From Pseudomonadota bacterium (GTDB taxonomy: Bacteria; Pseudomonadota; Gammaproteobacteria; Burkholderiales; Burkholderiaceae_C): a DNA stretch of 48,139 bases. The notes beneath the pieces are model-generated. The model had not been told where the DNA came from. It ran no database searches and saw only the letters and a list, made by a program, of their open reading frames with translations. The number at the start of each line of letters is the position of its first letter. Within the stretch, counting starts at the first letter, position 1. Where the stretch lies: assembly GCA_018242005.1 (NCBI GenBank), contig JAFECU010000294.1, forward strand, positions 1-48,139. The letters run 5' to 3'. Made by a program: the position numbers and the translations under genes. Below, in pieces: positions 1 to 48,139 of this stretch.

Positions 1-200
1 GCACGCTGGTGAACCTGGCGGCCGGTGGTGGCGAGCGCCAGGCCGTGCGCTTTGGCCACCCCTCGGGCCTGCTACGCGTGGGCGCCGAGGCGAAACAGGA
101 AAACGGCCAGTGGACCGTCACCAAGGCCGTGATGAGCCGCAGCGCGCGTATCCTCATGGAAGGCTGGGTGCGCGTGCCGGGCGAGGCGCTGCAGGCATGA
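1..200 (+). CDS. PrpF-type isomerase/tautomerase, C-terminal fragment
   Basis: This reading frame enters from the left edge and ends at TGA 198-200, so only the last ~65 residues are visible. They contain FGHPSGLLRVGAE followed by KAVMSRSARILMEGWVRVP, the typical C-terminus of the PrpF family (2-methylaconitate isomerase, 4-oxalomesaconate tautomerase and relatives), which share a diaminopimelate-epimerase-like fold and isomerise unsaturated tricarboxylates. The Bug receptor gene starts 43 nt downstream on the same strand, which fits a tricarboxylate or aromatic-acid catabolic operon lying mostly to the left of the window. Which substrate it uses cannot be decided from the tail alone. Confidence 0.8.
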   Translation, partial: TLVNLAAGGGERQAVRFGHPSGLLRVGAEAKQENGQWTVTKAVMSRSARILMEGWVRVPGEALQA

Positions 201-243
201 ACCTACCAGCCCGTTCTCCAAGCCATCAACCCAGGAGTTTCCT

Positions 244-1257
244 ATGCCCAGTCACACCCTGATCCAACGCCGTGGCGCCCTGCAACTGGCCGCCCTGCTC
301 GCAACCGCTGGCTCCGCCATGCTGGCCATGCCGGGCCAGGCCAGTGCCCAGTCGAAGGACGCCTGGCCCACGCGCCCCATCAAGCTCATCGTGCCCTACG
401 CGGCCGGAGGCTTTGCGGATACGCGCGCGCGCAAGATCGTTGACAAGATCGGGCAGAGCCTGGGCCAGCCCATCGTCATCGACAACCGCGGCGGCGCCGG
501 CGGCGTGACCGGCACCGATGCCATCGCCAAGGCCAAGGACGGCTACACCTTTGGTTTCGGTTCGCCAGCGCCGCTGGTCACCAACCCCATGCTGATGAAG
601 AAGATGCCGTACGACGCCGCGCGCGACCTGCAGCCGATCATTCTCATCGAGGAGGCGCCGCTGATCCTGACCACGGCGCCCAACCAGCCCTTCAAGACGG
701 TGGGCGAGCTGATTGCCGCCGCCAAGGCCAAACCTGGCACGCTGACCTTCGGCTCCTCGGGCGTGGGCGGGGCGCACCATCTCTCGGGCGAATTGCTGGC
801 CTACCAGACGCAAACCCAGATGACCCATGTGCCCTACAAGGGCGGCTCGCTGGCCGCCACCGACCTCATGGGCGGCCACCTGGCCTTCATGTTCGAGATG
901 GGCTACGCCGCCCTGCCCGCCATACAGGGCCACAAGGTGACGGCCCTGGCCGTCTCAAGCAAGCAGCGCCTGAAGGTGCTGCCCAACGTGCCCACGCTGA
1001 ACGAGGCCGGCATCAAGGGGTTCGAGTCGTACAACTGGCTGGGCATGATTGCCCCGGCCAGCACGCCCGCCCCCATCGTCGAGCGCCTGAACAAGGCCGT
1101 CAACGAGGCCCTGAAGGACCCCGAGGTGCGCGCCATGATCGAGAACTCGGGCGGCGAGGTGGTGGGCGGTACGCCCCAGGCCTTCGGCAAGTTCCTGGAG
1201 CAGGAGCGCGCCAAGTGGGGCCCAGTGATAAAGAAGGCCAACATCACTCTCGACTAG
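244..1257 (+). CDS. Bug/TctC-family tripartite tricarboxylate transporter substrate-binding protein
   Basis: This 337-residue protein is a periplasmic receptor of the Bug family. It has an N-terminal signal peptide (residues ~1-36, RR near the start, ending ASAQS), then the family opening WPTRPIKLIVPYAAGG. Further family landmarks are the IDNRGGAGG motif, THVPYKGG and NVPTLNEAG. Bug proteins bind carboxylated or small organic solutes and deliver them to a TctAB permease or act as sensors; no permease gene is in view. An AGGAG ribosome site lies at 232-236. The preceding gene is PrpF-like, so a tri- or dicarboxylate ligand is likely but unproven. Confidence 0.93.
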   Translation: MPSHTLIQRRGALQLAALLATAGSAMLAMPGQASAQSKDAWPTRPIKLIVPYAAGGFADTRARKIVDKIGQSLGQPIVIDNRGGAGGVTGTDAIAKAKDGYTFGFGSPAPLVTNPMLMKKMPYDAARDLQPIILIEEAPLILTTAPNQPFKTVGELIAAAKAKPGTLTFGSSGVGGAHHLSGELLAYQTQTQMTHVPYKGGSLAATDLMGGHLAFMFEMGYAALPAIQGHKVTALAVSSKQRLKVLPNVPTLNEAGIKGFESYNWLGMIAPASTPAPIVERLNKAVNEALKDPEVRAMIENSGGEVVGGTPQAFGKFLEQERAKWGPVIKKANITLD

Positions 1258-1311
1258 GGCCTCTGCTAACGCTAGGCAAGAGGACCGCCTTGCATAGCGT
1301 TAACAGGCCCT
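1256..1311 (+). terminator. Long stem-loop overlapping the Bug gene stop codon
   Basis: The arms AGGGCCT (1256-1262) and AGGCCCT (1305-1311) are perfectly complementary. Inside them GCTAACGCTAGGCAAG (1265-1280) pairs, with two mismatches, with CTTGCATAGCGTTAAC (1289-1304). The hairpin begins within the TAG stop codon of the Bug gene. It lacks a clear U-tract, so it may be a poor intrinsic terminator, an RNA-stabilising 3' structure or a repeat element. Confidence 0.5.
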
Positions 1312-1596
1312 AATGAGCGAGACGCACGCAGCACTCGAACTGCGCGAAGACCCTGGGGTTGGCACCACCGCTCACCAAACGCCAGCGACTGGTGGGCGAG
1401 CCGTTCTGGAACGCCCCGGCACAACGGTACGAGCAAAGCACGGCCGCAGCGCCCGCCTGAAAAGCGCAGGCAGCTTCGCTATTCATAGCAAAAGCGGTCG
1501 TCCGCCAGACCTGCCCGACCTGGTTTGAGGCAGGGCCATGGCAGGCGTCGCCAGGGCGTCGCGGCACAATGCCGGGTTTTGCTTTCGGCCCCGCCT
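1312..1596. other. Intergenic stretch with no supported gene
   Basis: Between the hairpin after the Bug gene and the CopD-like gene I see only short overlapping open frames on both strands with no family features. No tRNA, clear promoter or clean terminator could be identified. The bases CTATTCATAG near 1480-1490 form a small AT-rich palindrome of unknown meaning. Confidence 0.4.
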
Positions 1597-2055
1597 ATGC
1601 TTTACAACACTCTCAAGCTCACCCATGTGCTGTCCATCATCGTCTGGATAGGCGGCATGGTTTTTGCGCACTTCTTCCTGCGGCCCGCGGTCCAGGGCCT
1701 TGAGCCGCCGCAGCGCGTGCGCCTGATGCATGGCGTGCTGCAGCGCTTCCTGAGCGCCGTGGCCGTGGCCATCGTTCTCGTACTGACCACGGGCCTGGGC
1801 ATGATTGGCGCGGTGAGCATAGGCTCGGGCGGCGCCTTCTCCATGCCGCTGCGCTGGACGGTCATGGCCACGCTGGGCCTGGCGATGATGGGCATCTTTG
1901 CCTACATCTACTTTGCGCTGCTCGGCCGGCTGGAGCAGGCCGTCGCCGGCTCCGACTGGGCCGCCGGTGGCCAGGCCCTGGCCGCCATACGCCGCTGGGT
2001 GGGCGTCAACCTGGTCATAGGCGTGGTGATCGTGGTGCAGACCTTCCTGATGTAG
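1597..2055 (+). CDS. CopD-like integral membrane protein
   Basis: This 152-residue protein is almost entirely hydrophobic, with four predicted membrane helices (about residues 5-25, 50-72, 80-102 and 128-150). The first helix carries HVLSIIVWIGGMVFAHFF, a pattern shared with the CopD family of copper-resistance/membrane proteins, where the W-x-GG and nearby His occur. The frame stays open upstream to 1525, but ATG 1597 starts directly before the first helix and gives the usual family size. It faces the minus-strand exporter gene tail to tail, 8 nt apart. Its function is unknown; copper handling is only a family association. Confidence 0.75.
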   Translation: MLYNTLKLTHVLSIIVWIGGMVFAHFFLRPAVQGLEPPQRVRLMHGVLQRFLSAVAVAIVLVLTTGLGMIGAVSIGSGGAFSMPLRWTVMATLGLAMMGIFAYIYFALLGRLEQAVAGSDWAAGGQALAAIRRWVGVNLVIGVVIVVQTFLM

Positions 2056-2063
2056 GCCCCCAG

Positions 2064-3473
2064 TCACGCCCGCACCCGCAGCGAGCTGCACACCCCGGCC
2101 GCCGCCGCAAACCCGGCGGCCAGCAGCAGCGCCAGGGACTCGGCGCTGCCGTCATGGCCGGGGCGCAGCGCGAAAATGGCGGCCAGCACCACGGCACCCA
2201 GGGTCTGGCCCGTCAGCCGCGCCGTGCCCAGCATGCCGCTGGCCGCGCCGCTGCGGTGCAGCGGGGCCGAGGTGACAATGGTGTGGTTATTGGGCGACTG
2301 AAACAACGCGAAACCCGCGCCGCACAGCGCCATGCGCCAGACGATGTTCCAGTCGGCCGGCTGCGCCGGCAAGAGTCCCAGCGACAGCAATCCCGATGCA
2401 AACACCGCCATCCCGATGCCGCCCAGCAGGCCGTCCGGGTAGCGGCCTATGAGCCTTCCGGCCAGCGGCGCCACCAGGGCCGTGGCCAGGGGCCAGGCGG
2501 TAATGAGCAGGCCGGCCTCCATGTGGCTGCGTCCCTGCGCCTCCAGCAGCAGGAAGGGCAAGGCCAGAAAGCCCAGCATCTGCGCGCAGAACGCCCCCAC
2601 GGACGAGCCCATGGACAGGGCGAACACGGGTATGCGCAGCAGGTCCACGGGAAACAGCGGCGCCGCCCGATGCCACTGGCGCCGCAGGTACACCGCCCCC
2701 ACGGCCAGGCCCGCCAACAGCAGCCAGCCACCCGACATGTCGCCCCCGGCGCGCGCCGCCGCACCCACGCCAAGGTGCGACCCACCCAAGAAGATCAGCG
2801 TGAACATGGCGCCGTTGAGCAGCACGTCGATGAGGGAAAAGCGCGGCCCATCATGCTCGGACGGCGGGTTGGCCGGCAGCGCGCGCCGCCCCAGCCGCCA
2901 GATATACAGGCCCAGCGGCAGGTTCATGGCAAACAGCCAGGGCCAGGAGGCCACCGACAGAATGGCCGCCGCCACCGAAGGACCGGCCATGGACGCCGTG
3001 GCCACCACCAGCGAATTGATGGCCATGCCCTGGCCGAGCTGGGCGCGCGGGTAGATCAGGCGCACCAGCGCAGCATTCACCGCCATCACGCCGGCCGCGC
3101 CCAGGCCCTGCAGGGCGCGCGCCGCAATCAGCGCCGGCATGGATGCGGCCAGCATGGCCGCGAGCGACGCCACGGAAAACAGCGCAATGCCCACCAGGTA
3201 CACGCGCCGGTAGCCCATGCGCTCGCCCAGTGCGGCCAGTGGCAGCAGCACGATCAGCGTCGCCAGCTGGTAGGCGTTGACCACCCAGATCGACCGCGCC
3301 GAGTCGGAGTTCAGCAGGCGCGCGATGTCGGGCAGCGCCAGGTTGACGAGGCTGGTGTCGAGCACCGCAAGTGTCAGCCCCAGGATGATGACCTGCATGG
3401 CCTGCCGGCGCGCGGGCTGCGCCAGGCCGTCTGCGCTGGTGACCGGACCGGTTTGCGGGCGTGACGCGCTCAT
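2064..3473 (-). CDS. MFS transporter, DHA2 (EmrB/QacA) type
   Basis: This 469-residue protein is a drug:proton antiporter-like carrier of the major facilitator superfamily, expected to have 14 membrane segments in the inner membrane. Visible landmarks are the helix-1 motif LAVLDTSLVNLALPDIA characteristic of the DHA2 group, the loop 2-3 motif GERMGYRRVYL, and ARALQGLGAAGV in helix 4. It probably exports hydrophobic or cationic compounds. No membrane-fusion partner or TetR/MarR regulator lies next to it, so it is either a single-component pump or works with a partner elsewhere. The substrate cannot be inferred. Confidence 0.92.
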   Translation of the reverse strand: MSASRPQTGPVTSADGLAQPARRQAMQVIILGLTLAVLDTSLVNLALPDIARLLNSDSARSIWVVNAYQLATLIVLLPLAALGERMGYRRVYLVGIALFSVASLAAMLAASMPALIAARALQGLGAAGVMAVNAALVRLIYPRAQLGQGMAINSLVVATASMAGPSVAAAILSVASWPWLFAMNLPLGLYIWRLGRRALPANPPSEHDGPRFSLIDVLLNGAMFTLIFLGGSHLGVGAAARAGGDMSGGWLLLAGLAVGAVYLRRQWHRAAPLFPVDLLRIPVFALSMGSSVGAFCAQMLGFLALPFLLLEAQGRSHMEAGLLITAWPLATALVAPLAGRLIGRYPDGLLGGIGMAVFASGLLSLGLLPAQPADWNIVWRMALCGAGFALFQSPNNHTIVTSAPLHRSGAASGMLGTARLTGQTLGAVVLAAIFALRPGHDGSAESLALLLAAGFAAAAGVCSSLRVRA

Positions 3474-3657
3474 CGCACGCCCTCAAGATGGGCGCGGCGT
3501 AAAAGCTTGTGGTGGGGGCTGCGGCAGAGGACGGGAAACGGCATTCGCCCGATTGTCGCCAGACTCGCCCAGGCCTGCCCAGCGCGCGCATGAAGGCCCT
3601 CAAACTGCCGCTCTTTGGCGCATTGCGCACCTGCGGCCTCGCACAAAATAATTCGCC

Positions 3658-4299
3658 ATGATGACCGCCACCCTTCGCACGATGCCGCTGCCCTTGCCCC
3701 TCCTGCACCGATGCGCCGCCCTGGCCCTGTGCGCCGCGGCGCTGACGCTGCCGGCGCCAGCCGCCGCGCAGGAGGCATCGGCCGACGAAGACTCGCCGGC
3801 GTCGCAGGTGCAGCAGCCCGCCTGGACCCTGTCGCCCGACGGCAGCCTGGTGATAGACCCGCGCGCGCGCCTGGCCTGGCCGCGCTGCATGGAGGGCATG
3901 ACCTGGACGGGCAGCGCCTGCCGCGGCGTGCCCCAGCTACTGACCTACGGTGAGGCCCAGGCGCTGGTGCGCAGCCGCTGGAAGGCCGAGGGCGTGCGCT
4001 GGCGCCTGCCGCGCGTGAACGAGCTGCGCCGCCTGGTCAACCGCAATGCCAAGCCGCCGTCGGTAGACCAGCGACTGTTTCCCGCCATGCCGCGCGACTG
4101 GCTCTGGACGGGCACGGCGGCCATCAACACCGCGGCCGTCAACCCCTACGCCTATGGCAACGTGGCCCGTGGCGGCGCGGGCGAGAGCAGCATGTCGGTG
4201 CAGCAAAGCTGGGCCGTGAACATGGCCACCGGCGAGGCCAGCGGCGAAGTGGGTCGCGCCACGCGGCTGCATGTGCAGCTGGTGCGGCCGGCGCCCTGA
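3658..4299 (+). CDS. Exported DUF1566 domain protein
   Basis: This 213-residue protein has a signal peptide (about residues 1-38, ending PAPAAAQEA) and is therefore expected in the periplasm or on the cell surface. The mature part has the DUF1566 pattern: a cysteine pair in WPRCMEGMTWTGSAC, the segment RWRLPRVNELRRLV, and a tryptophan-rich core (DWLWTGTA). DUF1566 is a lectin-like fold of unclear function found in many secreted proteobacterial proteins. Two adjacent ATG codons (3658, 3661) are possible starts. It is transcribed divergently from the exporter gene and converges with the SDR gene. Confidence 0.82.
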   Translation: MMTATLRTMPLPLPLLHRCAALALCAAALTLPAPAAAQEASADEDSPASQVQQPAWTLSPDGSLVIDPRARLAWPRCMEGMTWTGSACRGVPQLLTYGEAQALVRSRWKAEGVRWRLPRVNELRRLVNRNAKPPSVDQRLFPAMPRDWLWTGTAAINTAAVNPYAYGNVARGGAGESSMSVQQSWAVNMATGEASGEVGRATRLHVQLVRPAP

Positions 4300-4308
4300 C
4301 GGCAAGGC

Positions 4309-5211
4309 TCACCCCGCCAGCGCCGCTCGCAGCTGCGCGCCGAGCTCGGGCCGCTCGGCAAAGGCATCCGTGGGATTGCGCCGCTGCAGCACGTCCTCCA
4401 TGCGCGTGCGCACCGCCCCCAGGGCCTGGGGATGGCTGAACAGGTAGAAGCGCCCGGCGGCCACGCCGTCAAAGACCAGCTGCGCCACCTCGGCCGCCGA
4501 CACCTTGCCGCCCGCGACGGCATGGGCCACAGTGGCCTGGTTGATGCACTGGCTCCTGGTGGGTGCCTCTTCGGCCAGGGCCTGCGGGCGGTTGCGCTCG
4601 CTCTGGTCTATGCCCGTGGGCACGAAGTACGGGCACAGCACGCTCGCGCCTACCTGGGTGGTGACCAGGGACAGGTCCTGGTAGAGCGTCTCGCTCAGCG
4701 CCACCACGGCATGCTTGCTGACGTTATACACACCCATGTTGGGCGGCGCCAGCAGACCGGCCATGCTGGCGGTGTTGACGATGTGGCCGCGCCAGGCGGG
4801 GTCCTGCCGCGCGGCTGCAAGCATCATGGGCGTGAACAGGCGCACGCCGTGCACCACGCCCATGAGGTTGACGCCCAGCACCCATTCCCAGTCGCGCACC
4901 GAGTTTTCCCAGACCAGGCCGCCCGCACCCACGCCCGCGTTGTTGAACACCAGATGCGGCGCGCCGAAGCGCTCCCGCACCTCCTGCGCGAGTTGCTCCA
5001 TCTGCGCGGCGCTGGCCACGTCCACGCGGCGCGCCAGTACCGCGGCGCCGTTGGCGGCCAGCTCGGCGGCAGCGGCGTCCAGCGCGTCCTGCTGCACGTC
5101 CACGAGCACCAGGTTCATGCCCAGGCGTGCGCCGACGCGGGCACATTCCAGGCCGAAGCCCGAACCCGCGCCGGTGAGCACGGCGGTCTTGCCGGCGAAC
5201 TGGTCGATCAT
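4309..5211 (-). CDS. SDR family NAD(P)-dependent oxidoreductase
   Basis: This 300-residue cytosolic enzyme is a classical short-chain dehydrogenase. It shows the cofactor motif TGAGSGFG (residues 13-20), NNAG (90-93) and the catalytic Ser149, Tyr162 and Lys166 (YNVSK). The tail beyond residue 250 is longer than in minimal SDRs. Its start lies 12 nt after the stop of the glutathione-transferase gene, so the two are almost certainly cotranscribed with the MDR reductase upstream. The substrate, probably a hydroxy or keto acyl compound, is not determined by the sequence. Confidence 0.92.
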   Translation of the reverse strand: MIDQFAGKTAVLTGAGSGFGLECARVGARLGMNLVLVDVQQDALDAAAAELAANGAAVLARRVDVASAAQMEQLAQEVRERFGAPHLVFNNAGVGAGGLVWENSVRDWEWVLGVNLMGVVHGVRLFTPMMLAAARQDPAWRGHIVNTASMAGLLAPPNMGVYNVSKHAVVALSETLYQDLSLVTTQVGASVLCPYFVPTGIDQSERNRPQALAEEAPTRSQCINQATVAHAVAGGKVSAAEVAQLVFDGVAAGRFYLFSHPQALGAVRTRMEDVLQRRNPTDAFAERPELGAQLRAALAG

Positions 5212-5223
5212 TTGTGTCTCTCC

Positions 5224-6162
5224 TCAGTTTGAAGTGTCGTGAGCACGGCGCAGCACATAGCCGACGCGCGGAAAGTGCACATGCAGCTCGCCCGCGCGCG
5301 GATCGGTGCGCGCCAGGGTGTAGCGCGTGCGCGTGGCGGCGATCAGGCGGCCCTCGGTGGGCTCGGTGCCGAAGCTCTCGGCGGCAATCGTGACCTGGCT
5401 GCCCAGGGCGATGCCATGCTCGTCCTGGAAGGTCTCGGGCGGCAGGGGCTCGGGCACGGCGCCCGCGGCGACGGTGATGGCGTCCTGTGCGCCGAGCTTT
5501 TCGGGCCGGCCCTGGCCCAGCGCGGTCATGCGGTCCATCCATTCGAGCACGGCGGGCGTGGCGTTCAATATGCCGGCCATCATCGGCACGCATTCGCGCG
5601 TGAACCACAGCGGGTGGTAGGCGGCGAAGTCGGCCACGCAGGGCTCGGCGCCGAACAGGAAGTCGTGTTCCTCCACCATGTTGGCGATGCGCCGCAGGTA
5701 GGAGCGGTAGGCGACGGCCGCGTCCTGTGGCGCCAGGTGGGTGCCACCCATGGCGCGCCGGTCGGCCGTGAAGGCCTGGGCTGCACCCGCGGGAAATCGT
5801 GCAAACAGCGCCTCGGCCGCGCGCGGCTGCAGGTTGTAGGCCATGGCGGCGGCAAACAGCGTGGTGTCGGCCCATTGCGCGAACACGCGCGAGACGCCCT
5901 TGAGGTGCGGCGGGTAGAGCGCGGGCTCGGGCCGCCGGTGCTCGAGCACGTCGCAGATCAGCGCCGTGTCGCAATAGATGTCGGCCCCGACCTGCAGGAA
6001 CGGCGTGCGACGGTAACCGCCCGTGAGCGCCACCACGTCGGGCTTGGGGCTAACGCTGGGCACGATGACCGAGTGCCAGGCCACCTGCTTGAAGCCGAGC
6101 ACGCAGCGCACCTTGTGCGAAAACGGCGATGCGGGGTAGTGGTGCAGTATGAGTTCGGTCAT
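5224..6162 (-). CDS. Glutathione S-transferase family protein with C-terminal extension
   Basis: This 312-residue protein starts with a thioredoxin-fold GST N-domain (LILHHYPASPFSHKVRCVLG, then TPFLQVGADIYCDT), followed by the helical C-domain to about residue 225. A further ~85 residues form a separate region rich in beta-type sequence (VTIAAESFGTEPTEGRL and the segment ending HVHFPRVGYVLRRA), not part of ordinary GSTs of 200-230 residues. It sits between an MDR reductase (58 nt upstream) and an SDR (12 nt downstream), so it likely acts with them on an electrophilic or unsaturated intermediate. What the extra domain does is unknown. Confidence 0.88.
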   Translation of the reverse strand: MTELILHHYPASPFSHKVRCVLGFKQVAWHSVIVPSVSPKPDVVALTGGYRRTPFLQVGADIYCDTALICDVLEHRRPEPALYPPHLKGVSRVFAQWADTTLFAAAMAYNLQPRAAEALFARFPAGAAQAFTADRRAMGGTHLAPQDAAVAYRSYLRRIANMVEEHDFLFGAEPCVADFAAYHPLWFTRECVPMMAGILNATPAVLEWMDRMTALGQGRPEKLGAQDAITVAAGAVPEPLPPETFQDEHGIALGSQVTIAAESFGTEPTEGRLIAATRTRYTLARTDPRAGELHVHFPRVGYVLRRAHDTSN

Positions 6163-6220
6163 GGTGCAGCTCCGGCAGGCAGGATGCAGATGATGCGCGC
6201 GGGCGCCCTGCCCCTGCGTG

Positions 6221-7237
6221 TTACATCAGCTTGACCAACTGCTTGCCGAAGTTGCGGCCCTTGAGCAGGTCCAGAAACGCCTGGGGCGCGGCGGCCAGGC
6301 CCTGGGCGATGCTCTCGCGCGGGTGCAGCCGGCCGGTGGCGACCAGGCCGGCGAGCTCCCTGAGCGCCTCGGGCCAGACCTCCATATGTTCGCTGACGAT
6401 GAAGCCCTCGATCTTCACGCGGTTGATGAGCAGCAGCGCCGGGTTCATGAGCGGTAGCGGCTGGCCATCGTAGCCAGCGATCATGCCGCACAGCGCCACG
6501 CGTGCAAACGCATTCGCGCGCAGCAGCACCGCGTCGAGGATGTAGCCGCCCACGTTCTCGAAATGGCCGTCTATGCCGTCGGGGCAGGCGGCCTTGAGCG
6601 CCTGGGACATGGCTTTCAGGTCGCCGTGCTCGCGGTGGTCGATGCAGGCGTCAAAGCCCAGCTCCTCGGTCACGTAGCGGCATTTGTCCGGGCCGCCGGC
6701 AATGCCCACCACGCGGCAGCCGCGCGCCTTGGCCAGAGCGCCAAAGGCGCTGCCCACGGCGCCGCTGGCGGCGCTCACTACCAGGGTTTCGCCGGCCTTG
6801 GGCGCAATGATCTGCGTGAGGCCGTACCAGGCCGTCACACCGGGCATGCCCACGGCGCCCAGGTAGTAGGACAGTGGAACATGGCGCGTATCCACCTTGC
6901 GCAGCATGCCGGGCGCGCCGCCTTCGACGACGCTGTATTCCTGCCAGCCGCCCATGCCCACGACCTGGTCGCCCGCGGCAAAGGCGCCGTGGCGGCTCTC
7001 GACCACCTCGCCCACGGTGCCGCCGATCATCACCTGGCCCAGGGGCTGGCAGGCGGCGTAGCTCTTGCTGTCGTTCATGCGCCCGCGCATGTAGGGGTCC
7101 AGGCTCAGGTAATGGTGGCGCACCAGCACCTGGCCGTCCTGCAGCGCGGGGGTGTCGCTGGCGACAAGGCGGAAGTCGTCTATGGTGGCCTCACCCTGTG
7201 GGCGGTTGTCGAGCAGGATCTGGTGGTTGCGTGGCAT
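6221..7237 (-). CDS. NADP-dependent MDR oxidoreductase (zinc-independent, alkenal/curcumin reductase-like)
   Basis: This 338-residue protein belongs to the medium-chain reductase family that reduces alpha,beta-double bonds (leukotriene B4 dehydrogenase/CurA/YncB branch). It has the N-terminal segment RGRMNDSKSYA, the GMPGVTAWYGL motif and the nucleotide-binding AASGAVGS; zinc ligands are absent. The open frame extends to 7420, but those 61 extra codons only read through a repeat element. The start at 7237 has a GGAG site about 8-12 nt upstream and begins MPRNHQILL as usual for the family. It heads the run MDR-GST-SDR. Confidence 0.9.
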   Translation of the reverse strand: MPRNHQILLDNRPQGEATIDDFRLVASDTPALQDGQVLVRHHYLSLDPYMRGRMNDSKSYAACQPLGQVMIGGTVGEVVESRHGAFAAGDQVVGMGGWQEYSVVEGGAPGMLRKVDTRHVPLSYYLGAVGMPGVTAWYGLTQIIAPKAGETLVVSAASGAVGSAFGALAKARGCRVVGIAGGPDKCRYVTEELGFDACIDHREHGDLKAMSQALKAACPDGIDGHFENVGGYILDAVLLRANAFARVALCGMIAGYDGQPLPLMNPALLLINRVKIEGFIVSEHMEVWPEALRELAGLVATGRLHPRESIAQGLAAAPQAFLDLLKGRNFGKQLVKLM

Positions 7238-7314
7238 GGTGGTTGTGCTCCAGAAGGGCTGTGAGACGATTGAATTTGGCTCAGGTAGAGATGTCCATTG
7301 AACAGGAAGCCACC

Positions 7315-7402
7315 GCCATCCCCGCGGATGCGGGGATCCGCAGCAGCGACGACTCAGCGGTTTGGGCAGTGCTTCGATCCCCGCTTTCGCGGGGATGACG
7401 GC
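7315..7402 (-). repeat. Composite REP-like repeat (two GC-rich palindromes), copy 1
   Basis: Two REP-like palindromes, ATCCCCGCGGATGCGGGGAT (left) and ATCCCCGCTTTCGCGGGGAT (right), flank a ~30-base spacer. Read on the minus strand the unit matches the copy at 10392-10478 through palindrome and spacer (…CTGCC-AAACCG…TCGTCG…), so the whole composite, not just the palindrome, is repeated. It lies just upstream of the MDR reductase gene. Confidence 0.8.
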
Positions 7403-7459
7403 CACCGCATGCACTGGCATGGTGAATCAATGGATATCACGACTTGAACATTTAAATTT

Positions 7460-7506
7460 GATAGCTGTCGGCGCTTGTTTGGAAAGTGCCGGAGCCACAT
7501 TTGACC
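7460..7506. repeat. Short interspersed repeat (ATAGCTG…GCGCTT family), copy at thioesterase 3' end
   Basis: The sequence GATAGCTGTCGGCGCTTG followed after a short loop by AAGTGCCGGAGCC and ATTTGACC aligns base for base with copies at 39482-39531 and 23361-23415. Its end is only ~8 nt from the thioesterase stop codon, so it would form the 3' end of that mRNA. Base composition is clearly more AT-rich than the surroundings. Confidence 0.7.
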
Positions 7507-7513
7507 GAAAAAA

Positions 7514-7963
7514 TTAATCGGTGGAGATGCCGCCCTGCTCGGCCCCCGGCCGGGCCTTGGGCACGTACTTGAATGTGCCCGTGGAGTGGCTGCACAGCCG
7601 GCCATCGGCGTCATGCACCCAGGCCTCGGCAAAGGCCATGGAGCGCGTGCGCTGAATCAGCTTGCCGCGCGCCACCATGGGGCCGCGCGCGGGTCGCATG
7701 AAGCTGGTCTTCATCTCTATCGTGACCACGCCCATGTCGGGCTCGTCGCTGCGCGCGGCCGTGGCCATGGCCACGTCCAGCAGCGTCATGACGGCGCCGC
7801 CATGCATCACGCCATACGAATTGGTGTGCTGGGGGCGTGCCTCGTAGCGCAGTTCGGACTCGCCGCCATGCATGCGATGCAGGGCAAAGCCCAGCTCCTT
7901 GACGAAGGGAATGTCGGCACCAAAGTCCAGCACTGTCTGCTCCTTGAAGAATGAAAGCGCCAA
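7514..7963 (-). CDS. PaaI-type hotdog-fold thioesterase
   Basis: This 149-residue protein carries the hotdog signature NSYGVMHGGAVMTLLDVAMA (residues ~49-68), where the HGG and following Asp mark the PaaI/YbgC-like acyl-CoA thioesterases. Such enzymes hydrolyse aryl- or acyl-CoA esters and release trapped CoA in degradation pathways. It lies just downstream of an SDR gene on the same strand (36 nt apart) and near the acyl-CoA island, so a clean-up role for CoA thioesters is plausible. The exact substrate cannot be read from the sequence. Confidence 0.88.
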   Translation of the reverse strand: MALSFFKEQTVLDFGADIPFVKELGFALHRMHGGESELRYEARPQHTNSYGVMHGGAVMTLLDVAMATAARSDEPDMGVVTIEMKTSFMRPARGPMVARGKLIQRTRSMAFAEAWVHDADGRLCSHSTGTFKYVPKARPGAEQGGISTD

Positions 7964-7999
7964 GAATAGCCGTGCGCGGTCAAGCCTGCAGCGGCCCGG

Positions 8000-8791
8000 T
8001 CAGCCGCCCAGGATGGCGCTCACGCCGCCATCGACCGCCAGCCACTGGCCGGTGATGTGCTTGCCGGCGTCGCTGGCGTAGAGCAGCGTGATGCCCTTGA
8101 GGTCCTCGTCGTCGCCCAGGCGGCGCAGCGGTGCCTGGGCGGCCATCTTTTCCTCGCCCATGGTCTCGATGAGCACGGTGGCCATCTTGGTCTTGAAGAA
8201 GCCCGGGCAGATGGCGTTCACGCCAATGCCGTAGGCACCCCACTCGCCGGCCAGCGCGCGCGTGAAGTTGAGCACCGCGCCCTTGGACGTGTTGTAGGCA
8301 ATGGTCTTCATCTCCGTGGGATTGCCCGCCAGCCCGGCGATGGAGGCCACGTTGATGATGCGCCCGCTGCGCCGCGCGATCATGCTGCCGCGGGCAATGG
8401 CCTGCGACAGCAGGAAGTAGCCGCGCACGTTGAGGTTCATGACCTTGTCCCAGGCGGCCAGCGGGTGATCCTCGGCCGGCGCGCCCCAGGTGGCGCCGGC
8501 GTTGTTGACCAGGATGTCCACGTCGCCCATGCGCTCGAGCGTCTCGCGGGCCAGACGTGCAATGTCGTCCTCGCGCGCGCAGTCGGCGGCGATCCAGCGC
8601 GCGTCTATGCCGGCGGCCTGCAATTCGGCGCAGGCCTGCTCCAGGTCCTCGGCCTTGCGCGAGCTGAGCATGATGCGTGCACCCGCCTCGCCCAGCGCCT
8701 GAGCCATCTGCAGGCCCAGGCCGCGCGAGCCGCCGGTGACGAGGGCAGTCCTGCCCGTAAGGTCGAAAAGCTGTTGCACGGTGCGTGCCAT
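8000..8791 (-). CDS. SDR family oxidoreductase
   Basis: This 263-residue enzyme is a classical SDR: TGGSRGLG (residues 19-26), NNAG (96-99), and catalytic Ser150, Tyr166, Lys170 (YNTSK). The frame runs on to 8827, but ATG 8791 has an AGAGGAGA ribosome site at good spacing and starts as relatives do (MARTVQQLFDL). It resembles gluconate 5-dehydrogenase/3-oxoacyl reductase-like SDRs. The thioesterase follows 36 nt downstream, so they probably form one transcript. An MFS gene lies divergently upstream. Confidence 0.92.
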   Translation of the reverse strand: MARTVQQLFDLTGRTALVTGGSRGLGLQMAQALGEAGARIMLSSRKAEDLEQACAELQAAGIDARWIAADCAREDDIARLARETLERMGDVDILVNNAGATWGAPAEDHPLAAWDKVMNLNVRGYFLLSQAIARGSMIARRSGRIINVASIAGLAGNPTEMKTIAYNTSKGAVLNFTRALAGEWGAYGIGVNAICPGFFKTKMATVLIETMGEEKMAAQAPLRRLGDDEDLKGITLLYASDAGKHITGQWLAVDGGVSAILGG

Positions 8792-8963
8792 GGTTTGGTC
8801 TCCTCTGATCCGACTGCAAACGACCATTGTGGCGGGCCGCGCCGGCCGCGCCTGTCACCAACGCGATGGGCACCAGCGCCAATCACGATGCCAGGCCGAG
8901 ACGCGGGGCCGCAAGATGGCGTACAAACGACGATTACCCCCGCTTTGCTCGCTGCTGCCGGCC

Positions 8964-10217
8964 ATGCCCTCACCCCACACTCCCCGCTGGTACTTTGGCT
9001 GGAACATCGTGGCCGCGGCCACCGCCATCACCACCCTCACCGTGGGCCTGCGCCTGGGCCTGGGCCCGCTGTTCCTGCCCATGGCCGAAGACCTGGGTTT
9101 CTCGCGCAGCCTGCTGTCGTCCATCGTCGCCGCGGGTATGTTTTGCTATGGTGTGGCCATGCCGCTGGCGGGCTGGCTGGTGGCGCGCCGGGGCACGCGC
9201 TTCGTGCTGCTGGCGGGCACGGCCATGCTGGTGGCGTCCACGCTGTGGGCGGTCAATGCGCGCACGCCGCTGCAGCTGCTGCTGAGCTTTGGCATCCTGA
9301 TGTCCGTGGGCGCGGCCTTCACGAGCCCCGTGGCGCTCACACCCGTGATCAGCCGCTGGTTCAACCGCCGCCGCGGCATGGCGCTGTTCTTCCTGTCCAC
9401 CGGCTCCATGGCTGGCATCGCCATCATGACGCCCGCCCTGGGTCTGGCGCTGCAGCACGCCAGCTGGCAGGCCGCGCTGCTCGGCTTTGCCGCGCTGTTC
9501 ACGGCCATCACCGTGCCCGCGGCGCTGTTCCTGATACGCGACCAGGCCCCGCCCGATGGCGACGCCGCCCTGCCCGGCCTAGCCCGCCAGGCCAACCCCG
9601 TGGCGCCCGCGGCCCAGCACTACACCGTGCTGAAAGCCATGCGGACGGCCACCTTCCTGAAGATCACGCTGGGCCTGTTTGCCTGCGGCTTCAGCATGAA
9701 CCTGCTGGGCACGCATGGCATGCCCATGCTCATGGACCATGGCTTCGACGCCACCACCAGCGCCTTCGGCATAGGCCTGATCGGCCTGGTGGCCATTCCC
9801 AGCACCGTGCTGCTCGGGCGCCTGGCCGATCGCCTGCCACGGCGCAAGCTGCTGGCCGCCATCTACTGCACGCGCGGCGTGGGCTTCTTCGCGCTGCTGC
9901 TGGCCGGCAGCGCGCTGGAGCTGTATGGCACCTCGGTCATAGGCGGCATCGCCTGGGCCGGCGCCATCGCCCTGTCCTCAGCCATCCTCGCCGACAGCTA
10001 CGGCGTGCGCCTGGTGGGCGTGCTCTACGGCTGGGCCTATGTGGGACACCAGCTCGGGGCCATGATCAGTTCCTGGCTGGGCGGCTGGGGCTACGAGCAT
10101 TTCGGCACCCACTGGATCGCCTTCGGCCTGTCGGGCGCGCTGCTGATGCTGGCCGCCGGTGTTGCGCTGCTGCTTCCGGCCAGGGCGGCGCCGGCGTTGG
10201 TCGGCTCAACGACCTGA
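8964..10217 (+). CDS. MFS transporter (monocarboxylate/oxalate-formate-like)
   Basis: This 417-residue membrane protein has twelve predicted helices and begins TPRWYFGWNIVAAATAITTL, the opening typical of OFA/monocarboxylate-type major facilitators (YFGW before helix 1). Other landmarks are RRGTRFVLL in the helix 2-3 loop and RWFNRRRGMALFF. The frame is open further upstream (ATG 8916 also possible), but ATG 8964 places the conserved opening close to the N-terminus. It is divergent from the SDR-thioesterase pair, which suggests import of an organic acid used by those enzymes. Substrate unknown. Confidence 0.88.
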   Translation: MPSPHTPRWYFGWNIVAAATAITTLTVGLRLGLGPLFLPMAEDLGFSRSLLSSIVAAGMFCYGVAMPLAGWLVARRGTRFVLLAGTAMLVASTLWAVNARTPLQLLLSFGILMSVGAAFTSPVALTPVISRWFNRRRGMALFFLSTGSMAGIAIMTPALGLALQHASWQAALLGFAALFTAITVPAALFLIRDQAPPDGDAALPGLARQANPVAPAAQHYTVLKAMRTATFLKITLGLFACGFSMNLLGTHGMPMLMDHGFDATTSAFGIGLIGLVAIPSTVLLGRLADRLPRRKLLAAIYCTRGVGFFALLLAGSALELYGTSVIGGIAWAGAIALSSAILADSYGVRLVGVLYGWAYVGHQLGAMISSWLGGWGYEHFGTHWIAFGLSGALLMLAAGVALLLPARAAPALVGSTT

Positions 10218-10391
10218 GCCATCTCTTTTCGGATGGCGCACGGCGGTAGTGGCCCTGGCGCTGGGAAAGCCTGAGCGCTGCGGGCCGGGCACCGGTCGCG
10301 GACAGCCGCAGAACGCCCAACGTCCGTCAAAGGCTCACGCAGCGACACCTGCTGATTCGTCTTCCCACGGAACGCGATGTATGCCGAGCCC

Positions 10392-10478
10392 TTCATCCCC
10401 GCGAAGGCGGGGATCGACGTGCTGCCAAAGCCGTTGATTCGTCGCGGCAGTGGAGCCTGGCTTTCGCGGGCATGACGA
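10392..10478 (+). repeat. Composite REP-like repeat, copy 2
   Basis: The palindrome ATCCCCGCGAAGGCGGGGAT at 10396-10415 is followed by a spacer (…GCTGCCAAAGCCGTTGATTC…) and a second, more degenerate palindrome ending TTTCGCGGGCATGACG. It matches the reverse complement of the element at 7315-7402. It lies in the gap between the convergent MFS and flavodoxin-like genes (10218-10517), in which I see no gene. Confidence 0.8.
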
Positions 10479-10517
10479 AGCTGAGGCTCTTCACGGCAAA
10501 TCGCGACTTGAGCCCTG

Positions 10518-11024
10518 TCAAAACACGCCCAGTGCCAGCCCTGTGGCCAGGGCCTCGCCCAAGGCGCGGCAACGCTCCAGGTCCGGGCTGCCGATCTGCT
10601 TGGGGGCCAGAATGGCCTCGGGCGTCTGGGCGTGGGTGCAGACGATCAGCGGCTCTGCGACCTCCTTGAGGCGCCAGCCGGTGGCGATGCGCGCGATCTG
10701 GCGCGCGGCGTTCTGGCCGTCACTGCCGGCGCAGATCAGGCTGGCGTAGGGGCGGCCGTTGATGCGGTCGAGAGCGCCGTAGTAGCTGCGGTCGAAAAAA
10801 TCCTTGAGCTGCCCGCTCATGGCCGCCAGGTTCTCGGGCGTGGCAAACACATAGCCGTCCGCGGCCAGCACGTCATCGGCTCCCGCCTGCGCGGCATGCA
10901 GCAGGCGCAGCACTACCGCGGGTTCCGTGGCGGCACCGGCAAGCAAGGCCTCGGCCATCTGGCGCGTGCCGCCGGTCAACGAGTGGTAAACGATCAGCAG
11001 GGTCTTGGACGTGGGCGCATGCAT
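10518..11024 (-). CDS. Flavodoxin/NAD(P)H-dependent oxidoreductase-like flavoprotein
   Basis: This 168-residue protein starts with TLLIVYHSLTGGTRQMAEAL (residues ~8-27), the FMN phosphate-binding loop of the flavodoxin fold, and has FATPENLAAMSGQLKDFFDR, typical of the WrbA/FMN-reductase-like group. It probably binds FMN and transfers electrons from NAD(P)H. The upstream extension of the frame overlaps the thiolase gene and is not real; ATG 11024 directly precedes the conserved fold. It lies 50 nt downstream of the thiolase stop on the same strand, so may be the last gene of the acyl-CoA island. Confidence 0.85.
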   Translation of the reverse strand: MHAPTSKTLLIVYHSLTGGTRQMAEALLAGAATEPAVVLRLLHAAQAGADDVLAADGYVFATPENLAAMSGQLKDFFDRSYYGALDRINGRPYASLICAGSDGQNAARQIARIATGWRLKEVAEPLIVCTHAQTPEAILAPKQIGSPDLERCRALGEALATGLALGVF

Positions 11025-11074
11025 ACGGCAAGCATAGCCAAGTATGGCTTGCGGGCAGCCCCGCCTCTCGACGC

Positions 11075-12256
11075 CTACAGCACCTCGAACACCCCGGCCG
11101 CACCCATGCCCCCGCCTATGCACATGGTCACGCACACGCGCCTGGCCCCGCGGCGCCGGCCCTCGATGAGAGCGTGACCCGTGAGCCGCTGGCCGCTCAC
11201 CCCATAGGGGTGGCCCAGGGCGATGGCGCCACCGTTGACGTTCAGGCGCTCCTGCGGGATGCCCAGTTTGTCGCGGCAGTACAGCACCTGCACGGCGAAG
11301 GCCTCGTTGAGCTCCCACAGGTCGATGTCCTGCACGGTGAGGCCCAGTTTTTTCAGCACCTTGGGCACGGCGAACACGGGGCCGATGCCCATCTCGTCGG
11401 GCTCGCAGCCAGCCACGGCAAAGCCCAGGAAGCGGCCCAGGGGCTTGAGGTTGTTGCGGCTTGCATGGCCCTCGCTGACCACGACGCAGGCACCCGCCCC
11501 GTCGGAGAACTGGCTGGCATTGCCCGCCGCGACCACACCGCCGGGCAGGGCGGGCTTGATGGTGCTGAGGCCTTCCTTGGTGGTGCCCTCGCGCGTGCCT
11601 TCATCACGGTTCACGGTCACCTGCCGCGTGATCAGGCCCAGGGTCTTGTCGGCAATGCCGGCCGTCACGGTGATGGGGGCGATTTCTGCGTCGAACAGGC
11701 CCGCCGCCTGCGCCGCGCAGGCCTTTTGCTGGCTGGCGGCGCCGTATTCGTCCATGGCGTCGCGGCCTATGCCATAGCGCTTGGCCACCTGTTCGGCGGT
11801 TTGCAGCATGTTCCAGTAGAGCTCCGGCTTCTTTGCCTTCAGCAGCGGGTCGGCAAGCATGTGCATGTTGATTTCCTGCTGGACGCAGGAGATGCTCTCC
11901 ACGCCGCCGGCCACATACACCTCACCTTCGCCCGCGACGATGCGCTGAGCAGCGCTGGCGATGGTCTGCAGGCCCGAGGAGCAGAAGCGGTTGATGGTCA
12001 TGCCGGCCGTACTGACCGGCAGGTCCGCGGCCAGCGCAATCTGGCGCGCGATGTTCAGGCCCGTGGCGCCCTCGGGATAGGCGCAGCCCATGATGACGTC
12101 ATCGACTTCGGCGCCGTCGATGCCGGCGCGCAGCACGGCATGCCGCACGGCATGACCGCCCAGCGTGGCGCCATGCGTCATGTTGAAGGAGCCCTTCCAG
12201 CTCTTCGCGAGCGGGGTGCGGGCGGTAGAGACGATCACTGCGGAGGTCATTTTCAA
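11075..12256 (-). CDS. Acetyl-CoA acyltransferase (thiolase)
   Basis: This 393-residue enzyme cleaves 3-ketoacyl-CoA with CoA to give acetyl-CoA and a shortened acyl-CoA. The nucleophilic Cys92 lies in [10 protein letters not shown], His349 in [10 protein letters not shown] and the acid/base Cys379 in CIGGG, so all thiolase residues are present. The motif HPYGVSG (rather than HPLGASG) places it in the broad FadA/FadI-like group. It may start at codon 1 or at Met3. The bifunctional hydratase/dehydrogenase gene ends 80 nt upstream, giving the classic pair of the last beta-oxidation steps. Confidence 0.95.
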
Positions 12257-12336
12257 ATTCCTGTTGAGCGTTGTGCGATGAGCGTTTGGCGAACCTGCAT
12301 CGAGCGCCCGGAACGCTCGACGCCGGACGCTCGATT

Positions 12337-14433
<2,097 letters not shown>

Positions 14434-14465
14434 GCTGTCGCTCCTCTGGGGTGCTGGATGGAGAT

Positions 14466-14491
14466 TAAAAACGTACGATCGTGCGTTTTTA
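14466..14491. promoter_or_regulatory. 26-bp palindrome, candidate TetR-family operator
   Basis: Bases 14466-14491 form an inverted repeat centred on CGATCG (14476-14481), with AAAAACG and CGTTTTT wings and only one mismatched pair out of thirteen. The spacing and the ACG-AT-CGT core resemble operators of TetR-type acyl-CoA-responsive repressors. It lies 33 nt upstream of the hydratase/dehydrogenase start on the minus strand, where a promoter would be expected. Confidence 0.6.
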
Positions 14492-14616
14492 TTGCAAGTC
14501 TAGGGGCAGCGATGCCCGTCTTTTGTCACCATTGGGACAGGCCCCGCCCCTGCCGGCAGATGGTCGTTTCTGGCTCGAGCAGAGATTTCCATCCTGTGCG
14601 TCAGAAAGAGCAACGC

Positions 14617-14699
14617 TGCATGGCACGGCCGACATGGTGCTGGCGGGTGCATGCCTCTTTCACCCAACAGGTGAACGCCATTGAAGCCGAAAAAGCCGA
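14617..14699. repeat. ~80-bp dispersed repeat, copy 1
   Basis: The stretch beginning GCATGGCACGGCCGACATGG and ending ACGCCATTGAAGCC aligns over about 80 bases with 33905-33986 (GCATGGCCCGGCCGGCATGG … ACGCCAATGAAGCC), with roughly three quarters of the bases identical by eye. It lies in the 425-base gap between the hydratase/dehydrogenase gene and livF, in which no gene is supported; the same gap also contains the 14811-14857 repeat. Confidence 0.65.
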
Positions 14700-14810
14700 A
14701 TCGACGACCTGGCTGCCGCCCGCATTCGCCTTCGTGGGGACGAAGGGGTTTGCGGGCATTGCCTTCAAGACCAGGCGAGGCCACGGATGGCGCTGCTTGA
14801 ACCTCGTTTC

Positions 14811-14857
14811 TGATAGCAATCTGCGCTTTATGCAAGCGCCTTTCATTGCCATTCGAC
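14811..14857. repeat. Short interspersed repeat (ATAGC…GCGCTT family) at livF 3' end
   Basis: TGATAGCAATCTGCGCTTTA followed by TGCAAGCGCC and ATTGCCATTCGAC fits the same plan as the copies at 7460 and 39482. It ends one base from the livF stop codon and would form a hairpin (TGCGCTT/AAGCGC) at the 3' end of the Liv transcript. Confidence 0.6.
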
Positions 14858-14858
14858 G

Positions 14859-15554
14859 TCACACCTCCAGCCACTCCTTGCGCACATAGGCGTTGGCACG
14901 CAGTTCGTCGGGGCGGCCCTCGAAGACGATGCTGCCGTGGCCCATGACCAGCGCGCGGTCGGAGATGCTCATGGCGATGGTGAGCTTTTGCTCGATGAGC
15001 AGCACCGAGACGCCGCGCTCCTTGAGCCTGACGAGGTAGTCGGCCACGAGCTCGACGATCTTGGGCGCGAGGCCTTCGGTGGGCTCGTCGATGATGATGA
15101 GGTCAGGGTCGCCCATGAGGGTGCGGCACAGGGTCAGCATCTGCTGCTCGCCGCCCGACATCACGCCGGCCTCGACGTCGCGCCGCTCCTTGAGGCGCGG
15201 GAACATGGCGTACATGTCGTCAAAGCCCCAGCGGCTGTTCCTGCCGCTGCCCTTCTGGCCCAGCAGCAGGTTCTGGTGCACGGTCAGGTTGGGAAAGACG
15301 TCGCGGCTCTCCGGCACGTAGCCCAGGCCCAGGTGGGCGATCTCGTAGGCCTTTCTGCCCTTGAGGCTCTGGCCCTTCCAGGCGATGCCACCCTCCCAAT
15401 CCACCAGTCCCATGATGGCCTTGGCCGCCGTGGAGCGACCCGAACCGTTGCGCCCGAGCAGCGCGACGATCTCGCCGGGCCGTACATCGAAGCTCACGCC
15501 ATGCAGCACATGGCTCTTGCCGTAATAGGCGTGCAGACGGTCAATTTGCAGCAT
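14859..15554 (-). CDS. livF: Liv-type ABC transporter ATP-binding protein LivF
   Basis: This 231-residue ATPase is the LivF-type subunit of a branched-chain amino acid-type (HAAT) importer. Its Walker A is GRNGSGRST (residues 34-42), with Arg40 where the canonical Lys stands; the DNA (CGC codon at 15435-15437) confirms this. The Q-loop region, signature MSGGEQQ (132-138), Walker B LIIIDE and the following catalytic Glu are intact. It is the last gene of a five-gene importer with livK, livH, livM and livG. It probably moves an organic acid rather than an amino acid, given the ligase and beta-oxidation neighbours. Confidence 0.92.
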   Translation of the reverse strand: MLQIDRLHAYYGKSHVLHGVSFDVRPGEIVALLGRNGSGRSTAAKAIMGLVDWEGGIAWKGQSLKGRKAYEIAHLGLGYVPESRDVFPNLTVHQNLLLGQKGSGRNSRWGFDDMYAMFPRLKERRDVEAGVMSGGEQQMLTLCRTLMGDPDLIIIDEPTEGLAPKIVELVADYLVRLKERGVSVLLIEQKLTIAMSISDRALVMGHGSIVFEGRPDELRANAYVRKEWLEV

Positions 15555-15599
15555 CGTTGATCTCGGCTCCGTTGTGCAATGCCCACGGCGCGTACCACT

Positions 15600-15722
15600 G
15601 GCGCCGCCCGGGCCGGCGGCCCCCGCGCAAGGGCCGCCCCGCCGCGCCGGGGGCGTCCCCCTGCCCGCTTCGCACGGCGATGCGAGAGCGGGGGGAAGGA
15701 GCGCAGCGACTCAGGGGGGTGT
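15600..15722. repeat. GC-rich palindromic intergenic repeat between livG and livF
   Basis: This segment contains nested GC-rich inverted repeats: GGCGGCCCCCGCGCAAGG against CGCCGGGGGCG, and CCCCCTGCCCGCTTCGCA against GAGAGCGGGGGG. It ends GGAAGGAGCGCAGCGACTCA followed by a G-run. I recognise the last block as a recurrent intergenic motif of Comamonadaceae genomes from memory. It separates two cotranscribed genes (168 nt gap) and could form a strong RNA hairpin between them. Confidence 0.6.
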
Positions 15723-16514
15723 TCACGTCACTCCTCCCGCCTGCTGCGTGGCAATCACCGAGCCCAGGTAGGCCTCCTGCACGCGCGCATTGGCGCGCAC
15801 GGCCTCGGGTGTGTCGAAGGCGATGACCTCGCCATAGACCACCACGGCAATGCGGTCTGCCAGGCCGAAGACCACGCCCATGTCGTGCTCCACGGTCAGC
15901 AAGGTGCGCCCCTCGGTCACCTGTTTGATGAGGTGGATGAAGCGCGTGGTCTCGCTCTTGCTCATGCCAGCCGTGGGCTCGTCGAGCAGGATCACGCTGG
16001 CGCCGCCGGCAATGGTGATGCCGATCTCCAGCGCGCGCTGCTCGGCGTACGTCAGGTTCATGGCCAGGGTGTCGCGCTTCTTGTGCAGGTGGATCATCTC
16101 CATGAGTTGCTCGGCGCGCTCGTTGGCGTCCTGCAGGCGCGACAGAAAGCGCCAGAACGCGTAGCGGTAGCCCAGGCTCCAGAGCACGGCGCAGCGCAGG
16201 TTCTCGAACACGCTCAGGCGGCCGAAGATGTTGGTGATCTGAAAGCTGCGCGACAGGCCCATGCGGTTGATCTCGAAGGGCTTTCTGCCTTCGATGCGCG
16301 CGCCGTGCAGCAACACCTGGCCGCTGGTAGGCGCAAAGCGCCCGCTGATCAGGTTGAACAGCGTGCTCTTGCCCGCGCCATTGGGGCCGATGACGGCCAC
16401 GCGTTCGCCGGCGCGCACGGCGAGATTGGCCCCGCGGATGATTTCCGTCTTGCCAAAGCGCTTGCGCAGATCGATGAGCTCCAGCGCGTGGCCGGCCGCC
16501 TTGTCCGTGGTCAT
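15723..16514 (-). CDS. livG: Liv-type ABC transporter ATP-binding protein LivG
   Basis: This 263-residue ATPase has a canonical Walker A GPNGAGKST (residues 43-51), signature segment NLTYAEQRALEIG, and Walker B VILLDEPTAGMS. The long insertion between Walker A and the signature and the C-terminal VEHDMG…VYGEVIAFDTPEAV are typical of LivG. The frame is open upstream inside livM, but ATG 16514 overlaps the livM stop (TGATG), the usual arrangement for coupled translation. It pairs with LivF, 168 nt downstream across a GC-rich repeat. Confidence 0.93.
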   Translation of the reverse strand: MTTDKAAGHALELIDLRKRFGKTEIIRGANLAVRAGERVAVIGPNGAGKSTLFNLISGRFAPTSGQVLLHGARIEGRKPFEINRMGLSRSFQITNIFGRLSVFENLRCAVLWSLGYRYAFWRFLSRLQDANERAEQLMEMIHLHKKRDTLAMNLTYAEQRALEIGITIAGGASVILLDEPTAGMSKSETTRFIHLIKQVTEGRTLLTVEHDMGVVFGLADRIAVVVYGEVIAFDTPEAVRANARVQEAYLGSVIATQQAGGVT

Positions 16515-17809
16515 CACAATGCCTCCTGGCGCTTGATCTCGTGCTCTATCTCTTCCTGCGCCTCGCCCCATTGGCGCAGAAACTCGCGCCGGCACAGCTC
16601 GAACAGGCCTAGGCCGGTCAGCAGCACGAAGCCGGCGCCAAACCAGCTCGTCAGGCCCCGCGCATTGATGCTTGCGCCGAGGAAGTTCAGCTCGGGCCCG
16701 AGCGCGGCATTGAGCTGCAGGTGGTAGGTCATCTCCACCATGCAGGCGGCGCCCAGCAGGGCCGTGAGGCCCGTGCCAGCAAGTGCCAGATAGGACACCC
16801 ACAGGCGCCCAAACTTGCCGTACTTGGCCAGGCGCAGATTCATCATGATGAGGCTGGCCACGCCACCGGGCGCATACATCACCATGAACAGGAACACCAG
16901 CCCCAGGTACAGCAGCCAGGCCTTGGAGAGCTCGGACAGCAGCACCGAGGCCAGCACCAGCAGCACGGCGCCGATGATGGGGCCGAAGAAGAACGTCGCC
17001 CCGCCCAGGAAGGTGAACAGCAGATAGCCGCCCGAGCGCACCATGCTGACGCTGTCGGCACCCGTGACGATCTCGAAATTGATAGCTGCCAGCGCCCCTC
17101 CCACGCCCGCAAAAAACCCTGCGATGCAGAACGCCCGGTAGCGCACCTGCTGCGTGTCATAGCCCATGAATTCCACGCGCTCGGGGTTGTCGCGCACGGC
17201 GTTGAGGATGCGCCCGAGCGGCGTGCCGGTAAACGCGAACATGGCGGCGGTGCAGACAAAGCAGTAGGCGGCGATCAGGTAGTACACCTCGATGCCCGGG
17301 CCGAAGGTGATGCCCAGCAAGGGCTGGCCGTAAACGCGGTCCGTGGTCACGCCGCCCTCGCCGCCGAAGAACTCGGGGAACATCAGCGCCATAGCGGCGA
17401 TCAGCTCGCCTATGCCCAGCGTGATCATGGCGAAGGTGGTGCCCGACTTCTTGGTCGTCACATAGCCCAGCAGCACGGCAAAGAACAGGCCGGCGAGCCC
17501 GCCCACCAGGGGCATGAGCACCAGCGGCACGGGCAGCTCGCCGCGCCCGGCCATGTTGATGGCGTGGATGGTGATGAACGAGCCCAGCCCGGTGTAGACC
17601 GCATGGCCGAAGCTGAGCATGCCGCCCTGCCCCAGCAGCATGTTGTAGGACAGGCAGATGATGATGAGGTAGCCCATCTGCGAGAGCATGGTCAGCGCCA
17701 GGCTGCTGGTGAACACATGGGGCGCGGCAATGAGCAGCAGCGCGAACAGCGTCCAGACGATGAAGCGCCCCACGTTCCAGGGCTTGAAGCGGTAATGCGT
17801 GGCGGCCAT
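16514..17809 (-). CDS. livM: Liv-type ABC transporter permease LivM, with C-terminal membrane extension
   Basis: This 431-residue inner-membrane protein has the LivM landmarks: SYNMLLGQGGMLSFGHAVY (near residue 55), a long cytoplasmic loop with TPLGRILNAVRDNPERVEFM, and the closing YAPGGVASLI. After that point about 115 residues continue with two additional predicted helices (YLALAGTGLTALLGAACMV and FGAGFVLLTGLGLFELC) and a charged tail, which ordinary LivM proteins lack. The start lies three nt after the livH stop. The segment coding FAGVGGALAAINFEI contains a partial copy of the interspersed ATAGCTGCCAGCGC repeat. Confidence 0.93.
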   Translation of the reverse strand: MAATHYRFKPWNVGRFIVWTLFALLLIAAPHVFTSSLALTMLSQMGYLIIICLSYNMLLGQGGMLSFGHAVYTGLGSFITIHAINMAGRGELPVPLVLMPLVGGLAGLFFAVLLGYVTTKKSGTTFAMITLGIGELIAAMALMFPEFFGGEGGVTTDRVYGQPLLGITFGPGIEVYYLIAAYCFVCTAAMFAFTGTPLGRILNAVRDNPERVEFMGYDTQQVRYRAFCIAGFFAGVGGALAAINFEIVTGADSVSMVRSGGYLLFTFLGGATFFFGPIIGAVLLVLASVLLSELSKAWLLYLGLVFLFMVMYAPGGVASLIMMNLRLAKYGKFGRLWVSYLALAGTGLTALLGAACMVEMTYHLQLNAALGPELNFLGASINARGLTSWFGAGFVLLTGLGLFELCRREFLRQWGEAQEEIEHEIKRQEAL

Positions 17810-17812
17810 GCG

Positions 17813-18766
17813 TCAATCCTCGCGCGTGCCCAAAAGCCCTTTGGGGCGGAAGATGAGTATCAAAACCAATAGCAGGTAAGGCAGCATGGGAGCCACCTGC
17901 GAGATGGTGAGCTTCAAAATCGGCCAGCCCGGGCTACCCTCGCCCACCTGTACGCCGAGATGTGTCAGCGCCCCGGCGAGCGAGAAATCGAGCGCCACCG
18001 CAAAGGTCTGCACGATGCCTATGAGCAGCGAGGCGAGGAACGCCCCCGCCAGCGACCCCATGCCGCCCACCACCACCACCACGAAGATGATGGAGCCCAC
18101 CGAGGCGGCCATGGCCGGCTCGGTGATGTAGGTGTTGCCGCCAATCACCCCGGCGAGACCTGCGAGCGCGCAGCCGCCGCCAAACACCAGCATGAACACG
18201 CGCGGAACGTTGTGGCCCAGGGCCTCGACCATCTGCGGATATTTGAGCGCCGCCTGTATCACCAGGCCGATGCGCGTGCGCGTGAGCACCAGCCAAACGG
18301 CCAGCAGCATCAAGAGGGCCACGAGCATGATGAAGGAGCGCGAGCGCGGAAACTGCGTGCCGTAGAGCGTGAACAGCGGCCCCTGCAGGAGCGGCGGCAG
18401 GCCGTAGGGCACGGTGGAGCGCCCCCACACGAGCTGCACGAGTTCCAGCACCAGGTAGGACAGGCCGAAGGTGACGAGCAGCTCGGGGACATGGCCGAAC
18501 CTGTGCACGCGGCGCAGGCAGTAGCGCTCGAACGCGGCGCCCAGCACGCCCACGGCGAGCGGCGCCAGCACCAGCGCAGGCCAGAAGCCTATGCTGCTCG
18601 ACAGGCTGTAGGCAAAGTAGGCGCCCAGCATGTAGAAGCTGGTGTGGGCGAAGTTGAGCACGCCCATCATGCTGAAGATCAGCGTCAGGCCCGAACTGAG
18701 CATGAACAGCAGCAGCCCGTAGCTGACGCCGTTCAGCAGCGAGATCACGAAAAACTCAGGATTCAT
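17813..18766 (-). CDS. livH: Liv-type ABC transporter permease LivH
   Basis: This 317-residue permease starts with NGVSYGLLLFMLSSGLTLIF and has MGVLNFAHTSFYMLGAYFAY, the LivH signature, then about eight membrane helices and a short TRTRIGLVIQAALKYPQMVEALG coupling loop. It forms the transmembrane heterodimer with LivM. The frame continues upstream to 18871, but ATG 18766 directly precedes the first helix. No good Shine-Dalgarno site is visible on this strand. It follows the receptor gene after a 179-nt gap that contains a composite REP-like repeat. Confidence 0.93.
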   Translation of the reverse strand: MNPEFFVISLLNGVSYGLLLFMLSSGLTLIFSMMGVLNFAHTSFYMLGAYFAYSLSSSIGFWPALVLAPLAVGVLGAAFERYCLRRVHRFGHVPELLVTFGLSYLVLELVQLVWGRSTVPYGLPPLLQGPLFTLYGTQFPRSRSFIMLVALLMLLAVWLVLTRTRIGLVIQAALKYPQMVEALGHNVPRVFMLVFGGGCALAGLAGVIGGNTYITEPAMAASVGSIIFVVVVVGGMGSLAGAFLASLLIGIVQTFAVALDFSLAGALTHLGVQVGEGSPGWPILKLTISQVAPMLPYLLLVLILIFRPKGLLGTRED

Positions 18767-18820
18767 GCAAGGAGAGGTGGTGATCCAGGTGCGATGGCGC
18801 CCGGACGGCATGCGTGCGCC

Positions 18821-18900
18821 ATTCCCGCGCGGGCTGCAAGCCAGACGCAGCCTCAGGACAAACGCACGCACTGGATGCCCGCCTGCGCGGGCATGACGAT
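18821..18900 (+). repeat. Composite REP-like repeat, degenerate copy 3
   Basis: Two palindromes, CCATTCCCGCGCGGGCTG and GATGCCCGCCTGCGCGGGCAT, are separated by a ~30-base spacer, the same layout as at 7315-7402 and 10392-10478 but more diverged. It lies between livK and livH inside the probable operon. Confidence 0.55.
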
Positions 18901-18945
18901 GGGGACCGTTGTGTGACGACCAGGCTGGGCCTTACCCGTCACGCA

Positions 18946-20181
18946 TCACGAGGGACGCTTCATCTGGCACGAGGTCGGCGTGCTGGCGACGTAGGACTCG
19001 TAGTACTTCACGGGCACGAAGGTGTAGCCGGTGTTCTCGGAGTCCAGCGGGTACTTGCCGCCGGCCTTCTCCCAGCGCGTGATGTACAGGCCTTGCTGCA
19101 GCTGGTGGTCAGTCTTGCGCATCTCCACCTCGCCGTTGAAGCTGTTGAACTTCATGCCCTCCATGACGGCGGCCACCTTCACGGGGTCGGTGCTCTTGGC
19201 GCGCTGGAAGGCCTCGGTCAGCATGGCAAAACCGTGGTAGACCGAGCCCGTGTACATGTCGTCATTGAACTTGGCCTTGAAGCCCCGCACGATGCCGTTG
19301 ATGGGCCCCTCGTGGTTGGGGTGACCGTAGCCCACCATGTAGACCTTGCCGGCAGCCGCCGCGCCCAGCGCCGTGGGGGCGCCCGTGGCGACGGCGTAGT
19401 AGGTGTAGAACTTGACGTTGGCCAGGCCCGCATCGTTGGCGGCCTTGATGAGCAGGGCCAGGTCCGAGCCCCAGTTGCCGGTGATCACGCTGTCGGCGCC
19501 CGACTGCTTGATCTTGGCGACATAGGGCGCAAAGTCGCGCACCTGGGCCAGCGGCGCCAGGTCGTCGCCGACGATCTCCACGTCGGCCCGCTTTCTCTTG
19601 AGCATTTCCTTGGCGTACTTGCTGACCTGCTGGCCGTGCGAGTAGTTCTGGTTGATGAGGTAGACCTTTTTGACGTCCGGCAGGTCCTTCATGTAGGTCG
19701 TCAGCGCCTCCATCTTCATGGAGGTGTCGGCGTCGAGGCGGAAATGCCAGTAGCTGCACTTGCTGTTGGTCAGATCAGGATCGACGGCCGCGTAGTTCAG
19801 GTAGACGACTTCCTTGCCCTTGTTGCGCGCGTTGTGCTTGTCCAGCGCATCGATGATGGCCAGAGCCGGGCCCGAGCCGTTGCCCTGCACCACGTAGCGC
19901 ACGCCCTGGTCCATGGCCGAGCGCAGCGCGGCCGTGGTTTCCTGCGGGCTGAGCTTGTTGTCGATGGGGACGATTTCAAACTTGACGCCGGCCGCGTTGT
20001 TCTTGCTGAACTCCTCGGCCAGGTACTGCCAGCTCTTCATCTGGTTGGTGCCCAGCGCCGCCATCAGGCCCGACAACGGGTCGAGCCAGGCAATCCTGAC
20101 GGTTTCACCCTTTTGGGCAAAAGCGCCACCAGCACACGCCAGCATTGCGCCAAAAGCTACTGTTCTGATAGTACGCTGCAT
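18946..20181 (-). CDS. Liv-type ABC transporter substrate-binding protein
   Basis: This 411-residue protein has a signal peptide (residues 1-22, ending GGAFA-QK) and is the periplasmic type-1 binding protein of the importer. Landmarks are VRIAWLDPLSGLMAALGTNQ, the NGSGPALAIIDAL segment at the ligand pocket and VKKVYLINQNYSHGQQ. An AGAGGAGA site precedes the start. It is encoded first in the importer gene set, directly downstream of the acyl-CoA ligase. The context (ligase, beta-oxidation) points to an aromatic or aliphatic carboxylate as ligand instead of an amino acid; this is inference. Confidence 0.93.
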   Translation of the reverse strand: MQRTIRTVAFGAMLACAGGAFAQKGETVRIAWLDPLSGLMAALGTNQMKSWQYLAEEFSKNNAAGVKFEIVPIDNKLSPQETTAALRSAMDQGVRYVVQGNGSGPALAIIDALDKHNARNKGKEVVYLNYAAVDPDLTNSKCSYWHFRLDADTSMKMEALTTYMKDLPDVKKVYLINQNYSHGQQVSKYAKEMLKRKRADVEIVGDDLAPLAQVRDFAPYVAKIKQSGADSVITGNWGSDLALLIKAANDAGLANVKFYTYYAVATGAPTALGAAAAGKVYMVGYGHPNHEGPINGIVRGFKAKFNDDMYTGSVYHGFAMLTEAFQRAKSTDPVKVAAVMEGMKFNSFNGEVEMRKTDHQLQQGLYITRWEKAGGKYPLDSENTGYTFVPVKYYESYVASTPTSCQMKRPS

Positions 20182-20320
20182 GCCTTGTCTCCTCTTTATG
20201 AATGAACAGGCCGCAGCCTAAGCGCTGGCAACAAAAAGCTTCTTCAGGGATAGCCCGTAGCAGCTATCACCCATGTGACCGGTGCACCTGGCGCGTCCCC
20301 CGCACACCGGCCATGCGCGC

Positions 20321-21958
<1,638 letters not shown>

Positions 21959-22123
21959 GGAGGCTCCTTTGTGGCAATTGGGTGGACGGAGGTGAAACGC
22001 AGCATCCTAGCGGCGAACCGGGCGCTGTCACCCTGTATTGCATCAGGAAAAACCCAGCGCCCGAGCCCGGGCCGCATGGCCTTTGTCGACTACGGGACAT
22101 CGGCCAGCAAGGACAATTCGGGC

Positions 22124-23608
22124 ATGAGCTCCACCACGGCATACGCCCGTCAGGCACAGACCCCTGCCCCGCCCCTGCTGGCCGGCTGGCACAACGGCTT
22201 TGCCGCGCTGGGCCCGGCCTTTTATACCGAACTCGCCCCCACCCCCCTGCCCGACGCCCATTGGGTGGGCGTGAGCAACGATGTGGCAGCCCTGCTGGGC
22301 CTGCCGCCCGGCTGGCAGCAGCAGGATGACGCCCTGCAGTCCTTCACCGGCAACGCCCTGCCCGCCGGCAGCCGGCCGCTGGCCAGCGTGTACAGCGGCC
22401 ACCAGTTCGGCGTCTGGGCCGGACAGCTGGGCGACGGGCGCGCCATCCTGCTGGGCGAGACGGATACGGGCCAGGAGGTGCAGCTCAAGGGCTGTGGGCG
22501 CACGCCCTACTCGCGCATGGGCGACGGCCGCGCCGTGCTGCGCTCGTCGATCCGCGAATTTCTGTGCAGCGAGGCCATGGCGGCCCTGGGCATACCCACG
22601 ACGCGCGCGCTGTGCATCACGGGCTCACCCCAGCCCGTGCAGCGCGAGGAGCTGGAGACCGCCGCCGTGGTCACGCGCGTGGCACCGAGCTTCATCCGTT
22701 TTGGCCATTTCGAGCACTTCGCCGCGCGCGGCCAGCACGCCGAGCTGCGCCAGCTGGCCGACTACGTGATCGAGCGCTACTACGCCGAGTGCCGCGCCGA
22801 CGCCAACCCCTATGCCGCGCTGCTGCGCGCCGTGAGCGAGCGCACCGCGCGCCTCATGGCCCAGTGGCAGGCCGTGGGCTTCTGCCATGGCGTGATGAAC
22901 ACCGACAACATGAGCATCCTGGGCCTGACGATCGACTACGGGCCGTTCCAGTTCCTCGACGGCTTCGACCCTGGCCACATCTGCAACCACAGCGACACGC
23001 AGGGCCGCTACGCCTTCGACCGCCAACCTGGCGTGGCCTACTGGAACCTGCTGTGCCTGGCGCGCGCGCTGCTGCCGCTGATAGCGGATGTGGGGCAGGC
23101 CCAGGCGGCGCTGGACAGCTTTGAGCCCGTGTTCATAGACGCCTTCATGCAGCGCCTGCGCGCCAAGCTGGGCCTGCGCGAAGCGCGCCCGGGCGACGAG
23201 GCGCTGGTGGACGGCCTGCAGCGCCTGCTGTCTGCGGGCGGGGTGGACTACCCCATCTTCTGGCGCAGGCTGTCGCATGCCGTGGCCGCCAACCAGTTCG
23301 CGCCGGTGCGCGACCTGTTTGCCGACCGCCCGGGATTCGACGCCTGGTTACTACAGTATCAGGAGCTACTAGCGCTTGATGGACAAGCGCTGGCGGCCGA
23401 TCTGATGCTTAAAACAAACCCCTGCTACGTGCTGCGCAACCACCTCGGCGAAGAGGCCATACGCGCAGCGAAACTTGGTGACTTTTCCAAGATCCAAACC
23501 CTGCAGGATCTGCTGGCGCATCCGTTTGACGAGCGTCCAGGCTGCGAGGCCTATGCGGACTTCCCGCCCGACTGGGCCTCCCACATCTCCATCAGCTGTT
23601 CCTCATGA
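22124..23608 (+). CDS. selO: Protein adenylyltransferase SelO (YdiU)
   Basis: This 494-residue pseudokinase-fold enzyme transfers AMP from ATP to protein hydroxyls. It has [20 protein letters not shown], the metal/catalytic set Asp261-Asn262 in NTDNM and Asp271 in DYGPF (same spacing as reported for SelO), and the C-terminal PFDEQPG-like segment. The last three residues are Cys-Ser-Ser, where eukaryotic SelO has Sec-Ser-Ser. An AAGGA site lies ~10 nt before ATG 22124; the far longer open frame upstream is not coding. The stop overlaps the msrB start (ATGA). A repeat element is embedded in frame near the 3' end (23361-23415). Confidence 0.95.
23361..23415 (+). repeat. Short interspersed repeat embedded in frame within selO
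   Basis: AGGAGCTACTAGCGCTTGAT … GACAAGCGCTGGCGGCC … CTGATGCTTAAAA aligns with the intergenic copy at 39482-39531 (ATAGCTGCCGCCGCTTAACC … AGAGCGCTACAGCC … TTGACTTAAA). The arms AGCGCTTG (23371-23378) and CAAGCGCT (23384-23391) are a perfect palindrome. Here it is translated without interruption as part of SelO ([18 protein letters not shown]). Confidence 0.6.
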
Positions 23609-24018
23609 TCTATTCCATCCAGAAGACCGACGCCGAGTGGCAGGCGCTGCTCAAGGACAAGGGTGCAGAACCTGGTGCCTTCCAGGTCACGCGCCACGCC
23701 GCGACCGAGCGTCCATTCACCGGAAAATTCGAGGGCCACTGGGCCGACGGCAGCTACCACTGCATGTGCTGCGGCGCCAAGTTGTTCGACTCGGACACCA
23801 AGTTTGACGCGGGCTGCGGCTGGCCCAGCTTCTGGCGTGCCGTACCCGGCGCGATTGCGGAGATCGAAGACCGCAGCCATGGCATGCTGCGCACCGAAAC
23901 CGTTTGTGCACAATGCGGGGCCCACCTGGGCCATGTCTTTCCAGACGGACCGGCCCCCACGGGCCTGCGCTACTGCATGAACTCGGCCTCGCTCGCCTTT
24001 GAACCCCCGGCGCCATGA
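23605..24018 (+). CDS. msrB: Peptide-methionine (R)-S-oxide reductase MsrB
   Basis: This 137-residue enzyme reduces methionine-R-sulfoxide in proteins. Both zinc-binding CxxC pairs are present (Cys53/Cys56 and Cys101/Cys104), together with [10 protein letters not shown] and the catalytic Cys124 in [11 protein letters not shown] resolving cysteine is likely in the GCGWPSF segment. Its ATG overlaps the selO stop by four bases and its end overlaps the yciB start, so translation is probably coupled. The pairing with SelO fits a role in oxidative-stress defence. Confidence 0.96.
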
Positions 24019-24572
24019 AACTGCTGCTCGACTTCTTTCCCATCATCCTGTTCTTCGCCGCCTTCAAGGCCTGGGGCATCTACGTGGCCACCGGCGTGGC
24101 CATCGTCGCCACCATTGCGCAGATCGCCTACATCCACTTCAAGCACGGCAAGGCCGAACCCATGCAGTGGCTCAGCCTGGGCGTGATCGTGGTGTTCGGC
24201 GGCGCCACGCTGCTGGCGCACAGCGAGACCTTCATCAAGTGGAAACCCACGGTGCTGTACTGGCTCATGGGCGGAACGCTGCTCATAGGCCAGCTGGTGT
24301 TTCGCAAGAACTTCATTCAGTCGCTCATGGGCGCCCAGGTCGAGTTGCCCGCGCCCGTCTGGCGCAAGCTGAACTGGGCCTGGACGGGGTTCTTTGCCGC
24401 CATGGGGGTGCTCAACCTCTGGGTGGCGTACAACTTCGACACCGACACCTGGGTCAACTTCAAGCTGTTTGGCGGCCTGGGCCTGATGTTTGCCTTCGTC
24501 ATTGCCCAGGCCCTGTACCTGAGTCGCCACATGAAGGAAGGCGACGCCACCCCGAAAGACGCACAACCATGA
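24015..24572 (+). CDS. yciB: Inner membrane-spanning protein YciB (septation protein A)
   Basis: This 185-residue membrane protein begins [20 protein letters not shown], the standard YciB/IspZ opening, and has five predicted helices with [19 protein letters not shown] and the [14 protein letters not shown] segment. In other bacteria YciB affects cell envelope maintenance and septation. It overlaps msrB and bolA by ATGA junctions on both sides, so it is a middle gene of one operon. Confidence 0.95.
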
Positions 24573-24844
24573 GCACCCCCACCGTCTCCGTCACAGCCGA
24601 AGCCATGGCCGAACGCCTGCGCGAGCGCCTGCAACCCACCGAGCTCGAAGTGCTGGACGAAAGCTGGCAGCACGAGGGCCACGCCGGCGCCAATGGCACG
24701 GGTTTTGGTACCCATTTCCGCGTGCGCATCGCGTCACCGATGTTTACCGGCCAGCGCAAGGTGGCGCAGCACCGGCTTGTGTATGATGCGCTGCAGATTT
24801 TTATTGACCATGGCGCACATGCCATCGCCATTGAAACTCTCTGA
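24569..24844 (+). CDS. BolA family protein
   Basis: This 91-residue protein has the BolA fold pattern: [21 protein letters not shown], then a central HxGHAG-type segment ([20 protein letters not shown]) and [19 protein letters not shown] near the C-terminus. BolA proteins act with monothiol glutaredoxins in iron-sulfur handling or as morphology regulators. The frame is open far upstream, but ATG 24569 overlaps the yciB stop and begins at the usual family N-terminus. Confidence 0.93.
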
Positions 24845-24910
24845 CAACGCCCTACTCCAAGGGCTTGTGGGTTCATTTCCCACAAACTTATTTCTACCCG
24901 TGGATTCCCA

Positions 24911-25696
24911 ATGAAGAAACAGCTCTTGTCCGGCCTCGTGGCCGCCGCCATGCTGGGCACGATGGCCTTGCCCGTTGCCGCGCAGAACATCGCCATCGTC
25001 AATGGCAAGGCCGTTCCCAAGGAACGCGCCGAGGCCCTGAAGCAACAAGTGGAGCGCTCGGGCCGCCCCGTGACCCCTGAGATGGAAAACCAGATCAAGG
25101 AAGAAGTGGTCGCCCGCGAGATCTTCATGCAGGAGGCGCAAAAGCGCGGACTGGAAGCAACAGTCGATTACAAGTCCCAGATGGAGCTGGCACGCCAGAC
25201 CATTCTGATCCGCGAACTGTTCGTTGACTTCCAGAAGAACAACCCCGTCACCGACGCCGAGATCCAAGCCGAATACGACAAGTTCGTGGCCGCCAATTCC
25301 GGCAAGGAATACAAGGCCAGCCATATCCTGGTGGCCAAGGAAGACGAGGCCAAGTCCATCATCGCCGCCATCAAGAAGGGCGCTAAGTTCGAGGACATCG
25401 CCAAGAAGCAGTCCAAGGACCCCGGATCCGGCGCCCGCGGCGGTGACCTTGATTGGGCCAACCCGAGCAGCTACGTGCCCGAGTTCACCGAAGCGCTGAT
25501 CAAGCTCGAAAAGGGCAAGATGACGCAAACCCCCGTGAAGAGCCAGTTCGGCTGGCACATCATCCGCCTGGACGACGTGCGCGACGCCCAGCTGCCCAAG
25601 CTCGATGAGGTCAAGCCCCAGATTGCCCAGCAGCTTCAGCAGCAAAAGCTGGCCAAGTTCCAGGAAGACCTGCGCAGCAAGGCCAAGGTGGAGTGA
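24911..25696 (+). CDS. Periplasmic parvulin-type peptidyl-prolyl isomerase
   Basis: This 261-residue protein has a signal peptide (residues 1-24, ending PVAA-QN), an N-terminal helical chaperone segment with AIVNGKAVPKERAEAL, and a PpiC/parvulin domain at about residues 135-230 (YKASHILVAKEDEAKSII, GGDLDWANPSSYVPEF, FGWHIIRLDD). It catalyses proline isomerisation and assists folding of exported proteins. It lies 66 nt after bolA on the same strand and is closed by a strong terminator, so it is probably the last gene of the selO operon, possibly with its own promoter. Confidence 0.93.
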   Translation: MKKQLLSGLVAAAMLGTMALPVAAQNIAIVNGKAVPKERAEALKQQVERSGRPVTPEMENQIKEEVVAREIFMQEAQKRGLEATVDYKSQMELARQTILIRELFVDFQKNNPVTDAEIQAEYDKFVAANSGKEYKASHILVAKEDEAKSIIAAIKKGAKFEDIAKKQSKDPGSGARGGDLDWANPSSYVPEFTEALIKLEKGKMTQTPVKSQFGWHIIRLDDVRDAQLPKLDEVKPQIAQQLQQQKLAKFQEDLRSKAKVE

Positions 25697-25736
25697 TCGC
25701 CGGGCGGTCACGCCCCACCGCGCCCAGCACAACACA

Positions 25737-25759
25737 ACGCGGCCCCTGGCCGCGTTTTT
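25737..25759. terminator. Bidirectional intrinsic terminator
   Basis: ACGCGGCC (25737-25744) pairs perfectly with GGCCGCGT (25748-25755) around a three-base loop, followed by TTTTT on the plus strand. It sits between the convergent parvulin and DUF1624 genes and overlaps the stop codon of the latter, so it may serve both. Confidence 0.85.
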
Positions 25760-26562
25760 CATGGCCTTGTGAGCCAGCCAAAGAGCATCAAGGCCCCGAT
25801 CATGAACGGCTGGTGCAGCATGTAGTAGGCAAGGCTGTAGCGCCCCAGGGCCGCCAGCGGCGCCAGGGTGCGCGGCGACGGCCTGCCCATCCAGTGCCCA
25901 TGGCGCGCCATCAGCCACTGCCCGCCGGCCAGGCCCCACCACATCACGCCCAGCCAGGGCAGTAGCGGCACATAGTCCTCGGTAAACGGCTTTTGCGACA
26001 CCCAGCCCAGCCAGTTCAGGGCGCGGCCATTGAAGAGCCCGGCATATGCGGCCAGTGGCCCCAGCAATAGCCGGGAGGCCAGCCAGGGCGAGGCCAGGGC
26101 AAGCAGGCCCGCGGGCCACAGCCAGCGCCCCCAACCGGCGCTGAGGCGCGCCACGAGCAGCATCAGCGCCATGCCATGCAGCACACCAAAGTAGATGAAG
26201 CTGCGCGGGAACATGAAATACGAACCCGCCGTGACCAGCAGCGCGCAGACGACGATCTGGCCCCATCGGCGGAAAAACCGATCCCAGCCCAGACCGCGCT
26301 GCCAGGCCACTGCCTGTCCCAGGCCGGCGCACAGAAGAAACAAGCTCACGATCAGCGTGCGCTGCAGCGTCCAAAACGGATCGACGAGAAAGTCCTGCGG
26401 CCAGTAACCAAAATGGCTGAGGTCGAAGCAGAAATGGAAAGCCGTCATCCACAGCATGGCCAGGCCGCGCAATACGTCCACCTTGTCATAGCGCACAGCG
26501 GCTATAGGACTGGCAGCCCTCAACTTTTGCCCCCCTTGTCCCCGATAGATGACAAACAACAC
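25759..26562 (-). CDS. DUF1624/heparan-alpha-glucosaminide N-acetyltransferase-like membrane protein
   Basis: This 267-residue membrane protein begins with RYDKVDVLRGLAMLWMTAFHFCFDL (residues ~24-48), the DUF1624/acyltransferase-3-like signature in which the arginine and histidine are conserved. It has about seven predicted helices and ends with LGRYSLAYYMLHQPFMIG. Members are thought to transfer acyl groups across the inner membrane, but the bacterial substrate is not known. An internal start closer to residue 24 is possible. The gene is monocistronic between a terminator and an unassigned region. Confidence 0.88.
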   Translation of the reverse strand: MLFVIYRGQGGQKLRAASPIAAVRYDKVDVLRGLAMLWMTAFHFCFDLSHFGYWPQDFLVDPFWTLQRTLIVSLFLLCAGLGQAVAWQRGLGWDRFFRRWGQIVVCALLVTAGSYFMFPRSFIYFGVLHGMALMLLVARLSAGWGRWLWPAGLLALASPWLASRLLLGPLAAYAGLFNGRALNWLGWVSQKPFTEDYVPLLPWLGVMWWGLAGGQWLMARHGHWMGRPSPRTLAPLAALGRYSLAYYMLHQPFMIGALMLFGWLTRP

Positions 26563-26586
26563 TCAACAATCAAGCCGTGAAGGCGG

Positions 26587-27213
26587 TCACGCCATCGGAG
26601 CAGCCCAAGCGGTTGCACCCCTGAGCCCTGGCCGCAAACGGGGCGGCGTCGGCGCGGCGCGGCAATCCGATGGGCGCCTCCTGCGGCAGCCACGGCTGTG
26701 CAGCGCCACTGGGGACGGCAATCCATACGCTGGGGCCGGTGAACGGTCGCGCGCAAGTGCTTCAGCAGGGGTGCCCTCATTTTCACCGGGGTATTGGCCA
26801 TCCCACGGATGTCGATGATGTTTTTGAAGTCGTGCCCGTGAGCGCGCCACGAGGTTCATGATCATGTAGGCCGCTGCGGCGCAGGCACGGGACACCGCGA
26901 ACAACACATGATCCACAACCAAGCTAGTGGCGCTCGCCTGGGACAAACCATGCACGTGTCCGGCTTGCGTCAGGCCAGCTGCCACGACCGACTGCATCGC
27001 CGCCATGCAACACAGCGTCAGCGGCGATGTCACGGCCGTCACGATCAGGCGCATGTGTTGGTGGCTATCGGTGTCGGGCGATCCCACTTCTTTTCGGGCG
27101 GGCAGGTGGGTTTTTGCAGTGGGCGTCGGAGAGAGTGGAGTGGTTCCTGCGCTGGCTTGCTCCCCGATCAGGGGGCGGCAGGTAATGTTGCCCCCTGTAC
27201 TTCCCTGTTGCAT
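26587..27213 (-). CDS. Uncertain open frame, possibly degenerate gene
   Basis: This 208-codon frame is the largest in the 719-base gap between the DUF1624 gene and tRNA-Pro. I recognise no family. A plausible start at 27054 gives a hydrophobic stretch (MRLIVTAVTSPLTLCCMAAM) with further weakly hydrophobic residues, then a basic and proline-rich tail. Codon use deteriorates towards the 3' part, and a different minus-strand frame has better composition between 26600 and 26720, which would fit a frameshifted remnant. It may equally be non-coding. Confidence 0.25.
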   Translation of the reverse strand: MQQGSTGGNITCRPLIGEQASAGTTPLSPTPTAKTHLPARKEVGSPDTDSHQHMRLIVTAVTSPLTLCCMAAMQSVVAAGLTQAGHVHGLSQASATSLVVDHVLFAVSRACAAAAYMIMNLVARSRARLQKHHRHPWDGQYPGENEGTPAEALARDRSPAPAYGLPSPVALHSRGCRRRRPSDCRAAPTPPRLRPGLRGATAWAAPMA

Positions 27214-27232
27214 AAATCCTTGATTTCCCCGT

Positions 27233-27271
27233 AAAAAAAGCCCCCGAAGGGGTCATCCTTGGGGGGCTTTT
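27233..27271 (-). terminator. Intrinsic terminator downstream of tRNA-Pro
   Basis: Read on the minus strand, AAGCCCCCC pairs with GGGGGCTT followed by a run of Ts; an inner CAAGGAT…CCTTC segment extends the stem. It lies 10 nt beyond the tRNA 3' end and ends that transcript. The T-run on the plus strand is shorter. Confidence 0.85.
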
Positions 27272-27281
27272 CATCGATGAA

Positions 27282-27358
27282 TGGTCGGAGCGGCGGGATT
27301 CGAACTCGCGACCCTCTGCTCCCAAAGCAGATGCGCTACCAGGCTGCGCTACGCTCCG
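27282..27358 (-). tRNA. tRNA-Pro (anticodon TGG)
   Basis: The 77-base cloverleaf has acceptor arms CGGAGCG/CGCTCCG, a D-arm of GCGCAGCCTGGTAGCGC, anticodon stem-loop CTGCTTTGGGAGCAG with TGG at positions 34-36, T-arm GAGTTCGAATC and an encoded CCA end (27282-27284). It begins with C as bacterial tRNA-Pro does. Confidence 0.97.
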
Positions 27359-27422
27359 ACAGCTAGCATTCTAACCCGTCAATTTGCACCGCCCGGACCG
27401 ATGGCCCGATTATTTGCGAGGC

Positions 27423-27683
27423 TCAACGGCTGCCCGAGGGCGTGCCCGGTCCAGGGCCACGGCCGGCCAGGTGGCGGAAGGTGATGCGGCCCTTGGTCAG
27501 GTCATAGGGCGACATCTCCAGCGAAACCTTGTCTCCGGCGAGAATGCGGATATGGTGCTTGCGCATCTTTCCGCCGGTATACGCGATGAGTTGGTGCCCA
27601 TTGTCCAGGGTCACACGAAAACGCGAGTCCGGCAGGACCTCGGTGACGCTACCCTGCATCTCGATGAGTTCTTCTTTGGCCAT
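27423..27683 (-). CDS. infA: Translation initiation factor IF-1
   Basis: This 86-residue protein is IF-1: [20 protein letters not shown], then the S1/OB-fold core with [20 protein letters not shown] and [14 protein letters not shown]. It binds the ribosomal A site during initiation. The C-terminal tail ([13 protein letters not shown]) is longer than in the 72-residue E. coli protein, as in the second, stand-alone IF-1 copies of betaproteobacteria. It is not inside a ribosomal protein operon here, so a second infA copy elsewhere is expected. Confidence 0.95.
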
Positions 27684-27926
27684 GTGTGGTCGTCTCTACA
27701 TAACAAATGTCTGTGGCGCTCTGCCTGCAACAGCCGGGCGTTCAACACCAAGGGCCGCCGCGGCCCCTTGCGGGCGTGACGCATAGGGCGGGGAAGGCGG
27801 TCACTGCTCCGTTGGAGCACAAGACCGACAGGCCGGAAAAAAAGACGGCTCCACTAGGCATGACGCTGCGCACGAAGCCAGCGATTGTACTTCGAGTACG
27901 GGACATCTATACGCGATGGATATGCA

Positions 27927-29105
27927 CTATGGTTGCGCCACCGCCGCCGCCAGTGCCTTCACCAGGTCCGACTGCGTGATGATGCCGACCAGTTGCTGCG
28001 ACTCGTCCACCACCGGGATATGGTGATGCCCCGCCTCGGAGAACAGCGGCACCAGATCCATCACATGCCGCCCAGCCTGCACTTGCTGCACCGGCGACGA
28101 CATCAGGCCCTGCACCTGATCGGGCCGTTTGGGTCGGCCCATGATGAGGGTGCGCAGGCGCCGTCCCATGCCCTCGTGCAATTCCAGGCTGGCCAGGCGC
28201 ATGAAGTCCGCCACGGTAACGATGCCTACCACGACCTGCTGCCCATCCACCACGGGTAGCGCCTTGATCTCATGCTTGCGCATGAGCGCCCAGGCATCCC
28301 TCAGTGGTGTATCGGCCGCCACAGCATGCACCGGCGTGGACATGATCTGGCCGCAATGCAGGCTACCCAATGTGCGCTGGAATGCCGCTTTGCCGGCCAG
28401 GTGCAGCAGGCCCTCCAGATCGTCACGGCTCACGTCCAGCACTTGGTTGTAGTGGCTGAGCGCCGCATCCAGGTCGTCCGCCGTAAAGCCACCGGAGCCT
28501 TCGGGCGCATGTTCCTTGCGCAACTGCGCATGGGGATAGCTGCGGCCCGTCAGCTGGTTAAAGGCCATGCCCGCCAGCACCAGCACCAGCACGTTGAACA
28601 ACACGGGGGCCACCGCCATGACCGAGGCCTCCTGCGGATGCAAAACCGCAAACAGGGCCATGGCGCCTCCGGGCGGATGCAGGCAGCGCAGCGCCAGCAT
28701 CACCATCATCGCCAGCCCCACGGCCAGCCCACAGGCCAAGGACACGCTGGGCACCAGAGCGGCGCAGCCCACGCCCACCAAATAAGACAGTGCGCTGCCC
28801 GCGAGAACCGGCCATGGTTGGGCCAGCGGACTGGAGGGCAAGGCGATGATGAGCACTGCGCTCGAACCCAGGGACGCCACCATCCAAGGTATTGGAGGGC
28901 TGGCGCCGAAGCGATGGGCAATAAATGCCACCACGATCACGCTCAGCACGATGCCTGACACCATGCGCAGGCGCTCACGCTGATTGATGCGCACACGTGC
29001 CGGCATGAAAAGGCGCAGCCAGCTGAGGGCACGCGGGAGCCAAGACTCTGAGGACACCGCCTCGTTGGGCTCTGGCTTGGAGTTGGAAGGAGGGAGCGAA
29101 GACAT
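27927..29105 (-). CDS. HPP family membrane protein with two CBS domains
   Basis: This 392-residue protein has an N-terminal HPP domain with about five helices (LGSSAVLIIALPSSPLAQPW and LALRCLHPPGGAMALFAVL, the His-Pro-Pro that names the family) and, after residue ~240, two CBS domains (MSTPVHAVAADTPLRDAWAL…PVVDGQQVVVGIVT and MSSPVQQVQ…HIPVVDESQQLVGIIT). HPP proteins include nitrite carriers of cyanobacteria/chloroplasts; CBS pairs sense adenylates. The frame is open to 29264; ATG 29105 precedes a low-complexity N-terminus, and the true start is uncertain because no clear ribosome site is seen. Confidence 0.88.
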   Translation of the reverse strand: MSSLPPSNSKPEPNEAVSSESWLPRALSWLRLFMPARVRINQRERLRMVSGIVLSVIVVAFIAHRFGASPPIPWMVASLGSSAVLIIALPSSPLAQPWPVLAGSALSYLVGVGCAALVPSVSLACGLAVGLAMMVMLALRCLHPPGGAMALFAVLHPQEASVMAVAPVLFNVLVLVLAGMAFNQLTGRSYPHAQLRKEHAPEGSGGFTADDLDAALSHYNQVLDVSRDDLEGLLHLAGKAAFQRTLGSLHCGQIMSTPVHAVAADTPLRDAWALMRKHEIKALPVVDGQQVVVGIVTVADFMRLASLELHEGMGRRLRTLIMGRPKRPDQVQGLMSSPVQQVQAGRHVMDLVPLFSEAGHHHIPVVDESQQLVGIITQSDLVKALAAAVAQP

Positions 29106-29248
29106 GAAGACAAGGCACGCGCCGCGCAAGAGGCCGCGCATTATCTGCGCAATGCCGTCACGACGGCCTGCATGGTTATTGCGCCGCCGTCGAAGCTGCC
29201 CACGCGGCGCGCGGGTCGCGATCGGCCGCGACCACCCTGCACTCTCTA

Positions 29249-29254
29249 TAGAAT
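29249..29254 (+). promoter_or_regulatory. Candidate -10 element for psd
   Basis: TAGAAT within CTCTATAGAATGG matches the sigma-70 -10 consensus at five of six positions and lies 32 bases before the GTG start of psd. An in-frame ATG overlaps it (29253), which is therefore unlikely to be the translation start. I see no convincing -35. Confidence 0.35.
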
Positions 29255-29285
29255 GGCGCGGCATTTTTGCCAGGATTACCGCTAC

Positions 29286-30161
29286 GTGTCTGATCGCCTC
29301 GCCGTACTACTTCAGTATCTGCTCCCCAAACAGCTGCTCACCTCGCTTGCCGGACGACTCGCGTCGGCGCGCGCAGGAAGCCTGACCACGACCGCCATCC
29401 GCCGATTTGTGGCGCGCTACCAGGTGGACATGAGCGAGGCGGCCGATCCAGACATTGCCAGCTACCCCACGTTCAACGCCTTCTTCACACGCGCGCTGCG
29501 CCCTGGGTTGCGTCCACTGGCCGATGCAGCCGCCATCTGCCCCGTGGATGGCGCGGTGAGCCAGTTGGGCCCCATTGAACGCGACCAAATCTTCCAGGCC
29601 AAGGGGCACCACTACTCCACCACGGCCCTGCTGGGCGGCGACGCACAACTGGCCGCCCGGTTCCAAGACGGCCAGTTTGCCACCATCTACCTGAGCCCGC
29701 GCGACTACCACCGAATCCACATGCCCTGCGATGGCCGCCTGCTGCGCATGGAGCATGTGCCGGGGGCCCTGTTCTCGGTAAACCCCGCAACGGCACGCGG
29801 CGTGCCCGGGCTGTTCGCGCGCAACGAGCGCGTAGTGTGCCTGTTCGAGACCCCGCTGGGGCCCATGGCGCTGGTCCTCGTAGGCGCCACCATCGTCGGC
29901 AGCATGTCCACCGTTTGGCACGGCCAGGTCAACCCGCCGCGTACGGGCCAGCCGCGCCGCTGGGACTATCAGAACCAACAAATCACGCTGCGCCGGGGCG
30001 AGGAAATGGGCCGTTTTCTGCTCGGGTCCACCGTGGTGATGCTGTTCCAGAACGGAGCCGTGGAATTCAATACCGACTGGGCGCCGGCCCGATCGGTGCG
30101 CCTTGGCGAGGCCATGGCGCAGATGCCAGGACTCTGGGCCGCCGGCCCTGCGCCGCACTGA
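29286..30161 (+). CDS. psd: Phosphatidylserine decarboxylase proenzyme
   Basis: This 291-residue protein converts phosphatidylserine to phosphatidylethanolamine at the inner membrane. The self-cleavage site is LGST with Ser248 becoming the pyruvoyl group; PVDGAVSQLG and SPRDYHRIHMP carry the catalytic Asp and His. I choose GTG 29286 as start: the N-terminus VSDRLAVLLQYLLPKQLLT then aligns residue for residue with the E. coli protein (MLNSFKLSLQYILPK), and AGGA (29272-29275) lies ten bases upstream. The in-frame ATG 29253 falls inside a -10-like sequence. Confidence 0.93.
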   Translation: MSDRLAVLLQYLLPKQLLTSLAGRLASARAGSLTTTAIRRFVARYQVDMSEAADPDIASYPTFNAFFTRALRPGLRPLADAAAICPVDGAVSQLGPIERDQIFQAKGHHYSTTALLGGDAQLAARFQDGQFATIYLSPRDYHRIHMPCDGRLLRMEHVPGALFSVNPATARGVPGLFARNERVVCLFETPLGPMALVLVGATIVGSMSTVWHGQVNPPRTGQPRRWDYQNQQITLRRGEEMGRFLLGSTVVMLFQNGAVEFNTDWAPARSVRLGEAMAQMPGLWAAGPAPH

Positions 30162-30170
30162 AAGGCGCGA

Positions 30171-30431
30171 TCAATATTGCTGCTGCACGCGCACGGTAGT
30201 GAACACCGTGGGCTCGAGCTCCAGATCGGCTGGGTCCACGGGCTCGGCGTGACCGACGAGATAGACCGCAAGGTCGTTGCGGCGCAGCGAAATATGACTG
30301 ACCTCTTCCCAGTTGCCAGAGTGCCTGACACGGGTACCCGGCTTGTAGACCGGCATACGAAACTGCTTGGCCCAGCCGCAGGGAGCCGAGGCCTGATCCT
30401 GGGTCAAAAGAGATGATTGGCTGGCTTGCAT
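30171..30431 (-). CDS. Small conserved-type hypothetical protein
   Basis: This 86-residue protein has no family I can name. Its core PVYKPGTRVRHSGNWEEVSH followed by LRRNDLAVYLVGHAEPVDPADLELEP looks like a small beta-rich soluble domain. I prefer ATG 30431; an upstream ATG at 30488 adds 19 residues but lies directly against an AT-rich promoter-like segment shared with the divergent gene. It converges with psd, 9 nt apart. Confidence 0.6.
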   Translation of the reverse strand: MQASQSSLLTQDQASAPCGWAKQFRMPVYKPGTRVRHSGNWEEVSHISLRRNDLAVYLVGHAEPVDPADLELEPTVFTTVRVQQQY

Positions 30432-30493
30432 GACGCGCGATCTTAGCGGCTTTGCTTGGTGCAGCAGACTCTCGTCCAAAGGACCCATCCCTA

Positions 30494-30499
30494 TATAAT
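30494..30499 (+). promoter_or_regulatory. Consensus -10 box TATAAT just before a start codon
   Basis: A perfect TATAAT lies in CTATATAATTTATCC between two divergent genes. Transcription from it would start about 30506, leaving only ~3 bases before the ATG at 30509. No good -35 is visible 17 bases upstream. Confidence 0.5.
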
Positions 30500-30508
30500 T
30501 TATCCATC

Positions 30509-30892
30509 ATGCCGAGATGGTTGATTGCGGTTTTCACCCTCCACTTTTTGTTGAGCCTGGGTGCGTCCGCTTTTGGCATGGCGCCCGCTGCGCAGCGTTC
30601 ACCGCAGACCCACACCAGGTCCATTCAGACATGCCTGGTGCTTCAGCACCTCGCCACCCCTCAGACCCAGAAATCAGACGCACGGGAACAGGCTGTCACC
30701 GACACGCTCGAATGCAGCCTGGCGGATGCCAGCCAGGATCTGCCGGATGACCAGAACATTCGGCTGTTTGAAGCGAGCCCAGGCCGCGTGCTGTTTCGTT
30801 GCCCCATGGCGATAGCTCAGGCACCTGCTGCTCCACGGCTGAAAAAACAGCCCAAACGCCCCCGACAGGATGGCACGCCACGCAGCGCCTGA
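30509..30892 (+). CDS. Exported hypothetical protein
   Basis: This 127-residue protein starts with a signal peptide or anchor (WLIAVFTLHFLLSLGASAFGM) and continues with a polar region holding three cysteines (TCLVLQHL, TLECSLAD, FRCPMA) and a basic tail (LKKQPKRPRQDG). I do not recognise a family. It is 100 nt upstream of the Rrf2-type regulator on the same strand and may share its transcript. Confidence 0.6.
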   Translation: MPRWLIAVFTLHFLLSLGASAFGMAPAAQRSPQTHTRSIQTCLVLQHLATPQTQKSDAREQAVTDTLECSLADASQDLPDDQNIRLFEASPGRVLFRCPMAIAQAPAAPRLKKQPKRPRQDGTPRSA

Positions 30893-30992
30893 GCTGCCCG
30901 CGCATCTCTCGCGACCCGCCCATCCTTAGTCGCCACCAACAGTGGTACCTGCCCTATTCAGGGCCGCCCAAGCCTTTTCCCAGGAGCACCCC

Positions 30993-31529
30993 ATGCGTTT
31001 AACCACCCGAGGCAAGCTCGCCGTAACCGCCATCACCGATGTGGCGCTGCACTCCCACGGGCGTCCCGTCGCCCTCCCCGGGATCAGCGTCCGGCAAGGC
31101 ATCTCCCTGTCCTATCTGGAAGACATTTTCAGTGCATTGCGCCGCGCCGGTCTTGTCCGCAGCATCCGCGGTCCGGGTGGCGGCTACATGCTGTCACGCC
31201 CGCCTCAAGGCCTGTCCGTCGCCGAGATCATCATGGCCTCGGAAAAATACATGCCGCCATCCCACGACAAGGCCGACGGATCCACCGCAAGCCAGCATCC
31301 CGGCGACATGACGGCCGACCTGTGGGCCAGTTTCCATTCACGCGTCATGGAGTACCTTCAATCGATCACCGTGGCTGACCTGCTTGCACAGCATGGGACG
31401 GGAGAGGGTAACGCCGGCGCCCCAGCCGTGCTGGCTCAAGCATCGAAAGACAGGTCCCAGCGAACCATAGAGACGCAACTGCCAGCGCGCGACGTACCGA
31501 ACTCGGTGTTCGCCTTGGCCCCGGGTTGA
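30993..31529 (+). CDS. Rrf2/IscR-type transcriptional regulator lacking cluster cysteines
   Basis: This 178-residue DNA-binding protein has the Rrf2 winged helix: MRLTTRGKLAVTAITDVALH, SVRQGISLSYLEDIFSALRR (recognition helix) and RSIRGPGGGYMLSR. It aligns with IscR through the dimerisation helix (LWASFHSRVMEYLQSITVADLL), but contains no cysteine at all, so the three Cys ligands of the IscR iron-sulfur cluster are missing. It must work without a cluster or through another ligand. AGGAG (30982-30986) supports the start. No isc genes follow; tRNA-Gly is next. Confidence 0.88.
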   Translation: MRLTTRGKLAVTAITDVALHSHGRPVALPGISVRQGISLSYLEDIFSALRRAGLVRSIRGPGGGYMLSRPPQGLSVAEIIMASEKYMPPSHDKADGSTASQHPGDMTADLWASFHSRVMEYLQSITVADLLAQHGTGEGNAGAPAVLAQASKDRSQRTIETQLPARDVPNSVFALAPG

Positions 31530-31636
31530 ACGGTCGACACATGGACGGACTCGAGCAAAAGAGCGGTCACAAAAGTTACGCTAAAATCGCCCGGCTTTGA
31601 CCGCCCAAGGGCAACCCTTGCAAAGGTGGTCACCAA

Positions 31637-31710
31637 GCGGGCGTCGTTCAATGGTAGGACCTGAGCTTCCCAAGCTCAAGACGTGGGTTCGATTCCCATC
31701 GCCCGCTCCA
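31637..31710 (+). tRNA. tRNA-Gly (anticodon CCC)
   Basis: The 74-base cloverleaf has acceptor arms GCGGGCG/CGCCCGC, D-arm region GTTCAATGGTAGGAC, anticodon stem-loop TGAGCTTCCCAAGCTCA with CCC at the anticodon, T-arm GTGGGTTCGATTCCCAT and encoded CCA. A TAAAAT at 31582-31587 could be its -10 element. Confidence 0.96.
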
Positions 31711-31719
31711 ACACACGCA

Positions 31720-32700
31720 TCAGGGCATGACCGTGGCGCCACCCCATGCACAGGCCGACGGGCCAAAAAATTCTTGCAGAAATTCCACGCACACCCGTAC
31801 CTTGGCGGAGCGTTCCAGCGGCGTAGGGTAGACGGCCCAGATGTTGGCCTCCTGGCGCCATTCGGGCAGAACCTGCACCAAGCGCCCCGCCTCCAGGTGC
31901 GCTCCCACATCCCATAGTGAGCGCAACGCGATGCCGCGCCCATGTACGGCCCACTGCACCACCATTTCGCCGTTATTGGCCGACAGCGGCCCTGTGACCT
32001 TCACCGTCTCTTCCTGCACACCCGAGCGCAGGCGCCACACGCCAAATGGATGGTCGCGCTCCTTGATCACAAGGCAGTCGTGCCCGGGCAGATCGGCCGG
32101 GCTGCGCGGTGCTCCGCGGCGCACCAGGTAGTCCGGCGCGGCGCAAAGCACGCGGTGGTTGTCGGCCAGGCGCCGCGCGATCAGATGCGGCGCGATCTCG
32201 TCGCCCACGCGCACATCCAGATCGAAGCCCTCGCCCGCCACGTCCACGAGTCGGTCGAACACCTCCAATCGCACCTGCAGGCCCGGGTGTCGCTCCACCA
32301 GCTTCGAGAGCACAGGTGCGACCACGTTGCGCCCAAAGCCGAAGCTGCTGGAGACGCGCAGCAGCCCCTGCGGCTCGCGGCGCGTGACGGCCACCTCCTG
32401 CAAGAGCTGATCCATGTCGTCGAGAATGCGCTGCGCCCAGTGGAACACGCGCTCGCCCTGGTCGGTCACGGCCACACGGCGCGTGGTGCGGTGCAACAGC
32501 GGCACGCCCAGCTCCTGCTCCAGCAGCCGGATGCGCTTGCTCACATAGGCGGGCGAAACTGACAGCGCCTGCGCCGCCGCGGCAAAGCCGGCCTTGCGCA
32601 CCACGGTGCAGAAGACGCGCAAATCGTCGGTAGGCGGGATTTTATGCACGATGTGTGAACAGTAGAACCACAGAAGCGCGCATTGTATGAATCCCGTCAT
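31720..32700 (-). CDS. LysR-family transcriptional regulator (DmlR-like position)
   Basis: This up to 326-residue regulator has the N-terminal helix-turn-helix DLRVFCTVVRKAGFAAAAQA followed by SVSPAYVSKRIRLLEQEL, and a C-terminal effector domain. An alternative GTG start at 32649 (VHKIPPTDDLRVF) removes 17 hydrophobic-looking residues and leaves a normal LysR N-terminus and a 92-base intergenic promoter region; I consider it at least as likely. It is divergent from the tartrate/D-malate dehydrogenase gene, as dmlR is from dmlA in E. coli, so it probably activates that gene. Confidence 0.9.
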   Translation of the reverse strand: MTGFIQCALLWFYCSHIVHKIPPTDDLRVFCTVVRKAGFAAAAQALSVSPAYVSKRIRLLEQELGVPLLHRTTRRVAVTDQGERVFHWAQRILDDMDQLLQEVAVTRREPQGLLRVSSSFGFGRNVVAPVLSKLVERHPGLQVRLEVFDRLVDVAGEGFDLDVRVGDEIAPHLIARRLADNHRVLCAAPDYLVRRGAPRSPADLPGHDCLVIKERDHPFGVWRLRSGVQEETVKVTGPLSANNGEMVVQWAVHGRGIALRSLWDVGAHLEAGRLVQVLPEWRQEANIWAVYPTPLERSAKVRVCVEFLQEFFGPSACAWGGATVMP

Positions 32701-32716
32701 CAGTGAACAATGACGG
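32694..32716. promoter_or_regulatory. Inverted repeat in the LysR/dehydrogenase intergenic region
   Basis: CCGTCAT (32694-32700) and ATGACGG (32710-32716) form a perfect 7-bp inverted repeat spaced by nine bases. GTGAACA inside the spacer is repeated in direct orientation at 32655-32661. Position between divergent genes suggests an operator for the LysR regulator; a role as operator is inference. Confidence 0.45.
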
Positions 32717-32741
32717 CCATCACATCCCGGAGAACCACCGC

Positions 32742-33830
32742 ATGCAAACCGCTTACAAGATCGCAGTCCTGCCCGGCGACGGCATTGGCCGTGAAGTCAT
32801 GCCCGAGGGCCTGCGCGCCGTCGAGGCCGCGGCCCGGCGCTTTGGCCTGGCGCTCGACTTCCACCATTTCGACTGGGCGCACTGCGACTACTACCAACAG
32901 CACGGCAAGATGATGCCCGACGACTGGAAGGCGCAATTGCAGGGCATGGACGCCATCTACTACGGCGCCGTGGGCTGGCCGGCCACCGTGCCCGACCATG
33001 TGTCGCTCTGGGGGTCGCTGCTCAAGTTCCGGCGCGAGTTCGATCAGTACATCAACCTGCGCCCCGTGCGCCTGTTCGAAGGCGTGCCCTGCCCGCTGGC
33101 CGGCCGCAAGCCCGGCGACATCGACTACTACGTGGTGCGCGAGAACACCGAGGGCGAATACACCTCGCTCGGCGGCATCATGTACGAGGGCACGGACCGC
33201 GAGATCGTGATCCAGGAATCGGTCTACTCGCGCCACGGCGCCAACCGCCTGCTCAGGTTCGCCTTCGACCTGGCCCAAAGGCGCGCGAAGAAGCATGTGA
33301 CCCTGGCCACCAAGAGCAACGGCATCGCCATCAGCATGCCCTGGTGGGACCAGCGCGCCGAGGAGGTCGCCAAACAATACCCCGACGTGGCGCTGGACAA
33401 GCAGCACATCGACATCCTCACGGCGCGCTTCGTGCTGCAGCCCGGGCGCTTCGACGTGGTGGCGGCCACCAACCTGTTTGGCGACATCCTCTCCGACCTG
33501 GGGCCCGCCACCACAGGCACCATCGGCCTGGCGCCCTCGGCCAACCTCAACCCCGAGCGCAGCTTCCCCAGCCTGTTCGAGCCCGTGCACGGCTCGGCGC
33601 CCGACATCTATGGCAAGAACATCGCCAACCCCATCGCCATGATCTGGTCCGGCGCGCTGATGCTGGACTTCCTGACCCGGGGCCAGGGCGCGGGCCGTCA
33701 GGCGCATGACGCCATCGTCGCGGCCATCGAGGAGGTCATCAAGAGCGGCCCGCGCACGCCCGACCTGGGTGGGTCGGCCAACACCACGCAGGTGGGCGAA
33801 GCCATAGCGGGCGCGATTGCCAGGGCTTGA
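32742..33830 (+). CDS. Tartrate/D-malate dehydrogenase (decarboxylating), TtuC/DmlA type
   Basis: This 362-residue enzyme is an NAD-dependent beta-decarboxylating dehydrogenase of the isocitrate/isopropylmalate family. Visible landmarks: KIAVLPGDGIGREVMPEGL at the N-terminus, LRPVRLFEGV, VRENTEGEYTSLGG, and the substrate/metal segment FGDILSDLGPATTGTIGLAPSAN and EPVHGSAPDIYGKNIANP. The NTEGEYT pattern and lack of isopropylmalate residues fit tartrate dehydrogenase/D-malate dehydrogenase. GGAG (32729-32732) precedes ATG 32742. It is controlled in all likelihood by the divergent LysR gene. Confidence 0.93.
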   Translation: MQTAYKIAVLPGDGIGREVMPEGLRAVEAAARRFGLALDFHHFDWAHCDYYQQHGKMMPDDWKAQLQGMDAIYYGAVGWPATVPDHVSLWGSLLKFRREFDQYINLRPVRLFEGVPCPLAGRKPGDIDYYVVRENTEGEYTSLGGIMYEGTDREIVIQESVYSRHGANRLLRFAFDLAQRRAKKHVTLATKSNGIAISMPWWDQRAEEVAKQYPDVALDKQHIDILTARFVLQPGRFDVVAATNLFGDILSDLGPATTGTIGLAPSANLNPERSFPSLFEPVHGSAPDIYGKNIANPIAMIWSGALMLDFLTRGQGAGRQAHDAIVAAIEEVIKSGPRTPDLGGSANTTQVGEAIAGAIARA

Positions 33831-33904
33831 GCAACCACGCAGCAAAACCGCCGTCGTCCCCGGCGCAAACGGGAATCGACGGCAGTCCAGTCCCTCGACC
33901 ATGC

Positions 33905-33986
33905 GCGGCATGGCCCGGCCGGCATGGTGCTTGCGCGTGCATGGCGCTTTCAGCCAATAGCCGCACGCCAATGAAGCCCGGAAGGC
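33905..33986. repeat. ~80-bp dispersed repeat, copy 2
   Basis: This segment aligns with 14617-14699 over about 80 bases. It lies in the 281-base gap after the dehydrogenase gene, which also has a degenerate REP-like palindrome at about 33846-33884 (GTCGTCCCCGGCGCAAACGG). I see no gene in this gap. Confidence 0.65.
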
Positions 33987-34111
33987 CTATCCGCACAGGA
34001 CCCTGTTGACGATCACAAGAGGTCAACTGCCGGATCCGGGTTGAACCGTCCGCAACCCAACAACACTACCGTCAAGCACACAAAGCACTCAGCCCTATAC
34101 TGCCCGCCGCA

Positions 34112-35167
34112 ATGAATGCAGGATCTCATGGCATGCGCATGGCTGCCTTTTTACGCCCTTTGGTTTATCTGGGCCTGGCCGGCCTGGCCGCATGCGCCAA
34201 CAGCCCCGCAGGCAAGGCCACCGCGCCAGCGGCAGAGGCCGCCGCAGCGCCGGCACCCACACCAATCAAGATCGGCATTGCCCTGGGCGGCGGCGCGGCC
34301 AAGGGTTTTGCGCACATCGGCGTGATCAAGATGCTGGAGGCCAATGGCCTGGCGCCCTCGGTCGTGGCGGGCACGAGCGCGGGCAGCGTGGTCGGCGCGC
34401 TGTATGCGAGCGGCATGAATGCCTTCGAATTGCAGGAAAAGGCCGTGGCCCTGGACGAGGGCCGGATACGAGACCTCCAGCTGTCCTCGGGCGGCCTAGT
34501 GCAGGGCCGCAAGCTGGAGGACTATGTCAACGCCCAGGTACACGGCAAGCCATTGGAACAGCTGGCCAAGCCCTTCGTGGCCGTGGCAACAAGGCTGGAA
34601 GATGGCGAGCGCACCGTGTTCGCGCGCGGCAACACGGGCCAGGCGGTGCGCGCGTCAAGCAGCATTCCCGGTGTGTTCCAGCCTGTGGCCATTGGCAAAT
34701 TCCACTTCGTCGACGGCGGCATCGTCAGCCCCGTGCCCGTGGACGCGGCGCGCCAGCTGGGTGCGGATGTGGTCATCGCCGTGGACATCTCCAACAAGGC
34801 GCGCGGCAAGTCGCCGGAACACATGCTCGGCGCACTGAACCAGTCCATCGCCATCATGGGCCAGAAGCTCGGTCAGGCCGAGCTAGCGCGCGCCGACGTG
34901 GTCATTCGCCCGCAGGTGTTGGACATCGGCCCGGTTGACTTCAACCAGCGCGCCAGCGCCATCATGGAGGGCGAGAAGGCGGCGCTGGCCGCCATGCCTC
35001 AAATACGTGCGCGCATCACCCAGTTGCAGGCCGAGCGCGCGCAAACCACGCGCGTCGCACAACAAAAAATCCTCGAGGCCCAGCATCAGGACTGCCTGGA
35101 CAAACGCTCACGGCTTCATAAGCTGGCCGGACTGGCGGGCCTGGACGACTCCTGCGCCTTGCCCTGA
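34112..35167 (+). CDS. Patatin-like phospholipase lipoprotein (RssA-like)
   Basis: This 351-residue protein has an N-terminal lipoprotein signal with lipobox LAAC (Cys28), so it is expected to be membrane-anchored. The patatin domain shows the oxyanion loop LGGGAAKGFAH, the nucleophile Ser89 in GTSAG and the dyad Asp201 in VDGG. Such proteins hydrolyse acyl groups from phospholipids. The C-terminal ~60 residues are a charged helical tail (RARITQLQAERAQTTRVAQQ). Several in-frame ATGs (34112, 34133, 34139) are possible starts. The gene stands alone. Confidence 0.9.
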   Translation: MNAGSHGMRMAAFLRPLVYLGLAGLAACANSPAGKATAPAAEAAAAPAPTPIKIGIALGGGAAKGFAHIGVIKMLEANGLAPSVVAGTSAGSVVGALYASGMNAFELQEKAVALDEGRIRDLQLSSGGLVQGRKLEDYVNAQVHGKPLEQLAKPFVAVATRLEDGERTVFARGNTGQAVRASSSIPGVFQPVAIGKFHFVDGGIVSPVPVDAARQLGADVVIAVDISNKARGKSPEHMLGALNQSIAIMGQKLGQAELARADVVIRPQVLDIGPVDFNQRASAIMEGEKAALAAMPQIRARITQLQAERAQTTRVAQQKILEAQHQDCLDKRSRLHKLAGLAGLDDSCALP

Positions 35168-35233
35168 GCTTGGGCGTTGAGCATTTGCTGTGCTGCGGTA
35201 GTCACGCCCAACGCATATCTCCCAAGCGGGCCG

Positions 35234-35731
35234 TCACTCCTTACCCAGTTTGGCCTTGTCTTCGGCAATCGCCTTTTCCTGGCCCTTGATGGCCTGCTGG
35301 TCCTTGTAGACCTTTTCGGCATCGGGTGAGGTAGCAGCCATGCGACCGTGCTTGTCGTCACGCCGCTGGCGGCGTGCATCGGCCTTGAGTTTGCCTTTGT
35401 CCTGCTTGAGTTCGGTCTTGTCCTCCTTGCTCTGCAGCGAACCCTTGTGGTCGGCGGCCATGTCCTTCTTTTCGCCCTTGATCGCCTGCTTGTCGCGGTA
35501 GACGCGCATCGAATCCTTGGATTCGGCGGCCATCTTGCCTTCGGCCTTGTCGGATTTCAGCGTCTTGACATCCTTGGCGTCTTGTACGCGTTCGCGCGCG
35601 AGAGAGGCCTCATCGGCCTTCAGCTGGGCGGCATCCTCCTGTTTGGGCGTTACCTGGGCCCAGGCGCTGGGTATGGCCAGCGTCAATGCCGCAGCAACGG
35701 CGAGCAGGCTGGTTTGCGTGCGCAATGACAT
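35234..35731 (-). CDS. Exported charged protein with internal repeat
   Basis: This 165-residue protein has a clean signal peptide (residues 1-25, ending SAWA-QV) and a very polar lysine/aspartate/glutamine-rich mature part that should be mostly helical. Two related units are visible: MAAESKDSMRVYRDKQAIKG followed by EKKDMAADHKG, and MAATSPDAEKVYKDQQAIKG followed by QEKAIAEDKAK. I do not recognise the family. A GAGGAG site precedes ATG 35731. A stress-related periplasmic role is only a guess. Confidence 0.78.
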   Translation of the reverse strand: MSLRTQTSLLAVAAALTLAIPSAWAQVTPKQEDAAQLKADEASLARERVQDAKDVKTLKSDKAEGKMAAESKDSMRVYRDKQAIKGEKKDMAADHKGSLQSKEDKTELKQDKGKLKADARRQRRDDKHGRMAATSPDAEKVYKDQQAIKGQEKAIAEDKAKLGKE

Positions 35732-35863
35732 GATTGAAACTCCTCGTGTAGTTCTTGCGTTGAGTGCCGAGGCGTCTGGGTCTGCGACACCGCCGATGGC
35801 CCCATCGACAGTGCTTAGAAACCGCGGTCTGCGCTCAAGTTCCCACAATTGCAGGCCTTGTGC

Positions 35864-36802
35864 CTACCGCCGAAGAGTCTTCACCCCCTCGCGCAGGCAT
35901 TCGACGAGCAGAGCCGTCACCGGGGTCAGGCGCTGCCCGCGCAGCGTGATCAGGCCCACGGGCGGCAACTCAATGCGCACCGCCAGGCCGAGCTGCTCCA
36001 GAATGCCGTGCTGCGCAAAATGCCGCGCCACGGTACGTGCCATGAAGGCCACGGCGCCGCGCTGGTGCATGAAGCTCAGTTGCGAGAGGAACGAAGCCGA
36101 CTCGACGATGTCTACCGGCGGGTGCAGGTCGTGGGCAAAAAACTGCTGCTCCAGTTTGACGCGCAGCGAGGCCCAGGGCGGCGGCAGCACGCAGGGCTGC
36201 TCGGCAAGGTCGGCCCACTTCACGGTGCGCCGGCGCGCGAGTGGGTGGCCGGGGCGCACCACGGCCGCCATGGGGTCTTCGTACAACGGCTCGGTCTGCA
36301 GGTCCGGGGCCGCGTAAGCGGGCTCCAGACGGCCCAGAAACAGGTCCAGCTCGCCCAGGCGCAGCTTGGGCAACAGGTGCGCCAGATCTCCCTCCTCGAT
36401 GAGCACGGTGGCACGGCGCGAGCAAGCCTTGAGCCTCTCCACGGCCTGCGCCAGCAGCACCGGCGTGGCCGACACCATGGCGCCCACGCTGGCGCGGCCG
36501 CTGGCACCGCTGGCCTCGGCGGCGATCTCGTCGCGCGTGCGCTCGTAGCCGGCGAGCACCGAGCGCGCGAAGCGCACCACGCTGGCGCCGGCCGCCGTGG
36601 GCTCGGTGCCGCGCGTGGAGCGCTCGAACAGCGGCAGGCCGAACATGGACTCGATCTCGGCCAACGTCTTGGACACAGCAGGCTGCGTCAGCGCCAGGAA
36701 TTCCGCCGCCCGCCCCAGGTGGCGAAACTGGTCCAGTGCCACCAGCATTTGCAGGTGGCGCAGCTTGAGATTGCTGCGCAGCACGCGGTCTATCTGTGCC
36801 AT
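35864..36802 (-). CDS. LysR-family transcriptional regulator of the sugar-acid operon
   Basis: This 312-residue regulator has the helix-turn-helix KLRHLQMLVALDQFRHLGRA followed by LALTQPAVSKTLAEIES, and a type-2 periplasmic-binding-like effector domain. It is of the PcaQ/GbpR kind, which begins with NLKLRHLQ and often controls aromatic or sugar acid operons. An AAGGAAAG site precedes ATG 36802. It is divergent from the eight-gene catabolic run starting at 36947, which it most likely activates in response to a pathway intermediate. Confidence 0.92.
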   Translation of the reverse strand: MAQIDRVLRSNLKLRHLQMLVALDQFRHLGRAAEFLALTQPAVSKTLAEIESMFGLPLFERSTRGTEPTAAGASVVRFARSVLAGYERTRDEIAAEASGASGRASVGAMVSATPVLLAQAVERLKACSRRATVLIEEGDLAHLLPKLRLGELDLFLGRLEPAYAAPDLQTEPLYEDPMAAVVRPGHPLARRRTVKWADLAEQPCVLPPPWASLRVKLEQQFFAHDLHPPVDIVESASFLSQLSFMHQRGAVAFMARTVARHFAQHGILEQLGLAVRIELPPVGLITLRGQRLTPVTALLVECLREGVKTLRR

Positions 36803-36946
36803 GGACTTCTTTCCTTGTCGTTCGTCAAGTACATAAGCGTTTTGCAATGAAGACAGTCAGTATTTTCATTGGATTGTTATGCCGCGTCACCGAACAATGC
36901 GAGCCGACTGAACACCTTGGCCGCACCTCAACAACTGGAGACATAC
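36803..36946. promoter_or_regulatory. Divergent promoter region of LysR gene and catabolic operon
   Basis: The 144-base gap is AT-richer than its surroundings (around TAAGCGTTTTGCAATGAAG and CAGTATTTTCATTGGATTG). CATAA at 36832-36836 and TTATG at 36877-36881 form a widely spaced inverted pair. This is the expected site for LysR binding and both promoters; exact boxes cannot be fixed by eye. Confidence 0.35.
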
Positions 36947-37936
36947 ATGCAGAACCCACGCAGTGGACGCCGTCAATTCGTCCTTGGCACGCTTGGTGCC
37001 GCCGCACTTGCCACCGGCCCCACCCGCCTGTTCGCCCAGGCCTGGCCCGAGCGCCCCATCACCTTCATCTGCCCCTGGCCCGCCGGCGGCACGGCCGACC
37101 AGTCGATGCGCGCGCTGTGCACCGTGGCGGGCCGCGTGCTGGGCCAGGCCATCGCGGTGGAGAACCGTGCCGGCGCCTCGGGCATGATCGGCGCCAAGGC
37201 CCTGGCATCGGCCAAAGCCGACGGGTACACCATTGGCCAGATCCCGATTTCGGTCACGCGCTTCTCGCAGTTGGGCACGCTGGCCGCTGATCCGCGCAAG
37301 GACTTCAGCTACATCGCGCGCACCTCAGGCCAGACCTTTGGCATTGCGGTGCCAACCGGCTCGCCGTTCAAGACGCTGCAGGACCTGGTAGCCGCAGCAA
37401 AGGCCAAGCCCGGGCAGGTGACCTATGTCCATGCGGGAGTGGGCGGCGCCACCCATGTGGGCATGGAGGAGTTCGCCATGGCCGCGGGCATTCAGCTCAA
37501 CCATGTGCCCTACAAGGGCGGCGCCGAGGCGCTGCAGGGGGTGCTGGGCGGCCATGTGGATGCGCTTGCGGATTCGAGTTCCTGGGCCCCGCATGTCGAG
37601 GCCGGCAAGCTGCGCCTGTTGGCTACCTGGGGCGAGCAGCGCACGGCCCGCTTCAAGGACACGCCCACGCTCAAGGACCTGGGCTACAACGTGGTGGTCG
37701 ATGCCCCCAACGGCATCGGCGCGCCCAAGGGCCTGGACCCGGCGGTATTGGCCAAACTGCGCGATGCCTTTCGCCAGGCCGTGGCCAGCCCGGAATTCAA
37801 GGCCGTGGCCGACAAGCTGGACGCGCCCGTGCTCTACCTGGACGGCCCCGACTATGAACAGTACGTGAACGCCGTCTACCAGAAAGAGACCGTTCTCATC
37901 GACAGGCTCAAGCTGCGCGAGCTGATGAAAGGTTGA
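36947..37936 (+). CDS. Bug/TctC-family substrate-binding protein, operon gene 1
   Basis: This 329-residue periplasmic receptor has a signal peptide with twin arginine (SGRRQFVLGTLGAAALATG), compatible with Tat export, then WPERPITFICPWPAGGTADQ. Family motifs VENRAGASG, NHVPYKGGAEAL and DTPTLKDLGY are present. GGAG (36937-36940) supports ATG 36947 over the longer frame. It is the first gene of the operon divergent from the LysR gene and is followed after two bases by the UxaA-type dehydratase, so its ligand is probably the sugar acid that enzyme uses. Confidence 0.92.
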   Translation: MQNPRSGRRQFVLGTLGAAALATGPTRLFAQAWPERPITFICPWPAGGTADQSMRALCTVAGRVLGQAIAVENRAGASGMIGAKALASAKADGYTIGQIPISVTRFSQLGTLAADPRKDFSYIARTSGQTFGIAVPTGSPFKTLQDLVAAAKAKPGQVTYVHAGVGGATHVGMEEFAMAAGIQLNHVPYKGGAEALQGVLGGHVDALADSSSWAPHVEAGKLRLLATWGEQRTARFKDTPTLKDLGYNVVVDAPNGIGAPKGLDPAVLAKLRDAFRQAVASPEFKAVADKLDAPVLYLDGPDYEQYVNAVYQKETVLIDRLKLRELMKG

Positions 37937-37938
37937 CC

Positions 37939-39477
37939 ATGCACCCCAATCCACTCCTGCTGCACCTGCACCCCAACGACAACGTGTACGTCGCCAAGAC
38001 GGCGCTGGCGCTGGGCCAGGAAATTCCCGAGCTGGGCGTGCGCACGCGCGCCCAGGTGCCGCCCGGGCACAAGATCGCCGCACGCCGCATCGCCGAGGGC
38101 GAGCAGGTCAGGAAGTACGACACCGTGATCGGCGTCGCCACGCGAGACCTGGAGCCGGGCGACTACGTGCACAGCCACAACCTGAAGATCGTGGACTACT
38201 ACCGCGACCCGGCCTTCGGCGCCGACGTGCGGCCCGTCGACTACGTACCCGAGGCCGAACGCGCCACCTTTCAGGGCTTTGTGCGCGCCGACGGCCGCGT
38301 GGGCACGCGCAACTTCATCGGCATCCTGTCATCGGTGAACTGCTCGGCCACCGTGATCCGGCATATCGCCGCGCATTTCACGCCCGAGCGGCTGGCGGCC
38401 TATCCCAACGTCGACGGCGTGGTGGCCTTTGCGCAGACCAGCGGCTGCGGCATGTCCTCGCCCAGCGAGCATTTCGACGTGCTGCGCCGCACGCTGGCCG
38501 GCTACGCACGCCACCCCAACCTGGCGGGGACGCTCATCGTGGGCCTGGGCTGCGAGCGCAACCAGGTCAGCGCGCTGGTGGAGTCGCAGGGCCTGAAGGA
38601 CGATCCGGCCAACGGGCGGCTGCTGCGCACCATGGTGATGCAGGAGGTGGGCGGCACGCGCGTCACCATCGAGGCCGGCATCCGGGCCATCGAGGAAATG
38701 CTGCCGATCGCCAACCAGGCGCAGCGCCAGCCCGTCAGTGCCAGCCATCTCAAGATCGGGCTGGAATGCGGCGGCTCGGACGGTTTCTCGGGCATCACCG
38801 CCAACCCGGCGCTGGGCGCGGCCATGGACATCCTGGTGCGCCACGGCGGCACGGCCATCCTGAGCGAGACGCCCGAGATTCACGGCGTGGAGTTCATGCT
38901 CACGCGCCGCGCCATCAGCCCCGCGGTGGGCCAGAAGCTGCTCGACCGCCTGGCCTGGTGGGAGCGGTACGCCAGCGGCCAGAACGCGCAGTTCAACGGC
39001 GTGGTGGGCCACGGCAACCAGGCCGGCGGCCTGGCCAACATCTTCGAGAAATCGCTGGGCAGCGCCATGAAGGGCGGCACCACGCCGCTGCGCGCGGTCT
39101 ATGAATACGCCGAGCCCATCACCGAGAGCGGCTTCGTCTTCATGGACTCGCCCGGCTACGACCCCGTGGCCACCACGGGCCAGATTGCCAGCGGTGCCAA
39201 CCTGGTCTGCTTCACCACCGGGCGCGGCTCCATGTTCGGCAGCAAGCCCGCACCCACGATCAAGCTGGCCACCAACACGCCCATGTACCAGCGCCTGACG
39301 GAAGACATGGACATCAACTGCGGCCTGATCGTGGACGGCGAATGCACCGTGCCCGAGATGGGCCAGCGCATCTTCGAGCAGATCCTGCGCCACGCCAGCG
39401 GCGAACCCACCAAGAGCGAGGCCCTGGGCCTGGGCGACAACGAATTCGTGCCCTGGCATATGGGCATCGTTAGCTAA
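37939..39477 (+). CDS. UxaA family sugar-acid dehydratase (altronate/galactarate dehydratase-like)
   Basis: This 512-residue protein joins an N-terminal SAF domain (residues ~8-85) and a UxaA/GarD catalytic domain (from ~100: GRVGTRNFIGILSSVNCSAT, QTSGCGMSSPSEHF, GLGCERNQV, GLECGGSDGFSGITANPALG, TGRGSMFGSKPAPTIKLATN, DINCG). These enzymes remove water from aldonic or aldaric acids, giving 2-keto-3-deoxy acids, and use iron through conserved cysteines. ATG 37939 has AAAGG at close spacing. Position next to an HpaI-type aldolase gene supports a 2-keto-3-deoxy acid product. The precise sugar acid is unknown. Confidence 0.92.
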   Translation: MHPNPLLLHLHPNDNVYVAKTALALGQEIPELGVRTRAQVPPGHKIAARRIAEGEQVRKYDTVIGVATRDLEPGDYVHSHNLKIVDYYRDPAFGADVRPVDYVPEAERATFQGFVRADGRVGTRNFIGILSSVNCSATVIRHIAAHFTPERLAAYPNVDGVVAFAQTSGCGMSSPSEHFDVLRRTLAGYARHPNLAGTLIVGLGCERNQVSALVESQGLKDDPANGRLLRTMVMQEVGGTRVTIEAGIRAIEEMLPIANQAQRQPVSASHLKIGLECGGSDGFSGITANPALGAAMDILVRHGGTAILSETPEIHGVEFMLTRRAISPAVGQKLLDRLAWWERYASGQNAQFNGVVGHGNQAGGLANIFEKSLGSAMKGGTTPLRAVYEYAEPITESGFVFMDSPGYDPVATTGQIASGANLVCFTTGRGSMFGSKPAPTIKLATNTPMYQRLTEDMDINCGLIVDGECTVPEMGQRIFEQILRHASGEPTKSEALGLGDNEFVPWHMGIVS

Positions 39478-39533
39478 AACCATAGCTGCCGCCGCTTAAC
39501 CAGAGAGCGCTACAGCCCCAATTGACTTAAAGC
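39476..39533 (+). repeat. Short interspersed repeat (ATAGCTG…GCGCTT family) at uxaA-like 3' end
   Basis: Starting in the stop codon of the dehydratase gene, AAAACCATAGCTGCCGCCGC then TTAACCAGAGAGCGCTACAG and CCCCAATTGACTTAAA fill the whole 57-base gap up to the aldehyde dehydrogenase start. This is the most complete intergenic copy in the window and can be aligned with those at 7460 and 23361. Confidence 0.7.
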
Positions 39534-39534
39534 C

Positions 39535-41004
39535 ATGCCTCTGACCCTGACCCGCCCCGAGCTGATCCGCAGCGCCAACTTCATCAGCGGCGCCTGGACC
39601 ACCACACCCACCGCACGCCTGGCTGTGACCGATCCGGCCACCGGCGATGTCATCACCCACGTTCCCGACAGCGGAGCAGCGGAAGCCCGCGCAGCGCTCG
39701 ACGCCGCCCACGCCGCCTTCCCCGCCTGGCGCAAGCTGCCGGCCAGACAGCGCGCGGCCATCATCAAGCGCTGGAACGATCTGGTGCTGCAGCACCAGGA
39801 CGACCTGGGCAAGCTGATCTCCCGCGAGCAGGGCAAGCCTCTGGCCGAGGGCCGCGGCGAGGTGGCCTACGCCGCCAGCTATATCGAATGGTTTGGCGAA
39901 GAGGCCACGCGCGTGAACGGCGAGATCATCCCCGCGCCCATGCCGGGCCGGCGCATGTTCGCGCTCAAGGAACCCGTGGGCGTGGTGGCCGCCATCACGC
40001 CCTGGAACTTTCCCGCCGCCATGATCGCGCGCAAGATCGCGCCGGCCCTGGCCGCCGGCTGCACCGTGGTCTGCAAGCCCGCCGAGGACACGCCGCTGAC
40101 CTCGCTGGCCCTGGTGTTGCTGGCGCAGGAGGCCGGCGTGCCGGCCGGCGTGCTCAACATCGTTACTGCCTCACGCGAGAAGACGCCCGAGGTGGTGGAC
40201 GTGTGGCTCGATGACGGCCGCGTGCGCAAGATCACCTTCACCGGCTCCACGCCCGTCGGCAAGCACCTGGCGCGGCGCAGCGCCGACACGCTGAAAAAGC
40301 TCTCGCTCGAGCTCGGCGGCAACGCACCCTTCATCGTGTTCGACGATGCCGACGTGGATGCCGCCGTCGAGGGTTTCATGGCCGCCAAGTTCCGCAACGG
40401 CGGCCAGACCTGCGTCTGCCCCAACCGCGTGTTCGTGCAGCGCGGCGTGTTCGACGCGTTCGCGCACAAGCTCGCCGCGCGCGTGGCGGCGCTGACAGTG
40501 GGCCCCGCAAGCAACCCGGCCTCGCAGATCGGCCCCATGATCAATGACCGCGCGGTCGAGAAGATCGAGCGCCATGTGCGGGACGCCATCGCCAAGGGAG
40601 CCAAGGTGCTCACCGGTGGTCAGCGCCTGCCCGAACTCGGCCCCACCTACTTTGCGCCCACCGTGCTCACCGGCGCCGACCCCACGATGGCCTGTGCCTG
40701 CGAGGAGACCTTCGGCCCCGTCGCGCCGCTCACCGTGTTCGACGACGAAACGGCGGTGATCCAGGCGGCCAACGACACGCCCTTCGGCCTGGCCGCCTAC
40801 TTCTACAGCCGGGACGTGCGCCGCATCTGGCGCGTGGCCGAGCAGCTCGAGACCGGCATCGTCGGCATCAACGAGGGCGCCATCTCGTCCGAGGCCGCGC
40901 CCTTTGGCGGCGTGAAGGAGTCGGGCTACGGGCGCGAGGGATCGACGCACGGCCTCGACGATTACCTGCACACCAAGTATGTGTGCCAGGGACAGCTGGA
41001 TTGA
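39535..41004 (+). CDS. Aldehyde dehydrogenase, succinate-semialdehyde dehydrogenase type
   Basis: This 489-residue NAD(P)-dependent enzyme has the oxyanion Asn158 (PWNFP), the general base Glu259 (ELGGNAPF) and catalytic Cys293 in NGGQTCVC. The context FRNGGQTCVCPNR and the C-terminal PFGGVKESGYGREG are typical of GabD-like semialdehyde dehydrogenases. In this operon it probably oxidises the aldehyde released by the HpaI-type aldolase (for example a semialdehyde, glycolaldehyde or lactaldehyde). The gap to the dehydratase gene contains a repeat element and no clear Shine-Dalgarno site. Confidence 0.93.
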   Translation: MPLTLTRPELIRSANFISGAWTTTPTARLAVTDPATGDVITHVPDSGAAEARAALDAAHAAFPAWRKLPARQRAAIIKRWNDLVLQHQDDLGKLISREQGKPLAEGRGEVAYAASYIEWFGEEATRVNGEIIPAPMPGRRMFALKEPVGVVAAITPWNFPAAMIARKIAPALAAGCTVVCKPAEDTPLTSLALVLLAQEAGVPAGVLNIVTASREKTPEVVDVWLDDGRVRKITFTGSTPVGKHLARRSADTLKKLSLELGGNAPFIVFDDADVDAAVEGFMAAKFRNGGQTCVCPNRVFVQRGVFDAFAHKLAARVAALTVGPASNPASQIGPMINDRAVEKIERHVRDAIAKGAKVLTGGQRLPELGPTYFAPTVLTGADPTMACACEETFGPVAPLTVFDDETAVIQAANDTPFGLAAYFYSRDVRRIWRVAEQLETGIVGINEGAISSEAAPFGGVKESGYGREGSTHGLDDYLHTKYVCQGQLD

Positions 41005-41041
41005 ACCAGCGAGTTCACACAAAAAATTCACAAGGAGACAC

Positions 41042-42037
41042 ATGATGACCAACCCCCACCACCTCGCGCGCAGGCCCCTGCTGGCCGCGCTGGCAACGCT
41101 GGCCCTGGCCGGCGCCATACCGTCGGCCCTGGCCCAGGGCAGCTTTCCGAGCAAGCCCATCACCTTCGTCGTCCCCTACCCCGCGGGTGGCGCCAACGAC
41201 ATGCTGGGGCGCATGATCGGGCAGAAGATGGGTGATGCCTTGGGCGCGGCCAGCATCGTGGACAACCGGCCCGGCGCCGGGGCTCTGCTGGGCGCGGGCA
41301 TCGTGGCGCGTGCGCCGGCCGACGGCTACACCCTGCTGGTCGGCGGCCTGGCCACGCACGCCGCCAGCCCGCACCTGATCAAGGCCGACTATGACCCGCT
41401 CAAGGACTTCGAGCCCATAGGCATGATAGGCCGCGCACCCATCATCGCCATCACCTACCACGACTCACCCTACAAGTCGCTCAAGGACGTGGTGGAGGCC
41501 GCGCGCAAGGACCCGCAGGGTGTGATGTACGGGTCGTCCGGCAACGGCTCGCCGCTGCACCTGGCGGGTGAGCTGTTCGTGTCCATCGCCAAGGTCCAGA
41601 TGACGCATGTGCCCTACAAGGGCGGTAACGCGCACATCATCGACCTGATAGGCGGGCGCGTGCCGATCATCTTCGACACCGCCACCAACTCCATGCCGCT
41701 GCTGCGCGGCGGCAAGGTGCGCGCTCTGGCCGTGGGCGCGCCCGCACGACTGCCCGAACTGCCCAACGTGCCAACCTTCGCCGAGGCCGGCTACCCGCAG
41801 TTCGAGTTCTCGGCCTGGTACGCGCTGTTCGCCCCTGCCAGGACACCCACGGACGTGAGCGCCAAGCTCTCGGCCGCGTTGGCCATGACCCTGAAGCTGC
41901 CCGACGTGGCAACCAAGCTGCGCGACCTGGGCGTGACCCCAGGCAGCGGCGACGCGGGCGAACTGCGCGCCTTCCTGCCCGGCGAGTACCAACGTGTCGG
42001 CGATCTGATCAAGGCCGCCAAGATCAAAGCAGATTGA
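41042..42037 (+). CDS. Bug/TctC-family substrate-binding protein, operon gene 4
   Basis: This 331-residue receptor has a signal peptide (ending PSALA-QG, about residue 32) and the motifs KPITFVVPYPAGGANDMLGR, VDNRPGAGALLG, THVPYKGGNAHI and NVPTFAEAGYP. AAGGAG at 41032-41037 serves ATG 41042 or 41045. It differs clearly from the two other Bug proteins of the run, which suggests a separate ligand or role. No membrane subunit follows; the next gene, 10 nt on, is the sialidase-like protein. Confidence 0.92.
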   Translation: MMTNPHHLARRPLLAALATLALAGAIPSALAQGSFPSKPITFVVPYPAGGANDMLGRMIGQKMGDALGAASIVDNRPGAGALLGAGIVARAPADGYTLLVGGLATHAASPHLIKADYDPLKDFEPIGMIGRAPIIAITYHDSPYKSLKDVVEAARKDPQGVMYGSSGNGSPLHLAGELFVSIAKVQMTHVPYKGGNAHIIDLIGGRVPIIFDTATNSMPLLRGGKVRALAVGAPARLPELPNVPTFAEAGYPQFEFSAWYALFAPARTPTDVSAKLSAALAMTLKLPDVATKLRDLGVTPGSGDAGELRAFLPGEYQRVGDLIKAAKIKAD

Positions 42038-42047
42038 GGAGAAGCAC

Positions 42048-43202
42048 ATGCCCGATGGACTGCTGCGCCCCCACCCCGAAGACCCGGCACTTGAAGTGGC
42101 CGACCTGCCCTCGGCCTGCGTCCAGGCCCATGCCGCCAACCTGATGGAACTGGGCGATGGCACCCTGGCCTGCGTCTGGTTTGGCGGGTCCATGGAAGGC
42201 CGCTCCGACATCTCGGTCTACATGTCACGCCTGGCGCCCGGCGCGCGCCAGTGGTCGGCGCCCGTCCGGCTGTCGCACGATGCCGAACGCTCGGAGCAGA
42301 ATCCCGTACTGTTTCCTGCGCCCGACGACACGCTGTGGCTGCTGCACACGGCGCAGACTTCGGGCCACCAGGACAGTTCGGTTGTGCGTCGGCGCCTTTC
42401 GCGCGACCATGGCACGAGCTGGGGGCCCACCGAGACGCTGGCCGATGCCCCCGCCGGCACCTTTGTGCGCCAGCCCATCCATGTGCACAGCGACGGCAGC
42501 TGGCTGCTGCCGGTGTTCCACTGCCGCGCGCTGCCCGGCCAAGCCTGGGACGGCAGCCATGACGACAGCGGTGTGCTGCGCTCCACAACCGAAGGCCGCA
42601 GCTGGCAGCGCATCGCCGTGCCCGGCAGCCTGGGCTGCGTGCACATGAACATCGTGCCCGCGTCCGACGGCGGCCTGCTGGCCTTCTACCGCAGCCGCTG
42701 GGCCGACCATGTCTACCGCAGCCGCAGCGACGACGGCGGCCTGAGCTGGCAGGCGCCCGAGCCCACGCAGCTGCCGAACAACAACTCGTCCATACAGGCG
42801 CTGCGCCTGGCCGACGGCCGCCTGGCCATGATCTTCAACGCCAGCAGCGCTGCCAATGCCACGGAGCGGCGCGAATCGCTGTATGACGAGCTGGGCGACG
42901 CCTCGGCAACGCCCGCAATGGCTTCGACCTCCGAGCGCCGTGCGTTCTGGGGAGCTCCCCGGGCTCCGATGACGCTGGCACTGTCGGCCGACGACGGCCT
43001 GAGCTGGCCCTGGCAGCGCAACCTGGAGGTGGGCGACGGCTGGTGCATGAGCAACGACTCCGAGCACGGCCGCAATCGCGAGTATTCCTACCCCTCCATC
43101 CGCCAGGGAGCCGACGGCACCCTGCACCTGGCCTATACGGTGTTCCGTCAGCATATCCGCCATGTGCGCGTGCAGCCGGACTGGGTGAGCGCACAAGCAT
43201 GA
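42048..43202 (+). CDS. BNR-repeat 'sialidase family' protein, no signal peptide
   Basis: This 384-residue protein is a predicted six-bladed beta-propeller. Asp-box-like repeats are visible: SRDHGTSWGP, STTEGRSWQR, SDDGGLSWQA and SADDGLSWPW. The N-terminal CVWFGGSMEGRSDISVY is shared with proteins annotated as exo-alpha-sialidases, but the FRIP motif of true sialidases is not seen and no signal peptide is present, so it is cytosolic. It may be a hydrolase, lyase or isomerase acting on a glycosidic or lactone substrate in this pathway. Its stop overlaps the next start (ATGA). GAGGAG precedes the start. Confidence 0.82.
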   Translation: MPDGLLRPHPEDPALEVADLPSACVQAHAANLMELGDGTLACVWFGGSMEGRSDISVYMSRLAPGARQWSAPVRLSHDAERSEQNPVLFPAPDDTLWLLHTAQTSGHQDSSVVRRRLSRDHGTSWGPTETLADAPAGTFVRQPIHVHSDGSWLLPVFHCRALPGQAWDGSHDDSGVLRSTTEGRSWQRIAVPGSLGCVHMNIVPASDGGLLAFYRSRWADHVYRSRSDDGGLSWQAPEPTQLPNNNSSIQALRLADGRLAMIFNASSAANATERRESLYDELGDASATPAMASTSERRAFWGAPRAPMTLALSADDGLSWPWQRNLEVGDGWCMSNDSEHGRNREYSYPSIRQGADGTLHLAYTVFRQHIRHVRVQPDWVSAQA

Positions 43203-44164
43203 CGGCTCACAACGCACCGCAATTTCACGTCCTCGTCACCGCCGAGCACTGGGCCTCAGAGGCGCAGACCCTGGTGCAGGCCGCCGGCGGACATGTCCAT
43301 TTCATGTTCGAACCCATCAACGAGGACAGTCTGGCACAGCGACTCGCGCAGACCGGCGCCCAGGCCCTGGTGCTGCGCGGCTCCAAGCCCGTGACGGCGC
43401 GCGTGCTGCAAGCCGCGCCGGCGCTGCGCATCGTCGCCAAGAACGGCGCCGGCGTGGACAGCGTGGATCTGGATGCGGCCCGCGCGCAAGGCGTCTGCGT
43501 GGCCGTGGCGCTGGCCGCCAACGCCCCGGCGGTGGCCGAGCATGCGCTGGCGCTGATGCTGGCCCTGGTGCGCCAGCTGCCACAGCTCGACGCCCAGGTG
43601 CGCGCCGGCGGCTGGGCCGGCAGCGGCTGGCAGGGGCGCGACTTCCGCGGCTCCACGGTGGGCATCGTGGGCTACGGCGCCATAGGCCGCGCCACGGCCC
43701 AACTGGCCGCGGCCCTGGGTGCAAGGGTGCTGGTGCTGCGCCCGGCCGGCCAGGCCGACGGCTTCGACTGCGAACCGGATCTGCACCGGCTGCTGCCTCA
43801 GCTGGACATATTGAGCCTGCACTGCCCCTTGAGTGAGCGCACGCGCGGACTCATCGGCGCGCGCGAGCTGGCCCTCCTGCGCCCAGGCAGTCTGCTGGTC
43901 AACACCGCGCGCGGCCCTGTCGTCGATGAGTCCGCACTGCTGGCGGCCCTGCAAGGCGGCCACCTGGGCGGCGCCGGGCTCGACACCTTCGACAGCGAAC
44001 CGCTGCCCCAGGGACACCCGTTCACGCGGCTGCCGCAGGTGATATTGACCCCGCATGTGGCCGGCGTGACGCGCCAGGCCGCGCTGCGCGTGGCAACCCT
44101 CACGGCCACCAACATCGTTGACCATCTGGCCGGCAAACCCCTGCCGACCGGCCATCGGCTCTGA
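43199..44164 (+). CDS. D-2-hydroxyacid dehydrogenase (phosphoglycerate dehydrogenase-like)
   Basis: This 321-residue NAD(P)-dependent enzyme has the Rossmann motif GYGAIG (residues 158-163) and the catalytic set Arg238 (NTARGP), Glu267 (DSEP) and His286 (TPHVAG). It reduces a 2-keto acid such as hydroxypyruvate or glyoxylate, or oxidises the matching hydroxy acid. ATG 43199 overlaps the stop of the BNR gene by four bases; the upstream extension of the frame is not coding. With the aldolase gene 7 nt downstream, it probably handles a pathway product. Confidence 0.93.
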
Positions 44165-44171
44165 AACATCC

Positions 44172-44975
44172 ATGCCCGCACACAATCCCTTCAAGACCGC
44201 CCTGGCCGCGCGCCAGCCTCGGATAGGCCTGTGGCTGTCCATGGCCGACCCCTACCTGGCCGAGACAGCCGCCACCTGCGGCTATGACTGGCTGCTCATC
44301 GACAACGAGCATGCGCCCAACGACCTGCGCAGCACGCTGGCCGCGCTTCAGGCCGTGGCAGCTCACCCCACCCAGCCCGTGGTACGCGTGGTGGAGGGCA
44401 GCACGGCGCTCATCAAGCAGATGCTGGACATAGGCGCCAAGACCCTGCTCGTGCCCATGGTCGACACCGCAGGTCAGGCCCGCGCCATCGTGGCCGCCAC
44501 CCAATACCCACCCCGGGGCGTGCGCGGCGTGGGCAGCGCCACGGGCCGCGCTTCGCAGTGGAGCAGCCGCGCCGACTACCTGAGTGTGGCCGATGACGAG
44601 GTCTGCCTGCTGGTGCAGGCCGAGACCACCACGGCCCTGGCCAACCTGGCTGCCATCTGTGCCGTGGAGGGCGTGCACGGTGTGTTCATAGGCCCGGCAG
44701 ACCTGGCCGCATCGATGGGCCACCGCGGCAACCCCGGCCACCCGGACGTGCAAGCCGCCATCGAGAGCGCCATGCGCACCATCGTCGCCAGCGGCAAGGC
44801 CGCGGGCACGCTGACCTCGGACCCGGCGCTCGCGCGGCGCTATCTCGATCTGGGCTGCACCTTCGTGGCCGTGGGTGTGGACCTGCTGCTGTTCACCCAG
44901 GCGGCGCGCAGGCGGCGCGGCGAGATCGGCGCCACGCCCGCGACCGAGGCAGCGCCACCGAGCGCCGCGTACTGA
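44172..44975 (+). CDS. HpaI/HpcH-family aldolase (2-keto-3-deoxy acid aldolase)
   Basis: This 267-residue class II aldolase resembles 4-hydroxy-2-oxoheptanedioate aldolase. His47 (DNEHAPND), Arg72, and the metal ligands Glu151 (QAETT) and Asp177 ([11 protein letters not shown]) match E. coli HpaI (His45, Arg70, Glu149, Asp175) with a constant two-residue offset. Such enzymes split 2-keto-3-deoxy acids to pyruvate and an aldehyde. In this operon the substrate is probably the product of the UxaA-type dehydratase, and the aldehyde would go to the dehydrogenase encoded at 39535. Confidence 0.93.
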
Positions 44976-44999
44976 AACCAACCCAAGGAGACATAGACC

Positions 45000-45977
45000 A
45001 TGAATAAGCGACGATTCCGCATGGGGATGGCCCTGTGCCTGGGCGCCTTCACGCTCGCCATCGCCCTGCCCGCGGCGGCCCAGGAGCCCAAGCCCCTGGT
45101 GAAGATCGTGGTGCCGTTCAACCCGGGCGGCGGGTCGGACCTGTTCGCGCGCCTGCTCGCGCCGGGTCTGTCCGAGGCACTCAAGGTTTCGGTGATCGTG
45201 GAGAACCGCGCCGGCGCAGGCGGCGTGATCGGCACGGACTACGTGGCCAAGTCCAAGCCCGACGGCGACACGCTGCTGCTGTCCGACGCTTCGGCCTATG
45301 CGATCAACCCGCACCTGTACCCGAATCTGCCCTACAAGGCCAGCCAGCTCCAGCCGGTGGCGGACATCGCCCGCTTCGCCAACCTGCTGGTCGTGCCCGC
45401 AAACACGCCCTACGCCAGCCTGGCCGACATCACGCGTGCGGCAAAACAAGAGCCGGGCAGGCTCAGCATCGCCTCCTCGGGCAACGGCAGCAGCACCCAC
45501 CTCACGGCGGTGATGATGCAGCGCCTGGGGCAGTTCTCTCTCACCCATGTGCCCTACAAGGGCAGCGGACCGGCATTCACCGACCTCATCAGCGGCCAGG
45601 TGAACATGATGTTCAGCGGCCTGCCGGCCGTATCGGAATACCTCAAGGGCCAGCGGCTCAAGGCGGTGGCAATCGCCTCGGCCAGGCGCTCGCCCTTCGC
45701 GCCCGAGGTGCCGACCATGGCCGAGGCGGGCTTGCCCGGGTTCGAGTCCTTCATCTCCCAGGGCCTGTTCGCGCCGGCGGGCACGCCACCGGAGACGGTC
45801 GCCAGGATCAACACCGCGGTGAACCAGGTCCTCTGCTCGCCCGAAATGGCGACCCGCCTGGCCCAGGTCAAGGCCGAGTTTCAGCCCAACAGCGCGGCCG
45901 AATACCAGAAGTGGCTCAACGCGCAGTCGGACACCTGGGCGAGGCTGATCAGGGAAGCGGCCATCAGGATCGACTGA
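45000..45977 (+). CDS. Bug/TctC-family substrate-binding protein, operon gene 8
   Basis: This 325-residue receptor has a signal peptide (residues ~1-27, ending ALPAAA-QE) and the motifs VKIVVPFNPGGGSDLFARLL, VENRAGAGGVIGTDYV, THVPYKGSGPAF and EVPTMAEAGLPGF. AAGGAG (44985-44990) precedes ATG 45000. It is the third Bug gene of the run and probably the last gene of the operon; the methyltransferase gene 54 nt further is functionally unrelated. Confidence 0.92.
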   Translation: MNKRRFRMGMALCLGAFTLAIALPAAAQEPKPLVKIVVPFNPGGGSDLFARLLAPGLSEALKVSVIVENRAGAGGVIGTDYVAKSKPDGDTLLLSDASAYAINPHLYPNLPYKASQLQPVADIARFANLLVVPANTPYASLADITRAAKQEPGRLSIASSGNGSSTHLTAVMMQRLGQFSLTHVPYKGSGPAFTDLISGQVNMMFSGLPAVSEYLKGQRLKAVAIASARRSPFAPEVPTMAEAGLPGFESFISQGLFAPAGTPPETVARINTAVNQVLCSPEMATRLAQVKAEFQPNSAAEYQKWLNAQSDTWARLIREAAIRID

Positions 45978-46031
45978 TGGCAAGGACGGCGCCGGTGGAG
46001 GAATAATCGAGCGGTGCATGCTCCAACGCCC

Positions 46032-46664
46032 ATGACCGCCCCACAGACACCCAACCGGCGGGCCGACCTGCCCTTCTCCCAGGCCTGCGAGAACAACCAG
46101 TCCCCCATCCTGGCCGTGCTCGCGCAAGCCTTTGCCGATCGACGCCATGTGCTGGAGATCGGCTCGGGCACGGGCCAGCATGGCGTGCATTTCGCGCCGT
46201 GCCTGCCGCACCTGGTCTGGCAGACCAGCGACCTGGCCGCGAACCACGCCGCCATCAACGCCTGGCAGGCCGCGTATCCAGCACCCAACCTGCGCGCTCC
46301 GCTGCTGCTGGACCTGACCAGCAGCGACTGGCCCGATGGCGCGTTTGACGCCGTGTTCTCCGCCAACACCGCGCACATCATGGCCTGGCCGCTGGTAGTG
46401 CGGCTGTTCGCGATGGCAGGCAGCCACCTGCCCGAGGGCGGCGTGCTGGCGCTGTACGGCCCGTTCAACTACGGCGGCACGTTCACCAGCGACAGCAACC
46501 GCGCCTTCGACGCCTGGCTGCGCGCGCGTGACCCGGCGAGCGGCATACGCCACTTCGAGGACATCGCGACGCTGGCGGCCACACATGGCCTGGTGCTGGC
46601 ACACGACCACGCCATGCCGGCCAACAACCGGCTGCTGGTATTTCGCCGCATGGCCATGACATGA
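46032..46664 (+). CDS. DUF938 SAM-dependent methyltransferase-like protein
   Basis: This 210-residue protein begins LPFSQACENNQSPILAVLAQ and has the SAM-binding motif I VLEIGSGTGQHGVHFA, then LLLDLTSSDWPDGAFDAVFS and GPFNYGGTFTSDSNRAFD, the pattern of DUF938. It is likely a small-molecule methyltransferase of unknown substrate. I choose ATG 46032; the frame can also start at GTG 46014. It lies between the catabolic run and murI and has no visible link to either. Confidence 0.88.
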   Translation: MTAPQTPNRRADLPFSQACENNQSPILAVLAQAFADRRHVLEIGSGTGQHGVHFAPCLPHLVWQTSDLAANHAAINAWQAAYPAPNLRAPLLLDLTSSDWPDGAFDAVFSANTAHIMAWPLVVRLFAMAGSHLPEGGVLALYGPFNYGGTFTSDSNRAFDAWLRARDPASGIRHFEDIATLAATHGLVLAHDHAMPANNRLLVFRRMAMT

Positions 46665-46733
46665 CGGCCGGCGCGGGCATACTCGCCGCCTTGCAGCGCG
46701 CCACGCACGCACCACCTCCCATTTGCACCAACC

Positions 46734-47591
46734 ATGACACAAGCCCCTGCCGCCCGGCCCATCGGCGTGTTCGACAGCGGCGTAGGCGGCCTGAGCGTGC
46801 TGCAAGCCCTGCGCCATGAATTGCCGCACGAAAACTTCGTCTACCTGGCCGACAGCGGCAACGCGCCTTATGGTGACGAGAAGGGCGAAGCCTTCGTGCA
46901 GCAGCGCACGCTGAGCATCGCGCGCTGGCTGGGCGCGCGGCACGGCATCAAGGCCCTGGTGGTGGCCTGCAACACCGCCACTGCCGCGGCCGTGGAGCAA
47001 CTGCGCGCCACCCTGCCCGACCTGCCCGCCATCGGCGTGGAGCCCGCGCTCAAGCCCGCAGCCGCCTGCAGCCAGACGCACCATGTGGGCGTGCTGGCCA
47101 CACGCGGCACGGTGGGCAGCGCGCGCTTTCAACGACTGCTGGAGGCCCATTCGGCGCACACGCGGTTTGCAGTGCAGCCCTGCGACGGACTGGCCCGGGC
47201 CATAGAGCAAAGTACCGAGGAACCACTCCCGGCCACCGAGTCAGCAAAAAAAATAAGAGCGCTTTGCGCCAAGTACACGGACGCTATCGGCATATCTGGC
47301 CTGAAAACCGGCGACATCGACACATTGGTGCTGGGTTGCACTCACTATGTGTTTGCCAAGGATGTGCTCCGTGCCCTGGTGGGCCCCGACGTGCAGATCC
47401 TGGACACGGGCGCCGCCGTCGCCCGCCAGACACGACGCATCCTGGCTCAGGCCGATGCGCTGGCGGATGCAGGGACTGAGCCAGGGCGGATCACGCTCTA
47501 CACCACGGGCCATCTGACCGCGCTGCAGGCCGCTGCCGGCCGTTGGCTGCAATTGCCGGCACAGTGCTGCGCGGCGCTGGCTGGCGTATGA
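46734..47591 (+). CDS. murI: Glutamate racemase
   Basis: This 285-residue enzyme makes D-glutamate for peptidoglycan. It shows GVFDSGVGGLSVLQAL with Asp14/Ser15, YLADSGNAPYGDE, and both catalytic cysteines: Cys79 in VACNTATA and Cys202 in LGCTHY. Length and domain order are normal. An AT-rich stretch at about 47247-47265 (CAGCAAAAAAAATAAGAGCG) contrasts with the rest and resembles part of the interspersed GCGCTT repeat; the frame stays open through it. Confidence 0.95.
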   Translation: MTQAPAARPIGVFDSGVGGLSVLQALRHELPHENFVYLADSGNAPYGDEKGEAFVQQRTLSIARWLGARHGIKALVVACNTATAAAVEQLRATLPDLPAIGVEPALKPAAACSQTHHVGVLATRGTVGSARFQRLLEAHSAHTRFAVQPCDGLARAIEQSTEEPLPATESAKKIRALCAKYTDAIGISGLKTGDIDTLVLGCTHYVFAKDVLRALVGPDVQILDTGAAVARQTRRILAQADALADAGTEPGRITLYTTGHLTALQAAAGRWLQLPAQCCAALAGV

Positions 47592-47693
47592 AAGCCAGGC
47601 CAACGCAACGCCGTTCGAGGCTGAAAACAGCCTTGCTGGGGTCAACGCCAAACACGCCGGAGAAGCCAAGCGCCACATCGTTTGCAGGCCCGG

Positions 47694-47870
47694 TCAAGCC
47701 TTGACGGAGTTCAAGCGCAGCATCAGCGTCATCGGACGCTGCGGCGACTCCTGGAAACCGTAGTGCTCGTAAAACGGCTTGGCGCGCTCGTGGAGGGCGT
47801 GGACGAGCAGCACCCGGACACCGGCGTCCTGCGAAACGCTCATCGCGCGACCGACCTTGCCCCTGTTTCG
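47694..47870 (-). pseudogene. GNAT acetyltransferase, 5'-truncated remnant
   Basis: The minus-strand frame ending at TGA 47696-47694 encodes GVRVLLVHALHERAKPFYEH followed by YGFQESPQRPMTLML, the typical C-terminus of GNAT acetyltransferases of the TacT toxin type. Only about 45 residues of homologous-looking sequence remain; the acetyl-CoA-binding part is gone and the frame runs into the end of an IS3-type transposase. It is therefore a dead remnant, probably of a toxin-antitoxin locus. Confidence 0.7.
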
Positions 47871-47878
47871 TGGAGTGT

Positions 47879-47986
47879 TTAACCCACGGTGCACGCGGCC
47901 GTTTTACGTTGTGCCTCGTACCAGCGTTGCTCGAATTGCATCGGACTAACGCAACCCAGCATCGAATGCAGTCCGCCAGGAGTCAA
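47879..47986 (-). mobile_element. IS3-family transposase OrfB, C-terminal remnant
   Basis: On the minus strand the last ~35 codons before TAA (47881-47879) read LTPGGLHSMLGCVSPMQFEQ followed by RWYEAQRKTAACTVG, matching the HS-LG-SP-FE tail of IS3-group OrfB transposases. The rest of the element is missing: upstream, at about 47986, the sequence changes to an AT-rich terminator. Its 3' end abuts the truncated GNAT gene, so the IS probably inserted there and was later cut by another rearrangement. Confidence 0.7.
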
Positions 47987-47991
47987 TAAAA

Positions 47992-48010
47992 AAGCCTCCA
48001 ACGGAGGCTT
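47992..48010 (-). terminator. Intrinsic terminator for a minus-strand gene beyond the right edge
   Basis: AAGCCTCC (47992-47999) pairs with GGAGGCTT (48003-48010) around a three-base loop. Read on the minus strand it is followed by TTTTTT, so it is strongest for transcription entering from the right edge of the window. Confidence 0.75.
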
Positions 48011-48139
48011 GATTTATGTGGGTTTTTATGTGGTATAGCATCTCAAATCACTCACAAGTCATTGATTCATAATGCTAATTGGCGGAAACGGAGTCCTTAT
48101 AACCCGGACTTCAAAGCAAACCAAGAAACCTCACAACGA
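48011..48139. other. AT-rich terminal segment, probably acquired DNA
   Basis: The last ~130 bases are much more AT-rich (runs such as GATTTATGTGGGTTTTTATG) than the rest of the window and contain no open frame of note. They lie directly beyond an IS remnant and a terminator, so they probably belong to the 3' flank of a mobile element or genomic island continuing to the right. I cannot identify a tRNA or attachment site in it. Confidence 0.45.

What the first reader, a model, noticed from the sequence alone, without database searches (positions are those of the whole stretch)
36803..45977. Candidate undescribed sugar-acid/glycoside catabolic operon with three Bug receptors and a cytosolic BNR propeller
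Seen: LysR divergent from eight tightly spaced genes (Bug, UxaA-type dehydratase, semialdehyde dehydrogenase, Bug, BNR protein, D-2-hydroxyacid dehydrogenase, HpaI-type aldolase, Bug), with gaps of 2-57 nt and one ATGA overlap. Known: UxaA-type enzymes yield 2-keto-3-deoxy acids; HpaI-type enzymes split such acids to pyruvate plus an aldehyde. Inference: a dehydrate-cleave-oxidise route for an aldonic/aldaric acid, with the BNR protein releasing or rearranging the substrate. I know no characterised pathway with this exact gene set.
Basis: partly seen in the sequence, partly recalled or inferred. Interest (0 to 1): 0.75.

Follow-up and report, generated by a model that had tools for sequence, protein, structure and literature searches.

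The report
Composite sugar-acid operon with sialidase-fold enzyme
A common bacterial gene set that probably splits a sugar acid has here been joined to a cytosolic enzyme shaped like a sialidase, and related gene clusters, including one in the probiotic E. coli Nissle, suggest it may feed on a rare acid of plant pectin.

The parts
35864..36802 (-). LysR-type regulator, divergent; part of the core module
   Evidence: Pfam HTH_1 and LysR_substrate; best NCBIfam PcaQ, 199.7 bits, below its cut-off of 303.8; a LysR homologue at 65% or more upstream of UxaA in 17 of 20 UxaA loci
36947..37936 (+). Bug1, TctC-type periplasmic receptor (core module)
   Evidence: PF03401 E 3.5e-70; at 68% identity or more in 18 of 20 UxaA loci
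37939..39477 (+). UxaA/GarD-like one-chain dehydratase (SAF + GD_AH), core module
   Evidence: PF20629, PF04295, PF08666; TIGR03248 368.7 bits against cut-off 730.85; nearest solved structure GarD 6u7l, E 1.9e-89
39535..41004 (+). succinate-semialdehyde-dehydrogenase-type ALDH, core module
   Evidence: TIGR01780 (subfamily) 668.9 bits, cut-off 646.35; the stricter equivalog NF008415 630.6 bits, below its cut-off of 828; the best solved chains are mostly SSADHs
41042..42037 (+). Bug2, TctC-type receptor that travels with the BNR gene
   Evidence: PF03401; a Bug2 homologue at 55% or more within 8 kb of the BNR in 16 of 78 BNR loci
42048..43202 (+). BNR_2 protein: cytosolic sialidase-fold enzyme, probable handler of a 2-ulosonic-type acid
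43199..44164 (+). D-2-hydroxyacid dehydrogenase, travels with the BNR in the UxaA variant
   Evidence: PF02826/PF00389; best NCBIfam PGDH 233.2 bits, cut-off 454; also in L162 and L168, which show no BNR
44172..44975 (+). HpaI-type pyruvate aldolase, core module
   Evidence: TIGR02311 HpaI 364.2 bits (cut-off 368.8), above its scores to the YfaU and GarL models; nearest solved 7v8t, 2,4-dihydroxyhept-2-ene-1,7-dioate aldolase, E 1.7e-103
45000..45977 (+). Bug3, accessory TctC-type receptor
   Evidence: PF03401; 81% homologue after HpaI in L162, which shows no BNR
32703..33830 (+). tartrate dehydrogenase, 3 kb upstream; probable functional companion (its start may lie downstream of 32703)
   Evidence: TIGR02089 528.5 bits, cut-off 470.4; only one of 4 matches over that cut-off in the held genome; abuts the core module in L168, L175, L177, L178
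31720..32700 (-). LysR regulator divergent from the tartrate dehydrogenase
   Evidence: best NCBIfam TtdR NF007315 355.5 bits, below cut-off 398

Best explanation
The operon is a composite catabolic unit. Core module: UxaA-like dehydratase, HpaI-type aldolase and SSADH-type dehydrogenase, with a tartrate dehydrogenase nearby. It splits a seven-carbon 2-keto-3-deoxy diacid into pyruvate and a C4 semialdehyde, oxidises the latter to a tartrate (C4 diacid) and passes it to central metabolism. Into this module Bug2-BNR-DHDH was inserted, from a stock otherwise linked to a DUF1537-kinase/PdxA route. The BNR protein is a cytosolic enzyme with the GH33 sialidase fold that probably acts on a 2-ulosonic-type acid (ketoside hydrolysis, or ring opening/anomer exchange) so that the open-chain keto acid reaches the aldolase. 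In relatives the same step feeds a DHDPS- or HpaI-type aldolase, and the C4 semialdehyde is reduced by an Fe-ADH to D-threonate, phosphorylated (DtnK) and oxidatively decarboxylated (PdxA2) to dihydroxyacetone phosphate. The known natural sugar that fits best is DHA of pectin rhamnogalacturonan II; worked by hand, its D-lyxo configuration gives D-threuronate, hence D-threonate on reduction or D-(-)-tartrate on oxidation. Shown: gene content, order, composite make-up, predicted fold. Inferred: every reaction and the substrate. DHDH would reduce a 2-keto acid such as hydroxypyruvate made from tartrate (weakest step). Confidence is for the C7-to-pyruvate-plus-C4 scheme; DHA itself is about 0.28.
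Against: No substrate or activity was measured. 8 of 78 BNR loci show no aldolase within 8 kb (L001, L011, L020, L031, L033, L044, L063, L108) and 10 of 78 no C4 exit; Pantoea L031, L033 and L044 show only SSS-BNR-YhcH-SDR. The enterobacterial DHDPS-type protein scores best to dapA (Nissle 189.7 vs cut-off 206.15; L023 196), better than to the lyase models, and its nearest solved chains are dihydrodipicolinate synthases, so its role as a sugar-acid lyase is inferred from context. The nearest relative (G142 = L001) lacks the HpaI orthologue; its best HpaI elsewhere is 56% identical. D-threonate specificity rests on enterobacterial proteins only: the DUF1537 protein of L018 matched no NCBIfam model at 1e-25, those of L061 and L110 are far below cut-off, and those beside the BNR in G168 and G314 score 43.6 and 42.1 bits against 450. 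The loci are phylogenetically uneven (many Enterobacterales, some near-duplicates). The UxaA core exists without BNR, so its own substrate need not be the BNR's. P. putida tartrate dehydrogenase is recalled to use (+)- and meso-tartrate and D-malate, not (-)-tartrate, which fits D-tartrate poorly. The SDR that goes with BNR in 53 of 78 loci has no orthologue in the held genome (best-scoring match 36%).
Confidence: 0.42

Rival explanations
1. The core acts on an ordinary C6 aldarate (galactarate/glucarate type): UxaA dehydrates it to 5-keto-4-deoxyglucarate, HpaI cleaves this to pyruvate and tartronate semialdehyde, and the ALDH or DHDH disposes of the C3 aldehyde. The BNR liberates or rearranges the hexarate.
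For: UxaA's nearest solved relative is galactarate dehydratase, HpaI also matches the GarL model (263.3 bits), and the DHDH matches hydroxypyruvate/glyoxylate reductase models among others.
Against: UxaA scores 368.7 against a GarD cut-off of 730.85; HpaI scores 364.2 to HpaI and 263.3 to GarL. No tartronate semialdehyde reductase or glycerate kinase is in the operon (the genome was not searched for them). A C3 product does not explain an SSADH-type enzyme, the tartrate dehydrogenase or the DUF1537+PdxA genes of relatives.
Confidence: 0.2
2. Sulfosugar-type route: HpaI cleaves 2-keto-3-deoxy-6-sulfogluconate, the SSADH-type enzyme oxidises sulfolactaldehyde and the UxaA-like protein is a sulfolactate sulfo-lyase.
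For: Recalled: sulfo-Entner-Doudoroff gene sets use an SSADH-like sulfolactaldehyde dehydrogenase, and SuyAB are UxaA relatives. The start of an abstract in a search listing (PMC12421959) describes a sulfofucolytic/sulfolactate sulfolyase pathway.
Against: UxaA here is one chain nearest GarD, the ALDH passes the SSADH subfamily cut-off and is far below the sulfoacetaldehyde dehydrogenase model (297.9 vs 700), tartrate dehydrogenase or threonate kinase would have no role, and no sulfite-handling gene is in the operon (the genome was not searched for one).
Confidence: 0.06
3. The BNR insert serves a separate pathway that merely shares a transcript with the UxaA module: Bug2-BNR-DHDH acts on its own substrate and the two halves do not share an intermediate.
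For: None of the 20 UxaA loci fetched for comparison shows BNR, and G068 and G194 carry a UxaA homologue and a BNR on different contigs.
Against: Seven taxa (window, L001-L006) keep the BNR inside the module; L007 and L011 have their own UxaA+DHDH+BNR arrangements. In its other contexts the BNR is usually beside a pyruvate-aldolase-family gene, as here.
Confidence: 0.22
4. The BNR/PdxA/DUF1537 clusters serve pyridoxal-phosphate metabolism rather than carbon catabolism.
For: PMC12928451 (passages read) interprets the PdxA2/DUF1537 pair of its E. coli strain this way, citing Thiaville et al. 2016 (not held, not read).
Against: Nissle's PdxA passes the D-threonate 4-phosphate dehydrogenase cut-off at 681.6 bits, the clusters carry transporters and pyruvate-aldolase-family genes, and one search lists no PdxA or DUF1537 hit near the BNR in L001-L007 or L011.
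Confidence: 0.05

Closest known systems
D-threonate catabolism by DtnK and PdxA2 (recalled: Zhang et al. 2016)
   Same: The Nissle BNR cluster carries a kinase and a PdxA above the D-threonate cut-offs; the Kosakonia kinase too
   Different: These clusters add a DHDPS-type protein, Fe-ADH, BNR and often SDR and YhcH genes; the window has no DtnK/PdxA and exits by SSADH/UxaA/tartrate dehydrogenase
Sialic acid catabolism (sialidase, NanQ anomerase, NanA lyase)
   Same: Sialidase-fold protein, YhcH/NanQ-type protein and a DHDPS/NanA-family protein in one cluster in Enterobacterales
   Different: Cytosolic BNR with an altered active site; C4-acid exit in place of ManNAc kinase and epimerase; DHDPS-type and YhcH proteins below the nanA and NanQ cut-offs
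Galactarate pathway (GarD, GarL, GarR)
   Same: UxaA/GarD-like dehydratase plus HpaI/GarL-family aldolase
   Different: GarD and GarL cut-offs not met; SSADH-type oxidation and tartrate dehydrogenase instead of a reductase
4-hydroxyphenylacetate meta-cleavage tail (HpaI then SSADH)
   Same: C7 2-keto-4-hydroxy diacid to pyruvate plus a C4 semialdehyde to a C4 diacid (pathway recalled)
   Different: No other hpa gene in the operon; joined to a UxaA-like dehydratase and Bug receptors
GH143 DHA hydrolase domain of Bacteroides BT1020 (PDB 5mqr; family and activity recalled)
   Same: BNR region 216-267 aligns with chain 277-329 of 5mqr (E 0.38)
   Different: Only a weak partial match; BT1020 is a secreted two-domain enzyme (recalled); relation not established

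Membership tests
GH33 sialidase | sialidase beta-propeller fold | tested here: met
GH33 sialidase | Asp-box repeats | tested here: met
   SRDHGTSW, SDDGGLSW and SADDGLSW in the sequence; PF02012 listed for 34 of 34 homologues at E up to 1, below gathering score for the window protein
GH33 sialidase | Glu that activates the nucleophilic Tyr | tested here: not met
   profile alignment places H199, invariant in 34, on the NanC Glu (catalytic role recalled)
GH33 sialidase | Arg triad | tested here: inconclusive
   R215 aligns with a NanC Arg and R305 with an M. viridifaciens Arg; the first Arg appears to be H28 by reading the two first strands together (inference); no coordinates to superpose
GH33 sialidase | nucleophilic Tyr | tested here: inconclusive
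   Y348 invariant in 34 and aligned to a Tyr of 9eob, in a weak segment
GH143 DHA hydrolase | homology to the BT1020 catalytic propeller | tested here: inconclusive
   phmmer E 0.38 over 52 residues; profile E 0.17
Galactarate dehydratase (TIGR03248) | curated equivalog score | tested here: not met
   368.7 bits, cut-off 730.85
HpaI (TIGR02311) | curated equivalog score | tested here: not met
   364.2 bits, cut-off 368.8, narrowly below; still the best of four models
Succinate-semialdehyde dehydrogenase (TIGR01780, subfamily) | curated score | tested here: met
   668.9 bits, cut-off 646.35; the equivalog NF008415 is not met, 630.6 vs 828
Tartrate dehydrogenase (TIGR02089), window 32703-33830 | curated equivalog score | tested here: met
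   528.5 bits, cut-off 470.4; the second model NF006048 is not met, 458.9 vs 501
D-threonate (DtnK/PdxA2) pathway, in the window's genome | DtnK over its curated cut-off | tested here: not met
   best in G000 127.5 bits, cut-off 450; the genome is 91% complete
D-threonate (DtnK/PdxA2) pathway, in the E. coli Nissle relative | DtnK and PdxA2 over cut-off | tested here: met
   533.4 vs 450 and 681.6 vs 583
N-acetylneuraminate lyase / anomerase, for the Nissle DHDPS-type and YhcH proteins | curated nanA and NanQ scores | tested here: not met
   nanA 110.4 vs 382, PRK04147 144.7 vs 281, anomerase 90.5 vs 160; the DHDPS-type protein scores best to dapA, 189.7 vs 206.15
DHA catabolism | growth on, or cleavage of, DHA | not testable with these tools
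   needs purified DHA

The most novel reading that the evidence does not exclude
The BNR clusters are the catabolic pathway for DHA, the RG-II sugar acid: a sialidase-fold enzyme and (in enterics) a NanQ-type anomerase deliver open-chain DHA to an HpaI- or DHDPS-type lyase. The D-threuronate formed is reduced to D-threonate and sent through DtnK/PdxA2 (E. coli Nissle, Pectobacterium, Pantoea), or, in Comamonas-type bacteria, oxidised to tartrate by a captured UxaA-SSADH-HpaI-tartrate dehydrogenase module. This would give the DtnK/PdxA2 pathway a natural source of D-threonate.
Probability: 0.28. Interest if true: 0.8.

Novelty: new variant of a known kind. Interest (0 to 1): 0.55.

Why it matters
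If right, an uncharacterised protein family annotated 'sialidase' (a homologue is in 1043 of 5426 complete E. coli genomes) would be a metabolic enzyme for a plant-derived acid, which matters for gut cross-feeding and plant-associated bacteria, and would warn against reading these genes as host-sialic-acid enzymes. It also makes a testable proposal for where D-threonate comes from. Even without DHA, the operon shows an accessory set of genes inserted into a conserved catabolic module, perhaps at a shared intermediate.

Tried and rejected
Rejected or dropped: (1) one ancestral eight-gene pathway: the core module occurs without the BNR genes. (2) BNR as an ordinary sialidase: Glu replaced by His, no sialic-acid gene in the operon, no signal peptide by eye. 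(3) KDO as substrate: its aldol product is D-arabinose, C5 (recalled), which does not fit a C4 exit. (4) PLP synthesis: see rivals. (5) SDR as an obligatory partner: no orthologue in the held genome.

Led nowhere: paper searches for DHA catabolism (180 loose hits, 20 listed, 328 hits, 15 listed, 2 papers, one passage of each read, both only list DHA as a pectin component), for BT1020 (426 loose hits; the term occurs in none of the 12 listed), for D-threonate, DtnK and PdxA2 (3, 8 and 2 papers, listings only apart from PMC12928451), for sialidase with DUF1537 (1 paper, passages read), for sulfogluconate aldolase (0 papers) and for the Nissle cluster (2 papers, unrelated by their listing). N- and C-terminal sub-profiles against PDB gave only short weak alignments. 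5mqr is not among the 50 rows shown, which tells nothing either way.

Limits: the gene calls come from a crude home-made caller that missed genes (in one search, 14 of 81 loci were reported without a BNR gene although tblastn found one in each), so counts were taken from tblastn. In one search, 98 sequences were examined; 20 were dropped before counting because of short flanks, five listed duplicates or BNR identity under 45%. L040/L041 (one strain) and other near-duplicates remained. For one search I chose 20 of the 30 UxaA loci held; left out were the window and G142 (both known BNR carriers), G003 (internal stop), G182 and G174 (same genera as chosen ones) and the five weakest of the loci held, so 0 of 20 is not a rate of BNR linkage.
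Full report
OBSERVATION. LysR (35864-36802, minus) diverges from Bug1, a UxaA/GarD-like dehydratase, an SSADH-type dehydrogenase, Bug2, a BNR_2 protein, a D-2-hydroxyacid dehydrogenase (DHDH), an HpaI-type aldolase and Bug3. The BNR has no signal peptide by eye and overlaps DHDH by ATGA. DUF938 and murI follow closely.

CONSERVATION. A scan of named genomes with the BNR protein returned 371 relatives, of which the best 80 loci were kept. LysR< Bug1 UxaA SSADH Bug2 BNR DHDH HpaI recurs in that order in L002-L006 (5 of 80); L001 lacks HpaI; L007 and Sheuella L011 carry rearranged sets. BNR is patchy: 13 of 399 genomes of the family, the window's own included, at E 1e-40 or better, and 15 of 398 in a sample of the phylum at 1e-20, own included, of which 4 are only 29-33% identical.

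THE OPERON IS COMPOSITE. A UxaA search gave matches at E 1e-100 or better in 88 of 200 genomes of the family. I took 20 of the 30 loci held from it, leaving out the window and G142, which carry BNR, and eight others. Bug1, UxaA, SSADH and HpaI are all present in 14 of 20, tartrate dehydrogenase in 9 of 20, BNR in 0 of 20; several stretches end near the UxaA gene, so absences there mean little. A congener (L161) has LysR | Bug1 UxaA SSADH HpaI DUF938 murI with no Bug2, BNR, DHDH or Bug3 between. Tartrate dehydrogenase abuts the module in L168 and L178 (after HpaI), L175 (after SSADH) and L177 (before Bug1). In the window the tartrate dehydrogenase at 32703-33830 passes its cut-off and is the only gene of the held genome to do so. 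So the conserved unit is a dehydrate-cleave-oxidise module, and Bug2-BNR-DHDH (and Bug3) are additions. TctA-type transporter genes, the usual membrane partners of Bug receptors (recalled), are elsewhere in the genome, two over cut-off.

THE OTHER HOME OF THE BNR. Of 78 BNR loci with enough flank, 70 have an HpaI- or DHDPS-type gene within 8 kb, 58 DUF1537+PdxA, 54 an Fe-ADH, 53 an SDR (50% or more to my references), 40 a YhcH-type protein, 16 a close Bug2, 9 UxaA and 6 tartrate dehydrogenase. In E. coli Nissle the cluster lies between glnS and nagE: DeoR regulator, D-threonate 4-phosphate dehydrogenase, dtnK, Fe-ADH, DHDPS family protein, TerC, 'sialidase family protein', YhcH, SLC13 permease. 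A BNR homologue at 60-80% DNA identity is in 1043 of 5426 complete E. coli genomes. The Nissle DtnK and PdxA2 pass their curated cut-offs, while kinases of L018, L061 and L110 do not, nor do those beside the BNR in G168 and G314. PMC12928451 (passages read) noted a similar neighbourhood in Sinorhizobium meliloti and pathogenic E. coli and suggested pyridoxal phosphate synthesis.

HISTORY. In a maximum-likelihood tree of 35 BNR proteins the window-type sequences form one clade of 7 (99/93) inside a clade of 19 (100/99) that also holds 7 DtnK-type and 3 other rows. L007 and L011 form a second UxaA-linked pair, and one origin of the UxaA-linked arrangement is possible but weakly supported (37/89). 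The simplest reading is that a BNR-Bug2 pair left a kinase-type cluster and joined the UxaA module; the tree has no outgroup, so the direction is inference.

MECHANISM. Shown: two unrelated pyruvate-aldolase families replace each other beside one BNR family, and the remaining enzymes point to C4 acids by two routes. Inferred: the aldolase substrate is a 2-keto-3-deoxy acid of seven carbons, giving pyruvate and a C4 semialdehyde, reduced to D-threonate in kinase-type clusters and oxidised to a tartrate in the UxaA type. HpaI's nearest solved relatives act on a C7 2-keto diacid, the ALDH is SSADH-type, and the Fe-ADH matches 4-hydroxybutyrate dehydrogenase among other models, all below cut-off. 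Among the gene families I identified in kinase-type clusters there is no dehydratase, so their substrate should already be a 3-deoxy-2-keto acid. DHA is described as found in plants only in RG-II and as structurally related to sialic acid (PMC12168206, passages read). By hand, its retro-aldol products are pyruvate and D-threuronate, which reduces to D-threonate and oxidises to D-(-)-tartrate. That match with the D-threonate enzymes is the reason for naming DHA. The position of UxaA (before the aldolase, on a heptarate; or after SSADH, on tartrate) is not decided, and DHDH's role is a guess.

AGAINST. Clusters without aldolase or C4 exit exist (8 and 10 of 78). The enterobacterial DHDPS-type protein scores best to dapA, close to its cut-off, and its nearest solved chains are dihydrodipicolinate synthases. 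The closest relative lacks HpaI. D-threonate specificity is supported by models only in enterobacteria. P. putida tartrate dehydrogenase is recalled to prefer other tartrates. No activity data exist here. I recognised no paper on DHA catabolism in the listings of searches, which are capped lists of a library without most subscription papers.

VERDICT. It is a new arrangement of known enzyme kinds around an uncharacterised sialidase-fold enzyme, with a specific and testable substrate proposal.

Noticed in passing
window 31720-33830: TtdR-like LysR divergent from a tartrate dehydrogenase, with a patatin-like gene (34112-35167) between it and the operon; likely part of the same metabolic region.
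   Followed up: partly
L124 8143-8901; L027, L037, L039: A TerC-family membrane protein sits between the DHDPS and BNR genes in E. coli Nissle and Klebsiella clusters; its role in a catabolic operon is unexplained.
   Followed up: no
L001 / L121 (G142): The closest relative of the window operon shows no HpaI or Bug3 between DHDH and DUF938; its best HpaI homologue is 56% identical and elsewhere.
   Followed up: partly
L063 2947-8299: In Pantoea rwandensis the SSS-BNR-SDR genes adjoin a tartrate dehydrogenase/LysR pair and, by eye, an ABC sugar transporter and a GH28-like pectinase gene, a possible pectin link.
   Followed up: no
L031, L033, L044: Minimal Pantoea clusters SSS-BNR-YhcH-SDR beside a TonB receptor and periplasmic binding protein (names by eye), with no aldolase or kinase hit nearby.
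   Followed up: no
L055, L062, L065, L071, L073, L078: DUF1537 kinase and PdxA appear as one reading frame of about 780 aa (cluster c38) in Herbaspirillum, Trinickia, Paraburkholderia and Kibdelosporangium clusters.
   Followed up: no
window 46014-46664: DUF938 methyltransferase-like gene 36 nt after Bug3, followed by murI; the pair follows the core module in the congener L161 too.
   Followed up: no
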